Shown piece by piece: positions 1 through 64,000 of a stretch of 64,000 bases of DNA (position 1 is the stretch's first letter; each line of letters opens with the position of its first letter). Source of the DNA: Streptacidiphilus jiangxiensis (GTDB lineage Bacteria; Actinomycetota; Actinomycetes; Streptomycetales; Streptomycetaceae); assembly GCF_900109465.1 (NCBI RefSeq), contig NZ_FOAZ01000014.1, positions 1-64,000 on the forward strand, in the 5' to 3' direction. The translations under genes were made by a program, and so were the position numbers. The notes beneath the pieces are model-generated. The model was given only the letters and a program-made list of their open reading frames with translations, was not told where the DNA came from and did not search any database.

Positions 1-305
1 GAGTTCGCGATCAGCACCCGCGGCGCCCACTCGTGGGTCTGCATCACACCCACGGGACGGCCGGACTGCACCAGCATCGTCTCGTCCTGCTTCAGCGTCT
101 GCAGCGTGCGCACCATCGCGTCGTAGGAACGCCAGTCACGCGCCGCCTTGCCCGTGCCGCCGTAGACGACCAGCTTCTCCGGGTGCTCCGCCACCTCCGG
201 ATCGAGGTTGTTGTTCAGCATCCGCAGGGCGGCCTCCTGCTGCCAGCCCAGGGTGCTCAGCTCAGTGCCACGCGCGGCACGGATGGCGTCGGTGCGAATC
301 GTCAT
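1..305 (-). CDS. hutU: Urocanate hydratase (urocanase), N-terminal part
   Basis: Second enzyme of histidine degradation, converting urocanate to imidazolonepropionate with NAD+. The reverse strand from ATG at 305 reads [16 protein letters not shown], then [21 protein letters not shown] and [14 protein letters not shown], which are the N-terminal signatures of urocanases. About 101 residues are visible and the gene runs off the window. A Shine-Dalgarno-like gaagga lies 7 nt before the start. It lies 49 nt downstream of hutH on the same strand, so the two probably form an operon. Identification rests on recognised family sequence. Confidence 0.93.
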
Positions 306-354
306 GTCGAGGTCCTTCGGAGCGATCGAGCGGGAGAAGCGATGGAGCGGGAGG

Positions 355-1896
355 TCAGCGCAGGCGGCCGGTGACGGCCTCGGCGGCGGCGAGGGCACGG
401 CCGTCGGCGACGTACTGGACGGCGGCCTCGATCTCGGGGGCGAGGTAGCGGTCGGTGCCAGGGCCCTCGACGTGCTCGCGCAGGCCGGCGCGGACGGCGT
501 CGGTGGCCGGGGCGGGGGCGAGCGGGGCCCGCAGGTCCAGGGCGCGGGCGGCGGTGAGCAGCTCGATGGCGAGCACGCGGGTGAGGCCGTCGACGGAGCG
601 GCGCAGCTTGCGGGCGGCGGACCAGCCCATGGAGACATGGTCCTCCTGCATCGCCGAGGACGGGATGGAGTCCACGGAGGCGGGCGCGGCCAGACGCTTG
701 AGCTCGGAGACGATCGCGGCCTGGGTGTACTGGGCGATCATGTGGCCGGAGTCGACGCCCGGGTCGTCGGCGAGGAAGGCGTTCAGGCCGTGGCTGCGCG
801 CGACGTCGAGCATCCGGTCGGTGCGGCGCTCGGCCACGGACGCGATGTCGGCGACGGAGATCGCGAGGAAGTCCAGCACGCAGGCGACGGGAGCGCCGTG
901 GAAGTTGCCGTTGCTCTCGACGCGGCCGTCGCGGGTGACGACGGGGTTGTCGATGGCGCTGGCGAGCTCGCGGTCGGCGACGGTCTCGCAGTGGGCCAGG
1001 GTGTCGCGGGCGGCGCCGTGGACCTGCGGGGTGCAGCGCAGCGAGTAGGCGTCCTGGACGCGGGTGCAGTTCGCGGGGTCGCGGTGGCTGGCGACGATCG
1101 CGGAGTCGGCGAGCACAGCGCGCAGGTTGGCGGCGCTGGCGGCCTGGCCGGGGTGCGGGCGCAGGGCCTGCAGGTCGGCGGCGAAGACGGCGTCGGTGCC
1201 GAGCTGCGCCTCGACGCTCATGGCGGCGGTGATGTCGGCGGTGGCGAGCAGGCGGCGCAGGTCGTGGGCGGCCAGCACGAGCATGCCGAGCATGCCGTCG
1301 GTGCCGTTGATGAGGGCGAGGCCCTCCTTCTCGCGCAGCACGACGGGGGTGAGCCCGGCGGCGGCGAGGGCGTCGGCTGCGGGCAGCAGTGTGCCTGCGG
1401 CGTCGCGGACCTCCCCCTCGCCCATGACGGCGAGCGCACAGTGGGCCAGCGGGGCGAGGTCGCCGGAGCAGCCGAGCGAGCCGTACTCGCGCACGACCGG
1501 GGTGATGCCGGCGTTGAGCAGGTCGGCGTAGGCCTGGGCGGTCTCCAGTCGGACGCCGGTGCGGCCGGTGGCGAGGGTGGACAGGCGCAGCAGCATCAGG
1601 GCGCGGACGACCTCGCGCTCGACCTCGGCGCCGGAGCCGGCGGCGTGGGAGCGGACCAGGGAGCGCTGGAGCTGGGCGCGGAGCTCGGTGGGGATGTGAC
1701 GGGTGGCCAGGGCGCCGAAGCCGGTGGAGACGCCGTAGTGCGGCGTGACGTCGTCGGCGAGGTCCTCGATGACCTTGCGGCTCTGCTGGATCTCCTCCTG
1801 GGCGTCCAGGGAGAGCTCGACAGCGGCCCCGAGGCGGGCGACGGACACGACTTCGTCGGCGGTGAGGGGGCCGACCCCGATGAGGACCTTGTTCAT
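355..1896 (-). CDS. hutH: Histidine ammonia-lyase
   Basis: Cytosolic enzyme that removes ammonia from L-histidine to give urocanate, the first step of the hut pathway. The 513-aa length is normal for the family. The electrophilic MIO cofactor forms by self-cyclisation of an A/C-S-G tripeptide. Here the segment is [14 protein letters not shown], with Cys in the first position, a variant I recall from streptomycete enzymes. The N-terminus [17 protein letters not shown] sets the start at ATG 1896; a further in-frame ATG nine codons upstream is less likely. It is transcribed towards hutU and away from the IclR gene, with two palindromic operators 56-105 nt upstream of its start. Confidence 0.95.
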
Positions 1897-1951
1897 GGCA
1901 TCTATGAAGCACCAGGTCAACAAGGTCGTACCAGGGGGTTCGGCAGGCTTG

Positions 1952-1969
1952 TGTCTGGGATCCCAGACA
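1952..1969. promoter_or_regulatory. IclR-type operator, copy 1 (18-bp perfect palindrome)
   Basis: The sequence TGTCTGGGATCCCAGACA is its own reverse complement over 18 bp. An identical 16-bp core recurs 32 bp further on. It lies between the divergent hutH and IclR genes, so it is probably the binding site of that regulator. Binding is inferred. Confidence 0.8.
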
Positions 1970-1983
1970 TTGTGCCCTGCCTT

Positions 1984-2001
1984 CGTCTGGGATCCCAGAC
2001 G
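1984..2001. promoter_or_regulatory. IclR-type operator, copy 2 (18-bp perfect palindrome)
   Basis: CGTCTGGGATCCCAGACG, palindromic over 18 bp, with the same 16-bp core as copy 1. The centre-to-centre distance is 32 bp, about three helical turns, which suits two dimers on one DNA face. This copy covers the expected -35 region of the IclR gene (candidate -10 TAGGCT at 2012-2017), suggesting autorepression. Confidence 0.8.
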
Positions 2002-2023
2002 CCGATCCGGCTAGGCTTCTTGC

Positions 2024-2785
2024 ATGTCCATCGTGCCTGCGGCGGCCCAGGTACTGGCCGTGCTCCGGTATCTCGCCCGCCAGGCGGCGCCCGTCCCGGC
2101 CGCCGCGATCAGCCGCGACGTGGGCCTGCCCCGGTCGACGACCTACCACCTGCTGGACACGCTCACGGCGGACGGCTTCGTCGTGCACCTGCCGGAGGAG
2201 CGGCGCTACGCCCTCGGCGTCAGCGCGTTCGAGCTGGGCTCCGGCTACACCCGGCAGGCCCCGTTCCAGCGCCTGGCCCGGGTGCCGCTGGCCCGCCTGG
2301 TGGACCGCACCGGCTGCAACGCGCACCTGGCGGTGCTGCACGGGCGCGAGGTGCTCTACCTCATCGAGGAGCGCGCGCCGGGGCGGGCGCCGCTGGTGAC
2401 CGAGGTCGGCGTGCGCCTGCCGGCGCAGCTGACCGCGAGCGGCCGGGCGATGCTCGGGCTGCTGCCGACGGCGCAGGTCCGGGCGCTGTTCCCGGACGCG
2501 ACGGCGTTCGTGCAGCGCACCGAGGTGGGTGGCCCGCGCTCGCTCACGGCGCTGCGCACACGCCTGGTGGAGGTACGCCGCCGCGGCTACGCCACGGAGG
2601 AGGGCGAGGTGACCCTCGGCTTCTCGTCCGTGGCGGCCGCGGTGACCGACCGCGCGGACCACCCGGTCGCGGGCGTGGCGGTCACCTTCGAGACCGGCTC
2701 GGTCGACGCGGTCCGCCGGGAGGCCCTGGCCGCGGAGGTCACCCGCACCGCCCGTGACCTCTCCCGCCGCGTGGGCGGACGCTGA
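2024..2785 (+). CDS. IclR-family transcriptional regulator of the hut genes
   Basis: 253-aa regulator. The N-terminal winged helix (about residues 5-65) contains the helix-turn-helix AAAISRDVGLPRSTTYHLLDTL. The C-terminal effector-binding domain (about 80-250) has the typical YLIEERAPGRAPLVTEVGVRLPA and ASGRAMLGLLP segments. A TAGGCT hexamer at 2012-2017 ends 6 nt before the ATG and no Shine-Dalgarno is present, so the transcript is probably leaderless. The divergent position to hutH and the twin palindromes between them suggest it controls histidine degradation and itself. The ligand (urocanate or histidine) is a guess from context. Confidence 0.88.
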   Translation: MSIVPAAAQVLAVLRYLARQAAPVPAAAISRDVGLPRSTTYHLLDTLTADGFVVHLPEERRYALGVSAFELGSGYTRQAPFQRLARVPLARLVDRTGCNAHLAVLHGREVLYLIEERAPGRAPLVTEVGVRLPAQLTASGRAMLGLLPTAQVRALFPDATAFVQRTEVGGPRSLTALRTRLVEVRRRGYATEEGEVTLGFSSVAAAVTDRADHPVAGVAVTFETGSVDAVRREALAAEVTRTARDLSRRVGGR

Positions 2786-2905
2786 TCCTCAACTCCCCCT
2801 CAACAAACGGCGATCTGCGCATGCCCTCACCCGCCCGGGGTACCAAGGTCCGTACTGGCGTGCCCACTCCGTGAGGGGCGCGCGTTCCGGGGGCGGGGGT
2901 GACGG

Positions 2906-3955
2906 GTGTTCGGGGACAGGCGCGTGCCGCGTGGTGTGCTGTTGATCTGCGCGGGGATCGGCCTCTGCGTGGCGCTGTGCATCTGGTTCGCGCAGGGCCT
3001 GCCGGACTTCCGGCAGAACCTGCTGCTGAACCTCGCCCCGGAGCTGCTGACCACGATGTTCACGCTGCTGGTCATCCAACCGGTGCTGACGCGCCTGGAG
3101 GAGGAGCGGGTGCGCGAGCACCTGCGGCTGGACTACCCGTCGTTCTGCGAGAAGGTGGCGCAGACCGGCGACATCGTCTGCGTGCTCGACACCTTCTCGT
3201 ACCTGATCTCCGGCAGCACCGCCGGGCGCTTCGCCGAGTCGGTGCGCAGCGCGGTGCGCCGGGGCGCGACCGTGCGCGTCCTGTTGCTGGACCCGGACTC
3301 GCTCGCCGCCCGCCAGCGCTCGCACGAGCTCAGCGCGGACGTGCGGCGCGAGGTGATGCGCAACCTACGGGACCTGCGCAGCCTCACGGCGCAACTGCCG
3401 CCCGAGCAGCGGGAGCAGTTACAGGTGCGGGTCTACACGGCGGCCCCGTCGATCCAGCTGTACCGGTGCGGCGAGCGGTTGATGGTGAGCTTCTACCCGG
3501 TGGACCGGCTGTCCGGCGAGGGCCAGCAGCTCGAGGTGCGGATCACGACGCCGCTCGGCTCCTTCGTCTCCGAGCGGTTCGCCGAGCTGTGGAGCCGCTC
3601 ACGGTCGGTCAACGAGGTGCTGACGCGCCACGTGCAGGTGGTCGACGAACACCGCGACGGGGAGGCCGGGCAGCCGATGTGGCTGGAGTACGTCGACGGC
3701 AACGACGGCCTCTACATGAGCGACCACCGGCTCGTGGTGCAGCTCGCACGACAGCGGGACCGGCCGGTGCGCGTGTTCGTGGACGGGCAGACGGGCGAGG
3801 TCTTCGAACTGGAGCTGGTCGGCCCCGAGGAGGAGCCGCTGCAGCAGCGGCTCGCCGCCGCCTATTCCGAGAAGTACGGGGTGGACGCGGAGGTGTTCGT
3901 CCGGCTGCGGCCGATCCCCCGTGCCATCATTGAGCAGCAACCGCAGAAGCAGTGA
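2906..3955 (+). CDS. Membrane protein with PLD-like/DUF5919-like cytosolic domain
   Basis: 349 aa, GTG start preceded by gggcgggggtga. Two N-terminal hydrophobic segments (about residues 9-29 and 43-62) are followed by a soluble domain with TFSYLI, an RRGATVRVLLLDPDS strand and a FAELWSRS helix. This pattern resembles phospholipase D-like or DUF5919 domains, but the catalytic HKD motif is not apparent. The last 100 residues form a second domain of unknown role. Its stop overlaps the next gene's GTG start (GTGA at 3952-3955), so it is translationally coupled to the radical SAM protein. It contains a TTA leucine codon at 3419-3421, rare in such genomes, which would make expression depend on tRNA bldA. 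The specific function is unknown. Confidence 0.75.
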   Translation: MFGDRRVPRGVLLICAGIGLCVALCIWFAQGLPDFRQNLLLNLAPELLTTMFTLLVIQPVLTRLEEERVREHLRLDYPSFCEKVAQTGDIVCVLDTFSYLISGSTAGRFAESVRSAVRRGATVRVLLLDPDSLAARQRSHELSADVRREVMRNLRDLRSLTAQLPPEQREQLQVRVYTAAPSIQLYRCGERLMVSFYPVDRLSGEGQQLEVRITTPLGSFVSERFAELWSRSRSVNEVLTRHVQVVDEHRDGEAGQPMWLEYVDGNDGLYMSDHRLVVQLARQRDRPVRVFVDGQTGEVFELELVGPEEEPLQQRLAAAYSEKYGVDAEVFVRLRPIPRAIIEQQPQKQ

Positions 3956-5268
3956 CAGAGGTTCAGTGCGTGGCAGCGCAGTACGGTGATCGACCGGCCT
4001 TCCGGGCTCTCTCCCTTCCCCACCTCGACGCGCTGCTCGCGCGCGCCGGCCTGGACGCCCAGGACCGGCTGCGGGCCAGGGCCGTCGCCGAGGTGCTTCC
4101 GTTCCGGACCAACGCCTACGTCGTCGACGAGCTGATCGACTGGCGGGCCGCCCCCGACGACCCTCTCTACCGGCTCGTCTTCCCGCAGCCGGACATGCTG
4201 CCGCGCGCCGACGTCGACCGCGTCGCCGCGATGCTGCGCGACGGCGCCCATCCCGAACGGCTGCGCGAGGACGTGCGTGAGATCCGGCTGCGGCTGAACC
4301 CCCACCCCGGCGGGCAGCGGGACCACAACACGCCGCTGGTGGACGGCGAACCGGCCGAGGGACTGCAGCACAAGTACCCCGAGACGGTGCTGTTCTTCCC
4401 CCGGCAGGGCCAGACCTGCCACGCCTACTGCTCGTACTGCTTCCGCTGGCCGCAGTTCGTGGGCGAGCCGGACCTGCGGATGGCGAGCGGGGACGCGGAG
4501 GGACTGCGCGCGTACGTGCAGGCGCATCCCGAGGTCACCAGTGTCCTGATCACCGGCGGCGACCCGCTGGTCATGAGCAGCGCGGTGCTGGCCCGCTACG
4601 TCGAGCCGCTGCTGGAGATCCCGCACCTGGAGTCGGTGCGGATCGGCACCAAGGCGCTGTCGTACTGGCCGCACCGGTTCCTCACCGACCCGGACGCCGA
4701 GGACCTGCTGCGGCTGTTCGACCGGGTGGTGCGCAGCGGACGCAACCTGGCCCTGATGGGCCACTACTCGCATCCGCGCGAGCTGGAGACGGACGTCGCC
4801 CAGCGGGCGCTGCGCCGGGTGACGGGCACGGGCGCGGTGGTCCGCTGCCAGGCGCCGCTGATCCGCGGGGTCAACGACCGCGCGGAGGACTGGGCCGTGC
4901 TGTGGCGCCGGCTCGTCGCGCTCGGCGCGGTGCCGTACTACCTGTTCGTCGAGCGGGACACCGGCCCGCAGGACTACTTCGCCGTTCCGCTGGCCCGCGC
5001 GTACGAGCTGTTCCGCGAGGCCTACGCGCAGGTCTCCGGCCTGGCCCGGACGGTGCGCGGGCCGATCATGTCCGCCACTCCGGGCAAGGTGCAGGTCGAC
5101 GGCGTGACGGAGGTCGGCGGGCAGCGCGCGTTCGTCCTCCACTACGTGCAGGCCCGCGACCCGGACCTGGTCGGCCGGCCCTTCTTCGCCGCCTTCGATC
5201 CGGACGCACGCTGGCTCACCGACCTCAAGCCGCTGGAGGGCGCGGCCGCGCTGCCGGGGCTGGGATGA
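3952..5268 (+). CDS. KamA-family radical SAM protein (lysine 2,3-aminomutase-like)
   Basis: 438-aa protein of the lysine 2,3-aminomutase family. The radical SAM iron-sulfur motif CxxxCxxC is at residues 156-163 (CHAYCSYC), followed by a SAM-binding ITGGDP segment. The segment [12 protein letters not shown] near residue 370 holds a lysine where KamA enzymes bind PLP, though the usual PGGGGK is shortened. Aminomutases shift an amino group using a 5'-deoxyadenosyl radical; the substrate here cannot be told. The GTG start overlaps the stop of the membrane protein gene by 4 nt. The fixed pairing with a membrane protein is unusual for a plain lysine aminomutase and suggests a different role. Confidence 0.85.
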
Positions 5269-5272
5269 CGGC

Positions 5273-5899
5273 GTGTCGCAGGATGGCGGGATGACACGGG
5301 AGTCCGGGCTGCCGGGTGGGGTGTTCGATGTCGGGCCGACGCCCCGTACGGCCGTGGCCTGGCTGCCGCCCGAGGAGTTGTGGCCACCCGTGCAGGCCGT
5401 GCGGCGCGATCACGACCCGCAGATCCGGCGATGGCCGCCGCACGTCAACGTGCTGTTCGGCTTCGTCCCCGAGGCCGACTTCGCGCTCGCGGCCCCCTTG
5501 CTCGCCGAGGCCCTCGCCGACCAGCCGCCGTTCGCGGTGCGGCTCGCGGGGATCAGGACGTTCCGGCACCGCGCCTCCACCACCGTCTGGCTCGATCCCG
5601 CCGCGGCGGGCGGCGCACCGTGGGCGGCGCTGTACGGCGCGCTCGTCGAACGCTTCCCGCGCTGCCGCGGACGCTCGGAGGGCTTCACCCCGCACCTGTC
5701 GCTCGGGCGCACCACCGAGCCCCGGCGCGTCGTGGCCGAGTGTGCCGCCCGGCTGGAGTCGTACCCCGCCCGGGTCGACGCGTTGACCCTGCTCTCCCGC
5801 CGCGGCGACGGGCCGATGCGGCCGCGGGCGACCATCTCCCTCGGCTCCGGGGAACTGCGCCACGTCGGCACCCCGCCGGCCCCGGAGGGCGACCGCTGA
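5273..5899 (+). CDS. 2H phosphoesterase / 2'-5' RNA ligase-like protein
   Basis: Up to 208 aa from GTG 5273; ATG 5291, six codons in, is an equally possible start. Two H-x-T/S-like motifs typical of the 2H phosphoesterase superfamily are present: [10 protein letters not shown] (His57, with Asn in the usual Thr position) and [10 protein letters not shown] about 85 residues later. Members hydrolyse cyclic phosphates or act on RNA 2',5' bonds. The start lies 4 nt after the radical SAM gene, so it is likely the third gene of the same operon. The substrate is unknown. Asn instead of Thr in the first motif makes activity uncertain. Confidence 0.75.
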
Positions 5900-6247
5900 A
5901 GCGGGCGCGCACGCCCCACCGTGGTCCGGGACGGCGGCCGGCCCCGGCGGACGGCACACGGCCGACGATCACGCAGCGCCACCGGTACGTCCGGTAGGCG
6001 CCCCCAGGCCCAGACCCAGGGCAGCGAAACCGATCATCAGTGCTACGCGCATCCCAGGAGCACAGACGGCTCTCCCCGCGCTGCGGAAACCGATCCTCGG
6101 CGGCGTTCGTGATGTACTGGTGGCCGATCGCTGCCCGCGGTCGACGAGCCAGGGCCGGGCGCGTCGACGGCTGCGGCCCGGGCGCCGTTCCGGCCGTTGA
6201 AAGCCCTCCGGTCCAGCGTGCGGGGAAGCGACACGAAGGGGAGCGCC
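5900..6247. other. Intergenic stretch, no convincing gene
   Basis: 348 bp between the phosphoesterase and the esterase. The only coding hint is a 27-codon reverse ORF (5969-6052) with a hydrophobic run ALMIGFAALGLGLGA. It has a poor ribosome binding site and no recognised homologue, and could be a gene remnant or chance. A good Shine-Dalgarno (gaagggga) for the next gene begins near 6236. Confidence 0.4.
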
Positions 6248-6964
6248 ATGGCCACCTACACACTCGTCCCCGGCGCCGACGGGCGCGCCTGGTACTGGCA
6301 CCGCCTCGTGCCGGAGCTGCGGGCCCGCGGTCACCGAGTGATCACCTTGGACCTGCCGACCGAGAGCGACGCCGGGATCGACGTGATGGCCGAGGCCATC
6401 TGCGGGGCCGTGCTCGACGGGGGTGTGCGGCCGGGGTCGGCGCGGGCGTCGGAGCCGCTGGTGCTGGTCGCGCAGTCCCTCGCGGGGTTCGCCACGCCCG
6501 TGGCGTGCGAGCGGCTGCCCGTGCCGGTCGCCGAGCTGGTGCTGCTCAACGCCATGGTCCCGGCGCCGGGAGAGACGGCGGGGCAATGGTGGGAGAACAC
6601 CGGCCAGCCGCAGGCCCGCTCCGCGTACGCGGCCGCCCAGGGCCGCGGCGAGGACCCGGAGTTCGATCTGCGCGAGGACTTCTTCCACGACGTTCCGCCG
6701 GAGGTGACTCAGGAGGCGCTCACGGCGGGCGGCTCGGCTCCGCCCGCCGCCCTGTTCGAGCAGCCGTGGCCGCTGCTCCGCTGGCCCGACGTGCCGACTC
6801 GGTTCCTGCAGGGCCGGGATGACCGCTTCTTCCCGCTGGAGTTCCAGCGCGGGGTGGTGCGCGAGCGGCTGGGCCTGGAGGTCGAGGAGATCCCCGGCGG
6901 CCATCTGGCCGCCCTCAGCCGTCCCCGCGAACTGGCCGACCACCTGGTCCGCGCCACCGGCTGA
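6248..6964 (+). CDS. Alpha/beta hydrolase (esterase-like)
   Basis: 238-aa alpha/beta hydrolase fold. The nucleophile elbow reads VAQSLAGF (Ser77, A-x-S-x-A in place of G-x-S-x-G). The acid is Asp191 or Asp192 in LQGRDDRFFP and the catalytic histidine is His219 in PGGHLAAL. The N-terminus TYTLVPGADGRAWYWHRLVPEL carries the oxyanion strand followed by an AW.W.RL pattern common in streptomycete hydrolases of this type. Start ATG 6248 is chosen for gaaggggagc 6 nt upstream; the longer in-frame ATG at 6197 lacks a ribosome site. The substrate is unknown. Confidence 0.85.
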   Translation: MATYTLVPGADGRAWYWHRLVPELRARGHRVITLDLPTESDAGIDVMAEAICGAVLDGGVRPGSARASEPLVLVAQSLAGFATPVACERLPVPVAELVLLNAMVPAPGETAGQWWENTGQPQARSAYAAAQGRGEDPEFDLREDFFHDVPPEVTQEALTAGGSAPPAALFEQPWPLLRWPDVPTRFLQGRDDRFFPLEFQRGVVRERLGLEVEEIPGGHLAALSRPRELADHLVRATG

Positions 6965-7086
6965 CGCCGCGGGTCGGGGCCGGATGAGAAACCCCTTCAA
7001 ATCGCCCGCCGCGCGCGTGGCGGCCGCGCCTTGCGGGCACGGACTGGGAGGAGGGGGCGCCCGGGCCTGAACGTGGAGGTGGCGCC

Positions 7087-8232
7087 ATGAAGTGGAGCGC
7101 AGCCGGACTCGCGACCTGCGCGGTCGCGGTGGCTCTGGGGACCGCCGGATGCTCGTTCACGTCGTCGTCGGCGCCGTCATCGTCGCCGCCGACGGCGCCG
7201 GCCTCGACGGCGTCGGGCGGGACCGGCACCACGGGCACGACGGAGTCCTCGCAGGGGGCCACCCTGGCGCAGGTCGCGGCGGGCAGCGTCGACCTGGTCA
7301 GCGAGCAGGGCCTCGCCGGCACCGAGGCGGCCGGCACCGGCATCGTGCTGACCCCGGACGGCATCGTGCTGACCAACAACCACGTCATCAACGGCGCCAC
7401 GTCGCTGACGGGCGTGGACATCGGCAACGGCCACAGCTACACCGCCTCGGTCATCGGCTACGACCGCAGTCACGACCTCGCGCTGGTGCGCCTGCACGGC
7501 GCCTCCGGGCTGGCGACGCTGTCGCTCGCGCCGGGTGCGCGGGTGTCCGTCGGGGACGCGGTGACGGCGCTCGGCAACGCGGGCGGGCGCGGCGGGCAGC
7601 CGGCGCGGGCGTCCGGCTCGGTGACGGCGCTGGACCAGCAGATCGTGGCCACCGACGAGGCGGGCGGCAGCTCGGAACAGCTGACCGGACTGATCCAGGT
7701 CGACGCGCCGATCCAGGCCGGCGATTCGGGCGGTCCGCTGGTCAACGCCACCGGCCAGGTGATCGGCATCGACACGGCGGCCTCGGTCGGCTACCACTTC
7801 AGCACGACCCCGACCCAGGGCTTCGCGATCCCGGCCGCCCAGGCACAGAGTACGGCCGACGCGATCGAGGCCGGGCGCGCCTCGGCGACGGTGCACCTCG
7901 GCGCGACGGCATGGCTCGGCGTCGCGGTCGAGACCGCGGGGCAGGGAGCCGGAGGCGGCGCGGGCGGCGGCGGTGGTGGTGGCGCGGGCGGAGGCGACGT
8001 GGCCGGCGCGACGATCGCACAGGTGGTGCCGGGCTCCCCCGCCGCCGGGCTGGGGCTGGCCTCCGGTGACGTCATCACCGCACTCGGCGGCGCACCCGTC
8101 GCCGACCCGAACGGCCTGACCGCGCTCATGGACCGTCATCACCCGGGCGACACCGTGACCCTCGCCTGGACCGACGCGTTCGGCCAGAGCCAGTCGGCCT
8201 CCCTCCAGCTCGGGAGCGGCCCGGCCGGCTGA
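7087..8232 (+). CDS. HtrA/DegP-like trypsin-family serine protease with PDZ domain, lipoprotein
   Basis: 381 aa. The N-terminus has a lipoprotein signal with lipobox LGTAGC (Cys22), followed by a Ser/Thr/Pro-rich linker. The protease domain spans about 60-270 with catalytic His99 (TNNHVI), Asp130 (SHDLALVRL) and Ser214 (AGDSGGPLV). A glycine-rich linker near 290 leads to a PDZ domain (SPAAGLGLASGDVITALGG). Such extracytoplasmic proteases degrade or sense misfolded secreted proteins at the membrane surface. A strong Shine-Dalgarno (gtggaggt) precedes the ATG and a long hairpin follows the gene, so it is probably monocistronic. Confidence 0.92.
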   Translation: MKWSAAGLATCAVAVALGTAGCSFTSSSAPSSSPPTAPASTASGGTGTTGTTESSQGATLAQVAAGSVDLVSEQGLAGTEAAGTGIVLTPDGIVLTNNHVINGATSLTGVDIGNGHSYTASVIGYDRSHDLALVRLHGASGLATLSLAPGARVSVGDAVTALGNAGGRGGQPARASGSVTALDQQIVATDEAGGSSEQLTGLIQVDAPIQAGDSGGPLVNATGQVIGIDTAASVGYHFSTTPTQGFAIPAAQAQSTADAIEAGRASATVHLGATAWLGVAVETAGQGAGGGAGGGGGGGAGGGDVAGATIAQVVPGSPAAGLGLASGDVITALGGAPVADPNGLTALMDRHHPGDTVTLAWTDAFGQSQSASLQLGSGPAG

Positions 8233-8248
8233 GCTCGTCGACCTGGCG

Positions 8249-8280
8249 CGGTGGGGAGGCGGAAGTCCGCCTCCCCACCG
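8249..8280 (+). terminator. Hairpin terminator after the HtrA-like gene
   Basis: Stem cggtggggaggcgga (8249-8263) pairs perfectly with tccgcctccccaccg (8266-8280), loop AG. It sits 17 nt after the stop codon. No strong T run follows, as is common in high-GC actinomycetes. Confidence 0.8.
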
Positions 8281-8521
8281 GGGTTTGAAGCAGGTCCGAT
8301 CTTGCTGCCTGGATCTTCGCTGTTTCCGCGCGATTCCGCCGGCGTTAAGAGAACAGCGGTTTCCCGCAAGCGATTGACCTGCTGCAAACAAGTCTGCTTC
8401 GCTACCACCACGCCAAGTGGTGCACCACTCGGTCCGCTCGACCCGCACGCCCTCACGCACGTGTCCCACACGCCGCCCCCAGCCGGGGTCGGTGCGGAGC
8501 GCAGAGAGGATCGACACTTCC

Positions 8522-9667
8522 ATGGGTCACCCCCGCCAGCGTGGCGCGAGCCACAAGCTCCTGACCGCAGCCGCCTCGCTGACCCTGCTCACCGGTGGTC
8601 TGCTCGCCGCCGCCCAGTCCGCGGCCACCGCGGCCCCCTCGGCGAACCCCTACAGCCCGAGCTACCAGCACGCCTACCGGCACGGCGCGATACCGACCAT
8701 CCAGGGCAGCGCCAAGATCAAGGGATGGGCCTCCACCCACGCCACCACGACCACCGGACCGGAGACGCTCTCCTACGGCGGCGGCATCGACGGCATCGGC
8801 GTCAACAGCGGCCACGCCAAGGTCTACCTGGTCTTCTACGGCACCCAGTGGGGCACCAAGGGCACGGACGCGAACGGCAACGCGACCTTCACCAAGGACC
8901 CGGACCACGCGGCCTCGGCGGCGCAGCAGATGTTCAAGGGCATCGGCACCGGCGGTGAGACCTGGTCGGCCGACCTGACCCAGTGGTGCGACGGCCCCAA
9001 CGTGGCCACCGGGGCCACCAGTTGCCCGAGCAACGCCAACTTCATCCCCTACCAGACCGGCGGCGTGCTGGCCGGCGTCTGGTACGACAACGCGAAGGCC
9101 TCGCCGACCCAGGCGACCGGCCACCAGCTCGGGGTGGAGGCGGTCAACGCCGCGAAGCACTTCGGCAACACCACCGCTGCGGCCAACCGCAACGCCTACT
9201 ACGTGATCCTCTCGCCCCACGGCGTCAACCCGGACAACTACAAGAGCCCCACCCAGGGCTTCTGCGCCTGGCACGACTACAACGGCGACACCACCCTCTC
9301 CGGCGGCGCGGTCAGCTCCACCGTCGGCGACGTCGCCTTCTCCAACCAGCCGTACAACATGGACCTCGGCGCCAGCTGCGGCGTCGGCTTCGTCAACTCC
9401 CCCGGCACCCTCGACGGTTACACCATGACGCTGGGTCACGAGTGGCACGAGATGATGTCGGACCAGAACCCGGCGGGTGGCTGGACCAACAACACCGGCA
9501 GCTCCTACCAGGGCCAGGAGAACTCCGACGAGTGCGCCTGGCTGAACCCCGGCACCGCCGGCGGCGCGGCCAACATCAAGTTCGGCACGTTCGGCACCTA
9601 CGCCGAGCAGTCCAGCTGGTCCAACGACACCAACAGCTGCGCGATCTCGCACGCCATCCTGCACTGA
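8522..9667 (+). CDS. Secreted EXORDIUM/phosphate-induced-like putative metallopeptidase
   Basis: 381 aa with a Sec signal peptide (charged MGHPRQRGASHK, hydrophobic core, likely cleavage near residue 38 after ATAA). The mature part has the pattern KVYLVFYGTQWG, six or more cysteines and the segment TLGHEWHEMMSDQNPAGGW followed by ENSDECAW. HExxx-H-E with downstream acidic residues resembles the metal-binding region of bacterial relatives of plant EXORDIUM (PHI-1) proteins. Peptidase activity is suspected for these but not shown here. ATG 8522 follows gagagga; an upstream in-frame extension lacks a signal peptide. Strong terminators bound both sides. Confidence 0.7.
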   Translation: MGHPRQRGASHKLLTAAASLTLLTGGLLAAAQSAATAAPSANPYSPSYQHAYRHGAIPTIQGSAKIKGWASTHATTTTGPETLSYGGGIDGIGVNSGHAKVYLVFYGTQWGTKGTDANGNATFTKDPDHAASAAQQMFKGIGTGGETWSADLTQWCDGPNVATGATSCPSNANFIPYQTGGVLAGVWYDNAKASPTQATGHQLGVEAVNAAKHFGNTTAAANRNAYYVILSPHGVNPDNYKSPTQGFCAWHDYNGDTTLSGGAVSSTVGDVAFSNQPYNMDLGASCGVGFVNSPGTLDGYTMTLGHEWHEMMSDQNPAGGWTNNTGSSYQGQENSDECAWLNPGTAGGAANIKFGTFGTYAEQSSWSNDTNSCAISHAILH

Positions 9668-9692
9668 GACAGGTCGTAACAGCTCGGGCGTG

Positions 9693-9725
9693 ACAGCCGG
9701 GGTGGGCCCTGCCCACCCCGGCTGT
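9693..9725 (+). terminator. Rho-independent terminator
   Basis: Perfect 15-bp stem (acagccggggtgggc 9693-9707 with gcccaccccggctgt 9711-9725), loop CCT, followed by CCCTTTTCC. It ends the secreted metalloprotease-like gene. Confidence 0.92.
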
Positions 9726-9751
9726 CCCTTTTCCTCCACCCCCTTGCTTGA

Positions 9752-9788
9752 TGAATGGCTATTCACTACGGTGGTGAATAGCCATTCA
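9752..9788. promoter_or_regulatory. Duplicated TetR-type operators upstream of the MFS gene
   Basis: Two 14-bp near-palindromes, TGAATGGCTATTCA (9752-9765) and TGAATAGCCATTCA (9775-9788), are exact reverse complements of each other and lie 23 bp apart centre to centre. They stand 27 nt before the MFS start. The MFS gene is coupled to a TetR regulator, so these are its likely binding sites and the pair probably autoregulates. Confidence 0.82.
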
Positions 9789-9814
9789 CCACCTTTTTCG
9801 GGGGGACGCTTCCC

Positions 9815-11242
9815 ATGACCTCTGCCGCTCCGGCGCGCCCTGTCGCCGCCCCGGACCGGGAACCGCTCGCGGGGCCGGCCGTGCTGGGCGTGCTGGCCTT
9901 CTCGGGCGTCGCCGCCACGCTCGTGCAGACCTCGATCGTCCCCCTGCTGCCGGCGCTCCCGCGGCTCACCGGCTCCTCCCCCACCGACGTGGGATGGCTG
10001 GTCACGGCCACGCTGCTGGCCGGGGCCGTGGCGACGCCGCTGCTCGGACGGGCCGGGGACCAGTTCGGGCGGCGACGGATGATGCTGCTCTCGCTCGCCC
10101 TGCTCACCGTCGGCTCGGTCGCCTGCGCGCTCACCTCCGACCTCGGGCTGCTCGTCGCCGCCCGCGCGGTCCAGGGCGCGGGCGCGGGGGTGATCCCGCT
10201 CGCGATCAGCCTGCTGCGCACCCGGCTGCCGAGGGAACGCGTCGGATCCGGGGTCGCCCTGATGAGCTCCACCGTCGGCATCGGCGCCGCGCTCGGCCTG
10301 CCGCTCGCGGCCCTGCTGGTGCAGCGCTTCGACTGGCACTGGATGTTCTGGGCGACCAGCGCCCTCGCAGCTGCCGCCCTGGCCGGCGTCGCCCTCGCCG
10401 TACCCGCGGACCGCCCGCCGGTGGCCGGACGCGGGGGTGCGCGTTTCGACTGGCTGGGCGCGGTGGGCCTGTCCGCCGCCCTCACCGCGTTGCTGTTGGC
10501 CGTCTCCCAGGGCAACGCCTGGGGTTGGGGCAGCGCCAGGCTGCTCGGATGCGCCGCTGCCGCCGCGCTGCTGCTCGTCCTCTGGGGCCACCGGCAACTG
10601 CGCACCGAGCAGCCGCTGGTGGACCTGCGGCAGACCGCCCGGCGGGCCGTCCTGCTCCCCCATCTGGCGGCGCTGCTGGCGGGGTTCTCCTTCTACGCCA
10701 ACTCGCTGGTGACCGTGCAGCTGGTCCAGGAGCCGCGCGGCACCGGCTTCGGTCTCGGCCTCTCCGTCGCCGCGGCGGGCCTGTGCCTGCTGCCCAGCGG
10801 CCTGGTCATGGTGGCCTTCGCGCCCGTCTCCGCCCGGTTCTCCCGGGCCCGCGGCCCGCGGGCCACTCTCGCCGTCGGCAGCGCCGTGATCGCCCTGGGC
10901 TACGTGCTGCGCATCGCCGACAGCCGCGCGCTGTCGGCGGTGCTGCTCGGCTCGGCCGTGGTCTCCGTGGGGACCGCGCTGGTCTACTCGGCGCTGCCGC
11001 TGCTGGTGATGGCGGCCGTGCCGGCCGCCGACACCGCCGCCGCGAACGGCATGAACGTCCTGATGCGCACCATCGGCCAGGCGCTGTGCAGCGCGGTGGT
11101 CGCCCAGGCGCTCAGCGGCGGCACGCTGAGGGGCTATCAGACGGCGTTCTCGCTGGCCGGGACGGTCGCCCTGGTAGCGTGCGCGGGCAGCGCCCTGCTC
11201 CCCGGCCGGGCCCCGCTCCCCGGAAAGGACGGCCCGGCATGA
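9815..11242 (+). CDS. MFS multidrug efflux transporter (DHA2-like)
   Basis: 475-aa integral membrane protein with many hydrophobic helices. It carries the MFS signature LGRAGDQFGRRRMMLLSL between TM2 and TM3, and an AVQGAGAGVIPLAISL segment with the antiporter-type pattern of drug-proton antiporters. Typical DHA2 exporters use the proton gradient to expel toxic compounds. The RBS GGGGGGA precedes the ATG by 7 nt. The stop overlaps the TetR start (ATGA, 11239-11242), so pump and repressor are made together. The substrate is unknown. Confidence 0.9.
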   Translation: MTSAAPARPVAAPDREPLAGPAVLGVLAFSGVAATLVQTSIVPLLPALPRLTGSSPTDVGWLVTATLLAGAVATPLLGRAGDQFGRRRMMLLSLALLTVGSVACALTSDLGLLVAARAVQGAGAGVIPLAISLLRTRLPRERVGSGVALMSSTVGIGAALGLPLAALLVQRFDWHWMFWATSALAAAALAGVALAVPADRPPVAGRGGARFDWLGAVGLSAALTALLLAVSQGNAWGWGSARLLGCAAAAALLLVLWGHRQLRTEQPLVDLRQTARRAVLLPHLAALLAGFSFYANSLVTVQLVQEPRGTGFGLGLSVAAAGLCLLPSGLVMVAFAPVSARFSRARGPRATLAVGSAVIALGYVLRIADSRALSAVLLGSAVVSVGTALVYSALPLLVMAAVPAADTAAANGMNVLMRTIGQALCSAVVAQALSGGTLRGYQTAFSLAGTVALVACAGSALLPGRAPLPGKDGPA

Positions 11243-11796
11243 CGCGCCAGCGCGATCCCGAGGCCCGGCGCACCGCCATCCTCGACGCCGCCCGCTACTG
11301 CTTCGGCCGCCACGCCTACGCCGACACCACCATCGGCGAGATCGCGGAGCGGGCCGGGGTCAGCGCCGCCCTGGTCATCAAGTACTTCGGCAACAAGGAG
11401 CAGCTGTTCCGTCGGGTCTTCTCCTTCGCCGACGACGCGGCAGCGCTGCTGGACGCCCCGCTGGAGCAGCTCGCCCGGCACATGGTGCTGCACGTGCTGG
11501 CGGTGCAGCAGGGCGAGGCCCGCGACCCGATCCTGCGCATCGCCTTCTCCCGGCAGCACGAGGACCAGGGCGCGCAGGCCCGCGCCGACTTCAAGGCCGC
11601 CGTTGTCGGCGGCCTGGCCGAGCGGCTGTCCGGGCCCGACGCCGCGCTGCGCGCCGAGCTCGCGATCGGCGTGCTGCTGGGCCTCGGCGCCCTGCTCGCC
11701 ATGGTGCAGGCCGACGAGCTCCGCCGCCTCGGCCCGGACGAGCTCGTGGCCCGCTACGAGCCGCTGCTCGATCCGCTGCTCCTCCCGACCGGCTGA
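11239..11796 (+). CDS. TetR-family transcriptional repressor
   Basis: 185 aa. The N-terminal TetR DNA-binding domain spans residues 8-55 (RRTAILDAARYCFGRHAYADTTIGEIAERAGVS with VIKYFGNKEQLF). The C-terminal half is a helical ligand-binding domain. Translationally coupled to the upstream efflux pump through ATGA, it most likely represses its own operon through the two TGAAT...ATTCA palindromes at 9752-9788 and releases on binding a pump substrate. Confidence 0.88.
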   Translation: MTRQRDPEARRTAILDAARYCFGRHAYADTTIGEIAERAGVSAALVIKYFGNKEQLFRRVFSFADDAAALLDAPLEQLARHMVLHVLAVQQGEARDPILRIAFSRQHEDQGAQARADFKAAVVGGLAERLSGPDAALRAELAIGVLLGLGALLAMVQADELRRLGPDELVARYEPLLDPLLLPTG

Positions 11797-11913
11797 GCGC
11801 GCCGACGGACCCCGCCGACGGACCCCACCGACTGACCCCGCCCGTCCACCATGGCAGCTGAGCTGGGATGATGACGCCCGGTCGGAGCGGTGGGAACGGG
11901 AGGGGCAGGACGC

Positions 11914-12744
11914 GTGCGGCAGCCGGTGGTGGCGCGGGCGGGACGGTGGGAGGACGGGGCTTGCCGGCATCTGCTGGTGTGGCGGGCCGGTCCCGGCTGG
12001 CGGATGGTGAGCAGCGCGGTCCTCGGCGGCGGCATCGGTTCGCGCGCCTGGGTGCTCAACGCCCAGGTGCGGCCGGGATACGGGCGGATGGACCCCGATC
12101 GCCACCTGGCCGAGCTGGCCCGCACGCAGGGCCTGACCGGGGACGGGGTGGGCCTGATGACCGCCGCCCAGGTCGACGACGTGACCTGGGCCGAGGACGA
12201 AGGCGTGACCGCCGTGGTGACGACGGGGATCGGCGCGCCGACCTGGGCGGCCCACCCGCTGCCGCCCGCACCGGAGGACCGGTACCGACCGGGCACGATC
12301 AACATCCTGGCGGTGGTCCCGGCACCGGTCTCGGACGCCGGCCTGGTCAACCTGCTGGCCACGGCGACGGAGGCGAAGGTCCAGGCGCTGCTCGACGCCG
12401 GCTACGACTGCTCCGGTACGCCCTCGGACGCGGTGTGCGTGGCGGTTCGGGACCCGGCCGCAGGGGAGCGGCCGGACCCGTTCGGCGGGCCGCGCTCCCT
12501 GTGGGGGGCACGGCTGGCCCGCGCCGTCCACGCCGCGGTGCGGCACGGCGCGGCCCGGGACCGCGACCGGCGCACCCGAGGGGAGCCCGCCGTCCACGCC
12601 GGTCCCGTCGCGGACTGCGCGCTGACGGACGTGCTGGCGCGGGCTCACGGCTCGGGGCCGTCGGACCCGCCGCACGGTACGGCGGCCGTGGCGGCGGCTG
12701 TCGCGGCGGACTTCGCGGCGGGCGCGGATACGGTGGCGGGATGA
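11914..12744 (+). CDS. cbiZ: Adenosylcobinamide amidohydrolase
   Basis: CbiZ cleaves adenosylcobinamide to cobyric acid so that salvaged corrinoids can re-enter B12 synthesis. The 276-aa protein has the family segments VLGGGIGSRAWVLNAQV, GTINILAVVPAPVSDAGLVNLLATATEAKVQALLDAGYDCSGTPSDAV and, near the end, HAAVRHG. The GTG at 11914 is preferred because aggggcagg lies 5-8 nt before it; an in-frame GTG at 11890 is also possible. Its stop overlaps the next gene's ATG (ATGA, 12741-12744). Confidence 0.87.
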   Translation: MRQPVVARAGRWEDGACRHLLVWRAGPGWRMVSSAVLGGGIGSRAWVLNAQVRPGYGRMDPDRHLAELARTQGLTGDGVGLMTAAQVDDVTWAEDEGVTAVVTTGIGAPTWAAHPLPPAPEDRYRPGTINILAVVPAPVSDAGLVNLLATATEAKVQALLDAGYDCSGTPSDAVCVAVRDPAAGERPDPFGGPRSLWGARLARAVHAAVRHGAARDRDRRTRGEPAVHAGPVADCALTDVLARAHGSGPSDPPHGTAAVAAAVAADFAAGADTVAG

Positions 12745-13544
12745 TGAGCCAGGCAGCGCGAGCGCGCACCGTCGTCGACGACCAGGGCACCACCGTCACC
12801 CTCCTCGGCGAGGTCAGCCGGGTCGTGTCGCTCGTGCCGTCCCTCACCGAGGCGATCGCGGTCACCGCGCCGGGCCTGCTGGTCGGGGCCACCGACTGGT
12901 GCACGCACCCGGCCGAGCTGGACGTGACGCGGATCCGCGGCACCAAGAACCCGGACGTGGCCCGGATCGTGGCCCTGCGGCCCGACCTGGTGGTCGCCAA
13001 CGAGGAGGAGAACCGCGTCGTCGACCTGCAGGCGCTGCGCGACGCGGGCGTCGCCGTCTGGGTCACCGAGGTACGGACCCTCGACCAGGCCTTCCACTCC
13101 CTGGACCGGCTGCTCACGGTGGCCTGCGGGCTGCCGCGGCCGGGCTGGCTGGACGAGGCGCGGCAGGCCTGGGCGGCGGTGCCGCCCGCGGCGCGGCCGC
13201 GCCGCGCGGTGGTGCCGATCTGGCGACGGCCCTGGATGGTGCTGGGCCGGGACACCTTCGCCGGGGACCTGCTGCGCCGCCTCGGGGTCCACCAGCTCTA
13301 CGCCGACCACGCGGAACGCTACCCCGCCGTTCCCCTCGACCAGCTGCGCGCGAGCAGCCCGGAGCTCGTGGTGCTACCGGACGAGCCGTACCGGTTCACC
13401 GCGGACGACGGCCCCGAGGCGTTCCCGGGCGTGCCGGCGGCGCTGGTGAGCGGCCGCCATCTGACCTGGTACGGGCCGTCCCTTCGGGAGGCGGCGACGG
13501 CACTCGTCGCCGAGCTGTCGGCGGTTGTCGGGGACGAGGAATAG
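12741..13544 (+). CDS. Helical-backbone metal receptor, BtuF-like cobalamin-binding protein without signal peptide
   Basis: 267 aa resembling ABC-transporter substrate-binding proteins for vitamin B12 (RVVSLVPSLTEAI, GATDWCTHPAEL, RIRGTKNPDVARIVALRPDLVVANEEENR). Known BtuF proteins are exported, but this one starts with MSQAARARTVVDDQG and has no signal sequence or lipobox, so it should be cytosolic. Its overlap with cbiZ suggests it binds corrinoids during salvage. ATG 12741 and ATG 12744 are both possible starts. Substrate and location are inferred. Confidence 0.75.
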   Translation: MMSQAARARTVVDDQGTTVTLLGEVSRVVSLVPSLTEAIAVTAPGLLVGATDWCTHPAELDVTRIRGTKNPDVARIVALRPDLVVANEEENRVVDLQALRDAGVAVWVTEVRTLDQAFHSLDRLLTVACGLPRPGWLDEARQAWAAVPPAARPRRAVVPIWRRPWMVLGRDTFAGDLLRRLGVHQLYADHAERYPAVPLDQLRASSPELVVLPDEPYRFTADDGPEAFPGVPAALVSGRHLTWYGPSLREAATALVAELSAVVGDEE

Positions 13545-13585
13545 CGGCGGGGCACCCGTCGTTGAGGGGTGCATGCAGGAGCCGA

Positions 13586-13600
13586 TGAAAACGACTCCCA
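13586..13600 (+). promoter_or_regulatory. Possible Zur box upstream of L33/L31
   Basis: TGAAAACGACTCCCA matches the left half of the actinomycete Zur palindrome (TGAAAAC..., ending in CA) but the right half is degenerate. It lies 30 nt upstream of zinc-independent L33. Such paralogues are known Zur targets in Streptomyces. Assignment rests on one good half-site plus context. Confidence 0.45.
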
Positions 13601-13630
13601 TTGCAGCTTCGAGGAAGGCAGGTGCCCGCC

Positions 13631-13795
13631 ATGGCCCGCAGTGAACTGCGCCCCGTCACCAAGCTCCGCTCCACCGCCGGCACCGGGTTCACCTACGTGA
13701 CCCGGAAGAACCGTCGCAACGACCCCGACCGACTCGTGCTGCGCAAGTACGACCCGGTCGCCGGGCGCCACGTCGACTTCCGCGAAGAGCGCTGA
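13631..13795 (+). CDS. rpmG: 50S ribosomal protein L33, zinc-independent (C-) form
   Basis: 54 aa: [26 protein letters not shown]...[18 protein letters not shown]. This is L33 lacking the two CxxC zinc-binding pairs of the housekeeping version. C-minus paralogues replace Zn-containing proteins under zinc limitation, freeing zinc. The ATG is preceded by gaggaaggcaggt. The next gene is C-minus L31, supporting co-regulation. Confidence 0.95.
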
Positions 13796-13829
13796 CCACC
13801 CACCGTCGAGCCTCGAGAGGCAGGACCTG

Positions 13830-14087
13830 ATGAAGCACGGCATCCACCCCGACTACCGTCCCGTCGTCTTCCGCGACCGCGCGGCGGGCGTCTCCTTCCT
13901 CACCGCCTCGACGGCCGCGAGCGCGGCCACCGTCGAGTGGGAGGACGGCCGGACCTATCCCGTCGTCGACGTCGAGACCTCGTCGGCGAGCCACCCGTTC
14001 TACACCGGCACCGCCCGCGTGCTGGACGTGGCGGGCCGTGTCGAGCGGTTCAACCGCCGCTACGGCAGTCCGACCGCCACGCGCTGA
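13830..14087 (+). CDS. rpmE2: 50S ribosomal protein L31 type B, zinc-independent
   Basis: 85 aa: [16 protein letters not shown]...[31 protein letters not shown]. Type B L31 lacks the CxxC zinc ligands of type A. It has a Shine-Dalgarno gaggcagga and begins 34 nt after L33, in one operon likely induced by zinc starvation. Confidence 0.95.
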
Positions 14088-14105
14088 TCCGCGGACTCGC
14101 CACAG

Positions 14106-14136
14106 CCGCCCCGACCCCCTGCGGGAGTCGGGGCGG
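14106..14136 (+). terminator. Terminator hairpin after the L33-L31 operon
   Basis: Perfect 10-bp stem ccgccccgac (14106-14115) / gtcggggcgg (14127-14136) with an 11-nt loop, just before the lutA ribosome binding site. Confidence 0.75.
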
Positions 14137-14164
14137 TGGCATGCTGCAGGGAGGAGGTGACCGG

Positions 14165-14953
14165 GTGCGCACCGCGCTCTTCGTGACGTGTCTCAACGAC
14201 ACACTGTTCCCGCGTTCCGGCCGGGCGACGGTGACGCTGTTGCGGCGGCTGGGGGTCCAGGTGGACTTCCCGCCCGCGCAGAGCTGCTGCGGACAGATGC
14301 ACTGGAACACCGGCTACCGCGCCGGGACCGCGCGGTTGGCCCGCCACTTCGTCGACGTCTTCGGCGGCTACGACGCGGTCGTCGTCCCCTCCGCCTCCTG
14401 CGGCGGCATGCCCGCCGAGGCCTACGCCGTCGCCGCCGAGAGCGCGGGCGACCCGGGGCTGGTCCGGGCCGTGCACGAAATCGTGCCGCGCGTCCACGAG
14501 CTGACGACCTACCTGACCGACGTCCTCGGTGTCGAGGACGTCGGCGCCTGGTTCCCGCACCGGGTGACGTACCACCCCACCTGCCACAGCCTGCGCGCCG
14601 CGCCGTTGGGCGAGCGTCCCTACCGGCTGCTGCGGGCCGTCGGCGGGATCGACCTCGTCGAGCTGCCCGCGCAGGAGGAGTGCTGCGGCTTCGGCGGCAC
14701 CTTCTCCGTCAAGAACCCGGCGGTCTCCGGCGCCATGAACGCGGACAAGGCCCGGCATGTGCGCGCGACCGGCGCCTCGGTGCTGGCCGCCGTCGACAAC
14801 TCCTGCCTGATGAACATCGGCGGCCGCCTCGCCAAGGACGGCGCCGAGGCGGGCCGCGTCGTGCGGACCATGCACCTGGTGGAGATCCTCGCCCGGACCC
14901 CCGAGGACGGCCCGGTGCCCGGCCTTCCCCTCGCCGCTGAGGCGACGCGATGA
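14165..14953 (+). CDS. lutA: L-lactate utilisation protein LutA, (Fe-S)-binding oxidoreductase subunit
   Basis: 262 aa. Two CCG motifs (SCCGQMHWNTGY and ECCGFGGTFSVK) mark the cysteine-rich domain pair that binds Fe-S or transfers electrons in LutA/GlcF/HdrB proteins. With LutB and LutC it oxidises L-lactate to pyruvate. GTG 14165 is chosen because ggaggaggtg lies 4 nt upstream; an ATG nine codons earlier lacks a site. Its stop overlaps the lutB start (ATGA). No LldP-type permease or LutR regulator is seen in the window. Confidence 0.9.
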   Translation: MRTALFVTCLNDTLFPRSGRATVTLLRRLGVQVDFPPAQSCCGQMHWNTGYRAGTARLARHFVDVFGGYDAVVVPSASCGGMPAEAYAVAAESAGDPGLVRAVHEIVPRVHELTTYLTDVLGVEDVGAWFPHRVTYHPTCHSLRAAPLGERPYRLLRAVGGIDLVELPAQEECCGFGGTFSVKNPAVSGAMNADKARHVRATGASVLAAVDNSCLMNIGGRLAKDGAEAGRVVRTMHLVEILARTPEDGPVPGLPLAAEATR

Positions 14954-16386
14954 GCCGCACCTTCGTCGGCTGGCCCGCCTTCCCCGAGGCCGCCGCCGCA
15001 GCCACCCACGACGAGCGGTTGCGCGCCAACGTCACCCGCGCCACCCACACCATCCGCGGCAAGCGGGCCAGGCTGGTCGCCGAACGCCCCGACTGGGAGG
15101 ACCTGCGCGACAGCGCCGCCGCCCTCAAGGACGACGTGCTCGCGCACCTGGACAGCTACCTGCTCCAGGTCGAGGAGCAGGTCACCGCCGCGGGCGGCAC
15201 CGTCCACTGGGCCCGTGACGCCGCCGAGGCGAACGCCCTGGTCACCGCGCTGGTGCAGGCCACCGGCGAGCAGGAGATCGTCAAGGTCAAGTCGATGCTC
15301 ACCGAGGAGATCGGGCTCGACAACGCCCTCGAGGCCGCCGGGATCAGCGCCCGGGAAACCGATCTCGCCGCCGCCATCGTGCAGTTGGGCGACGACCTGC
15401 CCTCCCACGTGGTCGTTCCCGCACTGCACCGCAACCGCGCGGAGATCCGCGAGATCTTCGTCCGGGAGATGGGCCGCCACGGGCGCCCGGCCCCCGACGG
15501 CCTCACCGACGACCCGCCGCAGCTCGCCGAGGCGGCCAGGCTGCACCTGCGGGAGAAGTTCCTGAAGGCCCGCGTCGCCGTCAGCGGCGCGAACTTCCTG
15601 GTCGCCGAGACCGGGACGGTGGTCGTCGTCGAGTCCGAGGGCAACGGCCGGATGTGCCTGACCCTGGCGGACACCCTGATCTCCGTGGTCGGCATCGAGA
15701 AGGTCGTCCCCACCTGGCGGGATCTGGAGGTCTTCCTGCAGCTGCTGGCCCGCAACGCCACCGGCGAGCGGATGTCCCCCTACACCACGACCTTCTCCGG
15801 CGTGACGCCCGGCGACGGGCCGCAGACCTTCCACCTGGTCCTGGTCGACAACGGCCGCACCCGGGCGCTGGCCGACGAGGTCGGGCGGCAGGCGCTGCGC
15901 TGCATCCGCTGCGGCGCGTGCATGAACATCTGCCCCGTCTACGAGCGCACCGGCGGCCACGCCTACGGCTCCGTCTACCCGGGCCCCATCGGCGCGATCC
16001 TCAACCCGCTGCTCAAGGGCCCCGACGACCCCCAGACCGCGTCCCTGCCCTACGCCTCCTCGCTCTGCGGGGCGTGCAACGAGGTCTGCCCGGTGCGGAT
16101 CCGTTTCACCGACGTGCTGTTGGAGCTGCGTCACCAGGTCGCCGAGGGCGACGCCGCCGTCAAGCACCCCGCCGAGAAGGCCGCGCTGCGGGCGATCGGC
16201 GCGGTCATGGAGCACCCCGCCGCGTGGAACGCGGCCGTGCGGGCCGCCGGCACGGCGGGACCGCTGGTGCCGAAGAACCGGTTGCCGGGACCGCTGGGCG
16301 GCTGGACCGACAGCCGCAGCGTTCCCGAGATCCCCAAGGAGTCCTTCCGCAGCTGGTGGAAGCGCACGGACGGAGGCACCAGGTGA
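14950..16386 (+). CDS. lutB: Lactate utilisation iron-sulfur protein LutB
   Basis: 478 aa, the usual LutB length. The N-terminal LUD domain (about 60-290, with VKVKSMLTEEIGL and FLVAETGTVVVVESEGNGR) is followed by a ferredoxin-like domain with CIRCGACMNICP and CGACNEVCP, ligands for two [4Fe-4S] clusters. The C-terminus has the typical FRSWWKRT tail. It acts with LutA and LutC in the cytosol as the electron-carrying subunit of lactate dehydrogenase. It overlaps both neighbours by 4 nt. Confidence 0.94.
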   Translation: MSRTFVGWPAFPEAAAAATHDERLRANVTRATHTIRGKRARLVAERPDWEDLRDSAAALKDDVLAHLDSYLLQVEEQVTAAGGTVHWARDAAEANALVTALVQATGEQEIVKVKSMLTEEIGLDNALEAAGISARETDLAAAIVQLGDDLPSHVVVPALHRNRAEIREIFVREMGRHGRPAPDGLTDDPPQLAEAARLHLREKFLKARVAVSGANFLVAETGTVVVVESEGNGRMCLTLADTLISVVGIEKVVPTWRDLEVFLQLLARNATGERMSPYTTTFSGVTPGDGPQTFHLVLVDNGRTRALADEVGRQALRCIRCGACMNICPVYERTGGHAYGSVYPGPIGAILNPLLKGPDDPQTASLPYASSLCGACNEVCPVRIRFTDVLLELRHQVAEGDAAVKHPAEKAALRAIGAVMEHPAAWNAAVRAAGTAGPLVPKNRLPGPLGGWTDSRSVPEIPKESFRSWWKRTDGGTR

Positions 16387-17033
16387 CGGGCGCCCGCGAG
16401 GAGATCCTGGCGCGGATCCGCCGCGCGACCGCCGACCTGCCCGCGACGGCCGTGGCCGTACCGCGCGCCTACCTGCGTCACGCCCCGGGCGTGGACCCCG
16501 AGGACCGCACCGCCGTCCTCGACCTCTTCGCCGAGCGACTGGGGGAGTACGGCGCGGCCGTGCACCGCACGGACGCGGCAGCGGTGGCGCCGACGCTGGC
16601 GAGCGCGCTGCCCGCGGGCCGCGCCGTGGTGCCGCGGGGCTTCCCCGCACAGTGGCTCGCCGACTGGTCCGGCACCGCCCTGGCGGACGAGCCGCTGCTG
16701 ACCCGCGAACAACTCGACGCCGCCGACGCGGTGGTGACGACCTGCGCGGCCGCGATCGCCGACTCCGGCACCCTCGTCCTCGACGCCGGCCCGGGCCAGG
16801 GTCGCCGCGCGGCGACCCTGCTCCCGGACCTCCACCTGTGCGTGGTCCGCGCCGACCAGGTCGTCTCCGCCATGCCGGAGGCCATCGGCCTGCTGGACCC
16901 GCGTCGCCCACTCACCTGGATCAGCGGGCCCTCGGCGACGGCCGACATCGAGATGATCCGCGTCCAGGGCGTCCACGGCCCCCGCCGGTTGACGGTCCTG
17001 CTGGTGGAGGACTCGGACGTGTCGGACGCCTGA
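16383..17033 (+). CDS. lutC: Lactate utilisation protein LutC (LUD domain)
   Basis: 216 aa. Starts at GTG 16383 inside the lutB stop (GTGA). It contains the LUD domain with ADSGTLVLDAGPGQGRRAATLLPDLHLCVV and ends in TADIEMIRVQGVHGPRRLTVLLVE, both characteristic of LutC. Third component of the L-lactate oxidation complex, in a strictly overlapping lutABC operon. Confidence 0.92.
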   Translation: MTGAREEILARIRRATADLPATAVAVPRAYLRHAPGVDPEDRTAVLDLFAERLGEYGAAVHRTDAAAVAPTLASALPAGRAVVPRGFPAQWLADWSGTALADEPLLTREQLDAADAVVTTCAAAIADSGTLVLDAGPGQGRRAATLLPDLHLCVVRADQVVSAMPEAIGLLDPRRPLTWISGPSATADIEMIRVQGVHGPRRLTVLLVEDSDVSDA

Positions 17034-17072
17034 CGGGACCGGGGCCCCTCACGGCCCCAGCCTCACTTGCCC

Positions 17073-17618
17073 CTACTTGCCCTTGCCAAAGCGCTTGGCG
17101 AAGCGGGGGTCGGACTCCCACCACAGCCCGTTCGCGGCCGAGACCGACTCCAACTGCGCCGCCCAGCGGTCCTCCGCCGCCTCCGCGCTCGCCGGGCTCG
17201 GCCCGGCCGGACCCGTGCTCGCCCGCAGCCGCCAGTAGATGCCCGGAACTCCCCAGTCGACTCCCACCAGCAGCGCGAAGAGCAGTGCGCCGGCAGGCAT
17301 GCTGACGCTGATCGCCAGTATCCCCACCACGTAGCCCGCGAGCGCGTACCCCAACGACACCAACGGGAGCGATCGCGCACCGAGGCGCACGAGTCCACCT
17401 TCGGCGACTTCGACCGTCACCGCGTTGGAGCGGGCCAGCGCCCGCCCGACGCGTACGGTGTGCTGCCCGACCGGTAGCGGCATCCGGAGGTGGCCGACCC
17501 GACGGTCGACCTCCGCCACCTGAAGCCCGTCGATCACCACCCACAGCTTGGCCCGCCCCGACGACCTGGGCCACCATCCTCCGCGCGGCAGCCACCGCAC
17601 CAGGACCTCACCCGTCAT
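17073..17618 (-). CDS. Hypothetical membrane protein
   Basis: 181 aa, convergent with lutC. A soluble N-terminal part (KLWVVIDGLQVAEVDRRVGHLRMPLPVGQHTVRV) looks like a small beta-sandwich. One or two hydrophobic segments follow (SLGYALAGYVVGILAISVSMPAGALLFALLVGV), then a charged tail. ATG 17618 has gggggag 3 nt upstream; longer in-frame starts lack a site. I do not recognise the family. Confidence 0.65.
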   Translation of the reverse strand: MTGEVLVRWLPRGGWWPRSSGRAKLWVVIDGLQVAEVDRRVGHLRMPLPVGQHTVRVGRALARSNAVTVEVAEGGLVRLGARSLPLVSLGYALAGYVVGILAISVSMPAGALLFALLVGVDWGVPGIYWRLRASTGPAGPSPASAEAAEDRWAAQLESVSAANGLWWESDPRFAKRFGKGK

Positions 17619-17856
17619 CGCTCCCCCACAGCCTCTGTCCCGCTCGATGCCGCGTGATCGTATCCATGCGTGTGGGGCGACACCAGGCGGGGGAAGCTCA
17701 GGCGTCCTTGACGCGGGCGTGGAGGCTCCTGTCGTCGCGGACGGCCGGTGGCCACTCCCGCGCCGCGCGCTCCCGACAGGACCCAGTGGCCCGGTCGAAC
17801 CACACCCGGACCAGGCCTCTGCACAGTGGCCCTTCCCTCGGTAAGTGAACATTGAA
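17619..17856. other. Intergenic stretch
   Basis: 238 bp between a divergent membrane-protein gene and the leader ORF of the acyl-CoA dehydrogenase gene. No ORF with a ribosome site, RNA gene or long repeat was noticed. Confidence 0.5.
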
Positions 17857-17862
17857 TAGGCT
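17857..17862 (+). promoter_or_regulatory. -10 element of a probable leaderless promoter
   Basis: TAGGCT, followed after exactly 6 nt by the ATG at 17869. The same hexamer and spacing precede the IclR gene at 2024. No clear -35 box is visible. Confidence 0.5.
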
Positions 17863-17868
17863 GACCTC

Positions 17869-17970
17869 ATGGACGCACGAGCCGGGCTGCAACGTACCCG
17901 CGCCGGCTATGTGCACGATGACTCGACGAGGCGAGCCCTCCCACCCACCGAAAGGCGAGAGTCAGCATGA
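17869..17970 (+). CDS. Putative 33-aa leaderless leader peptide coupled to the acyl-CoA dehydrogenase
   Basis: ATG at 17869, TGA at 17968-17970; the stop overlaps the next gene's ATG at 17967 (ATGA). The peptide begins MDARAGLQRTRAGYVHDD and ends ERRESA; it is basic with no membrane segment. It is preceded by TAGGCT with a 6-nt gap and no Shine-Dalgarno, as for a leaderless mRNA. The dehydrogenase has only a weak, distant aaagg, so coupling could drive its translation. No homologue recognised; it may be purely regulatory or an accident. Confidence 0.45.
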   Translation: MDARAGLQRTRAGYVHDDSTRRALPPTERRESA

Positions 17971-19115
17971 AGCGGATCCTCTTCGACGACGAGCACGACG
18001 CGTACCGCGAGAGTGTCCGGGCGTTCGTCGAGCGCGAGGTCGTGCCCCACTACGCGGACTGGGACGAGGACGGCATCGTCCCGCGCAGCCTGTTCAAGGG
18101 CCTCGGCGAGCTCGGCGCGCTGGGGATCGCGATCCCGGAGGAGTTCGGCGGCGCCGGGATCGCGGACTTCCGCTACAACGTGATCCTCCAGGAGGAGGCC
18201 GCGCGCGTCGGGGTCTCCCCCGCGATCCTCGGCCCGGCGCTGCACGCCGACGTCTGCCTGCCGTACTTCCTCGACCTCACCAACGAGGAGCAGAAGGCAC
18301 GTTGGCTGCCCGGCATCGCCTCCGGCGAGCTGATCACGGCGGTCGCCATGACCGAGCCCGGCACCGGCTCGGACCTGTCCGGCATCCGCACCAAGGCGGT
18401 CCGCGACGGCGACCACTACGTGATCGACGGCGCCAAGACCTTCATCACCAACGGCATCAACGCCGACTTGGTCGTCGTCGCCGTCCGCACGGGCGAGCAC
18501 CCGCACAAGGGCCTCAGTCTGATCGTGGTCGAGCGCGACACCCCCGGCTTCGAGCGCGGCCGCAAGCTGGAGAAGGTCGGCCTGCACGCCCAGGACACCG
18601 CCGAGCTGGTCTTCACCGGCGCCCGCGTACCGGTGGCCAACCTGCTGGGCGAGGAGGGTGAGGGCTTCTTCGGCCTGACCCGCAACCTCCCGCAGGAGCG
18701 GATCTCCGTCGCGGTCTCCGGGCTCGCCCAGGCCGCCGCCGCGTTCGACTGGACGGTCACCTACGTCCGCGAGCGCAAGGCCTTCGGCAAGCCGATCGGC
18801 GCCCAGCAGGTCATCAAGCACCGCATGGCCGAGCTCGCGACCGAGATCGAGGTCGCCCAGCACTACCTGGACCGGTGCGTCCTCGCGCTCAACGAGGGCG
18901 AGCTCACCGTCGTCGACGCCGCCAAGGCCAAGTGGTGGTGCACCGAGCTGCAGGGGCGCGTCGTCGACGCCTGCGTCCAACTGCACGGCGGCTACGGCTA
19001 CATGCTGGAGTACCCGATCGCGCGCGCCTGGCAGGACAGCCGGGTGACCCGCATCTACGCCGGCACGACCGAGATCATGAAGGAGATCGTCGGACGCTCC
19101 CTCGACCTCGGCTGA
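17967..19115 (+). CDS. Acyl-CoA dehydrogenase (long-chain/FadE type)
   Basis: 382 aa, standard ACAD length. FAD-dependent alpha,beta-dehydrogenation of acyl-CoA in beta-oxidation. Family segments: AMTEPGTGSDLSGIRTKA, IDGAKTFITNG, RKAFGKPIGAQQ and a C-terminus LHGGYGYMLEYPIARAWQDSR with YAGTTEIMKEIVGR. In this subfamily the base is a Glu in a F-E-W-T-like motif just before YVRERKAFG. Here that segment reads AFDWTVTYV, with Asp in the Glu position, and the alternative YEGT glutamate is Ala. The substrate range is unknown. The TetR-like gene 50 nt downstream is probably co-transcribed. Confidence 0.92.
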   Translation: MKRILFDDEHDAYRESVRAFVEREVVPHYADWDEDGIVPRSLFKGLGELGALGIAIPEEFGGAGIADFRYNVILQEEAARVGVSPAILGPALHADVCLPYFLDLTNEEQKARWLPGIASGELITAVAMTEPGTGSDLSGIRTKAVRDGDHYVIDGAKTFITNGINADLVVVAVRTGEHPHKGLSLIVVERDTPGFERGRKLEKVGLHAQDTAELVFTGARVPVANLLGEEGEGFFGLTRNLPQERISVAVSGLAQAAAAFDWTVTYVRERKAFGKPIGAQQVIKHRMAELATEIEVAQHYLDRCVLALNEGELTVVDAAKAKWWCTELQGRVVDACVQLHGGYGYMLEYPIARAWQDSRVTRIYAGTTEIMKEIVGRSLDLG

Positions 19116-19165
19116 GCAGGGATCGGGGCGGCGCGGAGCGAAGCAGGAGGAGGCAGGAGGAGGCG

Positions 19166-20359
19166 GTGGACACAGGTACGACGGCGACGCCCGCGCGCGG
19201 CACGCGTCCGCGCAACCGGCGGGAGCTGATCCTCGCGGCGGCCCGGGAGCTGTTCTACCGCCGCGGCTACGCCAACGTCGCGATGAGCGACATCGCCGAG
19301 GCCGTGGCCATCGGCCCCTCCGCGCTGTACCGGCACTTCCGGGGCAAACAGGAGCTGCTCCACGCGGTCGTCGACGAGGCCGTCGACTCCTGCCTCGGCG
19401 GACTGTTCCACGCCCCGGCCGGGGACTTGGACGCCCTCGTCGGCTCCTTCGCCGCGTCCTCGCTGGGACGGCGCGAGCTCGGCGTGCTGTGGCAGCGCGA
19501 GGCGCGGCACCTGCCCGCCGAGCAGCACGCCGAGCTGGCGGGCAGGGTCCACGCCGCCCGCACGGTCCTGGTGGAGCAGCTCACCGCCCACCGGCCCGAG
19601 CTGGACCCGGCCCGAGCGGAGCTGCTCGCCTGGAGCGTCCTCGGCATCGCGGTCAGCATCGGCTACCAGCACGTGGAACTCCCGGGGCCGCAGTACCGGG
19701 CACTGCTCGCGACACTGATGCGGCGGATCGGGACGGCGGACCTGCCCGCCGTGGGCGACCGGCCGGTGGAGGGTCCGGCGGACGCACCCGCGCTGACGCA
19801 CCGCTCGCGGCGGGAGAGCCTGCTGTCCGCGGCGACCGGGCTCTTCGCCCAGCGGGGCTACGCGGTGGTCAGCCTGGAGGAGACCGGCGCGGCGGTCGGC
19901 ATCGCGGGGCCGAGCATCTACCACCACTTCGCCAGCAAGACCGAGATACTCGCGACCGCGCTCAACCGTAGCGCGGAGCGCCTCTACCTGGACGTGTCGG
20001 AGGTGCTCACCGCCTCCCCCGACGCGGCCGGCGCGCTGAGCCTGCTGGTGCGCCGCTATGCCGAGTTCGCGCTCGCGCACCGGCACCTGGTCGCGCTGAT
20101 CGTCACCGAGACCGAGCACCTCCCCGAGGAGGAGCAGGCGCGGATACGCCAGGTCCAGCGCGACTACATCGAGGAGTGGCTGCACCTGCTGCGCACCGTC
20201 CACCCGACGATGCCCGCCGAGGAGGCACGCGTGCGGGTGCAGGCGGTGCTCACCGTCGTCAACGACGTCGCGCGCACGCCCCGCCTGCGCGGCAGGCCGG
20301 GCCTCGGCGCCGGCCTCCACCGCCTGGGCTGCGACCTCCTGGACGTGGAGACCTGCTGA
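19166..20359 (+). CDS. Tandem TetR-TetR fusion regulator
   Basis: 397 aa, twice the usual TetR length. The first DNA-binding domain (about residues 10-65) has RRELILAAARELFYRRGYANVAMSDIAEAVAIGPSALYRHFRGKQELL. A second complete one (about 215-265) has SRRESLLSAATGLFAQRGYAVVSLEETGAAVGIAGPSIYHHFASKTEIL. Each is followed by a helical ligand-binding half. The GTG at 19166 has repeated aggagg upstream. It follows the acyl-CoA dehydrogenase by 50 nt, so it probably regulates fatty-acid or acyl-CoA catabolism. Double TetR proteins occur in actinobacteria near lipid genes and may bind DNA as pseudo-dimers. Confidence 0.88.
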   Translation: MDTGTTATPARGTRPRNRRELILAAARELFYRRGYANVAMSDIAEAVAIGPSALYRHFRGKQELLHAVVDEAVDSCLGGLFHAPAGDLDALVGSFAASSLGRRELGVLWQREARHLPAEQHAELAGRVHAARTVLVEQLTAHRPELDPARAELLAWSVLGIAVSIGYQHVELPGPQYRALLATLMRRIGTADLPAVGDRPVEGPADAPALTHRSRRESLLSAATGLFAQRGYAVVSLEETGAAVGIAGPSIYHHFASKTEILATALNRSAERLYLDVSEVLTASPDAAGALSLLVRRYAEFALAHRHLVALIVTETEHLPEEEQARIRQVQRDYIEEWLHLLRTVHPTMPAEEARVRVQAVLTVVNDVARTPRLRGRPGLGAGLHRLGCDLLDVETC

Positions 20360-20418
20360 GCGCACCCGGCAGGTCACCGCGTCACGCTGAGCGCACCCGG
20401 CAGGTCACCGCGTCACGG
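20357..20418. repeat. 31-bp tandem duplication at the end of the double-TetR gene
   Basis: Two adjacent copies of a 31-bp unit beginning tgagcgcacccggcaggtca, the first starting at the TetR stop codon. They are identical except for the last base. Short ggcgtcac repeats follow up to the helicase stop codon. Looks like a recent slippage or duplication event between two convergent genes. Confidence 0.85.
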
Positions 20419-20420
20419 CG

Positions 20421-22712
20421 TCACGGCGTCACCGACGGCGCGGCCAGGCGCTCCTGCTCCTCCGCGATGATCTGCCGGGCGAGGCCGGTGTCGGCGACGT
20501 CGAGGGCCTCCGGGCTGACCTCGGCCGCGTCGCTGCGGCGGGCGTAGGCGTCGAAGAGCCGCTCCTTGCGGCCGAGGAGCGTCAGCATGCGCTGGTCCAC
20601 GCTGTCCGGGGTGAGCAGGCGGTGGACGCGGACCCTGCGGGTCTGGCCCATGCGGTGGGCGCGGGCGACCGCCTGCTGCTCCAGCGCGGGCTTCAGCTGC
20701 GGCTCGCACAGGACGACCACGTTCGCCGCCTGCAGGTTCAGACCCACGCCTCCGGCCTGGATCTGGGACAGCAGCACCGCCGGACCGGCGTGGGCGGTGA
20801 AGTCGTCGACGGTCTCCTGGCGTGCGGCGGCGGCCGTACCGCCCGTGAGCGGCCCGAAGAGCCCGGGACCGGGAACGGGAGCAGGACCGGTGGCGGAGCG
20901 CGCGCAGACGCGGCTCTCGACAGCCTCCAGCACGTCGCGGTAGAAGGAGAAGATCAGCACCTTCTCCCCGGCCGCCCACGCCTCGCGCACGATCTCGTCG
21001 AGGCGGTCGAGCTTGGCCGACCGGTCCGCGGCCGCGTAGGCGGCCCGGCGCATGGCCTGGAAGTTGCCCGCGAGCACGGCGTCGCGGTAGGCGGCGGCGT
21101 CGGCGGCGCTGAACTCGGCCCACTCGTCGGTGTGGACGACCTCGGGGAGCTCGGTGAGCACGTCCTGCTGGTTGCGGCGCAGGTACGCGGGCGCGACCGC
21201 GCGCCGGAACGCGGCCGCGCCGGCCACCTGGTCGGTGTCGCGCAGGTGCGCCGCGAGCTCCGGCTGAAGGTAGGCCAGCAGGTTGCGGAACTCCCCGACG
21301 TGGTTCTCCATCACAGTGCCGGTCAGGAACAGGGCCCGCTCGCTGCGGTCGACCAGGGCCGCCACGTGCCGGGCCCGCCGGGCGGCCGGGTTCTTCACGT
21401 AGTGCGCCTCGTCCACCACCGTCATCGCCAGCGGCGGCAGCGGCAGCGGCAGCGGCAGCGGCAGCGCATCCTTGGGCCCCGCCGGGCCCGCCACATCGGC
21501 CGGGACCGCCGGATCCGGCAGGTCGGTCGGGTCCGGCGGGTCCGTGTCGAGGTGGCGCAGGCCCTCGAAGGTGGTGACCGCCACCCCGCCGCGCCGCTGC
21601 CACGTCTGCTGCGCGAGCTCGCGTTCCGGGCCGTGGAGGCGGAAGGCCGTCAGCGTGGAGCGGGCCTCGATCTCCCGCAACCAGTTGACCAGCACGCTCG
21701 CCGGACAGACCACCAGGAAGTGCCGCTCACCGGCCGCTGCCAGATGGGCCAGCGCGGCCACGGCCTGGATCGTCTTGCCCAGGCCCATTTCGTCCCCGAG
21801 CACCACCTTGCGCCGCGCCAGCGCGTAGCGGGCGCCGAAGGCCTGGTAGCCGCGCAGCGAGACGGTCAGGCCCGAAACGTCCAGGGGCTGGGCGCGGACC
21901 TGCTCGGCCAGCTCGTCGGGCAGGTGTCCCTCGGCCGACGCGGCGTCGACGGGGCCCGTCTCCGCGAGGCGGCCCAGGACGGTGTAGAACTCGACCGGCC
22001 GGCTGAGGAACTCCCACCAGGCCTGCTCCTCCGATCCTGGGAGGCGCAGCAGGTCGGTGAGCGCCTGGGCGAGGGCCTCCTCGGCGCCGCCGTCACGGGC
22101 GTCGGCGAGGGTCGCCTCCAGCGTGGTGAGCGCGTCACGCGCGGCGGTACGCCGCTGCCGTCCGGCGAACCACCAGGCGGTGCGCGACCGGGCGGGAGCC
22201 GCCGTGTCGAGCAGCGGCTCGAGCGCGGCGGCCAGCGTGGCAGCCCGCTCGCAGGCGGCGGGCAGCACGGGCCCCGCGTCGACGAACGGGTAGAGCCCGG
22301 TGACGAGTTCGGTCGCGGATCCGGTGCGGTGGTCGGGGTCGAGGCGCACGGCCGTGGCCTCACGCGCGGCGTCGGCCAGTGCGGCCGCCGCTGCCTTGGC
22401 CTGGGCTGCGGTCGCGCGCCCGATGCCCGGCACCCGCAGCAGGTCGTAGTCCTCGGCGCCGTGGACCGCAGCGACGGTCGCGAAGCCCGCCGCCTCCAGC
22501 ATGCCGACACGCAGACGGCCCTCGGTCACCTCGTTCAGGCGGCCGACCGGGATGGCCGCGAGCGCCTCCGCCACCTGCTGCTCCCGCAGCCTCCCGGCGC
22601 TCCCCCGCACCCGCTCGACCGCGCCGCGCTCCTCGCCGAGTACCTGCCGCGCCGCGTCCAGCAACCGCTGCCCGCGCGCGAACACGACTCTGCGCTCACC
22701 GCCCTGCCCCAC
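20421..22712 (-). CDS. SNF2-family DEAD/DEAH-box helicase with helix-hairpin-helix motif
   Basis: 763 aa from GTG 22712, which has ggagg 5 nt upstream; the open frame continues further but without gene-like sequence. A helix-hairpin-helix (LLRVPGIGRATAAQAKAA, about 91-108) precedes the helicase core: Walker A GDEMGLGKTIQA near 306-317, DEAH (VVDEAHYVKNP), LFLTGT, and motif VI ARAHRMGQTRRVRVHRL. SNF2 proteins translocate on dsDNA and remodel protein-DNA complexes. A proline-rich insertion between motifs Ia and II contains a repeated Pro-Leu stretch encoded by five ggcagc hexamers. Convergent to the double-TetR gene. Confidence 0.9.
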   Translation of the reverse strand: MGQGGERRVVFARGQRLLDAARQVLGEERGAVERVRGSAGRLREQQVAEALAAIPVGRLNEVTEGRLRVGMLEAAGFATVAAVHGAEDYDLLRVPGIGRATAAQAKAAAAALADAAREATAVRLDPDHRTGSATELVTGLYPFVDAGPVLPAACERAATLAAALEPLLDTAAPARSRTAWWFAGRQRRTAARDALTTLEATLADARDGGAEEALAQALTDLLRLPGSEEQAWWEFLSRPVEFYTVLGRLAETGPVDAASAEGHLPDELAEQVRAQPLDVSGLTVSLRGYQAFGARYALARRKVVLGDEMGLGKTIQAVAALAHLAAAGERHFLVVCPASVLVNWLREIEARSTLTAFRLHGPERELAQQTWQRRGGVAVTTFEGLRHLDTDPPDPTDLPDPAVPADVAGPAGPKDALPLPLPLPLPPLAMTVVDEAHYVKNPAARRARHVAALVDRSERALFLTGTVMENHVGEFRNLLAYLQPELAAHLRDTDQVAGAAAFRRAVAPAYLRRNQQDVLTELPEVVHTDEWAEFSAADAAAYRDAVLAGNFQAMRRAAYAAADRSAKLDRLDEIVREAWAAGEKVLIFSFYRDVLEAVESRVCARSATGPAPVPGPGLFGPLTGGTAAAARQETVDDFTAHAGPAVLLSQIQAGGVGLNLQAANVVVLCEPQLKPALEQQAVARAHRMGQTRRVRVHRLLTPDSVDQRMLTLLGRKERLFDAYARRSDAAEVSPEALDVADTGLARQIIAEEQERLAAPSVTP
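21436..21465. repeat. (GGCAGC)5 hexanucleotide microsatellite inside the helicase gene
   Basis: Five perfect tandem ggcagc units. On the coding (reverse) strand they encode alternating Leu-Pro in a linker just before the DEAH motif. Copy-number change would lengthen the linker by two residues per unit without shifting frame. Confidence 0.95.
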
Positions 22713-22864
22713 CTCGGCCTCCCTCACCGGCCGCACCGCCAGGAGAAGCCTGGGCCGGACCGGGGCCCCATCCTGCCAGGGCAAGGAAGGAGAGCGGGAC
22801 GTGTGCGCGGACGTGAGCCCGCCCCGACCGGCGGGGCGGGCTCGCGTCGTCGTCCCTGCCTCGC

Positions 22865-24328
22865 CTATCCGAGGGTCCACTGCTGGTTGCTGCCGCCGTT
22901 GCAGGTCCACAGCTCGACCAGGGCCCCGTCGGCCGTGGAGGCGCCGGTGACGTCCAGGCACAGGCCGGACTGGACGCCGGTGACCGTGCCGTCGGCGTTC
23001 AGGTTCCACTGCTGGTTGGTCTGCCCGTTGCAGGTCCAGGTGATCACCTTGGTGCCCGCCTTGGTGCCCTGACCGCTGGCGTCCAGGCACAGCGTGGTGC
23101 CCGAGTCGGTGACGGTCAGTTGGCCGGCGGCGGTGTGCGTGAGGCTCTGGTTGGCCTGCCCGTTGCAGGTGAGGATCTGCGTCTGCACCCCGGGGGTGGT
23201 CGAGCCGTTCGGCACGTCCAGGCACTTGCCCGCGCCCACGGCGTGCAGGGCGCCGGTGCTGCTCCCGGCCGTGGTCGTGGCGTATCCGGCGGCGGTGACG
23301 TTCGCCTGGACGGAGTTCTCGGTGGCGTCGGCAGGGTAGCCGGAGGTCATCACGCCCTCGTAGAAGGTCCCGGCGGAGCTGTCGCTGTTGTCCCCACCGA
23401 TGCCGAGGATGATGGCGCCCTCCTTGTGCATCGGGTTGTAGCCGGAGACGTTCGGCCGGGCGCCGCTGTAGGAGGTGGACAGGGCGCCCGACTGCGCGTT
23501 GCCGGAGCGGATCGCCCACTGGCCCGGCTCGCCCTTGACGACCGCGGTCAGGAAGCGGTCGTTCACGGTCGGGTCGTTGGCGTTGTAGCCGGCGTTGACG
23601 CCGGAGAACAGGCCGTTCTCCTGGTCCGCCATCACCCACGGTCCACTGCCGGTGCCGTAGCCCCAGACCTTGATGTTGCCGAAGTAGATGGCTTCCATGT
23701 GGCCGTTGCCGGTGTCGGTGTTGCTGGTCTCGGCGTTGCCGTAGTCGAAGCAGCAGCCGCCGTTGAAGTGGCTCCCGTCGAGGACCGCGTACATGCCCTC
23801 GGGCTGGTCGCCGGTGGCGATCCCGGAGGTGTTGTCGTCTCGGTAGCCGGTGCCGGGGGCGACGTAGACGCCGTAGGCCTCGTGGCCGCCGACGGTGACG
23901 GGCGCGGCGGTGGCGTTGGCGAGATTGTCCGGACCGCCCGCCGCGCCGCCCGCCGGGGCGTCGGTGAGGTTGTTGCCGTGGCCGGACTGGTCGTAGATCA
24001 CGGTGATGACGCAGGTCGTGCCGGAGCAGAACGCGTCCTGTGCGGCGGCGTTCGCGTAGCCCCCGGCACTGAGCACGCCGATGTTGTCGGTGGCTCCGTC
24101 GGAGGCGCGTCGCACCTGGTAGAGCGATCCGTCGTAGGCGCCGTACAGGGCGCGGGTGGTGCTGTGCGCGGCCACGCACGGCGTGCCGCCCGCGGCGTAG
24201 AGGTCGCACGGGCCCTGGGTGGCGGCCTGCGCGTTGCCGGCCTGGGCGGCGGCCCCGACCGCAGCGCCGGCCAGGACCGCGAGGACCGCGCCGATGCGGA
24301 CGAGCCTCGTTCGGATGGTGCCTGCCAT
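22865..24328 (-). CDS. Secreted GH54-type alpha-L-arabinofuranosidase with ricin B lectin (CBM13) domain
   Basis: 487 aa. Signal peptide with cleavage near residue 35 (GNAQA/ATQ). The catalytic region begins GPCDLYAAGGTPCVAAHSTT and YGAYDGSLYQVRR, typical of GH54 arabinofuranosidase B, and continues to about residue 340. The last ~125 residues hold a ricin B-type lectin domain with three repeats ending in QxW-like motifs (NQSLTH, NQQWNL, NQQWTL). Fungal GH54 enzymes usually carry an AbfB (CBM42) domain, so this is a different architecture. ATG 24328 has gggag upstream. A LacI-type operator lies 38 nt before the start, suggesting sugar-inducible expression. Confidence 0.88.
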   Translation of the reverse strand: MAGTIRTRLVRIGAVLAVLAGAAVGAAAQAGNAQAATQGPCDLYAAGGTPCVAAHSTTRALYGAYDGSLYQVRRASDGATDNIGVLSAGGYANAAAQDAFCSGTTCVITVIYDQSGHGNNLTDAPAGGAAGGPDNLANATAAPVTVGGHEAYGVYVAPGTGYRDDNTSGIATGDQPEGMYAVLDGSHFNGGCCFDYGNAETSNTDTGNGHMEAIYFGNIKVWGYGTGSGPWVMADQENGLFSGVNAGYNANDPTVNDRFLTAVVKGEPGQWAIRSGNAQSGALSTSYSGARPNVSGYNPMHKEGAIILGIGGDNSDSSAGTFYEGVMTSGYPADATENSVQANVTAAGYATTTAGSSTGALHAVGAGKCLDVPNGSTTPGVQTQILTCNGQANQSLTHTAAGQLTVTDSGTTLCLDASGQGTKAGTKVITWTCNGQTNQQWNLNADGTVTGVQSGLCLDVTGASTADGALVELWTCNGGSNQQWTLG

Positions 24329-24365
24329 GCCTTCTCCCAAGCTCTCGTCGAGTGCGGCTCATGGG

Positions 24366-24383
24366 ATTGTTAGCGCTAACAAT
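24366..24383. promoter_or_regulatory. LacI-family operator (18-bp perfect palindrome)
   Basis: ATTGTTAGCGCTAACAAT is perfectly palindromic over 18 bp with the TTAGCGCTAA core and central CG typical of LacI/GalR sites. It is positioned to repress the arabinofuranosidase gene. No LacI regulator lies in the window, so the protein must be encoded elsewhere. Confidence 0.88.
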
Positions 24384-24531
24384 TTGCTCCGACACAGCGG
24401 CCGTTCTGCATCGGGGGTTCGAATCGGTGACGATGCCTGACAGTTGATGCACAGTCAAGAGTGTGCGCAGCAATCCGAGACGCCGCTCAGCACGACCACG
24501 GGGCCGGTACCGGCTCGGCGGGACTGCGGGT

Positions 24532-25689
24532 TCAGGTGTCGCCCCGCAGCAGCGCGCAGGTGAAGGCCTCTTCGACGGCGCGCAGTGTGGGGAAGACGGC
24601 CGGGGCGGTGCTCGGGGTGATCTGCGCGTTCACCGAGAACGTCATGGAGCGGCGGCCGTCCGGCGTGCCGACCGCGAGCTGGGTGTACCCCGGGGTGTTG
24701 CCGCTGTGGCCGTAGACCACGCCGCAGCGCGTGGTGTAGCGGAAGATCGCCAACCCGGCCTCGTTGCGGCCGGGCCCCGGCGGCTCGGAACTCCCGTCGA
24801 CAAAGCTGAGCTGCTGCCGCCGCACCCACGGATCGACCAGCCGACCGCCGGCGTAGGCGCCGATGAACAGGCTGAGGTCCCTGGGGGTCGAGACGATGCC
24901 GCCCGAGGCCCAGACCCCGGAGTTGCCGAACTCCGTGCTGACGTCCTCCGGGCCGGTCCTGGCGGGGGCATAGCCGTGCAGGTAGGGCCGGGGCAGGGTG
25001 AAGCCGGAGGGGAGACTGGTCGCGTCGAGCCCGAGCGGGGCGTAGACGAGCCGCTCGAGGAGCGTCTCGTACCGCTCGTGGGTCGCCGCCTCGGCCATCA
25101 GGGCGACGGCGATGTTGTCGGAGTTCGAGTAGGCGTAGCGGGTGCCCGGGGTGAACTCCAACGGCTTGTCGGCGACGAAGTCCAGCAGGCGGCGGGAGTC
25201 GAACCGGTGGTGCGGATCGCTCCGCAGGATGTTCACGAACGCCGGAGACCGGCTGTAGTCGGGCAGTCCGCTGGTGTGCTGCAACAGTTGCCGCAGCGTC
25301 ACCTTGCCCCAGCGCGCCGGGAGATGGGGCAGTCGCTGCGCGAGGGTGTCGTCGAGGCCCAGGTGCCCGCAACTGACGAGCGCGAGGGCCACCGCACCGC
25401 TGAACGTCTTCGCGACGCTCGCGACCCTCATGTGGTCGTCGATCCGCGGCGGCCGACCGGTCCGCACGTCGCCGTCACCGGCGCGCACGACGACCGTCCG
25501 CCCGTCGATTCTCAGCACGGCGATGGCTCCCGGAGGGCCGCCCGCCTGGCGCACCAGCGCATCCAGCAGCCGCTGCAGGCGTTGGTCCTTCCCCGGCCGC
25601 TCCGCCTGTGCGGGGACGGCCGCCGTCAGGGTGCAGCAGAGGGCGGTCAGCGCGGCGATCGCGGCGGACCGCCGACGGGCGAGCGGCAT
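24532..25689 (-). CDS. Secreted serine hydrolase, class C beta-lactamase / D-alanyl-D-alanine carboxypeptidase-like
   Basis: 385 aa. Signal peptide with cleavage after AQA near residue 29. The active site SxxK is Ser91-Val-Ala-Lys94 (VASVAKTF). The second motif is Tyr-Ser-Asn (RYAYSNSDN) and the third is HSGNTPGY in place of KTG, the pattern of the R61-type carboxypeptidase and esterase-like group. QLLQHTSGLPDY is also typical. Extracellular peptidase or esterase on D-amino acid or similar substrates; a true beta-lactamase cannot be excluded. Confidence 0.88.
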   Translation of the reverse strand: MPLARRRSAAIAALTALCCTLTAAVPAQAERPGKDQRLQRLLDALVRQAGGPPGAIAVLRIDGRTVVVRAGDGDVRTGRPPRIDDHMRVASVAKTFSGAVALALVSCGHLGLDDTLAQRLPHLPARWGKVTLRQLLQHTSGLPDYSRSPAFVNILRSDPHHRFDSRRLLDFVADKPLEFTPGTRYAYSNSDNIAVALMAEAATHERYETLLERLVYAPLGLDATSLPSGFTLPRPYLHGYAPARTGPEDVSTEFGNSGVWASGGIVSTPRDLSLFIGAYAGGRLVDPWVRRQQLSFVDGSSEPPGPGRNEAGLAIFRYTTRCGVVYGHSGNTPGYTQLAVGTPDGRRSMTFSVNAQITPSTAPAVFPTLRAVEEAFTCALLRGDT

Positions 25690-25841
25690 GGGACTCCTGC
25701 CTCGCGGCTCCCGGGAGAGCCGACGTCAGCACGGGCGGGCGAGCTTCGGCTGTCAACGTCACCAGCCGCGCGCCCGGCAAAACCTCCCTGCCGCCATGTC
25801 ACCCGCCTGCGACGCCCGCCCACGGCCTCCACCTGACGGAC

Positions 25842-26438
25842 CTACATGCCGTGATCCTGGCCGGTGCAGGCGTCGAAGTAGTGCGTGGTGCTGAAGTGCT
25901 GGCCCTTGCCGGGGAAGTACCACTCGATCGCCCGGTAGGCCGTCTTCCCGTGGCACGTGCCCAGGTCGAACGCGACGACCTTGGCACGCTCCTCGCTGCC
26001 CTGCGCCACGGACTGCCCCGGAGCGACGTACTCCGCGGTCCCCGTGCCGTCCGCACTCGACCCGCCCCACGACGACCACGTCAGGCCGGTCACGATGCCG
26101 GTGGGGTCTCCGCCGTTGTCCAGCCCGGAGGGCCGGGCCGTGCCGTAACCCCGCACGCCCGACGCCCACACGGCCCCCAGGACCGGCAGGGACGCAGGAG
26201 CGGCGGGGGCGGAGTGGGTCGGTACGGCCGGCACCGTCGGCGCGGCGGAGGAGCTGTCCCCCGTCCCGGTCCCGGGATCACCGGAGGGGGTGCTCCCCGA
26301 AGCGGACGGCGCGGTGCCGGCGGTGGTGGTCCCAGAGCCGGCCCCGGCGTCGGCGGCAGTCTGACTGCAGGCACCGAGCAGCAGCACGGCGGTGACCGCG
26401 GTGGCCGCGACGGTCGCACGGCGAGTGGCGGAGCGCAT
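25842..26438 (-). CDS. Hypothetical lipoprotein
   Basis: 198 aa. Lipoprotein signal with lipobox LLLGAC (Cys24), followed by about 60 residues rich in Ser, Thr, Gly and Pro, then a soluble domain (GAVWASGVRGYGTARPSGLDN...AIEWYFPGKGQHFSTTHYFDACTGQDHGM). No recognised domain. The C-terminal domain contains two cysteines that could form a disulfide. Surface-anchored protein of unknown role. Confidence 0.7.
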   Translation of the reverse strand: MRSATRRATVAATAVTAVLLLGACSQTAADAGAGSGTTTAGTAPSASGSTPSGDPGTGTGDSSSAAPTVPAVPTHSAPAAPASLPVLGAVWASGVRGYGTARPSGLDNGGDPTGIVTGLTWSSWGGSSADGTGTAEYVAPGQSVAQGSEERAKVVAFDLGTCHGKTAYRAIEWYFPGKGQHFSTTHYFDACTGQDHGM

Positions 26439-26601
26439 GAGGAATCCCCCGGGATTTCGCAGAGTTTGGGACGTGGTGAGCGATTCCCACCTGTCACTCG
26501 AACTCTAGCCAGCCACCCGACCTCGAAGTCCTCATGGCGGCCACAGGCTTGCAACAGCCGTGTGACAGCGGGGCGGGCCGGTCCCGGGACACCGAGCGGA
26601 G

Positions 26602-28140
26602 TCAGGCGGCGCCGTGACGCGCTCCGCCCTCCGGCGCGGGCGGGCTCGCCGACGAGGGCACGGACGGGGTCGCGGACGGCACGGCCGCCGGAGCCCGGAC
26701 GACGTCGCCGCGCCGGACGAGCAGCAACGCGACCGGGACGGCGCCCAGGCAGACGATCCCGCAGACCCACAGCGCCTGGTGGAATCCGCCGGTGAGCGTG
26801 TCGGCGGGGGCGGCGCCGTGGCCGAGCAGGACTCCGGCGCGCGTGGCCGCGACAGTGGACGCGACCGCGATCCCGATCGCGCCCCCCAGCTGCTGTGAGG
26901 AGTCGATGAGCCCGGAGGCGACCCCCGCGTCGCGCTCGGCGACGCCGGCCAGCGCTCCGACCGAGACCGGGATGAACACCCAGGTGACGGCGCCCGTGAG
27001 GAGGAACGGGCCCGCGAGATCGCCCCAGAAGCCTCCGTGGACCGGCGCCCGGGTCGCCCACAGGATGCCGGCCCCGGTGAGGGTCAGCCCGACCGCCATC
27101 ACCAGCCTCGCCGACGTGCGGGTGACCAGGACCTGCGCGGGTCCGGCCAGCACCACCCCGGTCAGACCGACCGCCAGCCAGGCCAGACCCGTCGTCATGG
27201 CGGAGTAGCGGAGCACCTGTTGCATGTAGAGCGTCCCGACGAAGATGTAGCCGTAGAAGCCCGCTCCGAGCAGGAAACCGACCGTGTTGGACCCGGTGAG
27301 GGTCTTCAGCCGGAACAACCGCAGCGGCAGCAGGGGTGCCTCCGCCCTGGCCTCGACGACCACGAACGCGACCAGCAGGGCCGCCGCGACCGCGAGCAGG
27401 GCCCAGGTCCGAACGGCCGTCCAGCCGACCGCCGGTGCCTGCGAGATGGCGTAGACCGTCAGGACCAGGGCGCCGGTCACGGTGACGGCACCGAGCGGGT
27501 CGTAGCGCCGGTGCGCGGCCGGTTGCCGGCTCTCCGGGACCACGCGTGGGGCGAGCAGCAGCGCGACACCGCCGATGGCGACGTTCAGATAGAAGATGTA
27601 GGGCCAGCCCGCGTAGCGGGTGAGCGCCCCGCCGGCCAGGACCCCGAAGGTCGCTCCGCTGGCCCCGACGGCGCCCCAGATGCCGAGCGCCTTGGTGCGT
27701 TCCGGGCCCTCGGGAAAGAGGTTCGTCACGATCGACAGGGCCGCGGGCAGCACCGCGGCGGCGCCCAGGCCCTGGACGCCGCGCACGACGATCAGGAGCG
27801 TGCCGCTCGTGGCCAGCGCGCAGGCGAGCGAGGCCGCCGTGAACACCGCCAGCCCGGCCATGAAGATCCGCCTGCGGCCGAGCAGGTCGGCTGCCCGGCC
27901 TCCGAGCAGCAGAAAGCCGCCGAATGTGATCGCGTACGCGGTCACCACCCACTGCAGGTCCGATTCGGCGAAACGCAACTGGACGCCGATCGTCGGGAGG
28001 GCGACGTTGACGATCAGCAGATCGACCGCCGTCATGAAGTACGCCACGGCGAGCAGCGAGAACGCCCGCCACCGGCGCACTCCGCCGGGTGCCGCAGGCG
28101 CCCGGCCGCGGACATCGTTCGTGGATCCCAGCGAGGTCAT
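26602..28140 (-). CDS. MFS efflux transporter, DHA2 (EmrB/QacA) family
   Basis: 512-aa integral membrane protein, probably 14 TM helices. Motifs: DLLIVNVALPTIGVQL in TM1, GGRAADLLGRRRIFMAGL (motif A), and RGVQGLGAAAVLPAALSIV (motif C region). The TM1 aspartate pattern is diagnostic for drug-proton antiporters. It has a proline/serine-rich cytosolic tail. Divergent from the ECF sigma factor gene with 153 bp between, so the two may share regulation. Substrate unknown. Confidence 0.9.
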   Translation of the reverse strand: MTSLGSTNDVRGRAPAAPGGVRRWRAFSLLAVAYFMTAVDLLIVNVALPTIGVQLRFAESDLQWVVTAYAITFGGFLLLGGRAADLLGRRRIFMAGLAVFTAASLACALATSGTLLIVVRGVQGLGAAAVLPAALSIVTNLFPEGPERTKALGIWGAVGASGATFGVLAGGALTRYAGWPYIFYLNVAIGGVALLLAPRVVPESRQPAAHRRYDPLGAVTVTGALVLTVYAISQAPAVGWTAVRTWALLAVAAALLVAFVVVEARAEAPLLPLRLFRLKTLTGSNTVGFLLGAGFYGYIFVGTLYMQQVLRYSAMTTGLAWLAVGLTGVVLAGPAQVLVTRTSARLVMAVGLTLTGAGILWATRAPVHGGFWGDLAGPFLLTGAVTWVFIPVSVGALAGVAERDAGVASGLIDSSQQLGGAIGIAVASTVAATRAGVLLGHGAAPADTLTGGFHQALWVCGIVCLGAVPVALLLVRRGDVVRAPAAVPSATPSVPSSASPPAPEGGARHGAA

Positions 28141-28293
28141 CTCTTCCTCCGGTCGTCGTCGGACACGTCCTCACCGGATGAAGCACCGGCCCGCGATCCG
28201 TTTCGCCGCCGCGTCCGCGACGAATCCGGGCCGCCGGCGGTGTTGCATTCTCAGGAGCGGTTGACCAGCAGCCGGGCGAAAGGACAGGACCCC

Positions 28294-29280
28294 ATGACCG
28301 AGGCGACCCTCGCCCTCGCCCAGGCGGGCGACGGAGATGCCTTCCGCGAACTCGTCGCGCCCTACCGCCGCGAGTTGCAGGCGCACTGCTACCGGATCCT
28401 CGGATCCGTGCAGGACGCCGAGGACGTGCTTCAGGAGGCCCTGTTGGCCGCATGGCGTTCGATCGGCCGGTTCGACGGCCGGTCGCTGCGGGCGTGGCTG
28501 TACAAGATCGCCACCAACCGCTGCCTCAACTACCTGCGGGGCGAGTCCCGCCGCCCGCTCCCCGCCCACCTGCCCGATCACGGGGCGGGCCGGCCGGAGC
28601 AGGGCCGGCCCGACGATCCGTGGTGGCTCGAGCCCTACCCCGACGGCCTGGACGACCTGGCACCCGATCCCGAGGCCCGGTACGAGGTCCGCGAGTCGAT
28701 CGCCCTGTCGTTCGTGGCGGGCCTGCAGCAGCTGCCGTCCCAGCAGCGTGCCGTGCTGGTCCTCCGTGACGTGCTCGGCTTCCCCGCGGCCGAGACCGCG
28801 GGCATCCTCGGCACCACCCCGGCCGCCGTCAACAGCGCCCTGATCCGGGCGCGCGCCGCGCTCCCGCCGGACCGGCACCCGCACGAGGTGCCGATGCCCA
28901 AGTCCCCGGCCGAGGCCGCCGTCGTCGACCGGTTCGTGAGCGCGTTCCAGCGCTTCGACCTCGAGGAACTGGTCGCCCTGCTGACCGACGACGCGAGGCT
29001 CACGATGCCGCCGGAGCCCACCGAGCACCGGGGCCCGGAGCCGATCGCCCGCTTCCTGATGCAGGTCCACCAGGGGCACGACGTCAAACTCCTGCCGGCC
29101 CGGGCCAACGGGCAGCCCGCCCTGGTCCTCTACCTGCCCGACCCCCACGCACCGATCTGGCGGGCCAACGGACTCATCGTCCTCACTCTCCGGGGGACGC
29201 GGATCCAGGCCCTCACCCGCTTCGCCGGCCCCGGCCTCCTCGCCCGCTTCGGCTACCCCCGGACCCTGCCGCGGGACTGA
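28294..29280 (+). CDS. ECF RNA polymerase sigma factor with SnoaL-like C-terminal domain
   Basis: 328 aa. Sigma region 2 (FRELVAPYRRELQAHCYRILGSVQDAEDVLQEALLAAWRSIGRFDGRSLRAWLYKIATNRCLNYLR) and region 4 (SFVAGLQQLPSQQRAVLVLRDVLGFPAAETAGILGTTPAAVNSALIRAR) are complete. The last ~120 residues form a SnoaL/NTF2-like domain, which in related ECF groups replaces a separate anti-sigma factor. ATG 28294 follows aaaggacagga. The neighbouring divergent MFS gene is a likely target. Confidence 0.9.
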   Translation: MTEATLALAQAGDGDAFRELVAPYRRELQAHCYRILGSVQDAEDVLQEALLAAWRSIGRFDGRSLRAWLYKIATNRCLNYLRGESRRPLPAHLPDHGAGRPEQGRPDDPWWLEPYPDGLDDLAPDPEARYEVRESIALSFVAGLQQLPSQQRAVLVLRDVLGFPAAETAGILGTTPAAVNSALIRARAALPPDRHPHEVPMPKSPAEAAVVDRFVSAFQRFDLEELVALLTDDARLTMPPEPTEHRGPEPIARFLMQVHQGHDVKLLPARANGQPALVLYLPDPHAPIWRANGLIVLTLRGTRIQALTRFAGPGLLARFGYPRTLPRD

Positions 29281-29512
29281 ACGACGCCGAACCGACTCGG
29301 CGCACCCCCGGCATCATCCCGAGGGGCCACACGATGGTCTCGCCGCAGAAGCAGCGGAGGGTGGCGCCGCTGCCACCCAGATCCAACAGGATCCCCTCGA
29401 CCTCGGCGCGAACCCGGTCCAGCGGAGCGCCCCCACTGACGACGATGGCCACGGCGGTCGCATCCCACACCGCCGCCACGGCACCGTCCCCGATGCGGAT
29501 TTGGATGCACAC
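29213..29512 (-). CDS. Hypothetical small protein
   Basis: 99 aa from GTG 29512 with gagggg 8 nt upstream. Core segment IQIRIGDGAVAAVWDATA, then AEVEGILLDLGGSGATL and CFCGETIVWPLGMMP looks like a real folded domain with G/C third positions throughout. The C-terminal 25 residues are Ser/Gly/Arg-rich. The 3' end overlaps the convergent sigma factor gene by 68 bp, which lowers confidence. No family recognised. Confidence 0.4.
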   Translation of the reverse strand: MCIQIRIGDGAVAAVWDATAVAIVVSGGAPLDRVRAEVEGILLDLGGSGATLRCFCGETIVWPLGMMPGVRRVGSASFSPAAGSGGSRSGRGGRGRRSG

Positions 29513-30321
29513 AGGACCGATCCCCCTCGCCTTGGCGCGACGCCCCGCACCGGGAAGCCTCACGGGCGGCGCGTCGACGTTACCGCTTTCGCACCAATTG
29601 CGGCTGCAGCGAGGACCGCGACTCGTTTCAACGGAGCCGACCTTGGAGCATCGGGGCGAGGGGGGCGCACCACACCTGCCCCGACACGCCCCCTCATGGC
29701 CCCTTGCCCTCCCGGGCAGCCCCCGCCCAGCAAACGGATCTCCCCGACCGCCCCGCACCAAAGGCGCGAGCGGGGAGATCGGTCGTGGCGGGAGACCCGT
29801 GCGCCCCGCGAACCGGGCGATCCCAGGCAGCGCGCCTCGCCGGAAACGCGCCGGCCCTCCCGTGACAAGCAATTCGTCACACTGGGTGATGCACAGCTAC
29901 TTGCCGTTGCCTTCGGAGCGGAGTAGCGTCCGTTCTCACTGGACGACATGTCCCATCTCTTCGGGCGCTGCGCGCGCTGCGCATGCGCCGCCACCGGGCC
30001 CCGAGCCCCGAGCCCCGACGTCTTCTTCCCACCGGCCTACCGGTCGGGGCACACCGCGGTTCGCGCGGGGGCGCTGGCCCATCCCGCTCCGACCGGCAGC
30101 GGCATCCGGGGGCCACCACCCGCGCCGAGCTCGGGACCTTCCGAGCCGGAGGGCAAGGAGCAGCCCTGGCGGTCGGCCCGCCGACGCCGGCCCAGCCCCC
30201 GGCGTCGCCACGACCGGCAGGCGTGCGCCCGAACCGGCGCGCCCCACCGACGCGCCTGCCCGCCGCACGAAGTTGTGTACCTGACACCGGATCAGCGGCC
30301 CGCTCACGCAACAATGGCGGC
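29513..30321. other. Intergenic stretch of 809 bp, no gene supported
   Basis: ORFs on both strands are Arg/Pro/Gly-rich shadows with no ribosome sites. Contents seen: an inverted repeat at 29737-29780, and a promoter-like stretch ttgcc...tagcgt around 29903-29928. It lies at the edge of the peptide/M50 locus and could hold an untranslated RNA or decayed sequence. Confidence 0.5.
29737..29780. terminator. Inverted repeat, possible terminator
   Basis: gatctccccg (29737-29746) and cggggagatc (29771-29780) are perfect inverted 10-bp arms around a 24-nt loop. No T run follows on either strand, so function as a terminator or other structure is uncertain. Confidence 0.4.
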
Positions 30322-30687
30322 ATGCCCACCGCCGAGCAGACCTGTCCGCAGCACCCGCCCGGACTGGCCGCCCTCCTGCAGGGCGTGCTCGCCAAGCACC
30401 CCCGGACGACCCCGCGGGACCTGGCCCAGCAGACCGGGATCCCCGCTGAGGTCATCTCGTCCTGGATCGCCGGCAGCGACTCCGGCGCGGGCGCGTCCTC
30501 CACCGACCTGCGGGCCCTGGCCGAAGCGCTCCCCGGCCCGCACACCGTCGCATGCATCCTGCGGGCAGCGGGACGGCGCACCCCCGCAGACCTGGCCACC
30601 GAACGCGAACAACGGCTTCTCGAGGCCTACCGCGCTCTGGACACCGACAAGCAGCGCCAACTCGTCCGCCTGGCACGCGCGATGTGA
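30322..30687 (+). CDS. XRE-type helix-turn-helix regulator
   Basis: 121 aa. A helix-turn-helix is visible at about residues 31-70 (TPRDLAQQTGIPAEVISSWIAG then TDLRALAEALPG). A short helical tail ends EREQRLLEAYRALDTDKQRQLVRLARAM. ATG 30322 is used since the upstream in-frame extension is low-complexity. It shares general layout (N-terminal HTH, C-terminal helical tail with LDTDKQRQLVRLAR / LSPENRRHVAALVE) with the regulator at 34542. Together they flank the peptide/M50 locus, which they may control. Confidence 0.65.
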   Translation: MPTAEQTCPQHPPGLAALLQGVLAKHPRTTPRDLAQQTGIPAEVISSWIAGSDSGAGASSTDLRALAEALPGPHTVACILRAAGRRTPADLATEREQRLLEAYRALDTDKQRQLVRLARAM

Positions 30688-30692
30688 CAGCC

Positions 30693-30992
30693 TCAGCGGC
30701 GACGCGGCGACGGCAGGTGAGGCGGGCCACCCGGGTACGGGGGGCGGGGTGCGGGGATCCAGGGGGCCGGACTGTCTTCGGTCTCGCGAGGAGCGGGCAT
30801 CGTCCTGCGCACCAGGGCCGCAGCGGACTCCGGCTCCGCGCAGAGCTGTTCCAGTTGCTGCTCGAACCAGTTGTGGCGTGGGGCGCGCGACGCTTCGAGG
30901 ACCTGCTCGGCCGCGTCGGGACCCCTGCGTCCCTGCCGCGGTGGCCTCCGCGGGCCAAGGCCTCTGAACAGCCGTGTCAGGAGAGCCCTCAT
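30693..30992 (-). CDS. Small hypothetical protein of the peptide/M50 locus
   Basis: 99 aa, very basic N-terminus (MRALLTRLFRGLGPRRPPRQGRRG), a central helix-forming stretch (FEQQLEQLCAEPESAAALVRR) and a proline-rich tail. ATG 30992 has ggaaggg 3-4 nt upstream, a good ribosome site. It follows the 201-aa protein gene by 103 bp on the same strand and converges on the XRE gene with 5 bp between stops. No family recognised. Confidence 0.5.
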   Translation of the reverse strand: MRALLTRLFRGLGPRRPPRQGRRGPDAAEQVLEASRAPRHNWFEQQLEQLCAEPESAAALVRRTMPAPRETEDSPAPWIPAPRPPYPGGPPHLPSPRRR

Positions 30993-31095
30993 GGTTCCCT
31001 TCCGAGGTGGTGCGTTGCCGGGATGCTGCTGGGTCGTTCCTGGCGGGCCGAGACGGCAGGAACGCCTGCCCGCCCGCCGTCATGGGCGCGAGGCG

Positions 31096-31701
31096 TCAGC
31101 CGCGCCCGAAGTAGCGGTAGACGGTCACCCTGGCCTGGTTCTGCGTCAGGGCAGGGACGCCGGGTCCTCTCGGCACCCTGGCTGCGGCAGCCCGCAGGAC
31201 GACCGTGACCTGGGCGGCGAGTCCGTCGGCCTGCCGTCTGATCTCGATGTCCGGAGCCAGGGAGCGGCCGACTGCGTCCAGCTTGCGGTGGATGTCGGCC
31301 AGCGCCTGGCGGTCGGACGCGCGGAGCGTGAAGGGGCGGGGCGTGGAGACGATGAACTGGTAGGCCCCGAAGTAGGCCTGGCAACGGGGACGGTGGACGT
31401 GGTCGGCGCACCGGAGGCTCGAGGCGTTGAGGCGGATGTCCGTGCCGGCCATGGTCACGATCCGGAAGGAGAGGAAGACCGAACGGCACAGTGGGGAGGG
31501 CCGACCGTGGACGGAGTCGGGCGCGGCCCGGTTGTCGGAGGTGCGGGTGGCTTCGGCGGGGGTGACGACACCGAAGACGGCCTGTGTCTGGCCGGCACCG
31601 GCGAGGCTTGCGGGGCCGGCGGTCGGGAGCCGGGCGGCGACCAGGGCCGGCCGGGCGGGGCCGGGCACGTCGCTGCTCCTGGGGTGGCGGCCGGTCGACA
31701 T
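31096..31701 (-). CDS. Hypothetical protein downstream of the M50 peptidase
   Basis: 201 aa. ATG 31701 has an excellent ribosome site (aaggaga, 7 nt spacing). The N-terminal ~65 residues look unstructured. The C-terminal part holds SVFLSFRIVTMAGTDIRLNASS, CQAYFGAYQFIVS, a charged helix (DRQALADIHRKLDAVGRSLAPDIEIRRQADGLAAQVTVVLRAAA) and an ending TVYRYFGRG. No transmembrane helix is obvious. It starts 40 bp after the M50 gene, in the same operon. Its pairing with the protease and precursor-like peptides suggests a role in processing, binding or immunity; this is inferred only from context. Confidence 0.6.
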   Translation of the reverse strand: MSTGRHPRSSDVPGPARPALVAARLPTAGPASLAGAGQTQAVFGVVTPAEATRTSDNRAAPDSVHGRPSPLCRSVFLSFRIVTMAGTDIRLNASSLRCADHVHRPRCQAYFGAYQFIVSTPRPFTLRASDRQALADIHRKLDAVGRSLAPDIEIRRQADGLAAQVTVVLRAAAARVPRGPGVPALTQNQARVTVYRYFGRG

Positions 31702-31741
31702 GCGACTGTCTCCTTGATGGCGTGCGGTAGGGCGGTTGCTC

Positions 31742-33643
31742 TCACGGGGTGCGGCGGGCCCGTGGCGAGCGACGAGGGGTCTGGCTTCGTCCCGGGGTGG
31801 CCGGGGCGGGCGGGCTCGCCGCCCCGGTACCGGTCGAGGGCGTGGAGGAGGGTGTCCGCGCAGGAGTGGGCGAACCCGTGGGGCTCGGACCGCCCGGGCT
31901 CGACGTACCGGTGGGCAGTTGTGTCGGGCCGACCGACGGACCGGTGGTGGCGGCGGTGGCCGATGGGGTACCGGCCGGTCCGGGGTGGGTGCCGGACGGG
32001 GACGGAACGGCAAGGGAAGAGGCCGTTGCGGTGGGGGTGGGCGAGGCGGAGGGAGACGCCGTCTCGCTCGGCTTCGAGCCGGACGGCGCGACGGTCAGGG
32101 ACGGATGGTGGTGAACCTTGGCACGGACCGAGTGCTTCGGCACGACCCGTACCACCGGGACGCCGGGTTGGAGGACGGGGACGATGGGAGGTTGGGGTGG
32201 CAGGGGTTTGGGGGTGAGGCCGACGACCCAGGCGCAGCACAGGCCGCCTGCGGCGACCAGCCCGAACGCGCACAGTGCGGCGCGCAGGCGGGGTCGTCCG
32301 GCGGTGGCCCGGCGGGCGGCGCGCAGCAGGCGGCCGGCCAGGCGGACGGAGAGGTAGGCCATGCCGGCCAGCGGGCAGACCAGCATCAGGCAGCCGAGCA
32401 GTCCCACCGTGCCGGAGGCGAACTGGCCGTGGGTGAACGCGTCCGCGGTGCCGGAGAGTTGCTCGGTCAGCGAGCGGATCCCGGTGGCGAGTATCCGGGG
32501 CAGGTTCCACAGGGCGTAGCCCAGGTCGCCCAGCAGCAGCGGCACCATCGTGCAGACCCAGGTGGTGACGATGACGCGGGCGGAACGCTTGAGGTCGGCG
32601 ACCTCGGGCGGGGTGGGACGGCCCGGGACCATGCTGAGCACGATCGGGCGGATCTTGCCGTAGAGGTCGGGGATGCCGGCCAGGTCGCCGAGGATGTAGT
32701 AGCCGTCGAGGCGGACCGCCGGCATCAGCTGTTCGAGCACCTCGAAGTGGCCGAGGTAGACGGCGCTGAGGAAGAACGGCTGACCGGTCAGGAAGTAACA
32801 GCCGGTCAGCGCGAGCATGAAGACGACGTTGAAGTAGACCCCGCCGAGGTCGGTGCGGATCCGGCCGGCCCGGCCGATCCGGTAGACGTCGGTGACGTCG
32901 GTGTACATCGAGGGCCAGATCAGGAACAGGCCGCAGCCGATGCAGCCCGGTCTCGCGCCCCCGTAACGGCAGGCCGAGGCGTGCCCGAACTCGTGGAAGA
33001 CCAGCGAGCCCACGGTCAGCGCGAAGACCACCAGCAGCAGCACGGGCTGGTCCAGCACGTGCAGCACCGGCGTCATCGCGCCGTAGTAGCCGAACAGCCA
33101 CACGTCCATGGCGACCGCCGCGAACAGCACGGCCGCGACCACCGCGGGCCGGTGCAGCCAGGCCAGCGAACGCCCGATCCGGGCCACACGGCGCTCGTCG
33201 AACAGCACCCGGTGGCCCTTGAGGGCGAGCAGCAGGTCCGAACGCGGCGCGTCGACCTCGTCGTCCTCCTGGTCGTAGGGGACGCTGACGCCGAGCGGGA
33301 TGAGCTTGTTCTCGATCAGGTAGGCGACGTTCTCCTCACTGACCTCACGCCCGAACAGGCCGCTGACCCGGTGCGAGATCCCCTCGGTGTCACGCTCCCC
33401 GTCGATCGCGCCCGCGACCAGGTGGAGCAGCCGGGACAACTGCACCACCTGACCGTCCCCACGGCGGGCGATGTACCGGGGCTCGTTGAACCCCGACCCC
33501 TGGTACTCGCCGTGCAGCCGCAACCCGGCCGAGAGCCGGGGTACGGGGAACACCGGACCTGGCAGGTGCGGCGGCTGCACGGGCGTGGCGAAGCCACCTG
33601 GACCGGGTACGACCGCGACCTCGGTCTCCACAGTGACTGTCAT
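31742..33643 (-). CDS. M50 (site-2-protease-like) peptide zinc metalloprotease with possible PqqD-like N-terminal domain
   Basis: 633 aa. Residues ~50-120 (GFNEPRYIARRGDGQVVQLSRLLHLVAGAIDGERDTEGISHRV...) resemble a PqqD-like winged helix, the fold that binds leader peptides in RiPP systems. Several TM helices follow. Zinc motif HEFGH is at 217-221 inside a TM segment and the third-ligand motif LDGYYILGD at 312-320, as in M50 intramembrane proteases. A cysteine cluster (Cys225, 234, 237) follows the active site. From about residue 465 a long Pro/Ser/Thr-rich tail extends, probably outside the cell. ATG 33643 follows ggaggaaa. Likely substrate: the two precursor-like peptides encoded just upstream. 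Confidence 0.82.
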   Translation of the reverse strand: MTVTVETEVAVVPGPGGFATPVQPPHLPGPVFPVPRLSAGLRLHGEYQGSGFNEPRYIARRGDGQVVQLSRLLHLVAGAIDGERDTEGISHRVSGLFGREVSEENVAYLIENKLIPLGVSVPYDQEDDEVDAPRSDLLLALKGHRVLFDERRVARIGRSLAWLHRPAVVAAVLFAAVAMDVWLFGYYGAMTPVLHVLDQPVLLLVVFALTVGSLVFHEFGHASACRYGGARPGCIGCGLFLIWPSMYTDVTDVYRIGRAGRIRTDLGGVYFNVVFMLALTGCYFLTGQPFFLSAVYLGHFEVLEQLMPAVRLDGYYILGDLAGIPDLYGKIRPIVLSMVPGRPTPPEVADLKRSARVIVTTWVCTMVPLLLGDLGYALWNLPRILATGIRSLTEQLSGTADAFTHGQFASGTVGLLGCLMLVCPLAGMAYLSVRLAGRLLRAARRATAGRPRLRAALCAFGLVAAGGLCCAWVVGLTPKPLPPQPPIVPVLQPGVPVVRVVPKHSVRAKVHHHPSLTVAPSGSKPSETASPSASPTPTATASSLAVPSPSGTHPGPAGTPSATAATTGPSVGPTQLPTGTSSPGGPSPTGSPTPARTPSSTPSTGTGAASPPAPATPGRSQTPRRSPRARRTP

Positions 33644-33664
33644 CTGCGCGTTTCCTCCCCCGTA

Positions 33665-33701
33665 GGCGCGGGCCGGCTCCTCCCCCGAGCCGACCCGCGC
33701 C
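33665..33701 (-). terminator. Hairpin between precursor genes and the M50 gene (possible partial terminator)
   Basis: 15-bp stem with one mismatch: ggcgcgggccggctc (33665-33679) against gagccgacccgcgcc (33687-33701), 7-nt loop. No T run follows on the reverse strand. In peptide gene clusters such a structure after precursor genes typically lets most transcripts stop, giving an excess of precursor mRNA over enzyme mRNA. Confidence 0.6.
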
Positions 33702-33797
33702 GCGGTCGTTTCTGGTGCCCTGACTACTGCGTGGTGCAGGTGATGCGGGTAGTGCTGGTGATACGGGCAGTGCGGGTGGGGCAGGTGATGCCTGGAA

Positions 33798-34016
33798 CTA
33801 CTGGGAGATGACGATCGACTGGCTGGCCTCGGACTCGGCCGTGGCGCCGTTGGAGCCGACGTTCATCGCGGTGGAGTGGTTGTGGGCGTTGACGGTGGCG
33901 ACGTGCTTGGTCACGTTGACCGTCTTGTGGAAGCTGAACTTCAGCCGGCCCAGCGCCTCGCGGCCCGGGAGCAGCTCGGCGGACTCGGCGTCGAGCTCGT
34001 GCATGTCCATGCTCAT
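33798..34016 (-). CDS. Precursor-like small peptide A (72 aa)
   Basis: 72 aa. Residues 1-27 read MSMDMHELDAESAELLPGRE then ALGRLKF and match peptide B almost exactly. The rest (FHKTVNVTKHVATVNAHNHS, then TAMNVGSNGATAESEASQSI and VISQ) is rich in Thr, Asn, His, Ser and Val with alternating polar/hydrophobic residues; it has no cysteine. ATG 34016 follows aaggaga, an excellent site. The conserved, acidic, amphipathic N-terminal part with ELLPGREAL looks like a leader for enzyme recognition and the variable C-terminal half like the product. Second of two paralogues upstream of the M50 gene. Confidence 0.75.
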   Translation of the reverse strand: MSMDMHELDAESAELLPGREALGRLKFSFHKTVNVTKHVATVNAHNHSTAMNVGSNGATAESEASQSIVISQ

Positions 34017-34064
34017 GGTGTTCTCCTTGGTGGTTGCTTGTGGCGGGTTGCGAGCGGGCCGGGA

Positions 34065-34277
34065 CTACTGGTGGATGACGATCGACTGCGAGGCGTCCGA
34101 CGCGGCGGTGGCGCAGTTCGAGCCGACGTTGGTCGCCGTCGAGGTGTTGTGCGCGTTGACGTGGACGACGTGCTTGGTGACCGTCTTGGTGAAGTTGAAC
34201 TTCAGCCGGCCCAGCGCCTCGCGGCCGGGCAGCAGCTCAGCGGACTCGGCCTCGAGCTCGTGCAGGTCCATGCTCAT
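34065..34277 (-). CDS. Precursor-like small peptide B (70 aa)
   Basis: 70 aa. The leader-like MSMDLHELEAESAELLPGRE plus ALGRLKF differs from peptide A at only two positions. The C-terminal half (FTKTVTKHVVHVNAHNTSTA, then TNVGSNCATAASDASQSIVI and HQ) is two residues shorter in the Val/Thr region and contains one Cys. ATG 34277 follows gagggg. First gene of the reverse-strand operon, 48 bp before peptide A, and the one nearest the promoter with twin operators. The two genes clearly arose by tandem duplication. Confidence 0.75.
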   Translation of the reverse strand: MSMDLHELEAESAELLPGREALGRLKFNFTKTVTKHVVHVNAHNTSTATNVGSNCATAASDASQSIVIHQ

Positions 34278-34295
34278 GAGAATCCCCCTCGGGAT

Positions 34296-34323
34296 GCAGT
34301 AGCGACGGCGTCCGATCGTCCAA
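34296..34323 (-). promoter_or_regulatory. Candidate promoter of the peptide/M50 operon
   Basis: On the reverse strand, -35 TTGGAC (34318-34323), a 16-nt spacer and -10 TACTGC (34296-34301) precede the peptide B start by about 19 nt. The -35 box is part of one operator half-site, so regulator binding would block RNA polymerase. Confidence 0.5.
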
Positions 34324-34357
34324 CCCTGTCGGACGCCTTGTCCAACGAGATTGGACA
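34317..34357. promoter_or_regulatory. Twin operators in the peptide-operon / XRE divergent region
   Basis: TGTCCAA-N5-TTGGACA (34339-34357) is a perfect 7-bp-arm palindrome. A second site GTCCAA-N5-TCGGAC (34318-34334) has the same 5-nt spacer and one mismatch. The centres are 22 bp apart, two helical turns. The proximal site overlaps the operon's likely -35 box. The adjacent divergent XRE regulator (34542) is the best candidate binder. Confidence 0.75.
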
Positions 34358-34541
34358 GTAGTCACCCCGGAAGCACCGGCGCAAGGGTTTCGATGGCAAC
34401 GCTCTGTCACAGACTCGTAACAGAGAGAAATGTGCAGGTGGGCGGCCATGCGGCGGCCCAAGAAGGCGTGATCGCCCTAGAATCGACCCCGCAGGACCGC
34501 CGGCCCGGCCGTCCCGGGCGGAGCACGAGGGAGGGAGCGGG

Positions 34542-34931
34542 GTGTCCAACGAGGCGTCCAACGCACTGCAGGCACTCATGCGGGAGCGACTGGACCGGCA
34601 GGGCTGGTCCTACGGCGACGTGGCGCGCCGGGGCGAGATCCCCCGATCCACGGTGCACCACCTGGCGACCACCGACCGCCTGGTGCGGATGCCCCAGCCC
34701 GCCACCCTGGAGGGCCTGTCCCGCGGACTGGAGCTGCCGCTGGACACGATCCGCCGCGCGGCGGCGGAGGCGTGCGGCATCCACCTGTACGAGGCTGCGC
34801 CCGACCCCGAGGTCGACGTGCTCATCGCGAGCGTCCAGCAGCTGTCGCCGGAGAACCGGCGCCACGTCGCAGCCCTGGTCGAATCCCTGCTCGAACGGAG
34901 CCGCCACCCGGAGGGTGAAGCTTCGGACTAG
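34542..34931 (+). CDS. XRE-type regulator divergent to the peptide operon
   Basis: 129 aa, GTG start with gagggag upstream and a good -10 (TAGAAT, 34478-34483). The N-terminal HTH reads LQALMRERLDRQGWSYGDVARRGEIPRSTVHHLATTDR, followed by ATLEGLSRGLELPLDTIRRAAAEA. The C-terminal helix includes LSPENRRHVAALVESLLERS. Its position facing the precursor genes across twin operators suggests it controls the peptide operon. Confidence 0.78.
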   Translation: MSNEASNALQALMRERLDRQGWSYGDVARRGEIPRSTVHHLATTDRLVRMPQPATLEGLSRGLELPLDTIRRAAAEACGIHLYEAAPDPEVDVLIASVQQLSPENRRHVAALVESLLERSRHPEGEASD

Positions 34932-35116
34932 GGTCGGATATTGACGCCCGGTAGCTCGATTCGGTTGCAGCTACGTCCAGGTTCGACCGGAATGAGCGAA
35001 TTCGGCGATTGCCAGGGGCTCAGACCCTTCCGTCCGGCTAGGTTCGTCGCCAACAGGGACCTCCGAGCCGCCGGCGGCCTCCTGCTGCTCAATGGCAACA
35101 AGGCCAGGGGGGACAC

Positions 35117-35377
35117 GTGCTGGTCGTGCAAGGAAGCCCCACCACAGCGGTGGTTCGGGGCCGTACCGGGGAATCCGTGGTGCTGCTCTCCGGGGAGCTG
35201 CCCACCGTACTGACGGAGGAGGCCCTGACCCAGGTCCTCGACCTGGCCGCCGCGGTCCTGGACCGCGACGAGATGATCCTCTTCCGCCGCTGCCTCGACG
35301 CCCTGCGCCGGGGCGACATAAGCCGCACCCGTCGCATCGCGATCGACGGAGCGGTCCTGACGGTCTGGCAGGACTGA
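35117..35377 (+). CDS. Small hypothetical protein
   Basis: 86 aa from GTG 35117 with ggggga upstream. Sequence: LVVQGSPTTAVVRGRTGES, VLLSGELPTVLTEEALTQVL, LDRDEMILFRRCLDALRRGD and RRIAIDGAVLTVWQD. It looks like a compact alpha/beta or helical protein; no signal or TM segment. No family recognised. It may extend the XRE transcription unit (186 bp gap). A hairpin follows at 35403. Confidence 0.55.
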   Translation: MLVVQGSPTTAVVRGRTGESVVLLSGELPTVLTEEALTQVLDLAAAVLDRDEMILFRRCLDALRRGDISRTRRIAIDGAVLTVWQD

Positions 35378-35402
35378 GCCAGGTCAGGAAACGGGACTGC
35401 GG

Positions 35403-35428
35403 CCCGGCTCTCGGCGGCGAGAGCCGGG
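35403..35428 (+). terminator. Hairpin terminator
   Basis: Perfect 11-bp stem cccggctctcg (35403-35413) / cgagagccggg (35418-35428), loop GCGG, 26 nt after the 86-aa gene. Confidence 0.75.
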
Positions 35429-35809
35429 TCGCCGTTGTCCCCGCTGCCTCAGCTGTCTCCCGCCGTCTCCCGCTGTCTCAGTTGTCTCCGTTGTCTCCGT
35501 TCGAACAGCTCGCCGGAGCTCAGGGGCCCCCGTCCAGCGGGGTGGACGCACCGCTGGGGCCATGCCGGATGAGCATCACGACCAGCAGGAGCCCGGGTCC
35601 GCACGTGAGGCTCAGCATGGCGACAACCAGCGCCAGGGACCAGCAGTCCCCGCGCCGCCGCAGCTTTGCCGCGCGCTCGGCCTCACCTACCGCCCCGTTC
35701 CGCGCGAGCCGCCCCCTCTGGCATCACATGTACGTACAACTCTCTTTTCCAGCAGGAGAGTTCGAGAAACACCCCACCTCTGGAGCGCCACGGTCCGCCG
35801 CCCGGGACT
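35429..35809. other. Intergenic stretch with short tandem repeats
   Basis: 381 bp with no supported gene. It holds an imperfect tract of gtctc(c)-containing repeats (about 35455-35503), a TGTACGTACA palindrome (35729-35738) and inverted aactctc/gagagtt arms (35738-35762) that may be regulatory for the following exonuclease gene. Confidence 0.5.
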
Positions 35810-37576
35810 ATGAGCGGACTGCGGGCTTCCGGCATGATCACCGGTAAAGCGGCGGTCCCCTGCCTGCCGCACTCGTTGCTGCTCGGAGAGGCTCCACCCT
35901 TGTTCGTCCCGACCTACCTGACGCGTCGTCCCGACGGGTTCGACCCTCGCGCATTCCAGTACACCGTCGTGGACCTGGAGACGACCGGCAAGGCGACGAG
36001 GGCCGATCAGCACGATCGGGTGTGCGAGGTCGCCGCCGTCCGGATGCGCGCCGACGGCACCGTGCTCGACGAACTGTCCACCCTGGTGCACCCCGACAGG
36101 CCGATCCTCGCGGCAAGTCAGCAGATCCACGGCATCGACGACGCGGTGGTGGCCGGCGCGCCGAGGTTCGCCGAGATCGCGGGAAACCTCCTGGACCTGA
36201 TGCGGGACACCGTGGTCGTGACCCACAACCGCGCGTTCGACGAGGCGTTCCTGGGCCACGAGTTCGCCCGCCTCGGCCTCGCGGGGATCCGGATCCCCGG
36301 CCTGTGCACCCTGGCGACCGTCCGCGGCCACACGGACCTGCCCGGCTACCGGCTCGCGGGTGTCGTCAAGTCCCTGTCCGGCGCGTGGCCGAAGCGCGAG
36401 CACAACGCCCTGGACGACTGCCGCAGCACCGGCCGCGTGCTCGCGACGCTGCTGGCCACCGGCCCGACGCGGCTCACGCTCACCCCGACGGCCCGCGTGG
36501 CGCCCCTTCCGGCCCGGTCCTCCGGGCGGCGGCTGTATCCGCGCATGGTCCAGGTGCGCTCGGGGCCGTACACCGGCGTCGAGAACCTCGCGCAGTTCCT
36601 CCCCGCGCATCGCGCGGCTGCCCCTGCCTCTTCCTCCGCCGGGGAGGAGTACGCCGCCCTGGTGTTGGCGATGGCCCGCAGCAAGTCTCTCGGCCAGCAC
36701 GACGCCGCTCGGCTGGCGTCCGCAGCCTCCGAGGCAGGACTGACGCGAGGCGGCCTCGCCGCCGCCCACCTGGCGCTGTGGCAGGCGCGGCACCACAGCA
36801 TCCCCGCTCCGGTCGGCGCGGCGGACGCGAAGGACCTGCATCACCTCGCCAAGGTGCTCGGCGTGACGGAGCAGGCCGCAGATCGACTTCCGCCCGTCAC
36901 GGCGGACCTGAAGGGCTGGCGGATCGTGCCGCTCGGCACGAGCGCGGAGGTCCGTGAGGTGGCCTCGTGGGCGGGGTGGCACGGGGCCACCGTCGGCGTG
37001 CGCCCGTCCAAGACCACTCGACTCCTGATCGCCGAGGCGAACACCGAAGTGGCTGCCCTCCCCCTGCCCGCCGGGACCGCGATACCGGTGCTGGCCCCCG
37101 AGGCGGCGAAGACGTTCCTGAAGGCGAGGATCGCCGAGAGTCGGGCCGAGGCACAGGCCACGCAGGCCACGAAGGCCGGCCGCGAGGATCTGCCCACCGA
37201 CCCGTTGATCTTCCCGACGTCGCTGCTCGGCGAGGTCTGGCGGCGGTACGAACTGCCGGGGCAGGCCACCCAGGGAACCTTCACGCCCCCGGTCAGGTGG
37301 CTCGTGGAGCAGGCTTCCGATCCGACGGCACGCTTCGCCTCCTGGCAGCAGAAGGGCGGCCGCCTCGGTCTGCGGGTCAGGAAGTCCGGAATACCGGCGC
37401 ACCACCGCCGCCTGGTCGCCGAGGCGCAGCCGGTGCTCGAGGCCGAACTGCGACGGGCGAGCGCTGTGCGCATCACCCCCGCCCCACGCCGCCTGACAAG
37501 TCCGGCCGCAAACCAGGCCGGACCGCTCACGCAACTGCTCTCCTGGGTCAAGGACTACGCCCGCAAGGGAAGGTGA
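35810..37576 (+). CDS. DEDDh 3'-5' exonuclease (DnaQ-like) with C-terminal BRCT-like region
   Basis: Up to 588 aa. Exonuclease domain (about residues 45-225): ExoI YTVVDLETTG, ExoII VTHNRAFDEAFLGHE, ExoIII HNALDDCRSTGRVL, giving the D-E-D-D/H active site. The C-terminal half has a long helical region, then KGWRIVPLGTS...EVASWAGWHGATVGVRPSKTTRLLIAE, which looks like a BRCT fold. Role: proofreading or nucleic-acid trimming, partner unknown. Start uncertain: ATG 35810 and 35834 lack ribosome sites, whereas TTG 35900 (about 558 aa) has ggagagg 7 nt upstream and begins just before the conserved domain. Coupled to a 74-aa protein. Confidence 0.85.
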   Translation: MSGLRASGMITGKAAVPCLPHSLLLGEAPPLFVPTYLTRRPDGFDPRAFQYTVVDLETTGKATRADQHDRVCEVAAVRMRADGTVLDELSTLVHPDRPILAASQQIHGIDDAVVAGAPRFAEIAGNLLDLMRDTVVVTHNRAFDEAFLGHEFARLGLAGIRIPGLCTLATVRGHTDLPGYRLAGVVKSLSGAWPKREHNALDDCRSTGRVLATLLATGPTRLTLTPTARVAPLPARSSGRRLYPRMVQVRSGPYTGVENLAQFLPAHRAAAPASSSAGEEYAALVLAMARSKSLGQHDAARLASAASEAGLTRGGLAAAHLALWQARHHSIPAPVGAADAKDLHHLAKVLGVTEQAADRLPPVTADLKGWRIVPLGTSAEVREVASWAGWHGATVGVRPSKTTRLLIAEANTEVAALPLPAGTAIPVLAPEAAKTFLKARIAESRAEAQATQATKAGREDLPTDPLIFPTSLLGEVWRRYELPGQATQGTFTPPVRWLVEQASDPTARFASWQQKGGRLGLRVRKSGIPAHHRRLVAEAQPVLEAELRRASAVRITPAPRRLTSPAANQAGPLTQLLSWVKDYARKGR

Positions 37577-37797
37577 CCCCCGACACAGGTGTCCGCGACC
37601 GCCCCGCGACGATGCGGGCAGCGCCGCAGCACTTCCGCGAGCGTGCCGTCGACGCCCTCGAAGCCTGGGGTGAGGACACCGCCGGCCTGGCGGTCGGACG
37701 CGACCCCTGGGCCTTCATCGACGCCGACCTCCCGCGCTGCGCGCTCGACCACGGAACCGGCTCCTGGACCAACAGCGGCGACGCGCCGCCGTTCTGA
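37573..37797 (+). CDS. Small hypothetical protein coupled to the exonuclease
   Basis: 74 aa. GTG 37573 overlaps the exonuclease stop (GTGA) with aaggga just upstream, the usual coupling arrangement. Sequence includes FRERAVDALEAWGEDTAGLA, GRDPWAFIDADLPRCALDHG and NSGDAPPF. Acidic, soluble, no recognised family. The tight overlap suggests a function with the exonuclease. Confidence 0.5.
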   Translation: MTPDTGVRDRPATMRAAPQHFRERAVDALEAWGEDTAGLAVGRDPWAFIDADLPRCALDHGTGSWTNSGDAPPF

Positions 37798-37843
37798 TGC
37801 CCGGGCTGGGCAGCACCCGAAGGTGCCGAGGCAGGTGGAAAAG

Positions 37844-37880
37844 CGAAGCGGCCCCCTGATCAGATCAGGGGGCCGCTTCG
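37844..37880 (-). terminator. Terminator of the tRNA-Leu gene (bidirectional)
   Basis: Perfect 17-bp stem cgaagcggccccctgat (37844-37860) / atcagggggccgcttcg (37864-37880), loop CAG, followed on the reverse strand by CTTTTCC. It also ends the exonuclease operon on the forward strand. Confidence 0.92.
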
Positions 37881-37888
37881 ACCTACTG

Positions 37889-37971
37889 TGCGCGAGGGGG
37901 GACTTGAACCCCCACGCCCCGAAGGGCACTAGCACCTCAAGCTAGCGCGTCTGCCATTCCGCCACCCGCGC
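37889..37971 (-). tRNA. tRNA-Leu (anticodon GAG)
   Basis: The reverse strand folds as a class II tRNA: acceptor GCGCGGG / CTCGCGC, D arm with GGAATGGCAGAC, anticodon stem CTAGC-TTGAGGT-GCTAG with anticodon GAG, a variable arm, and T arm GTGGGGGTTCAAGTCCCCC. 83 nt; CCA is not encoded. Reads CUC/CUU codons. Confidence 0.96.
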
Positions 37972-38282
37972 TGGTGGCCTGCGCGGTGACCCGCGCTGAC
38001 GTGCACAACAATACCAAGAAAACAGACTGCTCCCGACCACTCCGACCTCCGATCGGAAGTAGTCCTACCCGGTCAACATGCATGACAGAACGTGCTTCTT
38101 CGGTCACTTTGTGCGCTGACGCCGCTCCGTGGGCAGGACAAGGCTGTGATAGGACGACTTCTCTGTCCAGGAGCGCCGACCACTGCTAGCCGAGGATGGC
38201 GGAACGAACCATGCATGTCCGCGGAGACCAGCCCTGCGAACCGCCGCTCACGACCGGAACCGTCACGGGAGGAGCGGATGTG

Positions 38283-38729
38283 ATGCCGCCCGGAGTCGAG
38301 GGTGTGTGGCGTTTCGCCGCGCCCGCCGTCGACGTGACCGTGTCGCACGCCCGGCACGCCGTGCGGGACCTGCTGGTGGCCCAGGGGATCAGCGGCCCCG
38401 GGTACCAGGAGCTCCTGGACGGGGTGCTGCTGATCGTCTCGGAGCTGGTGACCAACTCGGTGCGGCATGCCGCGCTGCTCTCGCCCGAGCTGGTCGTCGA
38501 GGTGGTGATGTCCTCCGGATGGGTGCGGCTCTCCGTCGAGGACAGTCACCCCTACCGGCCCAAAGCGCTCTCGGAGGACTTCAACCGGCTCGGCGGTCGC
38601 GGCCTGCTGCTGGTCAAGGCGATCACCGCCGAGTCCGGCGGCACCTGCGACGTCGAGCGGACCACCGGCGGGGGGAAGGTGGTCTGGGTGGAGCTGCCCC
38701 TCCCCCGCCCGCGCGGCGCCACTCCCTGA
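38283..38729 (+). CDS. ATP-binding regulator, RsbW/anti-sigma-like histidine-kinase-fold ATPase
   Basis: 148 aa from ATG 38283, which has gggaggag 8 nt upstream; in-frame ATGs at 38196 and 38211 would add 24-29 unconserved residues. HATPase_c_2 motifs: N box IVSELVTNSVRHA, G1 VEDSHPYRPK, G2 LGGRGLLLVKAI. Streptomycetes have dozens of such stand-alone ATPases that act as anti-sigma kinases on STAS-domain proteins. No sigma factor or STAS protein is adjacent, so the partner is unknown. Confidence 0.85.
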   Translation: MPPGVEGVWRFAAPAVDVTVSHARHAVRDLLVAQGISGPGYQELLDGVLLIVSELVTNSVRHAALLSPELVVEVVMSSGWVRLSVEDSHPYRPKALSEDFNRLGGRGLLLVKAITAESGGTCDVERTTGGGKVVWVELPLPRPRGATP

Positions 38730-38757
38730 CGAACAGGACGTGGCGCTCACGGCACCG

Positions 38758-39879
38758 TCACACCACCGTGCGCCACCAGTGGTCGAGCTTCGGCGGCGCG
38801 GTGACCTCCAGGCGCTCGCCCGGGCGCGGCACGGCCAGCGTCACGCCCGCCGCGTCCGCGGCCTCGCACAGGCGCTCCACCGGCTCGGACCAGTCGTGCA
38901 GGCCGAGCACGAAGGTGCACCAGTGGACCGGGACGAGCAGCTCACCGCGCACGTCGAGGTGGGTGCGCAGGCCCTCCTCGGGCGTCATGTGGATGTCGGG
39001 CCAGTGCTCGCTGTAGGCGCCGATCTGGACCAGCGTCAGGTCGAACTGGCCGAACTGCTCCCCTGTCTTCCGGAAGCCGTCGAAGTAGCCCGAGTCGCCG
39101 CTGTAGAAGACCCGGCGCTCGGAACCGAGGATCGCCCAGGAGCTCCACAGCGTGCCGTTGTTGCTGAAGCCGCGGCCGGAGAAGTGGTACGCCGACGTAC
39201 AGACCAGGCGTAGCGCGCCGACCTCCGCGGTCTCCTCCCAGTCGAGTTCGATCACACGCGAACGCTCCACGCCCCAGCGCTCCAGGTGCGCGCCGACGCC
39301 CAGCGGGACGACGAACGGCATGGACTGCAGCCGGGCCAGCGCCCGGATCGTGTGCATGTCCAGGTGGTCGTAGTGGTCGTGCGAGATCAGGACCGCGTCG
39401 ATCTCGGGCAGCCGCTCCAGCTCGACGGGCGGATTGTGCAGCCGGCGCGGGCCGACCGACTGGGAGGGCGAGCAGCGTTCGGACCAGACCGGGTCGAGCA
39501 GGAGGCGGTGGCCCTCGATCTCGACCAGCGCGCTGGAGTGACCGAACCAGGTGACCGCCAGGTCCTCGCTGGCCTGCTGGGCGATGTCGCGCACCAACGG
39601 GATCGGGCGGGACGGCTTGCGCTGCTGCTTGCCGAAGAGCAGCTCACGGGCGACGCTGCTGCTGTCCGGACGGGAGAAGTCGCCCGTCCGCTCCGGGCCC
39701 GGTGGGTTGTGGAAGGTGCCCTCGCGATACTGCGGGGAGGCCTTGAGGCGGTCGCCGCGGCTGCCCGACGTCGGGTCGCCGCCGAACGCGACCGGCACCT
39801 CGCGCGCCGCCCAGGCCACCGCGGCCGCGCCCGCCGCGCCGACTCCTGCGGCGATCCTGCCCGCCCGGTTGAGTCCCAT
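38758..39879 (-). CDS. Metallo-beta-lactamase-fold hydrolase (NAPE-PLD/UlaG-like), membrane-anchored
   Basis: 373 aa. N-terminal hydrophobic segment (RIAAGVGAAGAAAVAWAA) is an anchor or signal. The MBL zinc site reads ISHDHYDHLD. Further ligands lie in YSGDSGYFDGF and VPVHWCTF. WFGHSSALVEIEGHRLLLDPVWSERCSPS and the YHFSGRGF loop are typical of the NAPE-PLD-like group that hydrolyses phosphodiesters or lactones. ATG 39879 has aaggagagg upstream. Substrate unknown. Confidence 0.85.
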   Translation of the reverse strand: MGLNRAGRIAAGVGAAGAAAVAWAAREVPVAFGGDPTSGSRGDRLKASPQYREGTFHNPPGPERTGDFSRPDSSSVARELLFGKQQRKPSRPIPLVRDIAQQASEDLAVTWFGHSSALVEIEGHRLLLDPVWSERCSPSQSVGPRRLHNPPVELERLPEIDAVLISHDHYDHLDMHTIRALARLQSMPFVVPLGVGAHLERWGVERSRVIELDWEETAEVGALRLVCTSAYHFSGRGFSNNGTLWSSWAILGSERRVFYSGDSGYFDGFRKTGEQFGQFDLTLVQIGAYSEHWPDIHMTPEEGLRTHLDVRGELLVPVHWCTFVLGLHDWSEPVERLCEAADAAGVTLAVPRPGERLEVTAPPKLDHWWRTVV

Positions 39880-40063
39880 GCCCCGACCTCTCCTTGCTTC
39901 CTGTTCCGGCGGTTCGGCGAAGCCGCCCGCACTGCGGCAACGGTCCACCGGAAGCCGCTGTTCCCCGGCCGCCGGTCGAATTCGTGATCACTGCTGTGAC
40001 CTGCACCGCTACCCGCAGAGCCGCTGCGCGAACCGGAAACTGCGGGCGTGACCATCCCCACGC

Positions 40064-40092
40064 GTGACAGGCCGGGGCGCTTCGGGCACTCT
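40064..40092 (+). promoter_or_regulatory. Probable leaderless promoter of the transketolase-like gene
   Basis: -35 GTGACA (40064-40069), 17-nt spacer, -10 CACTCT (40087-40092), then 6 nt to ATG 40099, which has no Shine-Dalgarno. Confidence 0.5.
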
Positions 40093-40098
40093 GCTGGC

Positions 40099-42477
40099 AT
40101 GGATCACCACCCTCATCCTCTCGACGGTGGTTCCACGGCCCCCGCGTCGGCGACCCCGACCGCGGCGGACCTGGAGCTGCTCGACGAGATCCAGCAGCGC
40201 GTGCTCTGGCTCGCCACCCGCATCGTCGACTCCGCCAACCACGACCGCGCCACCGGCGACGGTGTGAAGGTCGGCGGGCACCAGGCCTCCAGCGCGAGCC
40301 TGGTCAGCACGATGACCGCGCTCTGGTTCGCCCACCTGGACGAGGCGGACCGGGTCAGCGTGAAGCCGCACGCCTCGCCGGTCTTCCACGCCATCCAGTA
40401 CCTGCTGGGCAACCTGGACCGCTCGTACCTGACGACCCTGCGCGCCCGCGGTGGCCTGCAGTCCTACCCGAGCCGCACCAAGGACCCGGACCCGGTCGAC
40501 TTCTCCACCGGCTCCGTCGGCCTCGGCCCGGCCGCCCCGCTCTTCGCCGCCGCGACCCGCCGCTACGTCGACGCGCACTTCGGCGCGCGCCCGGCCTCGC
40601 GCTTCGTCGCGCTGATGGGTGACGCGGAGCTGGACGAGGGCAACGTCTGGGAGGCGATCGCCGACGACGCGACGCAGGGCCTGGGCAAGGTCATGTGGAT
40701 CGTCGACTTCAACCGGCAGTCGCTGGACCGGGTCGTGCCGGGCGTCCGGATCGCGCAGTGGACGGCGCAGTTCGCCGCCGCCGGCTGGCACGTCGTCGAG
40801 GTGAAGTACGGGCGCCGGCTGCGCGCCGCGTTCGCGCGCCCGGGCGGGGAGGCCTTGCGCGCCTGGATCGACAACATGCCGAACGAGCACTACCAGTCGC
40901 TCTTCGGCCTGCCCGAGCAGGACGTGCGCAAGCAGTTCCTGGACGGCGCACCGCGGGAGGTCGCCGACTTCTGCGCGGTGATCCCGGACGCGGAGCTGGC
41001 CACACTGGTGACCGACCTGGGCGGCCACGACCTGGGCTCGCTGCTGGAGGCCTTCGCGGAGTGCGACGCGGTGACCGATCGGCCGAGCGTCGTCTTCGCC
41101 TACACCGTCAAGGGCTGGGGCCTGCCGACGGCGGGCAACCCGCGCAACCACTCGGCGCTGCTGACGACCGCTCAGGTCGACGAGCTGCGCACTGCCCGCG
41201 GGCTGACCGCCGCGACCGAGTGGGACGGCCTGGACCCGGCCACCCCGGCCGGTCGCCTGGCGGCCGAGCGGGCCCGGCTCTTCACGCGTCCAGCCGCTCC
41301 GTCGTTCGTCGCCCCGGCCGTACCGGAGGCGAGCGGGGTGCGCACGGGCAAGCCGCTCTCCACGCAGGAGGCCTTCGGCCGGGTGCTGGCGGAGCTGTCG
41401 CGGCAGCCGGAGCTGGCACCGCTGCTGGTCACCACCGCGCCGGACGTCGCCACCTCCACCAACCTGGCCGGCTTCATCAACCGCACCGGCGTCTTCGCGC
41501 CGGTCGAGCGCCGCGCCTGGAACAGCGACCCGGTGCTGCGCTGGGCCGAGGGCCCCACGGGCCAGCACATCGAGCTGGGCATCAGCGAGATGAACCTGTT
41601 CCTGCTGCTGGGCCAGCTGGGCCTGTCCTGGGACCTGTCCGGCCAGCCGCTGGTGCCGGTCGGCACGGTCTACGACCCGTTCGTGCTGCGCGGCCTGGAC
41701 GCGTTCATCTACGCGGTCTACTCGGGCTCGCGCTTCATCGTCGCGGGCACGCCGTCCGGTGTGACGCTGGCCCCCGAGGGCGGCGCGCACCAATCGACGA
41801 TCACGCCGTCGGTGGGCCTGGAGCTGCCGAACAGCGTCACCCTGGAGCCTGCCTACGCGGGCGCGCTGGACTGGCTGCTGTGCGACGCGGTCGGCCAGGT
41901 GGCCCGCGGAGAGGGCGGGGCGCACTACTTCCGCCTCACCACGCGTCCGCTGGAGCAGTCGCCGTTCGACGCGGCCAAGGCGCGGCTGGGCGAGACGGTC
42001 CTGCGCCGGCAGGTGCTGGCGGGTGCGTACCGGCTGGTGGAAGCGCCGGTCTCCGGGGACGCCCCGGTCGTCCGTCTGGCCGCCTCCGGCGCGGTCCTGC
42101 CGGAGGTCCTGGCGGCGGCCGCCGAGCTCGCGGAGGAGGGCATCGCGGCTCACGTCATCGACGTGACCTCGCAGGACCTGCTCTACGCCGAGTGGCAGCG
42201 CACCCTGCGCTCCGGCTACCGCACGGCCCGCACCCCGGACTCCCCGGGCGCCCTGCGCGCGGCCTTCGGCTCCGGTCGCGCCCCGCTGGTCACCGTCCAC
42301 GACGCGGCCTCCCACTCGATGGCCTGGCTCGGCGGCGCGCTGGGCGTCCCGACGGTCCCGCTGGGCGTCGACGCCTTCGGCCAGTCGGGCACGGTCGGCG
42401 ACCTGTACGAGATCAACAGCCTCGACTCGGGCTCGATCGTCAACGCGGCGCTGGCGGCGCTCAGCCTGGCGGAGTAG
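40099..42477 (+). CDS. Transketolase / pyruvate dehydrogenase E1-like TPP enzyme
   Basis: 792 aa. Thiamine diphosphate enzyme with an N-terminal TPP-binding domain (FVALMGDAELDEGNVWEA and VMWIVDFNRQSLDR, the GD-x(n)-N motif), a central pyrimidine-binding domain (ISEMNLFLLLGQLGLSWDL with the catalytic-type Glu) and a C-terminal transketolase domain. Relatives include the homodimeric E1 of pyruvate dehydrogenase (AceE) and transketolases, but it matches neither length exactly; alpha-keto acid or sugar-phosphate substrate is open. ATG 40099 is chosen for the leaderless promoter; an in-frame start at 40048 is also possible. No E2 or E3 gene is nearby. Confidence 0.8.
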   Translation: MDHHPHPLDGGSTAPASATPTAADLELLDEIQQRVLWLATRIVDSANHDRATGDGVKVGGHQASSASLVSTMTALWFAHLDEADRVSVKPHASPVFHAIQYLLGNLDRSYLTTLRARGGLQSYPSRTKDPDPVDFSTGSVGLGPAAPLFAAATRRYVDAHFGARPASRFVALMGDAELDEGNVWEAIADDATQGLGKVMWIVDFNRQSLDRVVPGVRIAQWTAQFAAAGWHVVEVKYGRRLRAAFARPGGEALRAWIDNMPNEHYQSLFGLPEQDVRKQFLDGAPREVADFCAVIPDAELATLVTDLGGHDLGSLLEAFAECDAVTDRPSVVFAYTVKGWGLPTAGNPRNHSALLTTAQVDELRTARGLTAATEWDGLDPATPAGRLAAERARLFTRPAAPSFVAPAVPEASGVRTGKPLSTQEAFGRVLAELSRQPELAPLLVTTAPDVATSTNLAGFINRTGVFAPVERRAWNSDPVLRWAEGPTGQHIELGISEMNLFLLLGQLGLSWDLSGQPLVPVGTVYDPFVLRGLDAFIYAVYSGSRFIVAGTPSGVTLAPEGGAHQSTITPSVGLELPNSVTLEPAYAGALDWLLCDAVGQVARGEGGAHYFRLTTRPLEQSPFDAAKARLGETVLRRQVLAGAYRLVEAPVSGDAPVVRLAASGAVLPEVLAAAAELAEEGIAAHVIDVTSQDLLYAEWQRTLRSGYRTARTPDSPGALRAAFGSGRAPLVTVHDAASHSMAWLGGALGVPTVPLGVDAFGQSGTVGDLYEINSLDSGSIVNAALAALSLAE

Positions 42478-42480
42478 CCC

Positions 42481-42535
42481 CTGTTCCGGGGGTGGACGAC
42501 TGTTCCGGGGGTGGACGACGGTCCGCCCCCGGAAC
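42481..42535 (+). terminator. Terminator with duplicated 5' arm
   Basis: ctgttccgggggtggacga occurs twice in tandem (42481-42499, 42500-42518). gtccgcccccggaac (42521-42535) can pair with either copy over 15 bp with one G-U. The proximal hairpin has a 4-nt loop. It ends the transketolase-like gene. Confidence 0.8.
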
Positions 42536-42593
42536 GGGGAGGCGCTAGCCTGCGAGTGACACACGTCACGCCCTGATACCACCTGGAGGAGAG

Positions 42594-43184
42594 ATGAGCG
42601 CACTGCCCGTTGACGACTCCCCTCTGGACGACGTCTGGGCGGCACTCGCGCATGTCGAGCACGACCCGGCCTTGGCGGGGTTCCGTGCCGAGCTCCTCGA
42701 TGGGGTGATCTTCTTGTCCCCACCTCCCGTGCCGGACCACGAGCGCATCATCACGCGCCTGGCCACTGAGATCGTGCGCCATGACGCGAAGGGTGAATTC
42801 ACCTTCTGGGCCGGCGGGAGTGGTCTGCTCACCGAGTCCGGCAGCGGCGTGCGACCAGATCTGATCATCACCGACACGGACGCGTTCAGTGGTGCCCGCG
42901 GCGAGTACAACCCCGTGGCCGGGGAGCCGATCCACCTCGTCGTGGAGGTGACCTCCACGAGCACCCGGGATCAGGACTACCGCCGCAAGCGTCAGATCTA
43001 CGCCGAGGCGGGGATCCCGTACTACTTGATCGTCGATCGCCAGCAGCGGGTCTGCCTGCTGCACCGGCTTCCCGACGACGGATCCCGCGCCCACGGCGAG
43101 CCCGTCGCCCGTGTTCCCTTCGGCAAGCCGTTGCCGCTGCCGGAGCCGCTCTCGTTCGACGTCGACACCTCGACATTCGGCTGA
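42594..43184 (+). CDS. Uma2-family (DUF820) putative restriction-endonuclease-like protein
   Basis: 196 aa. Uma2 pattern: ELLDGVIFLSPPPVPDHERI, VRPDLIITD, HLVVEVTSTSTRDQDYRRKRQIYAEAGIPYYLIVD. The PD-(D/E)xK-type residues Asp (RPDLI), Glu-Val-Thr-Ser and Lys (RRKRQIY) are all present. ATG has ggaggaga upstream. These proteins are abundant in actinobacteria and cyanobacteria; their biological role is unknown. Confidence 0.92.
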   Translation: MSALPVDDSPLDDVWAALAHVEHDPALAGFRAELLDGVIFLSPPPVPDHERIITRLATEIVRHDAKGEFTFWAGGSGLLTESGSGVRPDLIITDTDAFSGARGEYNPVAGEPIHLVVEVTSTSTRDQDYRRKRQIYAEAGIPYYLIVDRQQRVCLLHRLPDDGSRAHGEPVARVPFGKPLPLPEPLSFDVDTSTFG

Positions 43185-43211
43185 CCCGCGCCCGGTAGGC
43201 TTACGGGCCTG

Positions 43212-44849
43212 ATGACTGCCACTCTCGTCGCCAAAGATCTTGCCGCCGGACACGGTGAGCGCGTGCTGTTCTCCGGGCTCGACCTGGTCGTCGCCCCCGG
43301 CGACGTCGTCGGGCTGGTGGGGGTGAACGGCGCGGGGAAGTCCTCGTTGCTGAAGCTGCTCGCCGGGGTGGACACCCCCGAGGGCGGGAGCATCGCGCTC
43401 AGCCCGCCGACCGCGACGGTCGGGTACCTGCCGCAGGAGCCGGACCGCAGGCCCGGGGAGACGGTGGGGCAGTTCCTCGCCCGCCGGACCGGGGTCGCCG
43501 CCGCACAGGTCGCGCTGGACGAGGCGACGCAGGGGCTGGTCGACGGCACGCCGGGCGCGGACGACGCCTACGCCGCCGCGCTGGACCGGTGGCTGGACCT
43601 GGGTGGCGCGGATCTGGAGGAGCGCGCCGAGGCCGTCGCCGCAGACCTGGGGCTGGCCGTCGGCCTGGACCAGGAGATGACCTCCCTCTCGGGCGGCCAG
43701 GCCGCCCGCGCCGGGCTCGCCTCCCTCCTGCTCTCCCGCTACGACGTGTTCCTGCTCGACGAGCCCACGAACGACCTGGACCTGGACGGGCTGGAGCGCC
43801 TGGAGGCCTTCGTCCAGGGCCTGCGCGCCGGCACCGTCGTGATCAGCCACGACCGCGAGTTCCTCACCCGCACCGTCACCTCGGTGCTGGAGCTGGACCT
43901 GCACCAGCAGCAGGTCAACCACTACGGCGGCGGCTACGCGTCCTACCTGGAGGAGCGCGACCGTGCCCGGCGGCACGCCCGCGACGAGTACGAGGAGTAC
44001 GCCGACACCGTCACCGGCCTGGAGGCGCGGGCGCGGATGCAGCGCTCGTGGATGGAGAAGGGCGTCAAGAACGCCCGGCGCAAGAACAACGACAACGACA
44101 AGCAGGGCCGGGCGTTCCGCAGCGAGTCCACCGAGAAGCAGGCCGCCAAGGCCCGCCAGACGCAGCGCATGATCGAGCGGCTGGACGTGGTCGAGGAGCC
44201 GCGCAAGGAGTGGGAGCTGCGGATGGAGATCGCCGCGGCACCGCGCGCGGGCGCGGTCGTGGCGACGGCGCGCGGCGCGCGGGTCGAGCGCGGCGGGTTC
44301 AGCTTCGGTCCGGTCGACCTGCAGGTCGACTGGGGTGACCGGATCGCGGTGACCGGACCGAACGGCGCCGGCAAGTCCACGCTGCTGGCGGCGCTGCTGG
44401 GCCGGCTCCCGTTGGACGAGGGCCACGCCGCGCTCGGCCCGGGCGTCGTGGTCGGCGAGGTGGACCAGGCCCGTGGGCTCTTCCTCGGCGAGATGCCGCT
44501 GGTGGAGGCGTTCAGCGCGGCCGTGCCGGAGCTCTCGCCCGGCGACGTGCGCACGCTGCTGGCCAAGTTCGGGCTCAAGGCGACGCACGTGCTGCGCCCG
44601 GCGGCGACGCTCTCCCCGGGCGAGCGCACCCGCGCGGCCCTCGCGCTGCTCCAGGGCCGGGGCGTCAACCTGCTGGTGCTGGACGAGCCGACGAACCATC
44701 TGGACCTCGCGGCCATCGAGCAGTTGGAGTCGGCGCTCGCCTCCTACAACGGCACGCTGCTGCTGGTCACCCACGACCGGCGGATGCTGGACGCGGTGGA
44801 GACCAACCGCCGCATCCACGTGGCGGACGGGCGGATCAGCGAGAGCTGA
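43212..44849 (+). CDS. ABC-F family ATPase
   Basis: 545 aa, no TM segment. Two nucleotide-binding domains: Walker A GVNGAGKSS with LSGGQAARAGLASLLLSRYDVFLLDEPTNDLD, and GPNGAGKST with LSPGERTRAALALLQGRGVNLLVLDEPTNHLD. The linker is helical and basic (RMQRSWMEKGVKNARRKNNDNDKQ). ABC-F proteins bind the ribosome; many protect against macrolide, lincosamide or similar antibiotics, others act as translation factors. A TAGGCT hexamer at 43196-43201 suggests a very short leader. The exact class cannot be set from sequence alone. Confidence 0.93.
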   Translation: MTATLVAKDLAAGHGERVLFSGLDLVVAPGDVVGLVGVNGAGKSSLLKLLAGVDTPEGGSIALSPPTATVGYLPQEPDRRPGETVGQFLARRTGVAAAQVALDEATQGLVDGTPGADDAYAAALDRWLDLGGADLEERAEAVAADLGLAVGLDQEMTSLSGGQAARAGLASLLLSRYDVFLLDEPTNDLDLDGLERLEAFVQGLRAGTVVISHDREFLTRTVTSVLELDLHQQQVNHYGGGYASYLEERDRARRHARDEYEEYADTVTGLEARARMQRSWMEKGVKNARRKNNDNDKQGRAFRSESTEKQAAKARQTQRMIERLDVVEEPRKEWELRMEIAAAPRAGAVVATARGARVERGGFSFGPVDLQVDWGDRIAVTGPNGAGKSTLLAALLGRLPLDEGHAALGPGVVVGEVDQARGLFLGEMPLVEAFSAAVPELSPGDVRTLLAKFGLKATHVLRPAATLSPGERTRAALALLQGRGVNLLVLDEPTNHLDLAAIEQLESALASYNGTLLLVTHDRRMLDAVETNRRIHVADGRISES

Positions 44850-44901
44850 CCCGCCCGCAGGAACGAACTCGTGGACCCCTGGGCCGCCGACGCGGCGGTC
44901 C

Positions 44902-45492
44902 CTAGCGTGCCGCCGTCGGCACGTACTTGTAGCCCACCCGACGGACCGTCACGATCCGGGCCCGGTAGGCCTCGCCGAGCTTGCGGCGCAACCGCGCCAC
45001 GTGGACGTCGACGGTGCGGCCGTCGCCGATGTGGCCGTAACCCCAGACGGCCTCGACCAGGCTCTCGCGGGTGTGGACCCGGTGCGGGTGCGCGGTGAGA
45101 TGGGCGAGTAGCTCGAACTCCAGGTAGGTGAGTTCGAGTTGGTCGCCGTCGAGGTGCGCGATGCGCAGGTCCAGGTCGACGGAGAGGCCCTCGCCCGGCG
45201 TGGTCACCCCGACGGGAGCAGGCGTGGCCGCCGGAGCAGGCGCGGCCGCCGGAGCAGGAACAGCGGGGATCGTGGCCAGGGCGGGGGCGACGCCCTCGGG
45301 GACCAGGAGCAGGTAGCCGACGAGCGGGGTGCCGTCGGCCGCGCCGAGCGGGAGCTCGCCGACCAGGTGGGGTGGCAGCCGGTAGACGCCGGGCTGGGCG
45401 GCGACCGCGGACGCGGTCACGGACTCGTCGGGCCGGACCGCACGCAGGCGCGGCGCGGCGGGCAGGACGGGGCTGAGCGTGGAAACAGACAT
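44902..45492 (-). CDS. Orphan OmpR/PhoB-type winged-helix DNA-binding protein
   Basis: 196 aa. C-terminal winged helix (about residues 100-195): LSVDLDLRIAHLDGDQLELTYLEFELLAHLTAHPHRVHTRESLVEAVWGY, then RTVDVHVARLRRKLG and TVRRVGYKYVP. In place of a response-regulator receiver there is a ~85-residue N-terminal region containing GTPLVGYLLLVPEGV and an Ala/Pro linker, so no phosphorylation site is present. It must be controlled in another way. Convergent to the ABC-F gene. Confidence 0.85.
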   Translation of the reverse strand: MSVSTLSPVLPAAPRLRAVRPDESVTASAVAAQPGVYRLPPHLVGELPLGAADGTPLVGYLLLVPEGVAPALATIPAVPAPAAAPAPAATPAPVGVTTPGEGLSVDLDLRIAHLDGDQLELTYLEFELLAHLTAHPHRVHTRESLVEAVWGYGHIGDGRTVDVHVARLRRKLGEAYRARIVTVRRVGYKYVPTAAR

Positions 45493-45703
45493 GACAGGAC
45501 TCGATTCGCGCAGGACGGACGGGTGGGCGTCTGCGCGCCAAGGGGCCTGAGAAGGCGAAAAAGGGAAGGACTCAGGCCTGCGCGCCGGACGAGCGGCGAC
45601 AGGTCTGGTCGAAGTGGAACTGCTGGCGCGAGGGCCAGAACGGTTCGAGGACGATGTCCATGGCGCTATTGAACCAGATCGTGGCCGCGCTCGCTCTTCC
45701 CTT

Positions 45704-45736
45704 CTTTCTGGCGGACTGTTAGATACAGCCAGAAAG
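45704..45736. promoter_or_regulatory. Interrupted palindrome upstream of the MFS gene
   Basis: CTTTCTGGC (45704-45712) and GCCAGAAAG (45728-45736) are perfect inverted 9-bp arms; inside them ctgt-tagat-acag forms a further short repeat. It lies 30 nt before the MFS start. Could be an operator or an mRNA hairpin. Confidence 0.55.
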
Positions 45737-45766
45737 GAGCCGCCACCTGGAACGAGGAGCCGCCGA

Positions 45767-47446
45767 GTGACATCCGCACCCGAGAACGTCGACTCAGCAC
45801 CGAGACCCGAGCCCGACCCGGAACCCGACGCCACCAACCGCCTCGACGGCGCCTCCCGCCTGCGCATCTTCGCGGTGATCCTCGTCGTGGTGCTCTTCGC
45901 CGAAATCGCCGCACTGCAGTACACGATGGTCGCCTCCGCGGCGCGCCAGATCGCGCCCAGCTTCCCGAGCGTGGGCGCGAACATCAGTTGGATGGTCATC
46001 ATCTTCGGCCTGGTGGGCGGGGCCACCACGCCGATCCTCGGCAAGCTCTCCGACCTCTGGGGCAAGCGCCGCACCATGCTGATGACCGGCGTGTCCTTCG
46101 CCCTCGGCACGCTCATCTGCGCACTCACCCACACCTGGTGGGTCTTCCTGGTCGGCCGGGCGCTGGAGGCCGTCGCCATCTCGGCGCCGACCGTCGCGTA
46201 CGGACTGTTCCGCGACATCCTGCCGCGCCGTTACATCCCCGCCGCCATCGGCGTCATCGCCACCGGCCTCGGCATGTCGGCGCTCGCCGCCCCGCTCATC
46301 GGTGGCGCACTGATGGACGCCTACGGCTGGCGGTGGCTCTTCTGGTTCCTGCTCATCTTCGTCGGCGTCATGATGCCGCTGATGTGGGTGGTGGTGCCGG
46401 AGTCCTCGCTGCGCACCCGGCAACGCCTGGACATCGGGGGCGCGCTGCTGCTCGGCGGCGGCGTGGGCCTGGTCCTGGTCTACCTCTCCAACGGCAACAC
46501 CTGGGGCTGGGGCCGACTGGACTCGCTCGCCTACCTGTTCGGCGGCCTCGCGGCGCTGATCGCGTTCCTGCTCGTGGAACGCGTCGTCGCCGAGCCCATC
46601 ATGGATCCGAAGCTGCTCTTCTCCCCGCGCGTGTTGGTGATCCTCGGCGCGGCCACGCTGGGCAGCATGGTCATCGGGATCCAGGGCTACAGCATCCCCT
46701 ACATGCTGCAGACGCCGACCCAGTCGCAGCTGCACGCGCAGATCCTAGGCGTCGCGCTCTCGGGCAGCGGCGGCCAGACCCTGCCACCGGCGATGGCGCC
46801 GCTGTTCCACACCATCTTCAACTCCACGCTCGCCTTCGGCCTCGGCGCGACGCTGCTGGCCTACGGCTACTACTCCGCCGTCTACTCCGGCGGCGTCGGC
46901 ATGCTCTCCGGTGCCGGCGCGGGCGAACTCGCCCGCAAGACCGGACCGCGGCTGCCGCTGATCATCGCGATGACGATGTTCACCCTCTCCACCGTGCTCT
47001 ACGCGTACTTCCCACACTCCAAGTGGCAGTACGGGCTCTTCGCAGCGGTCTTCGGGATCGGCTTCGGCGCGTTCTACGCGGCCTGCCCCAACCTGATGAT
47101 CGAGGCCGTCCCGGCCCGGCAACAGGGCATCAGCGCCGGCATGCTCGGCGTCGTCAACAGTCTGGCGACCGCCGTCGGCACCGGCGTGCTGACGGCGTTC
47201 CTGTCCGGACACCCGCTGAAGATGGAGGTCCAGATCCAGGGCCTGCCGGAGTCGGCGACCGGCGGGGGCTTCCACGTGATCCCGCAGCTCTACGCCTTCT
47301 CCGGCTACCAGCAGGGCCTGCTGGTAGCCGCCGGGTGCGGGGCGGTGGGCCTGATCGTGGCCCTGCTGATGCGTCACGGCCGCTCCCCCGCGACCGGGGG
47401 TGAGGCCACCGACCAGGGCGTGCCGGCGCAGCGCACCGCCGCGTGA
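45767..47446 (+). CDS. MFS transporter
   Basis: 559-aa integral membrane protein, about 14 TM helices. Hydrophilic N-terminus (residues 1-30), then motif A GKLSDLWGKRRTMLMTGV and the motif C region GLGMSALAAPLIGGALMDAYGWRWLFW. A loop between later helices contains GVALSGSGGQTLPPAMAPLF. GTG 45767 has gaggag 8 nt upstream. Probably a drug or metabolite exporter; the regulator is not adjacent. Confidence 0.88.
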   Translation: MTSAPENVDSAPRPEPDPEPDATNRLDGASRLRIFAVILVVVLFAEIAALQYTMVASAARQIAPSFPSVGANISWMVIIFGLVGGATTPILGKLSDLWGKRRTMLMTGVSFALGTLICALTHTWWVFLVGRALEAVAISAPTVAYGLFRDILPRRYIPAAIGVIATGLGMSALAAPLIGGALMDAYGWRWLFWFLLIFVGVMMPLMWVVVPESSLRTRQRLDIGGALLLGGGVGLVLVYLSNGNTWGWGRLDSLAYLFGGLAALIAFLLVERVVAEPIMDPKLLFSPRVLVILGAATLGSMVIGIQGYSIPYMLQTPTQSQLHAQILGVALSGSGGQTLPPAMAPLFHTIFNSTLAFGLGATLLAYGYYSAVYSGGVGMLSGAGAGELARKTGPRLPLIIAMTMFTLSTVLYAYFPHSKWQYGLFAAVFGIGFGAFYAACPNLMIEAVPARQQGISAGMLGVVNSLATAVGTGVLTAFLSGHPLKMEVQIQGLPESATGGGFHVIPQLYAFSGYQQGLLVAAGCGAVGLIVALLMRHGRSPATGGEATDQGVPAQRTAA

Positions 47447-47470
47447 GGTTCTGGGCTCGGGCCCGGGGCC

Positions 47471-48037
47471 TCAGGAGGCGAGGAACGCGGTGACGCGATC
47501 GAGCAGGAGCGCGGTCGCGTCGGCGTCGTAGGCCGGGATGGAGGAGTCCGTGAACAGGTGCTGGTCGCCGGGGTAGAGGAACAGCTCCGCCTCGGCGGCC
47601 TCGGCGACCAGTGCCTGCGCGGCGGCCTCGTCCTCGGCCCAGAACGGGTCGTCCTTCGCGGCGTGGATCTGGACCGGCACCCGCGACGGCCAGGCGTCAC
47701 CGAACTCCGTGACCGGAATGCACCCGTGTATGAGCAGGGCGCCCCGCGCGTCGGGGCGCGTCTGCGCGAGCATCTGGGCCGGCAGCACACCGAGCGAGAA
47801 GCCCGCGTAGACGGCCTCACCGGGCAGCTCCTCGGCCGCGCGCACGCCCCGGGCGACGACCTCCGGGAAGCCGATCTCCTGGGCGTGGCCGACGCCCTCC
47901 TGGACGGACGCGAACGTCCGCCCGTCGAACAGGTCGGGCGTGTGGACGGTGTGCCCGGCCGCCCGCAGCGCGTCGGCGAAGGCGACGACACCCTCGGTCA
48001 GCCCCAGAGCGTGGTGGAACAGAACGACCTCGACCAC
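47471..48037 (-). CDS. Dienelactone hydrolase family protein
   Basis: 188 aa with alpha/beta hydrolase fold of the DLH type: VVEVVLFHHALGLTEGV, DLFDGRTF, GFSLGVLPAQMLA, IHAAKDDPFW (acid) and LYPGDQHLFTD (His). The nucleophile is Ser in GFSLG, whereas classical dienelactone hydrolases use Cys, so activity may be esterase-like. GTG 48037 is chosen for gagggggg 8 nt upstream; ATG 48058 is an alternative. Confidence 0.85.
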   Translation of the reverse strand: MVEVVLFHHALGLTEGVVAFADALRAAGHTVHTPDLFDGRTFASVQEGVGHAQEIGFPEVVARGVRAAEELPGEAVYAGFSLGVLPAQMLAQTRPDARGALLIHGCIPVTEFGDAWPSRVPVQIHAAKDDPFWAEDEAAAQALVAEAAEAELFLYPGDQHLFTDSSIPAYDADATALLLDRVTAFLAS

Positions 48038-48130
48038 GGCGGTACCCCCCTCGTGCATGTGGTGCAGGACCGCTTTCGGCGGACGATTCGGAACCTAACC
48101 CACGTCACTGACAACTCCCGGGAAGCCCGC

Positions 48131-48790
48131 TCACCCGAGCCGCTCGGCCGTGCCGAGGATGTGGGTCGCGGAAGGCGACGGGAGCCGCAGGTCGGGGAAG
48201 GCGAAGGTGTCCAGGGTGCGCACGGAGAACCCCGAGGCCTCGATCGCCGCGAGCGTGTCCCGGCCCGTGTGGCAGCCGCCGCACAGGCACGGCCAGACGG
48301 TCGCGTCGAGGGCCCGCTGCACCCGGCGCATCCCCGGGGTGGGCGCCTGCACGTGCTCGAAGAACCGGATCCGCCCGCCCCGCCGCAGCACCCGGTGCAG
48401 CTCGGCCAGCGCGGCGCGCTGGTCCGCGACCGAGCAGAGGGTGAGGCAGACGACGGCCGCGTCGAAGGACCCGTCCTCGACGGGGATCCGCTCGGCGCGC
48501 CCGGCCACCACGTCGACCCGGACCCCGGAGTCCCGCGCGGCCTGCTCGGCGAAGGCGCGCAACGTCGGCTCCGGCTCGACCGCGAGCACGCGCGTGACCG
48601 CAGCCGGGTAGTAGGGGAAGTTCAGCCCGCTGCCCGCGCCGATCTCGACGACCTCGCCGGACAGGCCGGCCAGCAGCCTCCGACGGTGCTCGGTGACCCC
48701 GGCCCGCGCCAGGGCCGGCCCGGCGACGCGCGCCCAGAACCGCGCGAACACGGGGTGACGGACGGTCGATCCGGCTGATGGCACGGGCAT
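48131..48790 (-). CDS. Class I SAM-dependent methyltransferase
   Basis: 219 aa. SAM-binding motif I VVEIGAGSGLNFPYYP, motif II acidic AVEPEP, and FDAAVVCLTLCSV, then LRRGGRIRFFEHVQAP. The C-terminal CLCGGCHTGRDTLAAIEASGF is typical of the METTL7/UbiE-like group that methylates small lipophilic or thiol compounds. ATG 48790 has gggtga upstream. Substrate unknown. Confidence 0.85.
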   Translation of the reverse strand: MPVPSAGSTVRHPVFARFWARVAGPALARAGVTEHRRRLLAGLSGEVVEIGAGSGLNFPYYPAAVTRVLAVEPEPTLRAFAEQAARDSGVRVDVVAGRAERIPVEDGSFDAAVVCLTLCSVADQRAALAELHRVLRRGGRIRFFEHVQAPTPGMRRVQRALDATVWPCLCGGCHTGRDTLAAIEASGFSVRTLDTFAFPDLRLPSPSATHILGTAERLG

Positions 48791-48863
48791 GGATGGTTCA
48801 CCCAATCCTGTGAGGCCGACCCTGGTGGGGTGATCCCGACGATACGCCCGTCCCACGCGACGA

Positions 48864-49142
48864 CTACTCGACGCGGATCAGGCCGCCCTGCGGGTCGATC
48901 CGGTCCGCGCCCGCGTCGTCGAACCAGACGCCACCCGTCGCCAGGTAGCGGAAGCGGTGCTCGCCGGGCGGGAAGGAGACACTGACCGTACGCGTGCCGT
49001 CCCGGCGGCGCACGAGTTCTGCCGCGCCCGGCTGCCAGCCGTTGAAGTCCCCCACCACGCTGACGACGCCCATCGGCTCCGCCGCCGGCAGACGGAACGT
49101 CACGCGGGTCTTGCCGCCGAACAGTCGCGTCCGCGAGAGCAT
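48864..49142 (-). CDS. CBM48/isoamylase-N-like glycogen-binding domain protein
   Basis: 92 aa. RVTFRLPAAEPMGVVSVVGDFNGW and then FPPGEHRFRYLATGGVWFDDAGADRI are typical of the AMPK-beta/CBM48 early-set domain that binds alpha-glucans. No catalytic domain is attached; the whole protein is the domain. ATG 49142 has gggagg upstream. Such free-standing domains are common in actinobacteria; the role is unknown. Confidence 0.85.
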   Translation of the reverse strand: MLSRTRLFGGKTRVTFRLPAAEPMGVVSVVGDFNGWQPGAAELVRRRDGTRTVSVSFPPGEHRFRYLATGGVWFDDAGADRIDPQGGLIRVE

Positions 49143-49346
49143 CGCGACCGCCTCCCTCCCGGTTCGTCCGCACGGTCCTTCGGTTCGCTCATCCGTGCGT
49201 CGCGCACCAGCATGGCCGAACCCGCGCCCGCATGAAAGGCGGCCTCGTCCGGTCACCGGGACACCTCGGCGTCGAAGCTCTTGGTGGCAAGGCGTCGGCG
49301 GTCGACCGGCGACGGGCCTGCCCGCGCTCCAGGCGGCGCCGGCAGG

Positions 49347-49682
49347 TCAGGCGCGGTAACGAACTTCCAGCATGACGCAGCCCTGCTCCGTCCGGTACGG
49401 GCCGTGCGGCATACCCGGAGGCCGGGAGGCGAAATACCCCGTGCCGAAGGTCTGGTCGAGCGTGACGTCGGACAGGTCGCCTTCGAGTACGTAGACCTCC
49501 TCGGCCCACTCGTGTCGGATCACGCCCTCGAGGGTGGAGAAGCCCGGCGCCCAGCGGACCAGTCGGGTCAGCACATCCGGATCGGCCGGGTCCCGGCTCA
49601 GGATCCTCTCCGCCGTGCCCGGGATTGGTCCGTCGTGCCAGGGGCCGGCGGCGACAGCGAGGAACTCGCGCGCGTCTTTCAT
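49347..49682 (-). CDS. Cupin-domain protein
   Basis: 111 aa, a single cupin barrel related to the ChrR-like group: RWAPGFSTLEGVIRHEWAEEVYVLEGDLSD, then GYFASRPPGMPHGPYRTEQGCVMLEVRY. His and Glu in the HEWAEE motif and His in MPHGPY would bind a metal. ggaggt lies upstream of ATG 49682. Possible sugar or small-molecule binding enzyme; function unknown. Confidence 0.85.
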   Translation of the reverse strand: MKDAREFLAVAAGPWHDGPIPGTAERILSRDPADPDVLTRLVRWAPGFSTLEGVIRHEWAEEVYVLEGDLSDVTLDQTFGTGYFASRPPGMPHGPYRTEQGCVMLEVRYRA

Positions 49683-49708
49683 GATGACCTCCTGCCCACT
49701 CGGGGAGC

Positions 49709-50146
49709 TCAGTGATCGCCCGTGACGTTGCCCCGAGGTGTGCCGAGTGGCTCGCCGTCAGGTGCGACAAACCGCTTCAGGGCTTCGCGTGCGGCGAGTT
49801 CCCCCGCGGTGCGGAACCCGCGTTCGCTGGAGTCGACTTCGTGGATGACGATGCGGCGCACGAGCACGCGGGTGGCGGGGGTTGTTCGAGCCTCTGCGGT
49901 GAGTTCCGCGCGTACACCTGCGGCGATCGCGTCGAGGTAGCCGAAGAGCTCCTGGTGATCGACGTATCCCTGGTATCCGAGTTCGACGTCATGGGGTACG
50001 GCGAGGCGCACGCCGGTGCTGGAACTCGGCAGGGGCTCGAAGTCGACGGTGATGATGGCGAAGGGCCCACAACTGGTCTGCTTGACGTGGCGGATGTGGA
50101 TGTCGCGAATGGCTTCGACCGGAAAGCGAACAGGTTCCCCAGGCAT
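49709..50146 (-). CDS. Stand-alone EF-G domain IV-like protein
   Basis: 145 aa. Residues 68-125 (FGYLDAIAAGVRAELTAEAR..., TRVLVRRIVIHEVDSSERGF, RTAGELAAREALKRF) align well with domain IV of elongation factor G, including the signature H-x-V-D-S-S-E followed by F-x-x-A. The G domain and domains II, III and V are absent. The N-terminal 60 residues are beta-rich. Domain IV inserts into the ribosomal A site during translocation; a free copy could bind ribosomes or be a structural relic. ATG 50146 is used; an adjacent upstream GTG is also possible. Confidence 0.7.
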   Translation of the reverse strand: MPGEPVRFPVEAIRDIHIRHVKQTSCGPFAIITVDFEPLPSSSTGVRLAVPHDVELGYQGYVDHQELFGYLDAIAAGVRAELTAEARTTPATRVLVRRIVIHEVDSSERGFRTAGELAAREALKRFVAPDGEPLGTPRGNVTGDH

Positions 50147-50288
50147 CACCCCATGGTAGTGACGCCCCGGGCCGGAGATCACCGGGGACCGGGAAATCGG
50201 CCCGAATCCTCGCTTGCCGGGCGCTGTCGACGCGAAGGCACCCCGATCGCACGGCCAAGCCCCCTCCCCACTCCTGCCCTGCCCTGGT

Positions 50289-50294
50289 TACCCT
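50289..50294 (+). promoter_or_regulatory. -10 of a probable leaderless promoter
   Basis: TACCCT followed by 6 nt and ATG 50301; no Shine-Dalgarno is present. Confidence 0.5.
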
Positions 50295-50300
50295 GCGGTA

Positions 50301-51098
50301 ATGACCGTTGAAGCCTTCTTCCTCCCCCTCGGTGCGCAGCGTTTCGCCGCCACCGCGGCCGCCCGTGGGCCGTGGTCCCCCGACAGCCTGCACGCCGGAC
50401 CGCCGGCCGCGCTGCTCGGCCGTGCCGTCGAGCGGCGGTCCGGGGCCCGGGAGGCGTTCCGGGTGGTGCGGATGACCTTCGAGATCCTGCGGCCGGTTCC
50501 GCTCGGAGAGGTCGAGGTCGCCGTGCAGGAGGTGCAGATCGGACGGAGCGTCGAGCTGGTCGACGCCGAACTGCGCACCGCGGAGGGCAAGGTCGCGATG
50601 CGCGCGCACGCGTTGCGGATCCGCGTCGGTGACGAGTCGGAGCTGCCCGAGCTGCCCGCGATCGAGTCGCCGGTCACCGTGCCCGGCCCCGAGCAGTCGC
50701 GGCCCGAGACCTTTCCGCTGCCGTGGGACGAGGGCTACCACACCAGCATGGAGATGCGGTTCGCCCACGGTTCGGCCGTCGAGCCGGGGCCGGCCGCGGC
50801 CTGGTTCCGGATGCGGGTGCCGCTGGTCGCGGACGAGGAGCCGTCCGGGCTGAGCCGGGTGCTGATCGCCGCCGACTCCGGCAACGGCATCTCCGGGGCA
50901 CTGGACTTCCGCCGCCACACCTACGTCAACCCCGACCTCACCGTGCACCTGCGCCGACCGCCGGTCGGTGAGTGGGTCGGTCTGGACGCGCGCACGAGCG
51001 TGGACCAGGCCGGCATCGGGCTCGCGGACGCGGTGCTGCTCGACGAGAAGGCGGTCATCGGGCGTTCGGCGCAGAGTCTGTTCATCACCTCGCGCTGA
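50301..51098 (+). CDS. Acyl-CoA thioesterase family protein (double hot-dog, TesB-like)
   Basis: 265 aa. An N-terminal hot-dog half (PWSPDSLHAGPPAALLGRAVER, RMTFEILRPVPLGEVEV) and a C-terminal hot-dog half (VPLVADEEPSGLSRVLIAADSGNGISGALDFRRHTYVNPDLTVHLRR) give the double hot-dog layout of TesB-type thioesterases, which release CoA from acyl-CoA. The substrate is unknown. Probably translated from a leaderless mRNA. Confidence 0.85.
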   Translation: MTVEAFFLPLGAQRFAATAAARGPWSPDSLHAGPPAALLGRAVERRSGAREAFRVVRMTFEILRPVPLGEVEVAVQEVQIGRSVELVDAELRTAEGKVAMRAHALRIRVGDESELPELPAIESPVTVPGPEQSRPETFPLPWDEGYHTSMEMRFAHGSAVEPGPAAAWFRMRVPLVADEEPSGLSRVLIAADSGNGISGALDFRRHTYVNPDLTVHLRRPPVGEWVGLDARTSVDQAGIGLADAVLLDEKAVIGRSAQSLFITSR

Positions 51099-51119
51099 GC
51101 ACGAGGACGGCGCCGAGCC

Positions 51120-51311
51120 TCAGCGGTGGCTCTTGGCGTGCCGACGGGTGCGGAGCCGGTCGCGCTCGTCGGCGGCGCGGCGTTCGTAACCGGGAGGGGT
51201 GACCGTGTAGGCGCACTGCCCGCAGACGTAGCCGCCCTCGGGGCCGAGCTGGACCGCGGCGCCGCACCACACGCAGTTCGTGCTGTCGTAGTCGTCGGGG
51301 CTCGTGGTCAT
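51120..51311 (-). CDS. Small zinc-ribbon protein
   Basis: 63 aa. CVWCGAAV...YVCGQCAYTV gives two CxxC pairs for one zinc ion. The rest is basic (ERRAADERDRLRTRRHAKSHR), which suggests nucleic-acid or ribosome contact. Convergent to the thioesterase gene and divergent from exonuclease III. Confidence 0.75.
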   Translation of the reverse strand: MTTSPDDYDSTNCVWCGAAVQLGPEGGYVCGQCAYTVTPPGYERRAADERDRLRTRRHAKSHR

Positions 51312-51414
51312 GTCCGGAGCGTAGCGGGTGCGTCCAGGGAGCGTCCGGCGGTCGTCGTAAGGTGTGACGGGCGCGTCGCCGGAGCGAGCGCGCCGGGAAC
51401 CGACTCCGTGAGGA

Positions 51415-52239
51415 ATGAGCTCTCAGGTGATCATCACCACCGTGAACGTCAACGGCCTGCGCGCGGCCTCGGGCAAGGGCTACGTCGAGTGGCTCGCGAA
51501 CACGCAGGCGGACGTGGTCTGCCTGCAGGAGGTTCGCGCCGAGACGACGCAGCTCGCGGCGGAGGTCGCGGAGCCGGCCGGATGGCACGTGCTGTGGGCT
51601 CCCTCGCAGACGGCGAAGGGCCGGGCGGGCGTGGCGGTGCTGTCGCGCCGCGAGCCGGAGCGGATGAAGGTCGGCTTCGGCTCGGACGAGTTCGACCGGT
51701 CGGGCCGGTACGCCGAGATCGACCTGCCCGGTGTCACCGTCGCCAGCCTCTACCTCCCCTCGGGCGAGGTCGACACGCCGCGCCAGGACGAGAAGGAACG
51801 CTTCATGGTGGAGTTCCTCGACCACCTGAAGCAGCTGCGCCAGCGCGCCGCCGAGCAGGGGCGCGAGGTCGTGGTCTGCGGTGACTGGAACATCGCCCAC
51901 CGCGAGGCGGACCTGAAGAACTGGAAGGCCAACCAGAAGAAGGCGGGCTTCCTGCCCGAGGAGCGCGCCTGGCTCTCCCGCGTCTTCGACGAGCTCGGCT
52001 ACGTCGACACCGTCCGCAGCCTGCACCCGGACGTCGAGGGTCCGTACTCGTGGTGGTCCTACCGCGGGCGCGCCTTCGACCAGAATTCGGGGTGGCGGAT
52101 CGACTACGTCGTCACCACGCCGGGCCTGGCCGCGCGGGCGACCTCCGGCGTGGTCGAACGGGCGGACTCGCACCCGGAGCGCTGGAGCGACCACGCGCCG
52201 GTCACCGTCGCCTTCGACTGGGACCCGCCGGTCGGCTGA
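51415..52239 (+). CDS. xthA: Exodeoxyribonuclease III (AP endonuclease)
   Basis: 274 aa. ExoIII family: TVNVNGLRAA (Asn metal ligand), VCLQEVRAE (Glu ligand), VVVCGDWNIAH (Asp-Asn), WKANQKKAGFLPEER, and WSDHAPV (Asp-His catalytic pair). Cleaves abasic sites and degrades 3' ends in base excision repair. ATG 51415 is used; GTG 51427, four codons in, is possible. Confidence 0.94.
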   Translation: MSSQVIITTVNVNGLRAASGKGYVEWLANTQADVVCLQEVRAETTQLAAEVAEPAGWHVLWAPSQTAKGRAGVAVLSRREPERMKVGFGSDEFDRSGRYAEIDLPGVTVASLYLPSGEVDTPRQDEKERFMVEFLDHLKQLRQRAAEQGREVVVCGDWNIAHREADLKNWKANQKKAGFLPEERAWLSRVFDELGYVDTVRSLHPDVEGPYSWWSYRGRAFDQNSGWRIDYVVTTPGLAARATSGVVERADSHPERWSDHAPVTVAFDWDPPVG

Positions 52240-52245
52240 CGTCCG

Positions 52246-53076
52246 TCACGCCGAGAGCCTGCGCTCCGCCGCGACCACCACGGCGGTGTAGCGCATCGTG
52301 AAGGCGCCGCCCATCGCGTCCACGGCCTCCGCCACACCCGCCAGCACCTCCGCCAGCCGTGCGGCGGGGAGGCGGGTGTGGCCGCCGGTGGTGGGGAGCT
52401 GGTCGAGCCACTGATCCCGGGTCCAGGTGCGCTCCCAGCCGAAGTGCCACTCCTGGGGGTCACCGAAGGCGCCGCTCGCGCGGATGCCGTCGGCGGCGCG
52501 GGTGGTGAGCCCGCCGTAGCGGGACTCGCCCGGTGCCGCCCACTGGCCGGCGGCCAACGAGCCGGGCAGGACGCGCCGGTAGACGGCGTCGAAGGCCTCG
52601 GCCACCTCCGACGAGGGCTGGTCGACGTTCCAGAACGCGGCGAGACGGCCGCCGGCTCGCAGCGCCCGGGCGGCCCGGACCGCTCCGGCGGCGGGGTCGA
52701 TCCAGTGCCAGGTCTGACCGGAGACGACGGCGTCGAAGGCGCGCCCCGCCGGGTCCCAGTCCTCGAAACGGGCCACCTCGACCTCGAATCCGCCGTGCTC
52801 GCGCGCCCAGGCGGCCATCCTCGCGTCGGCCTCGACGCCCAGCACGCTGCAGCCGGCCGCCCGGAACTGCCGGGCCACAATGCCGGTGCCGATGCCGACG
52901 TCGACCACGGACGCTCCGGCGGCGGCGTCCAGCACGGCGGCAACGAGGGCGTCCGGATAGCGTGGGCGGGCCCGGTCGTAGCGCTCCGGGTCGACACCGA
53001 AGGACTCGGCGACTTCCCGTGCCTGGTGCGGCTGTTGGGAAGGGGGAACGGCCCCCTCCGGAGGCAGGGTGGGCAT
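52246..53076 (-). CDS. Class I SAM-dependent methyltransferase
   Basis: 276 aa. YDRARPRYPDALVAAVL, motif I VVDVGIGTGIVARQF, VLGVEADARM, VSGQTWHWIDPAAGAVRAARALRAGGRLAAFWN: a methyltransferase of the Ygh/Mmt-like group with the WHW motif. No Shine-Dalgarno; on the reverse strand CATAGT (53083-53088) plus 6 nt precedes ATG 53076, so a leaderless transcript is likely. A palindromic operator covers this -10. Divergent from a TetR gene that probably regulates it. Substrate unknown. Confidence 0.85.
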   Translation of the reverse strand: MPTLPPEGAVPPSQQPHQAREVAESFGVDPERYDRARPRYPDALVAAVLDAAAGASVVDVGIGTGIVARQFRAAGCSVLGVEADARMAAWAREHGGFEVEVARFEDWDPAGRAFDAVVSGQTWHWIDPAAGAVRAARALRAGGRLAAFWNVDQPSSEVAEAFDAVYRRVLPGSLAAGQWAAPGESRYGGLTTRAADGIRASGAFGDPQEWHFGWERTWTRDQWLDQLPTTGGHTRLPAARLAEVLAGVAEAVDAMGGAFTMRYTAVVVAAERRLSA

Positions 53077-53077
53077 G

Positions 53078-53096
53078 TGCCCACTATGAGTGGGCA
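53078..53096. promoter_or_regulatory. Palindromic operator in the methyltransferase/TetR divergon
   Basis: TGCCCACT-ATG-AGTGGGCA: perfect 8-bp arms. A third half-site GCCCACT follows at 53100-53106. It overlaps the methyltransferase -10 box and lies 1 nt upstream of its ATG. Likely bound by the TetR protein encoded at 53172. Confidence 0.8.
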
Positions 53097-53103
53097 ATCG
53101 CCC

Positions 53104-53143
53104 ACTCGTCAAGACTCGTCACGACTCGTCAGGACTCGTCAAG
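53104..53143. repeat. Four tandem 10-bp iterons
   Basis: actcgtcaag, actcgtcacg, actcgtcagg, actcgtcaag in perfect 10-bp phase, so every copy faces the same side of the helix. It lies between the palindrome and the TetR start. It may be a cooperative regulator site or a slippage product. Confidence 0.9.
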
Positions 53144-53171
53144 GCTGACGGCCAGGCGGAAAGGACACCAC

Positions 53172-53759
53172 GTGCCCACAGGAGTGGCCCTCGGCGACCC
53201 CCGCCGTCTGCTCTTCGACGCCGCCGAGCGCGTGCTGCTGCGCGACGGCCCGAGCGCGCTGACCAGCCGCGCCGTCACCGACGAGGCCGACTGTGCCAAG
53301 GGCGTGCTGCATCGGCACTTCACCGACTTCGACGCCTTCCTCGCCGAGTTGGTGCTCGACCGGATCGCGCGGCTCGACGTCCAGGCCGAGCGCCTGCGCC
53401 TCGCGACCGGGCAGGGCGACGTCGTCGACCACCTCACCGACGCGCTCGACGCGATCCTCGACCCCGTGGCCCTGGCCGTCGTCGGCCTGGTCATCTCCCG
53501 CGACGGCCTGCGCGCCCGACTGCGCGTGACACGGCCCGTCGGCATTCCGCTCCTGGGCGACGCGACGGCCGTGCTGGCCCGGCACCTCGCCGCCGAGCGC
53601 GACCTCGGCCGCCTCTCCCCCGGCGCCGACGTCGACACCCTCGCCCCGACGCTCATCGGCGCCGGCCACCTGCTCCTCGCCGACCGCACCGGCACCCCGC
53701 CCGACCGGGAGGCGCTGCGACGCGTCGTCGCGGGGGTTCTCGCCGCCTCACTCGACTGA
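53172..53759 (+). CDS. TetR-family regulator
   Basis: 195 aa. DNA-binding domain at residues 9-58 (PRRLLFDAAERVLLRDGPSALTSRAVTDEADCAKGVLHRHFTDFDAFLAELV). The C-terminal half is a helical ligand-binding domain. GTG 53172 follows aaagga. Divergent to the methyltransferase gene, with a TGCCCACT palindrome and four iterons in the intergenic region; it probably represses both directions. Confidence 0.87.
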   Translation: MPTGVALGDPRRLLFDAAERVLLRDGPSALTSRAVTDEADCAKGVLHRHFTDFDAFLAELVLDRIARLDVQAERLRLATGQGDVVDHLTDALDAILDPVALAVVGLVISRDGLRARLRVTRPVGIPLLGDATAVLARHLAAERDLGRLSPGADVDTLAPTLIGAGHLLLADRTGTPPDREALRRVVAGVLAASLD

Positions 53760-53888
53760 AGCCGCTGTGACCGACACCACCACCTTCGGCCGGATTCGCC
53801 ACTTCCGCCCGTGGTGGCATGGCAGGTCCTGCTCATAGAGTGTGCCCAGCCTGCTCACTGGAGGCGGGAACCGGAGCGGGGGGGCACC

Positions 53889-55076
53889 ATGCGCGCAGGA
53901 CGTTGGACCGGGACGGTGGCCGTGCTGGCACTGGCCTCAGCGGCGGTGTCCGGCTGCTCCAGCGCGGCGAAGCCCGCAGCCACGCCCGCACCGGCACTGC
54001 ACCTGAACGCCGCTCAGTCCTCCGCTCTCGCCGTCGTCGACGACTACGAGCGCTCCAGCGCCGCGGTCAAGTCCGGGCAACCGAAGAAGGCCGACCCGGC
54101 CGGGCTGACCGCCTACGTCCTGAACGGGCAGGTCCGGTCCCGGATCCAGGGCAGCGGCGGCATCGGCGCGCCGCTCGGCTGCGGCGCCGCGTCCGGCAAG
54201 GCCGTCGTCGACGGCGCGATCGTCGGCACGCCGGTGGCGCACGGGAGCGGGATGGCCGTGCCGGTCAGCCTGTACGTCGGCACCCGGTCCGCCGCGCGGC
54301 TGACCGTGGACACCGACGCGGCCGGCCTGGTCACCGACTTCTCCTGCGGCCCGGCCACCGACCCGGGGGTGCCCGGCAGTGCGACGGTCGTCGGCTACTA
54401 CGGCGGCGCGGCCGCCGCGTTCGGCGGTGCGAGCGCCGACGCGACCCTCGCCCGGCTGCGGCAGCAGTACCTCACCCCCGCCTTCGCCTCCTTCAGCCGC
54501 CCGGAACTGGACGGCGACCAGACCACCTGCGACGAGGACGGCTCGATCCCCTACTGGCACGCCGTGTACGCGCCGGGCCGGACGGGGACGGGCGCCCAGT
54601 GGTACTTCTGGCCCGGCGGGAACAACCAGGTCCTGATGTCCGTCGCCGTGGACCGCAGCGCGCCCAAGGTCGACTGGGTCTACTGCGTCGGCCAGCTCGC
54701 ACCGCTACTGCCGCCCGCGTCGTACTCGGACGACCAGGTCCAGTCCTACGCCGGCGACCTGTTCGACTCCTACGCCTACCTGCTGGCGCTCAAGCCCTAC
54801 GGTGCGGACACCTCCCCCATCGCCGGCTACTTCACCACCCCGGCCGCCTACCGTGCCGCCCTCGCCTCGACGGGCGCCGAGCCGCTCGAGTGCGCGGCGA
54901 CGCCCGCCGGCAGCATCGACCCGGACAGCGTGCAGGTCAGCGGTATGACAGCGGTCGTGAAGCTGGTCGCCAACCCGACCGCGCACGCACTGACACCCGG
55001 CGAGCACGCGCTCGGCCACCCCGTCGTCGCCCTGGACCTGCGGACAATGAAGATCGCCTCCCTCACCTGTGCCTGA
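53889..55076 (+). CDS. Hypothetical lipoprotein
   Basis: 395 aa. Lipobox AAVSGC (Cys22), then an Ala/Pro linker and a large soluble extracytoplasmic region with several cysteines (e.g. APLGCGAASGK, DFSCGPATDPG, TTCDEDGS, VYCVGQL, LECAATPAG, LTCA), which could form disulfides. No recognised domain. ATG 53889 has ggagcgggg upstream. Surface protein of unknown function. Confidence 0.72.
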   Translation: MRAGRWTGTVAVLALASAAVSGCSSAAKPAATPAPALHLNAAQSSALAVVDDYERSSAAVKSGQPKKADPAGLTAYVLNGQVRSRIQGSGGIGAPLGCGAASGKAVVDGAIVGTPVAHGSGMAVPVSLYVGTRSAARLTVDTDAAGLVTDFSCGPATDPGVPGSATVVGYYGGAAAAFGGASADATLARLRQQYLTPAFASFSRPELDGDQTTCDEDGSIPYWHAVYAPGRTGTGAQWYFWPGGNNQVLMSVAVDRSAPKVDWVYCVGQLAPLLPPASYSDDQVQSYAGDLFDSYAYLLALKPYGADTSPIAGYFTTPAAYRAALASTGAEPLECAATPAGSIDPDSVQVSGMTAVVKLVANPTAHALTPGEHALGHPVVALDLRTMKIASLTCA

Positions 55077-55137
55077 CGCCGGCGCCTGGTTGAATGGCGA
55101 TCAGCCCTGCCGTCCCACTCCCGGGAGCTGATCGCCC

Positions 55138-56097
55138 ATGTCCACCCAGCCGATCGGACCGGACGACGTCGAGGCCGCCGCGCGGCGGATCCAGGGGCGG
55201 GTGCGCCCGGTGCTCCTCACGCCCGCCGAGTCGGCCGCGCCGCTGGGCGCGGCAGCCGGGCGGATCGGCTTCGCGCTGGAATACCTGCAGCACACCGGCA
55301 CCTTCAAGGCGCGCGGCGCGGCCAACCTGGCCGCCGTGCATCTCGCGGAGGGCAGCATGCCGGAGGCGGGCATCACCATCGCCTCCGGCGGCAACGCCGG
55401 TCTGGCCTGCGCCTGGGCCGCGCAGGCCACCGGTACGCGGGCGACGGTCTTCCTGCCGGCCACCGCACCCGCCGTCAAGATCGCCAAACTGCGGGAGTAC
55501 CGGGCGGAGGTCCGGCTGGTCGGCACGGAGTACGCGCACGCGCTGGAGGCGTCCCAGGAGTTCGCCGAGAAGACGGGTGCGCTGCTCTCCCACGCCTACG
55601 ACAACCCGTACATCGCCGCCGGCGCGGGCACCCTCGCCCTCGAACTGCTGCAGCAGGCACCCGACGTGGACACCGTCGTGGTCTCCGTCGGCGGTGGCGG
55701 GCTCTTCGCCGGGACGGCGGCCGCGCTGACCGCACGCGGGGTGCGGGTGGTGGCCGTGGAACCGGAGCGCTGCCGTGCGCTCAACGCGGCGCTGGAGGCG
55801 GGCGGCCCGGTGGACGTCGCGGTCGATTCGGTCGCGGCCGACGCCCTGGGCGCGCGGCGCGCCTCCCGGACCGCGTTCGAGCTGGCCCGCAGCCCCCTGG
55901 TCTCCAGCGTGCTGGTGCCGGACGCGGAGATCACCGCCGCCCGCCGGGCGCTGTGGCACGGACGCCGCCTCGCGGTCGAGTCGAGCGCCGCAGCGGCGTT
56001 GGCGGCGCTGCGCTGCGGCGCGTACGTCCCGGCCGAGGACGAGCACGTCGTGGTGGTGCTCTGCGGGGCGAACACCGACCCGTCCGATCTGGCCTGA
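55138..56097 (+). CDS. PLP-dependent threonine/serine dehydratase-like enzyme
   Basis: 319 aa, fold type II PLP enzyme. The cofactor lysine is Lys57 in HTGTFKARGA. The phosphate-binding loop is SVGGGG near residue 185 and the substrate loop SGGNAG. Related to biodegradative threonine ammonia-lyase and serine racemase, which give 2-oxobutyrate or pyruvate plus ammonia. It lacks a C-terminal ACT domain, so no allosteric control by isoleucine. Exact substrate undetermined. Confidence 0.85.
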   Translation: MSTQPIGPDDVEAAARRIQGRVRPVLLTPAESAAPLGAAAGRIGFALEYLQHTGTFKARGAANLAAVHLAEGSMPEAGITIASGGNAGLACAWAAQATGTRATVFLPATAPAVKIAKLREYRAEVRLVGTEYAHALEASQEFAEKTGALLSHAYDNPYIAAGAGTLALELLQQAPDVDTVVVSVGGGGLFAGTAAALTARGVRVVAVEPERCRALNAALEAGGPVDVAVDSVAADALGARRASRTAFELARSPLVSSVLVPDAEITAARRALWHGRRLAVESSAAAALAALRCGAYVPAEDEHVVVVLCGANTDPSDLA

Positions 56098-56170
56098 CGT
56101 CAGGCCGCCGGAACGGTCACCACCCCTCACCGCCTCACCGCTCTCACCGCCGACGGCGCAGTCAGCGCCG

Positions 56171-56860
56171 TCAGCGCCACAGGGCCGCGACGCCGGTGAG
56201 GCCCGAGGCGCGGGCCAGGTCCGCGATGGCGTCGCTCTTGACGAACCAGGCGGCGCCGAAGGCGAACACGGCGATCGACTCGCCCGCGAACACCGGTGTC
56301 ACCCCGCCCGAGCCGGCGTAGTGGACCAGGCCGGTGACGACGATGCCGACGATGCAGAGCAGGATCACGATCCCGCAGCCGAGGTAGACCCGCTGCCGCA
56401 GCGGACCGTCCGGCTCGGCGGGGTCACGGAAGAGGCGCAGGCAGAAGACGGCGAGGGAGGCGAAGACCAGCGCGGCGGCGGAGGTGTGGACGACGCCCAG
56501 CACCTTCTGCGTCGTCGACGCGTGGGCGACCACGGACGCCGGCGGCTCCATCGGGCACATCGCCACCACCAGCGCGAAGAAGCCGGCCACCGAACTCCAC
56601 AGGTCCTCGCGGCGGTTGTGGCGGTAGCAGAGCAGGATCACCCCGATGGCGCAGAGGCCGCCGACGAAGACGTTGCGCATGTGCGTGTAGTAGGAGCCGC
56701 TCAGCGAGTCCAGCAGGCCAAGGTGGGCGGAGATGATGCTGTTGCCGATGGGCAGCACGACCGGCAGGGCGAGGCCGACCACGCCGACCCCCACCCGCAG
56801 GCGCTTGACCGTGGTGGCGTCCTGGTCCGTCACCGCCGCGTTCGTCTGAACGGCCATCAT
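56171..56860 (-). CDS. Hypothetical integral membrane protein
   Basis: 229 aa from ATG 56860 (or ATG 56857). About six TM helices: VGVVGLALPVVLPIGNSI, NVFVGGLCAIGVILLC, SVAGFFALVVAMCPM, VLGVVHTSAAALVFASLAVFC, GCGIVILLCIVGIVVTGLV and VFAGESIAVFAFGAAWFV. It resembles DUF998-type membrane proteins, but only loosely. Its promoter is the clearest in the window: -35 TTGACA, 17 nt, -10 TATGAC, 6 nt, ATG; the mRNA is probably leaderless. Confidence 0.75.
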   Translation of the reverse strand: MMAVQTNAAVTDQDATTVKRLRVGVGVVGLALPVVLPIGNSIISAHLGLLDSLSGSYYTHMRNVFVGGLCAIGVILLCYRHNRREDLWSSVAGFFALVVAMCPMEPPASVVAHASTTQKVLGVVHTSAAALVFASLAVFCLRLFRDPAEPDGPLRQRVYLGCGIVILLCIVGIVVTGLVHYAGSGGVTPVFAGESIAVFAFGAAWFVKSDAIADLARASGLTGVAALWR

Positions 56861-56866
56861 GTTCCG

Positions 56867-56895
56867 GTCATACGCGCGCCCTGAGCACCTGTCAA
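56867..56895 (-). promoter_or_regulatory. Strong leaderless sigma-70-type promoter
   Basis: Reverse strand: TTGACA (56890-56895), 17-nt spacer, TATGAC (56867-56872), 6 nt, ATG at 56860. The -35 is consensus and the spacing optimal. Confidence 0.75.
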
Positions 56896-57010
56896 TCATC
56901 TCGACACCACCGCGCGACGGCACACTGACACCACCCGACGGTGTGTCAGGACGTGACGGACATTGGGTCCGAGCTGTCAACAGCCTGGCATGAACACTTC
57001 CCCCAGCCTG

Positions 57011-57024
57011 TTACCGACTGGTAA
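57011..57024. promoter_or_regulatory. Small palindrome upstream of the lipase gene
   Basis: TTACC-GACT-GGTAA, 5-bp arms, 75 nt before the lipase ATG. TTAC...GTAA palindromes are typical of TetR-type lipid regulators in actinobacteria. Binding is a guess. Confidence 0.4.
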
Positions 57025-57098
57025 ACAATTGCGTGACGCGCGTCGCACTGTGCCCCACCCCCCACAGTCAGGCACCACCACCAAAAGTGGAGGCTCCC

Positions 57099-57905
57099 AT
57101 GCGCACCCCCACACCCCGGCGATTCCTGGCGGGCACCCTCGCCGTCGGCGCCGTGCTCACCGGCGCCCTCGCCCTGGCCCCGAGCGCCCACGCGGTCTCC
57201 GGCGGTTACTCGGCCCTCGGCGACTCCTACTCCTCCGGCGTCGGCAGCGGCAGCTACACGTCCGCCAGCGGCTCCTGCTACCAGAGCACCCTGTCTTACC
57301 CCTACCTGTGGCAGCAGGCCAACTCCCCCGACAGCTTCGACTTCGAGGCCTGCTCCGGGGCGACCACCACGGACGTGCTGAACAACCAGCTCGCCAACCT
57401 GAACAGCGCCACCACCGAGGTCAGCATCACCATCGGCGGCAACGACGCCGGCTTCTCCTCGGCCATGGAGACCTGCGTGCTGGACGGCACCAGCTCCTGC
57501 CTGTCCGCGGTGAAGACGGCGGAGAACTTCATCAACACGCAGCTCGCCCCGAAGCTGGACGCGGTCTACTCGGCCATCAGCGCCGACGCCCCCAACGCGC
57601 ACGTGGTGGTGCTCGACTACCCCCACCTGTACGCGGTCCCCGGTGACTGCCTCTTCGGCATCAGCAACACCAGCCGCACCGCCATCAACGGCGCCGCGGA
57701 CGACCTCGACGGGGTCATCGCCAACGAGGTCGCCAAGTACGGCGGCTTCAGCTTCGCGGACGTCCGCTCGGCCTTCTCCGGGCATGAGATCTGCACGGAC
57801 GACGCGTGGCTGCACAGCACCACGCTGCCGATCTACGAGTCGTACCACCCGACCGCCACCGGCCAGGCCGACGGCTTCCTGCCGGTGTTCAGCGCGAACG
57901 CGTGA
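57099..57905 (+). CDS. Secreted SGNH/GDSL lipase
   Basis: 268 aa. Signal peptide with cleavage after AHA at residue 32. SGNH blocks: YSALGDSYSSGVGSG (nucleophile Ser43), ACSGATT (Gly), ITIGGNDAGF (Asn) and the C-terminal YESYHPTATGQ (catalytic His). Six cysteines likely form three disulfides as in the Streptomyces coelicolor and S. rimosus lipases. Extracellular esterase/lipase. gtggagg precedes ATG 57099. Confidence 0.93.
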   Translation: MRTPTPRRFLAGTLAVGAVLTGALALAPSAHAVSGGYSALGDSYSSGVGSGSYTSASGSCYQSTLSYPYLWQQANSPDSFDFEACSGATTTDVLNNQLANLNSATTEVSITIGGNDAGFSSAMETCVLDGTSSCLSAVKTAENFINTQLAPKLDAVYSAISADAPNAHVVVLDYPHLYAVPGDCLFGISNTSRTAINGAADDLDGVIANEVAKYGGFSFADVRSAFSGHEICTDDAWLHSTTLPIYESYHPTATGQADGFLPVFSANA

Positions 57906-57977
57906 GTCCAGGCTGCGAGCCGTCCGGGCGACCACGGACGGCTCGCAGCCTACGGCCGGCCGCTCCGTGCCGGCCGG

Positions 57978-58994
57978 TCAGAGCCGGGCCCTCATGCGCT
58001 CGCAGACACCGTGGACGTCCTTGATCCCGTACGTGCGGCCGTCCTCGCCGCGCAGCGTGCCCCGGTAGCGCCCGAAGAGCTGGAAGTAGTCGATGGCCAG
58101 CACGCCGAACTGGTGCTTGACCGCCTTCCGCCCCTCCGGCTCGAAGACCACGTCCAACCGGCCGTCGGCCGAGGCGATCCGCCAGGGTGCCGCCGGGGCC
58201 GCCGACTCGGGCGTGAAGGTGATCTCCCCGAGGGCCTCGCACGCGCCCGGGGTCCACAGGCAGGACTCCTCCGGCTCCCCCGGCAGCTCGGGCCGGGCTG
58301 CGAAGTTCGCGCCCAGCGGCACGCCGTCCACGAGCGTCGCGAAGGTGCCCCAGGTCCACGTGGTGCGGTACGGGAGCAGCGAGCGGTGCTCGTCGAGGAC
58401 GGCGAGGTCGCGCGCGGGGTCGAAGACGATCTCGGCCTCACCGACACGGAGCGTGCCGGCGGCGGGGAAGGCCGCCTTGTGGGTGTACATGCTGCCGCCC
58501 GGGAGCCGCGAGCTCACCGAGAGCGGCGCGGTGGCCGTGGCGGCGTGGAGTTCGAGCTCCCCGGTGATCGCGGGGGCCTTGGCGGTCGCGGCGATGTCGA
58601 GACGGATGCGGTGCCGGCCGGTCGCGGCGGAGAACTCGTAGGCGATCCGGTATCCGGGCCGCTCGAAGCGGCACTCGTCGTCCAGCAGTCGGGTCGGCAG
58701 AGCGGGCGCGCCTGCACGGGCGTTGGCGGCGTGCTGGTGGAGCTCGGCGCGGGCCCGGTCGTACGCGTAGATCTCCGAGCTCGCCAGGTAGTGCGCGTCC
58801 TGGATGATCAGTGACGAGTACCAGTCGGGGTGCAGCAGGGTGAAACCGACCCACTCCTTGAGCCGCAGCCCTCTCAGGCGACGGGAGAGGCCGGTGAACT
58901 GGTCCAGCGGGTTGGCGTCGGCGGGCCGGGCGGCCAGGCGGCCGTAGTGCCGGGTGCCGGACTCGACCAGGCGCGTGGGAGCGGGGGTGGACAT
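57978..58994 (-). CDS. DUF2804 family protein
   Basis: 338 aa, typical DUF2804 length. Characteristic stretches: LRLKEWVGFTLLHPDWYSSLIIQDAHYLASSEIYAYDR, HKAAFPAAG, WTWGTFATLVDGVPLGANF, GIKDVHGVCERM. No signal or TM segment; beta-rich. The function of this family is not known. Convergent to the lipase gene. Confidence 0.85.
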   Translation of the reverse strand: MSTPAPTRLVESGTRHYGRLAARPADANPLDQFTGLSRRLRGLRLKEWVGFTLLHPDWYSSLIIQDAHYLASSEIYAYDRARAELHQHAANARAGAPALPTRLLDDECRFERPGYRIAYEFSAATGRHRIRLDIAATAKAPAITGELELHAATATAPLSVSSRLPGGSMYTHKAAFPAAGTLRVGEAEIVFDPARDLAVLDEHRSLLPYRTTWTWGTFATLVDGVPLGANFAARPELPGEPEESCLWTPGACEALGEITFTPESAAPAAPWRIASADGRLDVVFEPEGRKAVKHQFGVLAIDYFQLFGRYRGTLRGEDGRTYGIKDVHGVCERMRARL

Positions 58995-59162
58995 GGCCCG
59001 TAGCTTGCCCAGGGCGTGCCCGCAGGTCAACGACTCGCGCGGGGGCCTGGTCGGACGGGCGGTCGAAACGCGGGAAAAAGTTCCGGCAAGTGCCGTAAGA
59101 CCTTCGGCCCTCCCCGCTCTCTTCTGCTGAGGCCGCTGCGGCGGCGGCCTCGGAAGGGACGG

Positions 59163-59570
59163 ATGAGCATGCGCATCTCGCACGACCTGATCGCCTACCA
59201 GGTGCTGTCGGACCGACGCAGCCGCGCGGTGGCCACACGGCTGGAGTACGACGACCGCCGGCCGCACGAGGTCCGCGTGGTGTTCCACACCGACCGCCGT
59301 GACGCGGTCGCCTGGGTCTTCGCCCGCGACCTGCTGCTGGACGGGCTCGGCGCCCCGAGCGGCTGTGGTGACGTGCGAATCCAGCCCAGTGCGCGTGGCG
59401 ACGGGCACCTGCTCTCCCTGCTGCTCACCGGCGAGGACGGGGTGGCGCTGATCGAGCTGCCCGCCGCCGAGGTGGGTGCCTTCGCCCTGCAGTCGCTGCG
59501 CCTGGTCCCGCGCGGCCGCGAGCCGCAGCCGCCGGACCTGGACGCCCTGACCGCCCAACTGCTCGCGTGA
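59163..59570 (+). CDS. SsgA-like sporulation and cell-division protein (SALP)
   Basis: 135 aa. SsgA/SsgB family pattern: ISHDLIAYQVLSDRRSRAVATRLEYDDRRPHEVRVVFHTDRRDAVAWVFARDLLLDGL, then GDVRIQPSARGDGHLLSLLL and ALIELPAAEVGAFALQSLRLVPRG. SALPs are restricted to morphologically complex actinobacteria and steer septum placement, peptidoglycan remodelling and spore maturation. Which paralogue this is cannot be told. cggaaggga precedes the ATG. Directly followed by hexamer repeats and a cruciform-like hairpin. Confidence 0.93.
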   Translation: MSMRISHDLIAYQVLSDRRSRAVATRLEYDDRRPHEVRVVFHTDRRDAVAWVFARDLLLDGLGAPSGCGDVRIQPSARGDGHLLSLLLTGEDGVALIELPAAEVGAFALQSLRLVPRGREPQPPDLDALTAQLLA

Positions 59571-59622
59571 GTACGAGTACGAGTACGAGTACGACCGCGA
59601 GCACGAGCACGAGCACGAGCAC
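59569..59622. repeat. (GAGTAC)4 - (GAGCAC)4 hexanucleotide microsatellite
   Basis: Four perfect GAGTAC units (59569-59592), a 6-nt interruption gaccgc, and four GAGCAC units (59599-59622), starting at the stop codon of the SALP gene. Point change T to C converts one unit into the other. Confidence 0.95.
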
Positions 59623-59638
59623 GAGCGAGCACGGGAAG

Positions 59639-59687
59639 CCCGAGGGCCCCTGCCGACGCGCGATGCGCGTCGACCGAGGCCCTCGGG
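59639..59687. terminator. Bidirectional nested hairpin between SALP and S53 peptidase genes
   Basis: Outer arms cccgagggcc (59639-59648) / ggccctcggg (59678-59687) and inner arms cgacgcgc (59654-59661) / gcgcgtcg (59665-59672), all perfect. Placed between convergent genes, so probably terminates both. Confidence 0.8.
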
Positions 59688-59746
59688 ATGTGGGGGTGTG
59701 CGGTGAGTGGTGCGGTGGTGCGGTGGTGCGGTGGTGCGTCCCGGCG

Positions 59747-60955
59747 TCAGCCGGTGAAGGCGGTCAGGCCGTTCGGGGTGCCGAGGCCGGTCGGGCCGTC
59801 GTAGCCGGTCTCGGCCGTGCACAGGTACGCCGGGGAGCAGCTGGCGGTCGAGCCGGTGGTGACGTCGTTGAGCGAGGTGGTGTGCGCGTACAGGTTGGCG
59901 GCGGGGATCGCGGTGCTGTGCGTGCCCGCGTCGGCATAGACGCCGGCGATGAGCGGGGCCGCGACGGAGGTGCCGCCGTAGACGGCCCAGCCGCTGCCGC
60001 CGTAGGTCTGGTAGACCGCCACCCCGGTGGCCGGGTCGGCCACGGCGGAGACGTCCGCGACGGTCCGCTTGCTGCAGCCACTGTCGGCCTGCCAGCTCGG
60101 CTTGGGCTCGTAGGCGGAGCAGCCGGAGCCGGCGCCCTCGGTGGAGCTGGTGGACCAGACGCTCTCGCTCCAGCCCCGGCTGTTGGACGACTTGGTGAGC
60201 GAGGTGCCACCGACGGCGGTGACGTTCGGCGAGGCGGCCGGGTACTCGACGCCGTAACCGCCGTCGCCGGAGGAGACGGTGATCGGGATGCCCGGGTGGT
60301 TGAAGTAGGTGCTGTCGTAGCCGGTGTCGGCGGAGGACTCCGAGCCGCCGTAGCTGTTGGAGACCTCGGTCGCGCCGAGCTTGACGGCCGTGTTGACCGC
60401 GGTGCCCAGGTTCGTCATCGACGCGGACGACGCCTCGACCAGGATGATCTTCGCATTGGGGGCGATCGCGGAGACCATGTCCAGGTCGAGCGAGATCTCG
60501 CCGGACCAGGAGGCGTTGTTGCGGGGAAGGCTGCTGGTGCCGGACTGTCCCACCTGCTTGAAGCAGCCGCTGGCCACGGTGCATGCCGGCAGACCGTACT
60601 GGGCGCGGTAGGTCGCCATGTCGGAGGCCGCGTTGGGGTCGTTGTAGGCGTCGACGATCGCGACCGTCTGGCCCGCGCCGCCGCCCGACGGGATGTTGTA
60701 GGCGGAGAGCAGGTCCGAGGGCCCGAAGCCGGACGGGGTGGCGTTCGGGGTCACCCCCGTGGCACGGACGTGCTCGGCGGTACCGGTGACGTGCAGGGCG
60801 TTGCAGAAGACATGACCGGGCGTCAGATCGACCGCGCACGCGCGGGTCCAGGACACGCTGTGGGTGGGGGCGGCCTGGGCGGGCGCGGCGGCGGCCAGGG
60901 CCGCGACGCCGAGGGCGACGGCGGTGGCCGCGGCGGATATCGACGAGGTGCGCAA
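59747..60955 (-). CDS. Secreted S53 family peptidase (sedolisin-like)
   Basis: 402 aa. TTG 60955 is the start, supported by aggagg 7 nt upstream and a signal peptide RTSSISAAATAVALGVAALAAAAPAQA directly after it. Sedolisin features: catalytic Glu and Asp in WSGEISLDLDM, the oxyanion Asp region, and Ser in YGGTSVAAP; calcium-site-like residues near the C-terminus. S53 enzymes are acid-active serine-carboxyl peptidases. Most carry a ~150-200-residue propeptide; here only about 50-60 residues lie between the signal and the catalytic domain. Confidence 0.9.
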   Translation of the reverse strand: MRTSSISAAATAVALGVAALAAAAPAQAAPTHSVSWTRACAVDLTPGHVFCNALHVTGTAEHVRATGVTPNATPSGFGPSDLLSAYNIPSGGGAGQTVAIVDAYNDPNAASDMATYRAQYGLPACTVASGCFKQVGQSGTSSLPRNNASWSGEISLDLDMVSAIAPNAKIILVEASSASMTNLGTAVNTAVKLGATEVSNSYGGSESSADTGYDSTYFNHPGIPITVSSGDGGYGVEYPAASPNVTAVGGTSLTKSSNSRGWSESVWSTSSTEGAGSGCSAYEPKPSWQADSGCSKRTVADVSAVADPATGVAVYQTYGGSGWAVYGGTSVAAPLIAGVYADAGTHSTAIPAANLYAHTTSLNDVTTGSTASCSPAYLCTAETGYDGPTGLGTPNGLTAFTG

Positions 60956-61154
60956 CGTACTGCCTCCTGTGGGAGTAGGACGCCGTTCGCACAGCAGGCA
61001 CACAGCTTTCCACCTGCACGAACAGCATGACGAAGCGAGATTCCTCTGAGAACCCTCTCAAGGGGTGTCAGCTGGCGAGAACCGTATCTGCGGTGTCAGG
61101 GAGCTGACAAGACACGTGCGCCGGATGAATTCGACGTTTACTTGCGCGCAACAC

Positions 61155-61190
61155 GAAGGGCCCCACCCCCCGTGCGGGGTGGGGCCCTTC
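61155..61190 (-). terminator. Terminator of the beta-helix glycanase gene
   Basis: Perfect 15-bp stem gaagggccccacccc (61155-61169) / ggggtggggcccttc (61176-61190), 6-nt loop, 25 nt past the stop codon. Confidence 0.88.
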
Positions 61191-61215
61191 GGGGTCCCTG
61201 AAGGCGCAGCGCAGG

Positions 61216-63237
61216 CTACTGCCAGGGGCTCGGGGCCGGCGGCGGGACGACGGTGGGACGGTCGTCACAGGTGATCGTGTTCGGCAGCTCCCACGGCGCC
61301 AGCCAGGGGCCGGTGGTGCCGCCGCCGGTGTTGCCACCGAGGTCGGTGAGGTTGAACTCCGAACCGGCCGAGGTGAAGTGGAAGGACCCGCAGTTGTTCA
61401 CCCCGACCGCCCCGACGTTGCGCGCCACGACGTTCTGGAACGTGGCACCACCGGCTGCGCGGGCGCTCACCACGTCGGTCCCGGTGCCGTCGACGCGGAT
61501 GTTGCTGAAGTGCACGTTGGTGATGGAGTACTGGTCCTTCACCCCCCAGTCGGAGACCAGCATGATCGCGTCGTAGGTGTTGTCGAGGAAGTCGTCCCCG
61601 GTGACCTGGACGTTCGCGTCCAGGCTGTGCTCCAGCGCGTACAGCCAGATGGCGCCGAGCCCGATCTTCCAGTTCAGCTCGAACGTCCCGGCCCGCACGG
61701 TGGTGTTGTCGGCGACCGAGATCGTGCCGCCGAACGGCACCGCCCCGAAGCGGGTGCCGAGTTGGATGGCACTGCCCTCGCGGATCGGGTCCGCCACCAG
61801 GTTCCCAGAGACGGTGAGGTCCGAACCGCCGTACAGGGCGATCCCGTTGGCGAGCACGGGTGTCTGCACGGTGTTGTGGTCCACCACGTCGTTCGCGTCC
61901 GCGGCGGGCGCGGACCACAGGGCGATACCGTCGTCGCCGGTGTTGCGGACGAAGTTGTTCGCGATGACCGAGTCCGTCACCCCGCCATGGAAGTTGATCC
62001 CGTCGGCGATCTGGTCCGCGATCTGGTTGTTCCTGATCCGCAGGTCCGTCATCGGCCCGTCGAGCCAGATGCCCACCTTGGTGTGGTGGATGTACAGCCC
62101 CTCGATCGAGGAGTCGCTGAACGCGCCGCCGACGCCGTTGACCTGGTCGGTGTCGATCCGCTCGCGCACGTCGCCCTCGATGGCGAAGTCGCGCAGGTGG
62201 ACGTCGTGACTGCCACCGGCGGAGGCGTCCTTGCCGTAGAAGCCGACACCGGTGTGGACCGAGCCGTCGGGCGCGGGCGTCGGCAGGGTCACCTGGTGAC
62301 CCTTGATGACGGTGTACCAGTTCCCGGCACCCTGGATCGTGACATGGTCCACGATGATGTGCCGGTTCACCTGGTACGTCCCCGGCGGCACCCACACCGT
62401 CCGCCCGGTGCGCTGCGCGGCGGCGACCGCCGCGTCGAACGCGTCGGCGGAGTCCGTGGCACCGGACGGGTCGGCGCCGAAGTCCCGCACGTCCAGGGAG
62501 TGGTCGGGCCGGCGCAGCGGGGCCGGGACGTTCTGGGTGTCCAGCACGTCGATCGTCGTGGTGGCGGCCGGACTTCCCGCGGGCACGGCCAACCGGATCA
62601 CATCACCGGCACGGTAGGTGTGGTCCAGCAGCAGGCGCTGCTCGTCGTAGAAGTGGCTCGGCCGGAACGGCGTCGGAAAGACCGGCGTCGGCGTGGTCTG
62701 GTCCGGCACGCAGCCGCACTCGGTGGTCCACCAGTCCGGGTGCAGGGGCCCGGCCGTGGGGTCGTTGGTGAACGGGTACTCGTTGTAGAGCCAGGCGTAC
62801 TGGGAGGTCAGCGTCATCGTCTGCCGGTGGTGCCCGTTGACGGTGACGTCGAGCGGGGCGGTGATGCCGCCGCCGGTCGGCGCGTCCGGGATGCTGTAGC
62901 GCACGGTGATGGCGTTGGTGTCCGCGGGCAGGGTGAACTCGACGTACTGGCCGGGCGTGAGCGAGACGGCCTTGCGGCCGGTGGCCTCGGACGCGAGCGT
63001 GTACGGCGTCGTGTCGGGCCCGATCACCGTCCCGTCGGTCCGGGCGTTGAACGCGTTCTGCTCGGCGAACCCCAGGTCCGCGCCCCGCCCCCGGGTGAGG
63101 GACGGAGCGATCCCGGCCTTGGTCACCACCGCGCCCGGCGCATTCGCGACCGCGTGCGCCGTCCCGGTGCCCCCGACAGCGGCAAGCAGAGCCACCGTAA
63201 CGGCGGCCGTGGTGAGTTGTCTCTTTCTGTGCGACAT
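61216..63237 (-). CDS. Secreted right-handed beta-helix glycoside hydrolase (mycodextranase/GH87-like)
   Basis: 673 aa. Signal peptide with cleavage after AHA near residue 29. Residues ~55-240 form a CBM35-like beta-sandwich (RKAVSLTPGQYVEFTLPADTNAITVRYSIPD). From about 245 a pectate-lyase-type parallel beta-helix begins with DVRDFGADPSGATDSADAFDAAVAAAQ and continues with repeated NNxI/NxV coils (IRNNQIADQIADGINFHGG, VIANNFVRNTGDDGIALW). The combination suits alpha-1,3-glucanases (mycodextranases) of GH87, but GH28/GH55-type activity cannot be excluded. It may act on fungal cell walls. Confidence 0.78.
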   Translation of the reverse strand: MSHRKRQLTTAAVTVALLAAVGGTGTAHAVANAPGAVVTKAGIAPSLTRGRGADLGFAEQNAFNARTDGTVIGPDTTPYTLASEATGRKAVSLTPGQYVEFTLPADTNAITVRYSIPDAPTGGGITAPLDVTVNGHHRQTMTLTSQYAWLYNEYPFTNDPTAGPLHPDWWTTECGCVPDQTTPTPVFPTPFRPSHFYDEQRLLLDHTYRAGDVIRLAVPAGSPAATTTIDVLDTQNVPAPLRRPDHSLDVRDFGADPSGATDSADAFDAAVAAAQRTGRTVWVPPGTYQVNRHIIVDHVTIQGAGNWYTVIKGHQVTLPTPAPDGSVHTGVGFYGKDASAGGSHDVHLRDFAIEGDVRERIDTDQVNGVGGAFSDSSIEGLYIHHTKVGIWLDGPMTDLRIRNNQIADQIADGINFHGGVTDSVIANNFVRNTGDDGIALWSAPAADANDVVDHNTVQTPVLANGIALYGGSDLTVSGNLVADPIREGSAIQLGTRFGAVPFGGTISVADNTTVRAGTFELNWKIGLGAIWLYALEHSLDANVQVTGDDFLDNTYDAIMLVSDWGVKDQYSITNVHFSNIRVDGTGTDVVSARAAGGATFQNVVARNVGAVGVNNCGSFHFTSAGSEFNLTDLGGNTGGGTTGPWLAPWELPNTITCDDRPTVVPPPAPSPWQ

Positions 63238-63267
63238 TGCGGCTCCTTAGGCAGATGGGACGTACCA

Positions 63268-63373
63268 CCAGGGGCGCGAGGAACTGCGCGACAAGCCACC
63301 CACCAAGCCGCGCACCGAACGAGCAGGGCCATCCGCGCACGGTGGTTGCTCGCGCAGTTCCTCGCGCCCCTGG
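63268..63373. repeat. Streptomyces-type intergenic inverted repeat (ggggcgcgaggaactgcgcg)
   Basis: 33-bp arms (63268-63300 and 63341-63373), the outer 23 bp perfectly complementary, around a 40-nt loop. The arm core caggggcgcgaggaactgcg is a sequence I recall as very frequent between genes in Streptomyces. Lies between the GH13 and beta-helix genes and can form a long hairpin that may terminate transcription. Confidence 0.85.
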
Positions 63374-63390
63374 GGAGGTGGTGCAACTTC

Positions 63391-64000
63391 TCAGAGCTCC
63401 AGCCAGACCGCCGTGTCGGCGGGAAGCACCGGCTGCCCGTGCAGCTCGTCGCTGGCCAGCAGCACGGTGCCGGTGAGCGGCAGGGCGACCGGCTCCGCGG
63501 AGAGGTTCACCACGCAGGCGAAGCCGTCCCCCCGCCGGAAGGCCAGCAGCCCCTGCGGCGTCCCCTCCAGCCAGGCGAAGCCGGAATCGCCCAGCCCCCG
63601 GCGCAGCCGGAGCGCGGCGCGGTAGAGGGTCAGCATCGAGCCGGCGTCCGCGGCCTCCGCCTCGACCGTGCACTCCTTCCACGCCTCCGGCTGCGGCAGC
63701 CACGGCGCCGCGCTCGCGCCGTCCGGGCTGAACCCGAACGGTGGCTCACTGCCCGACCACGGCAGGGGCACCCGGCACCCGTCCCGCCCGGGGTCCGCCG
63801 GGTTGCGGCCCTTGCGTTCCCACATCGGGTCCTGGCGCAGCGCGTCGGGGATGTCCTCGACCTCCCACAGGCCGAGCTCCTCGCCCTGGTAGATGTAGAC
63901 CGCCCCGGGCAGTGCCTGCGTCAGCAGCGCAGCCGCCCGCGCCCGGCGCGTGCCGCGGGCGAGGTCGACGGGGCGGCCGTGCTGTCGGGCGTAGATGGCG
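63391..64000 (-). CDS. GH13 alpha-glucosidase, C-terminal part
   Basis: About 203 residues visible; the gene continues beyond the window. The sequence QALPGAVYIYQGEELGLWEV, DALRQDPMWERKGRNPADPG, RDGCRVPLPWSGSEPPFGFS is the conserved end of the (beta/alpha)8 barrel in oligo-1,6-glucosidase/alpha-glucosidase enzymes. A small C-terminal beta domain ends TAVWLEL. Hydrolyses terminal alpha-linked glucose, probably cytosolic as part of maltose or oligosaccharide use. Confidence 0.93.
   Translation of the reverse strand, partial: AIYARQHGRPVDLARGTRRARAAALLTQALPGAVYIYQGEELGLWEVEDIPDALRQDPMWERKGRNPADPGRDGCRVPLPWSGSEPPFGFSPDGASAAPWLPQPEAWKECTVEAEAADAGSMLTLYRAALRLRRGLGDSGFAWLEGTPQGLLAFRRGDGFACVVNLSAEPVALPLTGTVLLASDELHGQPVLPADTAVWLEL

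Follow-up and report, generated by a model that had tools for sequence, protein, structure and literature searches.

Short leader-bearing peptides encoded beside a membrane protease with an RRE-like domain in Streptomyces and other Actinomycetota

Introduction

RRE domains are known chiefly as helpers of peptide-modifying enzymes. What does such a domain do on a membrane protease that is encoded beside two short peptides, with no modifying enzyme recognised nearby? The question was raised by the interval 30322-34931 of the window, a 64,000-nucleotide stretch of Streptacidiphilus jiangxiensis DNA. The original prediction for this interval comprised twin precursor-like peptides, an M50 protease with a PqqD-like domain, two unknown proteins and two flanking XRE regulators. 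We describe here a small, unannotated gene set in which short leader-bearing peptides adjoin a membrane protease in the Streptomyces group. The cassette is widespread across Actinomycetota, and no description of it was found in Pfam, NCBIfam or text searches of open-licence PMC papers. An RRE-type domain thus occurs across this phylum on a membrane protease, with no common modifying enzyme recognised and with cargo that looks structural, which makes a site-2 protease acting as exporter a testable question.

Results

The peptides and the protease are encoded together

Homologous protease loci (n = 80) were collected from genome contigs, and the open reading frames (ORFs) of the window were matched to them by frame. 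A strict leader motif was detected in 71 of the 80 loci. In 68 of these 71 a script placed the peptide directly upstream of the protease, with two peptides in 60 loci, three peptides in 2 and a single one in 6. Peptides are present in L016, L033 and L045 as well, the remaining three, where the protease position assigned by the script was wrong. Among the nine loci without the strict motif, six carry leader variants, identified by eye, and three start at a contig edge, so that a peptide was found in all 77 loci having upstream sequence. In the reverse direction, 29 loci were found by peptide similarity in other genomes, and 27 of them contained the protease, both misses lying at a contig end. 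A leader-type motif was present upstream of the protease in 70/76 and 28/39 loci of two locus sets, compared with 1/76 and 2/39 on the opposite strand and 3/67 and 0/33 downstream; the strict class scan missed 11 of the 39, and in most of these 11 a peptide can be seen by eye. In a phylum-wide sample of 24 loci, which includes the window's own genome and one Streptomyces locus counted before, a leader-type peptide was recorded for 15 and for none of the other 9, at least one of which (L211) does have such a peptide that the filter missed. A plasmid search returned one record. The pairing of peptide and protease, which the original prediction had proposed to look for in other genomes, is therefore conserved and well supported.

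The precursors share a leader and carry cores with alternating conservation

Peptide A (70 amino acids, 34065-34277) and its paralogue peptide B (72 amino acids, 33798-34016) are tandem ORFs on the minus strand. They share the leader ELLPGREALGRLKF; in peptide A the leader MSMDLHELEAESAELLPGREALGRLKF is followed by a putative arch-type core. Third-position GC is 0.99 for A and 1.00 for B, so both are real genes, as predicted. The two peptides are 83% identical over their full length, not in the leader alone, which contradicts the divergent C-terminal half ascribed to them. Automatic gene calling picks an antisense frame over both window peptides; the cluster of the neighbouring XRE gene is affected as well, and the frame count was used for that gene.

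A family alignment of 160 sequences was assembled by the leader motif, the core not being used in choosing, so the invariance of the leader in it is partly by construction. The C-terminal residue is Gln in all 160. The core exhibited strict conservation of every second residue (period 2, permutation p = 5e-5), and the leader did not (p = 0.45). Alternating conserved subunit positions of this kind are expected of functional amyloids and beta-arches; the pattern is consistent with one beta-arch per core, without proving it. Small residues, Asn and Gln occupy the invariant positions of these polar cores, and one longer precursor contains two core copies that are 56% identical. Window-type cores have about 45 residues, and precursors of other families range from roughly 225 to 494 residues. 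Across loci the core types vary widely (arch type, His-Pro, Asp/Arg/Gly/His repeats) and the leader is retained.

No transmembrane segment was obvious in the precursors, although the protease is of the intramembrane type. In another genome, one related non-arch core is preceded by a Sec-type signal peptide. A Pfam search of both window peptides returned no family and hence no chaplin (PF03777) match. One core from another species gave a weak ChpA-C match below the cut-off (E = 0.0096), and two relatives of that core gave none; the chaplin relationship was kept as a lead only.

The protease combines an RRE-like domain with a site-2 protease fold

The predicted M50 protease was found at 31742-33643 on the minus strand (633 amino acids), with the HEFGH zinc motif at residues 217-221 (32981-32995) and LDGYYILGD beginning with LDGYY at residues 312-316. 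It was assigned from an AlphaFold model and from matches to the daptide family NF041824 (daptide_HExxH; 79.8 bits against a cut-off of 300, residues 55-327) and to NF058609 (37.5 bits against 225, residues 204-318, the protease part only). H217, E218, H221 and D313 are invariant among 38 aligned protease sequences. With the model of residues 1-480 (pLDDT 84.9), a fold search ranked SpoIVFB (8vjl) first and S2P (3b4r) second, residues 142-384 aligning to 3b4r with Z 7.0. HExxH and a distal Asp motif in transmembrane helices are expected of site-2 proteases, and the protein agrees with this. A Pro/Ser/Thr-rich tail (residues 480-633, 31742-32206) is probably located outside the membrane.

Residues 42-117 (33293-33520) are modelled as three strands followed by three helices, the winged-helix order of PqqD/RRE domains, in agreement with the predicted PqqD-like domain. 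Residues 33-124 moderately resemble the lasso RRE TbiB1 (5v1u, 5v1v), whose structure is that of a free-standing protein together with its leader, whereas the RRE-like domain here is part of the protease and would bind a leader by analogy. The match to 5v1v (Z 4.8, rmsd 3.1 Å, 83 residues) and to 5v1u (TMt 0.59, Foldseek E 0.83) is moderate and statistically not clearly significant, unrelated helical proteins reaching Z 6.4 in the same fold list. A Pfam search of the whole protease at E up to 1 found no family, hence no PqqD/RRE sequence match; the RRE assignment draws on the predicted fold and the daptide protease model. Three outcomes had been named as telling against the original idea, namely the lack of a PqqD-like fold, the lack of co-occurrence and the assignment of the peptides to a known unrelated family, and none of them occurred.

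A divergent XRE gene and an 86-amino-acid gene belong to the cassette and two downstream ORFs do not

Only one of the two flanking XRE regulators proved to be part of the set. The divergent XRE-type gene at 34542-34931 on the plus strand was matched in frame in 70 of the 80 loci, and by this count it is a conserved cassette part; its matches to HTH_31, HTH_3 and HTH_IclR are all below the cut-offs, and one homologue passes HTH_3. The XRE gene at 30322-30687 was matched in 1 of 80 and was ruled out. An 86-amino-acid gene at 35117-35377 on the plus strand, which lies outside the original interval, is present in 69 of the 80 loci and counts as a member; a homologue had no above-cut-off Pfam match and no NCBIfam match at all. 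As to the two unknown proteins, the 99-amino-acid ORF at 30693-30992 (0 of 80 loci; weaker codon bias, GC3 0.79) was excluded, and the other, at 31096-31701, proved to be a partner gene in decayed form, which had been missed. In the ORF list of 30322-34931, no lanthionine synthetase, YcaO, radical SAM, ATP-grasp, aminotransferase or ABC gene was recognised by eye, as the original prediction had stated.

A partner protein accompanies arch-type cores

The partner gene, overlooked before, is the most informative component. From its alignment, the minus-strand ORF at 31096-31701 is a degenerate copy: similarity is limited to 31108-31533, tblastn with an intact relative covered only residues 87-228 of the latter, the strand block is missing, and one cysteine is lost from each conserved pair. 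An intact copy lies on contig C30. Intact partners of relatives begin with a stretch resembling a secretion signal. Among 40 wider loci, 15 have the partner fused to the protease.

The partner model (pLDDT 91.8) contains strands at 6-18, 24-52, 61-73, 78-90 and 96-108, followed by helices, and its core-like stretch corresponds to strands 78-90 and 96-108. In a profile alignment core and partner matched in register (E 0.0026), with a score of 23.2 where 60 column shuffles reached at most 18.0; a second family gave 20.5 where 40 shuffles reached at most 16.7. The hhalign probabilities for these matches are low (11.6% and 6.3%); of the two crossed core/partner pairs, one had its score reached in 32 of 40 shuffles, and the other exceeded its shuffles by a small margin (14.9 versus 14.6). 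An arch motif common to core and partner thus has modest support.

The partner occurred with arch-type cores in 88 of 88 judgeable loci and with other core types in 0 of 18, the cores having been grouped partly by eye, with 13 arch-like loci that the automatic pattern had missed regrouped after the table was seen. Shared descent confounds core type, partner and protease lineage with one another. A fold search with the partner found no clear relative (best Z 3.2; no Foldseek match at E 0.001), and its weak list contained several beta-helix proteins (SufB/SufD, ice-binding proteins and acyltransferases) together with unrelated folds. The missing relative is no evidence for a new fold.

The cassette resembles known systems in part

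The Bacillus yyd system had been regarded as the sole comparable case. According to PMC10036551, daptide DapP/MpaP carries an RRE at the N-terminus of an intramembrane site-2 protease, so yyd is not the only relative; as there, the cassette has both parts in one protein and several short precursors adjoining. Unlike in daptides, the leader is LLPGREAL and not ELExMEAP, the core ends in Gln and not Thr, and there is a secreted or fused partner. Visual inspection of the window interval, and of the families listed as common to the sets of 82 and 40 loci, showed no oxidative decarboxylase, aminotransferase or methyltransferase. Membership of the daptides was rejected from the score below cut-off, the absent tailoring genes and the different leader and C-terminus. 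The epipeptide protease YydH/EpeP/LiaK, which the available part of PMC10885120 presents as thought to cleave and export, is likewise an M50 protease within a peptide locus, but inspection by eye of the window interval and of the families listed for 82 loci revealed no radical SAM epimerase, and epipeptide membership was rejected on this ground and on the score. TmcP, a DUF3267-family protease of the site-2 clan in Staphylococcus, removes the leader of the membrane-processed TMcin peptide; unlike the cassette, its system has a transmembrane antimicrobial product and an ABC exporter, and the text of that paper makes no use of the term RRE (PMC13252029).

The cores, if extracellular as we propose, would resemble rodlins, chaplins and curli CsgA/CsgB in being small, often paired, beta-rich proteins outside the cell. 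Those proteins have Sec signal peptides, and CsgB is the matching nucleator of CsgA. No sequence relation of the window peptides to rodlins, chaplins or curli was found. Twin rodlins, RdlA/RdlB, occur in Streptomyces, according to the available text of PMC5314377.

Leader-guided release of unmodified peptides is the preferred reading

The best reading, to which we give a probability of about one half, is that a leader guides the release of unmodified peptides, which then stack on the partner outside the cell; the original suggestion that the peptide may be unmodified or freed by proteolysis stands up. The reading builds on what was observed: the peptide and protease genes are paired, the protease has RRE-like and S2P-like folds, conservation in the core is periodic, the partner occurs together with arch-type cores, and in some loci it is fused to the protease. 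The RRE domain would bind the twin precursors by their acidic-LLPGREAL leader, and the site-2 protease would cleave near the leader/core junction and then, by analogy with EpeP, let the unmodified core out. Each released core is predicted to fold into one two-stranded beta-arch, and cores would stack on each other from a seed, the extracytoplasmic partner with the same arch motif, which in many species forms the C-terminal end of the protease. The product may be a functional-amyloid-like extracellular fibre or coat, not a classical modified RiPP, and the XRE regulator may control the system. We advance only tentatively the wider proposal of a new surface-polymer route in actinobacteria, in which an RRE-site-2 protease cuts and exports unmodified single-arch subunits and nucleates their stacking outside the cell by means of an arch domain, either secreted or fused to its C-terminus, with the cargo swapped in relatives. 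If true, it would be a compact export-and-assembly system for extracellular peptides with a leader tag able to carry varied cargo, and genes now called hypothetical would gain a role.

Small paired precursors with a leader, two or three in most loci, would also suit an unmodified two-peptide, bacteriocin-like antimicrobial that the RRE-protease matures and releases, the 86-amino-acid gene or the partner giving self-protection, and the available parts of PMC10885120 and PMC10036551 have protease relatives maturing an antimicrobial epipeptide and daptides. We consider this unlikely: the cores are not hydrophobic but polar, their invariant positions holding small residues, Asn and Gln, longer precursors of relatives hold two core copies, and the partner resembles the core, not a membrane immunity protein. 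The XRE gene, divergent from the peptides in 70/80 loci, suggests instead pheromones sensed through this regulator. Eep is an M50 protease that processes pheromones, and the site-2 protease could act similarly; cores of ~45 residues and precursors of 225-494 residues in other families are long for this role, domain searches reported no peptide-binding TPR domain for the XRE protein, and XRE is not among the families common to at least 4 of 40 wider loci, which makes the idea quite improbable.

That the peptides are a true RiPP, modified by an enzyme elsewhere in the genome or among neighbouring enzymes, gains from the fact that RRE-bearing proteins mostly belong to RiPP pathways and that RiPP modification in trans exists. 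A flavoprotein-hydroxylase-like gene lies ~2.5 kb downstream in 21/82 loci (by eye), but it is absent from the window and most loci, and its surroundings look like general metabolism. No tailoring enzyme is among the families listed as common to the 40 wider loci, and the invariant core residues suit a fold better than a modification site; we give this explanation very little weight. Equally little weight falls on the peptides being regulators or cofactors of the protease and not exported cargo. The tight gene order and an RRE binding that could serve regulation agree with such a role, but the cores vary while the leader persists, which fits carrier and cargo, and the partner tracks core type.

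Neighbouring genes and a stem-loop

Relative to leader-guided release with the protease as exporter, other genes near the cassette deserve mention. An ABC-type ATPase was found near 36 of 82 loci and an FtsX-like permease near 28, 3.7-5.3 kb upstream on the other strand. These were set aside as cassette parts and treated as neighbours because other general genes recur in 21-28 loci at most of the same distances and the window has no such pair; they are probably conserved neighbours within one species group. Given their proximity, the protease need not be the exporter. Rodlin-like genes were seen by eye ~3.5 kb upstream in 8 loci, apparently of one Streptomyces group by species names, and are therefore not independent support.

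A 15-bp stem-loop lies between peptide B and the protease gene (33665-33701, minus strand), with a folding z of -3.8 in a 77-nt piece and only -1.5 in a 137-nt piece. In the same gap of relatives, examined with approximate borders, a stem of at least 10 bp was present in 45 of 66 loci and absent in 21, among them the close relatives L010 and L011. The stem-loop may possibly act as an attenuator.

A conserved cassette of twin peptides, an M50 protease and a partner gene

The cassette lies in GC-rich DNA. On the minus strand of the window, peptide A (34065-34277, 70 aa, GC3 0.99) and peptide B (33798-34016, 72 aa, GC3 1.00), which are 83% identical over their full length, are followed by a 15-bp stem-loop (33665-33701), the M50 protease gene (31742-33643) and a degenerate gene (31096-31701) that is a remnant of the partner gene found in relatives. 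Divergent to the peptides lie the genes for an XRE protein (34542-34931) and an 86-aa protein (35117-35377). We scanned genome_contigs with two protease queries and kept 80 loci (L numbers below), some of them cut by contig ends, against which the window frames were scored at E 1e-5; the best three protease relatives were from Streptacidiphilus (83-94% identity). The protease frame matched 79/80 loci, each peptide frame 73/80, the divergent XRE gene 70/80, the 86-aa gene 69/80 and the degenerate downstream gene 63/80. The downstream XRE gene found a match in only 1/80 loci and the 99-aa ORF in none of the 80.

The protease contains a putative RRE and a site-2 protease fold

None of the Pfam models was matched by the protease. 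It scored 79.8 bits against the daptide protease model (cut-off 300; residues 55-327) and 37.5 bits against the YydH/LiaK model (cut-off 225; residues 204-318). AlphaFold2 modeling from 38 sequences (pLDDT 84.9) placed three strands followed by three helices, the PqqD/RRE order, at residues 42-117. Residues 33-124, compared as part of the larger protease model, aligned to the leader-bound lasso RRE TbiB1 (5v1v; Z 4.8, rmsd 3.1 A, 83 residues), and the following region aligned to the M. jannaschii site-2 protease (residues 142-384; 3b4r; Z 7.0, rmsd 4.4 A, 162 residues) and to SpoIVFB (residues 151-384; 8vjl; Z 7.1), all moderate values in a comparison list in which unrelated helical proteins reach 6.4. 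The RRE-site-2 protease module and its part in leader removal are already known, since the daptide paper describes RRE domains fused N-terminally to a leader-removing site-2 protease (PMC10036551).

The leader motif accompanies the protease

The strict leader motif was present in 71/80 protease loci. Three of the nine loci without it (L023, L061 and L088) start at a contig edge, and variant leaders (LLPKREAL, LLPSREAL, LLPDREAL, LLPNREAL and ELPERAAM) were found in L081, L082, L085, L086, L087 and L089. In the reverse test, the protease was present in 27/29 loci fetched by peptide similarity, these being the best peptide match per genome among the matches listed, and the two loci without it were at contig ends. 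Among the matches listed, 40/199 relatives had a peptide hit with E no higher than 0.1, and in three of these the E value was just 0.03 to 0.08. In a mechanical control, leader-type motifs were detected upstream on the coding strand in 70/76 and 28/39 loci, on the opposite strand in 1/76 and 2/39 loci, and downstream of the protease in 3/67 and 0/33 loci.

The core is predicted to form a beta-arch

Conservation in the core was examined with 160 distinct precursors selected via the leader motif. Columns 39, 43, 45, 47, 49, 51, 54, 59, 61, 63, 65, 67 and 71 contained a single residue in 94-100% of them (A, A, N, S, A, N, S, A, S, A, Q, I and Q, respectively), and the neighbors of these columns were mostly variable. 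A period-2 signal was detected in the core (permutation p, 5e-5) and not in the leader (p, 0.45). Because of this pattern, we infer that the core forms two strands and a turn, a beta-arch (arch) with the conserved positions facing inward.

Cores of the type LVNIQV..VPIGIAANVC occurred in L221 and L223; one copy follows a Sec-type signal peptide in place of the leader, and a single weak match to the chaplin domain (ChpA-C) was obtained for cores of this type. Ten chaplin-domain matches above the family cut-off, on contigs C59, C63, C67 and C76 of the window's own genome, indicate that the host encodes ordinary chaplins as well.

A constant leader precedes varied cargo

In a class sample of 394 genomes, the protease found matches in 72 at a threshold of E 1e-10, of which 58 had E below 1e-90 and 14 were weak; the wider set comprised 40 regions, drawn from 39 of these strong genomes and one weak genome. 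By script or by eye, 38/40 loci of this set contained precursors with an acidic stretch, an LPxR/LPxK motif and differing cores; the exceptions were L150, which is without upstream sequence, and L188, from the weak genome, without such a peptide. Arch cores occurred in the wider loci as triples (ELPDREAM...NANLAAPVNAAVALNVLSD...) or as two copies within a long precursor (56% identity in the single precursor compared), and further cores were of the NWANI, NSPGSNN and Gly/His types. Comparison by hhalign showed the twin family to be related to the ELPDREAM family across the leader as well as the core (probability 95.6%, E 1.3e-8). In the first set, His-Pro repeat cores were located upstream of the protease in L085-L087. 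A phylum-wide sample gave 25/396 genomes at E 1e-40, and the scan reported leader-type peptides in 15/24 loci examined. Variation of the cargo behind an unchanging leader would be expected if the RRE of the protease recognizes the leader.

The His-Pro precursors of L085-L087 (VHHAPVHHAP...) have cysteines near both ends, and their cargo is possibly metal-binding. The window's own genome contains a second, divergent protease (L005:4471-7060, minus strand, contig C69; 46% identical), upstream of which a leader-like start, MMFSTEELEAQKAGLLPGREALG, continues as a long repeat of Asp/Arg/Gly/His; here the same leader apparently carries a different cargo. In L188, whose protease is a weak relative (77.8 bits), the genes before the protease resemble, by eye, parts of lanthipeptide/thiopeptide-type dehydratases, and this locus probably represents another RiPP class employing an RRE-M50 protein.

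The partner may share the core motif and accompanies arch cores

In relatives, the gene following the protease encodes the partner, which has about 220 aa, two cysteine pairs and, by eye, a start resembling a signal peptide. In 15/40 wider loci, the protease itself carries the partner domain at its C-terminal end. The window copy has decayed: what remains matches only residues 87-228 of a relative's protein, and each cysteine pair is without one cysteine. Contigs C69 and C30 of the same genome, which are likely adjacent, carry further cassette pieces, including an intact partner gene on C30. Their protease DNA is 99.7% (C69, 1006 bases) and 99.6% (C30, 824 bases) identical to that of the window. 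The peptides of the own-genome copies are 84-85% identical, and since the protease stretches are far more alike (99.6-99.7%), the sequences suggest that the protease alone may have been recently duplicated or gene-converted.

Profile alignment matched the core (columns 39-67) to columns 113-141 of the partner, with core Ser54 and Ser57 aligned to both cysteines of the partner CxxC. This match had an E of 0.0026 and a score of 23.2, the highest score among 60 column shuffles being 18.0, with an hhalign probability of only 11.6%. In a second family the register was unchanged (score 20.5, highest of 40 shuffles 16.7; probability 6.3%), and crossed pairs were weaker, one scoring 14.9 against 14.6 and the other 9.5, a level attained by 32/40 shuffles. 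AlphaFold2 modeling of the intact L010 partner (55 sequences; pLDDT 91.8) gave strands at 6-18, 24-52, 61-73, 78-90 and 96-108, followed by helices at 116-132 and 139-161; the core-like stretch spans two of these strands (78-90 and 96-108) and the CxxC turn between them. In this model the strands would stack, and structure comparison found no clear match to it among solved structures.

Co-occurrence of core and partner was tabulated for 122 loci (the first 80, the 40 wider loci, the window, and L005 for its second protease). Automatic grouping gave 74 loci with an arch core and a partner (8 fused; the window included through its remnant), 10 arch loci without a partner but with under 900 bases of downstream sequence, and L155, otherwise the sole arch locus without a downstream partner, whose partner lies upstream on the opposite strand. 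Other peptides occurred without a partner in 16 loci and with one in 9, and no peptide was scored in 12. By eye, the nine loci with another peptide and a partner (L013, L157, L160, L162, L163, L180, L182, L183 and L187) were reassigned to arch. Of the unscored loci, L016, L033, L045 and L186 became arch loci having a partner, L086 and L087 (His-Pro cores) became non-arch loci lacking one, and L081 became a cut-off arch locus. Upstream sequence is missing from L023, L061 and L150, which have the partner, and from L088, which does not; the protease of L188 is only weakly related. After regrouping, the partner was present in 88/88 judgeable arch loci versus 0/18 non-arch loci, with 11 cut-off arch loci and 5 ungroupable loci left out. 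Because regrouping followed sight of the table and the loci share descent, this is an association and not a count of independent events.

No description of this family of leaders, of arch cores, of a matching partner (secreted or fused) or of the Actinomycetota-wide spread was found in Pfam, in NCBIfam or in text searches of open papers. In a public plasmid record, the peptide and the next two genes, by position and length the protease and the partner, are all annotated 'hypothetical protein'.

Proposed mechanism and export

Most likely, the RRE of the protease would bind the leader, the site-2 protease would cut the precursor, and the core would be released outside the cell, possibly via the protease, and stack on the partner and on other cores. 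An outside destination is supported by the secretion-signal-like start of the partner or its attachment to the membrane protease, by the Pro/Ser/Thr-rich tail of the window protease, and by a related non-arch core in one genome (53% identity, E 1.1e-4), in which a Sec-type signal peptide replaces the leader. EpeP is thought to cut and export its own peptide, according to a protease review (PMC10885120). Counting against protease-only export, genes for an ABC-type ATPase (36/82 loci) and an FtsX-like permease (28/82 loci) lie 3.7-5.3 kb upstream on the other strand (e.g., L052:6906-7742 and L073:3813-6341). The window is without these neighbors, which apparently are general ones.

A flavoprotein-hydroxylase-like gene lies ~2.5 kb downstream in 21/82 loci (e.g., L019:12929-14104). 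Genes that by eye are rodlin-like lie ~3.5 kb upstream of the protease in eight Streptomyces loci (e.g., L071:7594-7959), which apparently fall within one species group.
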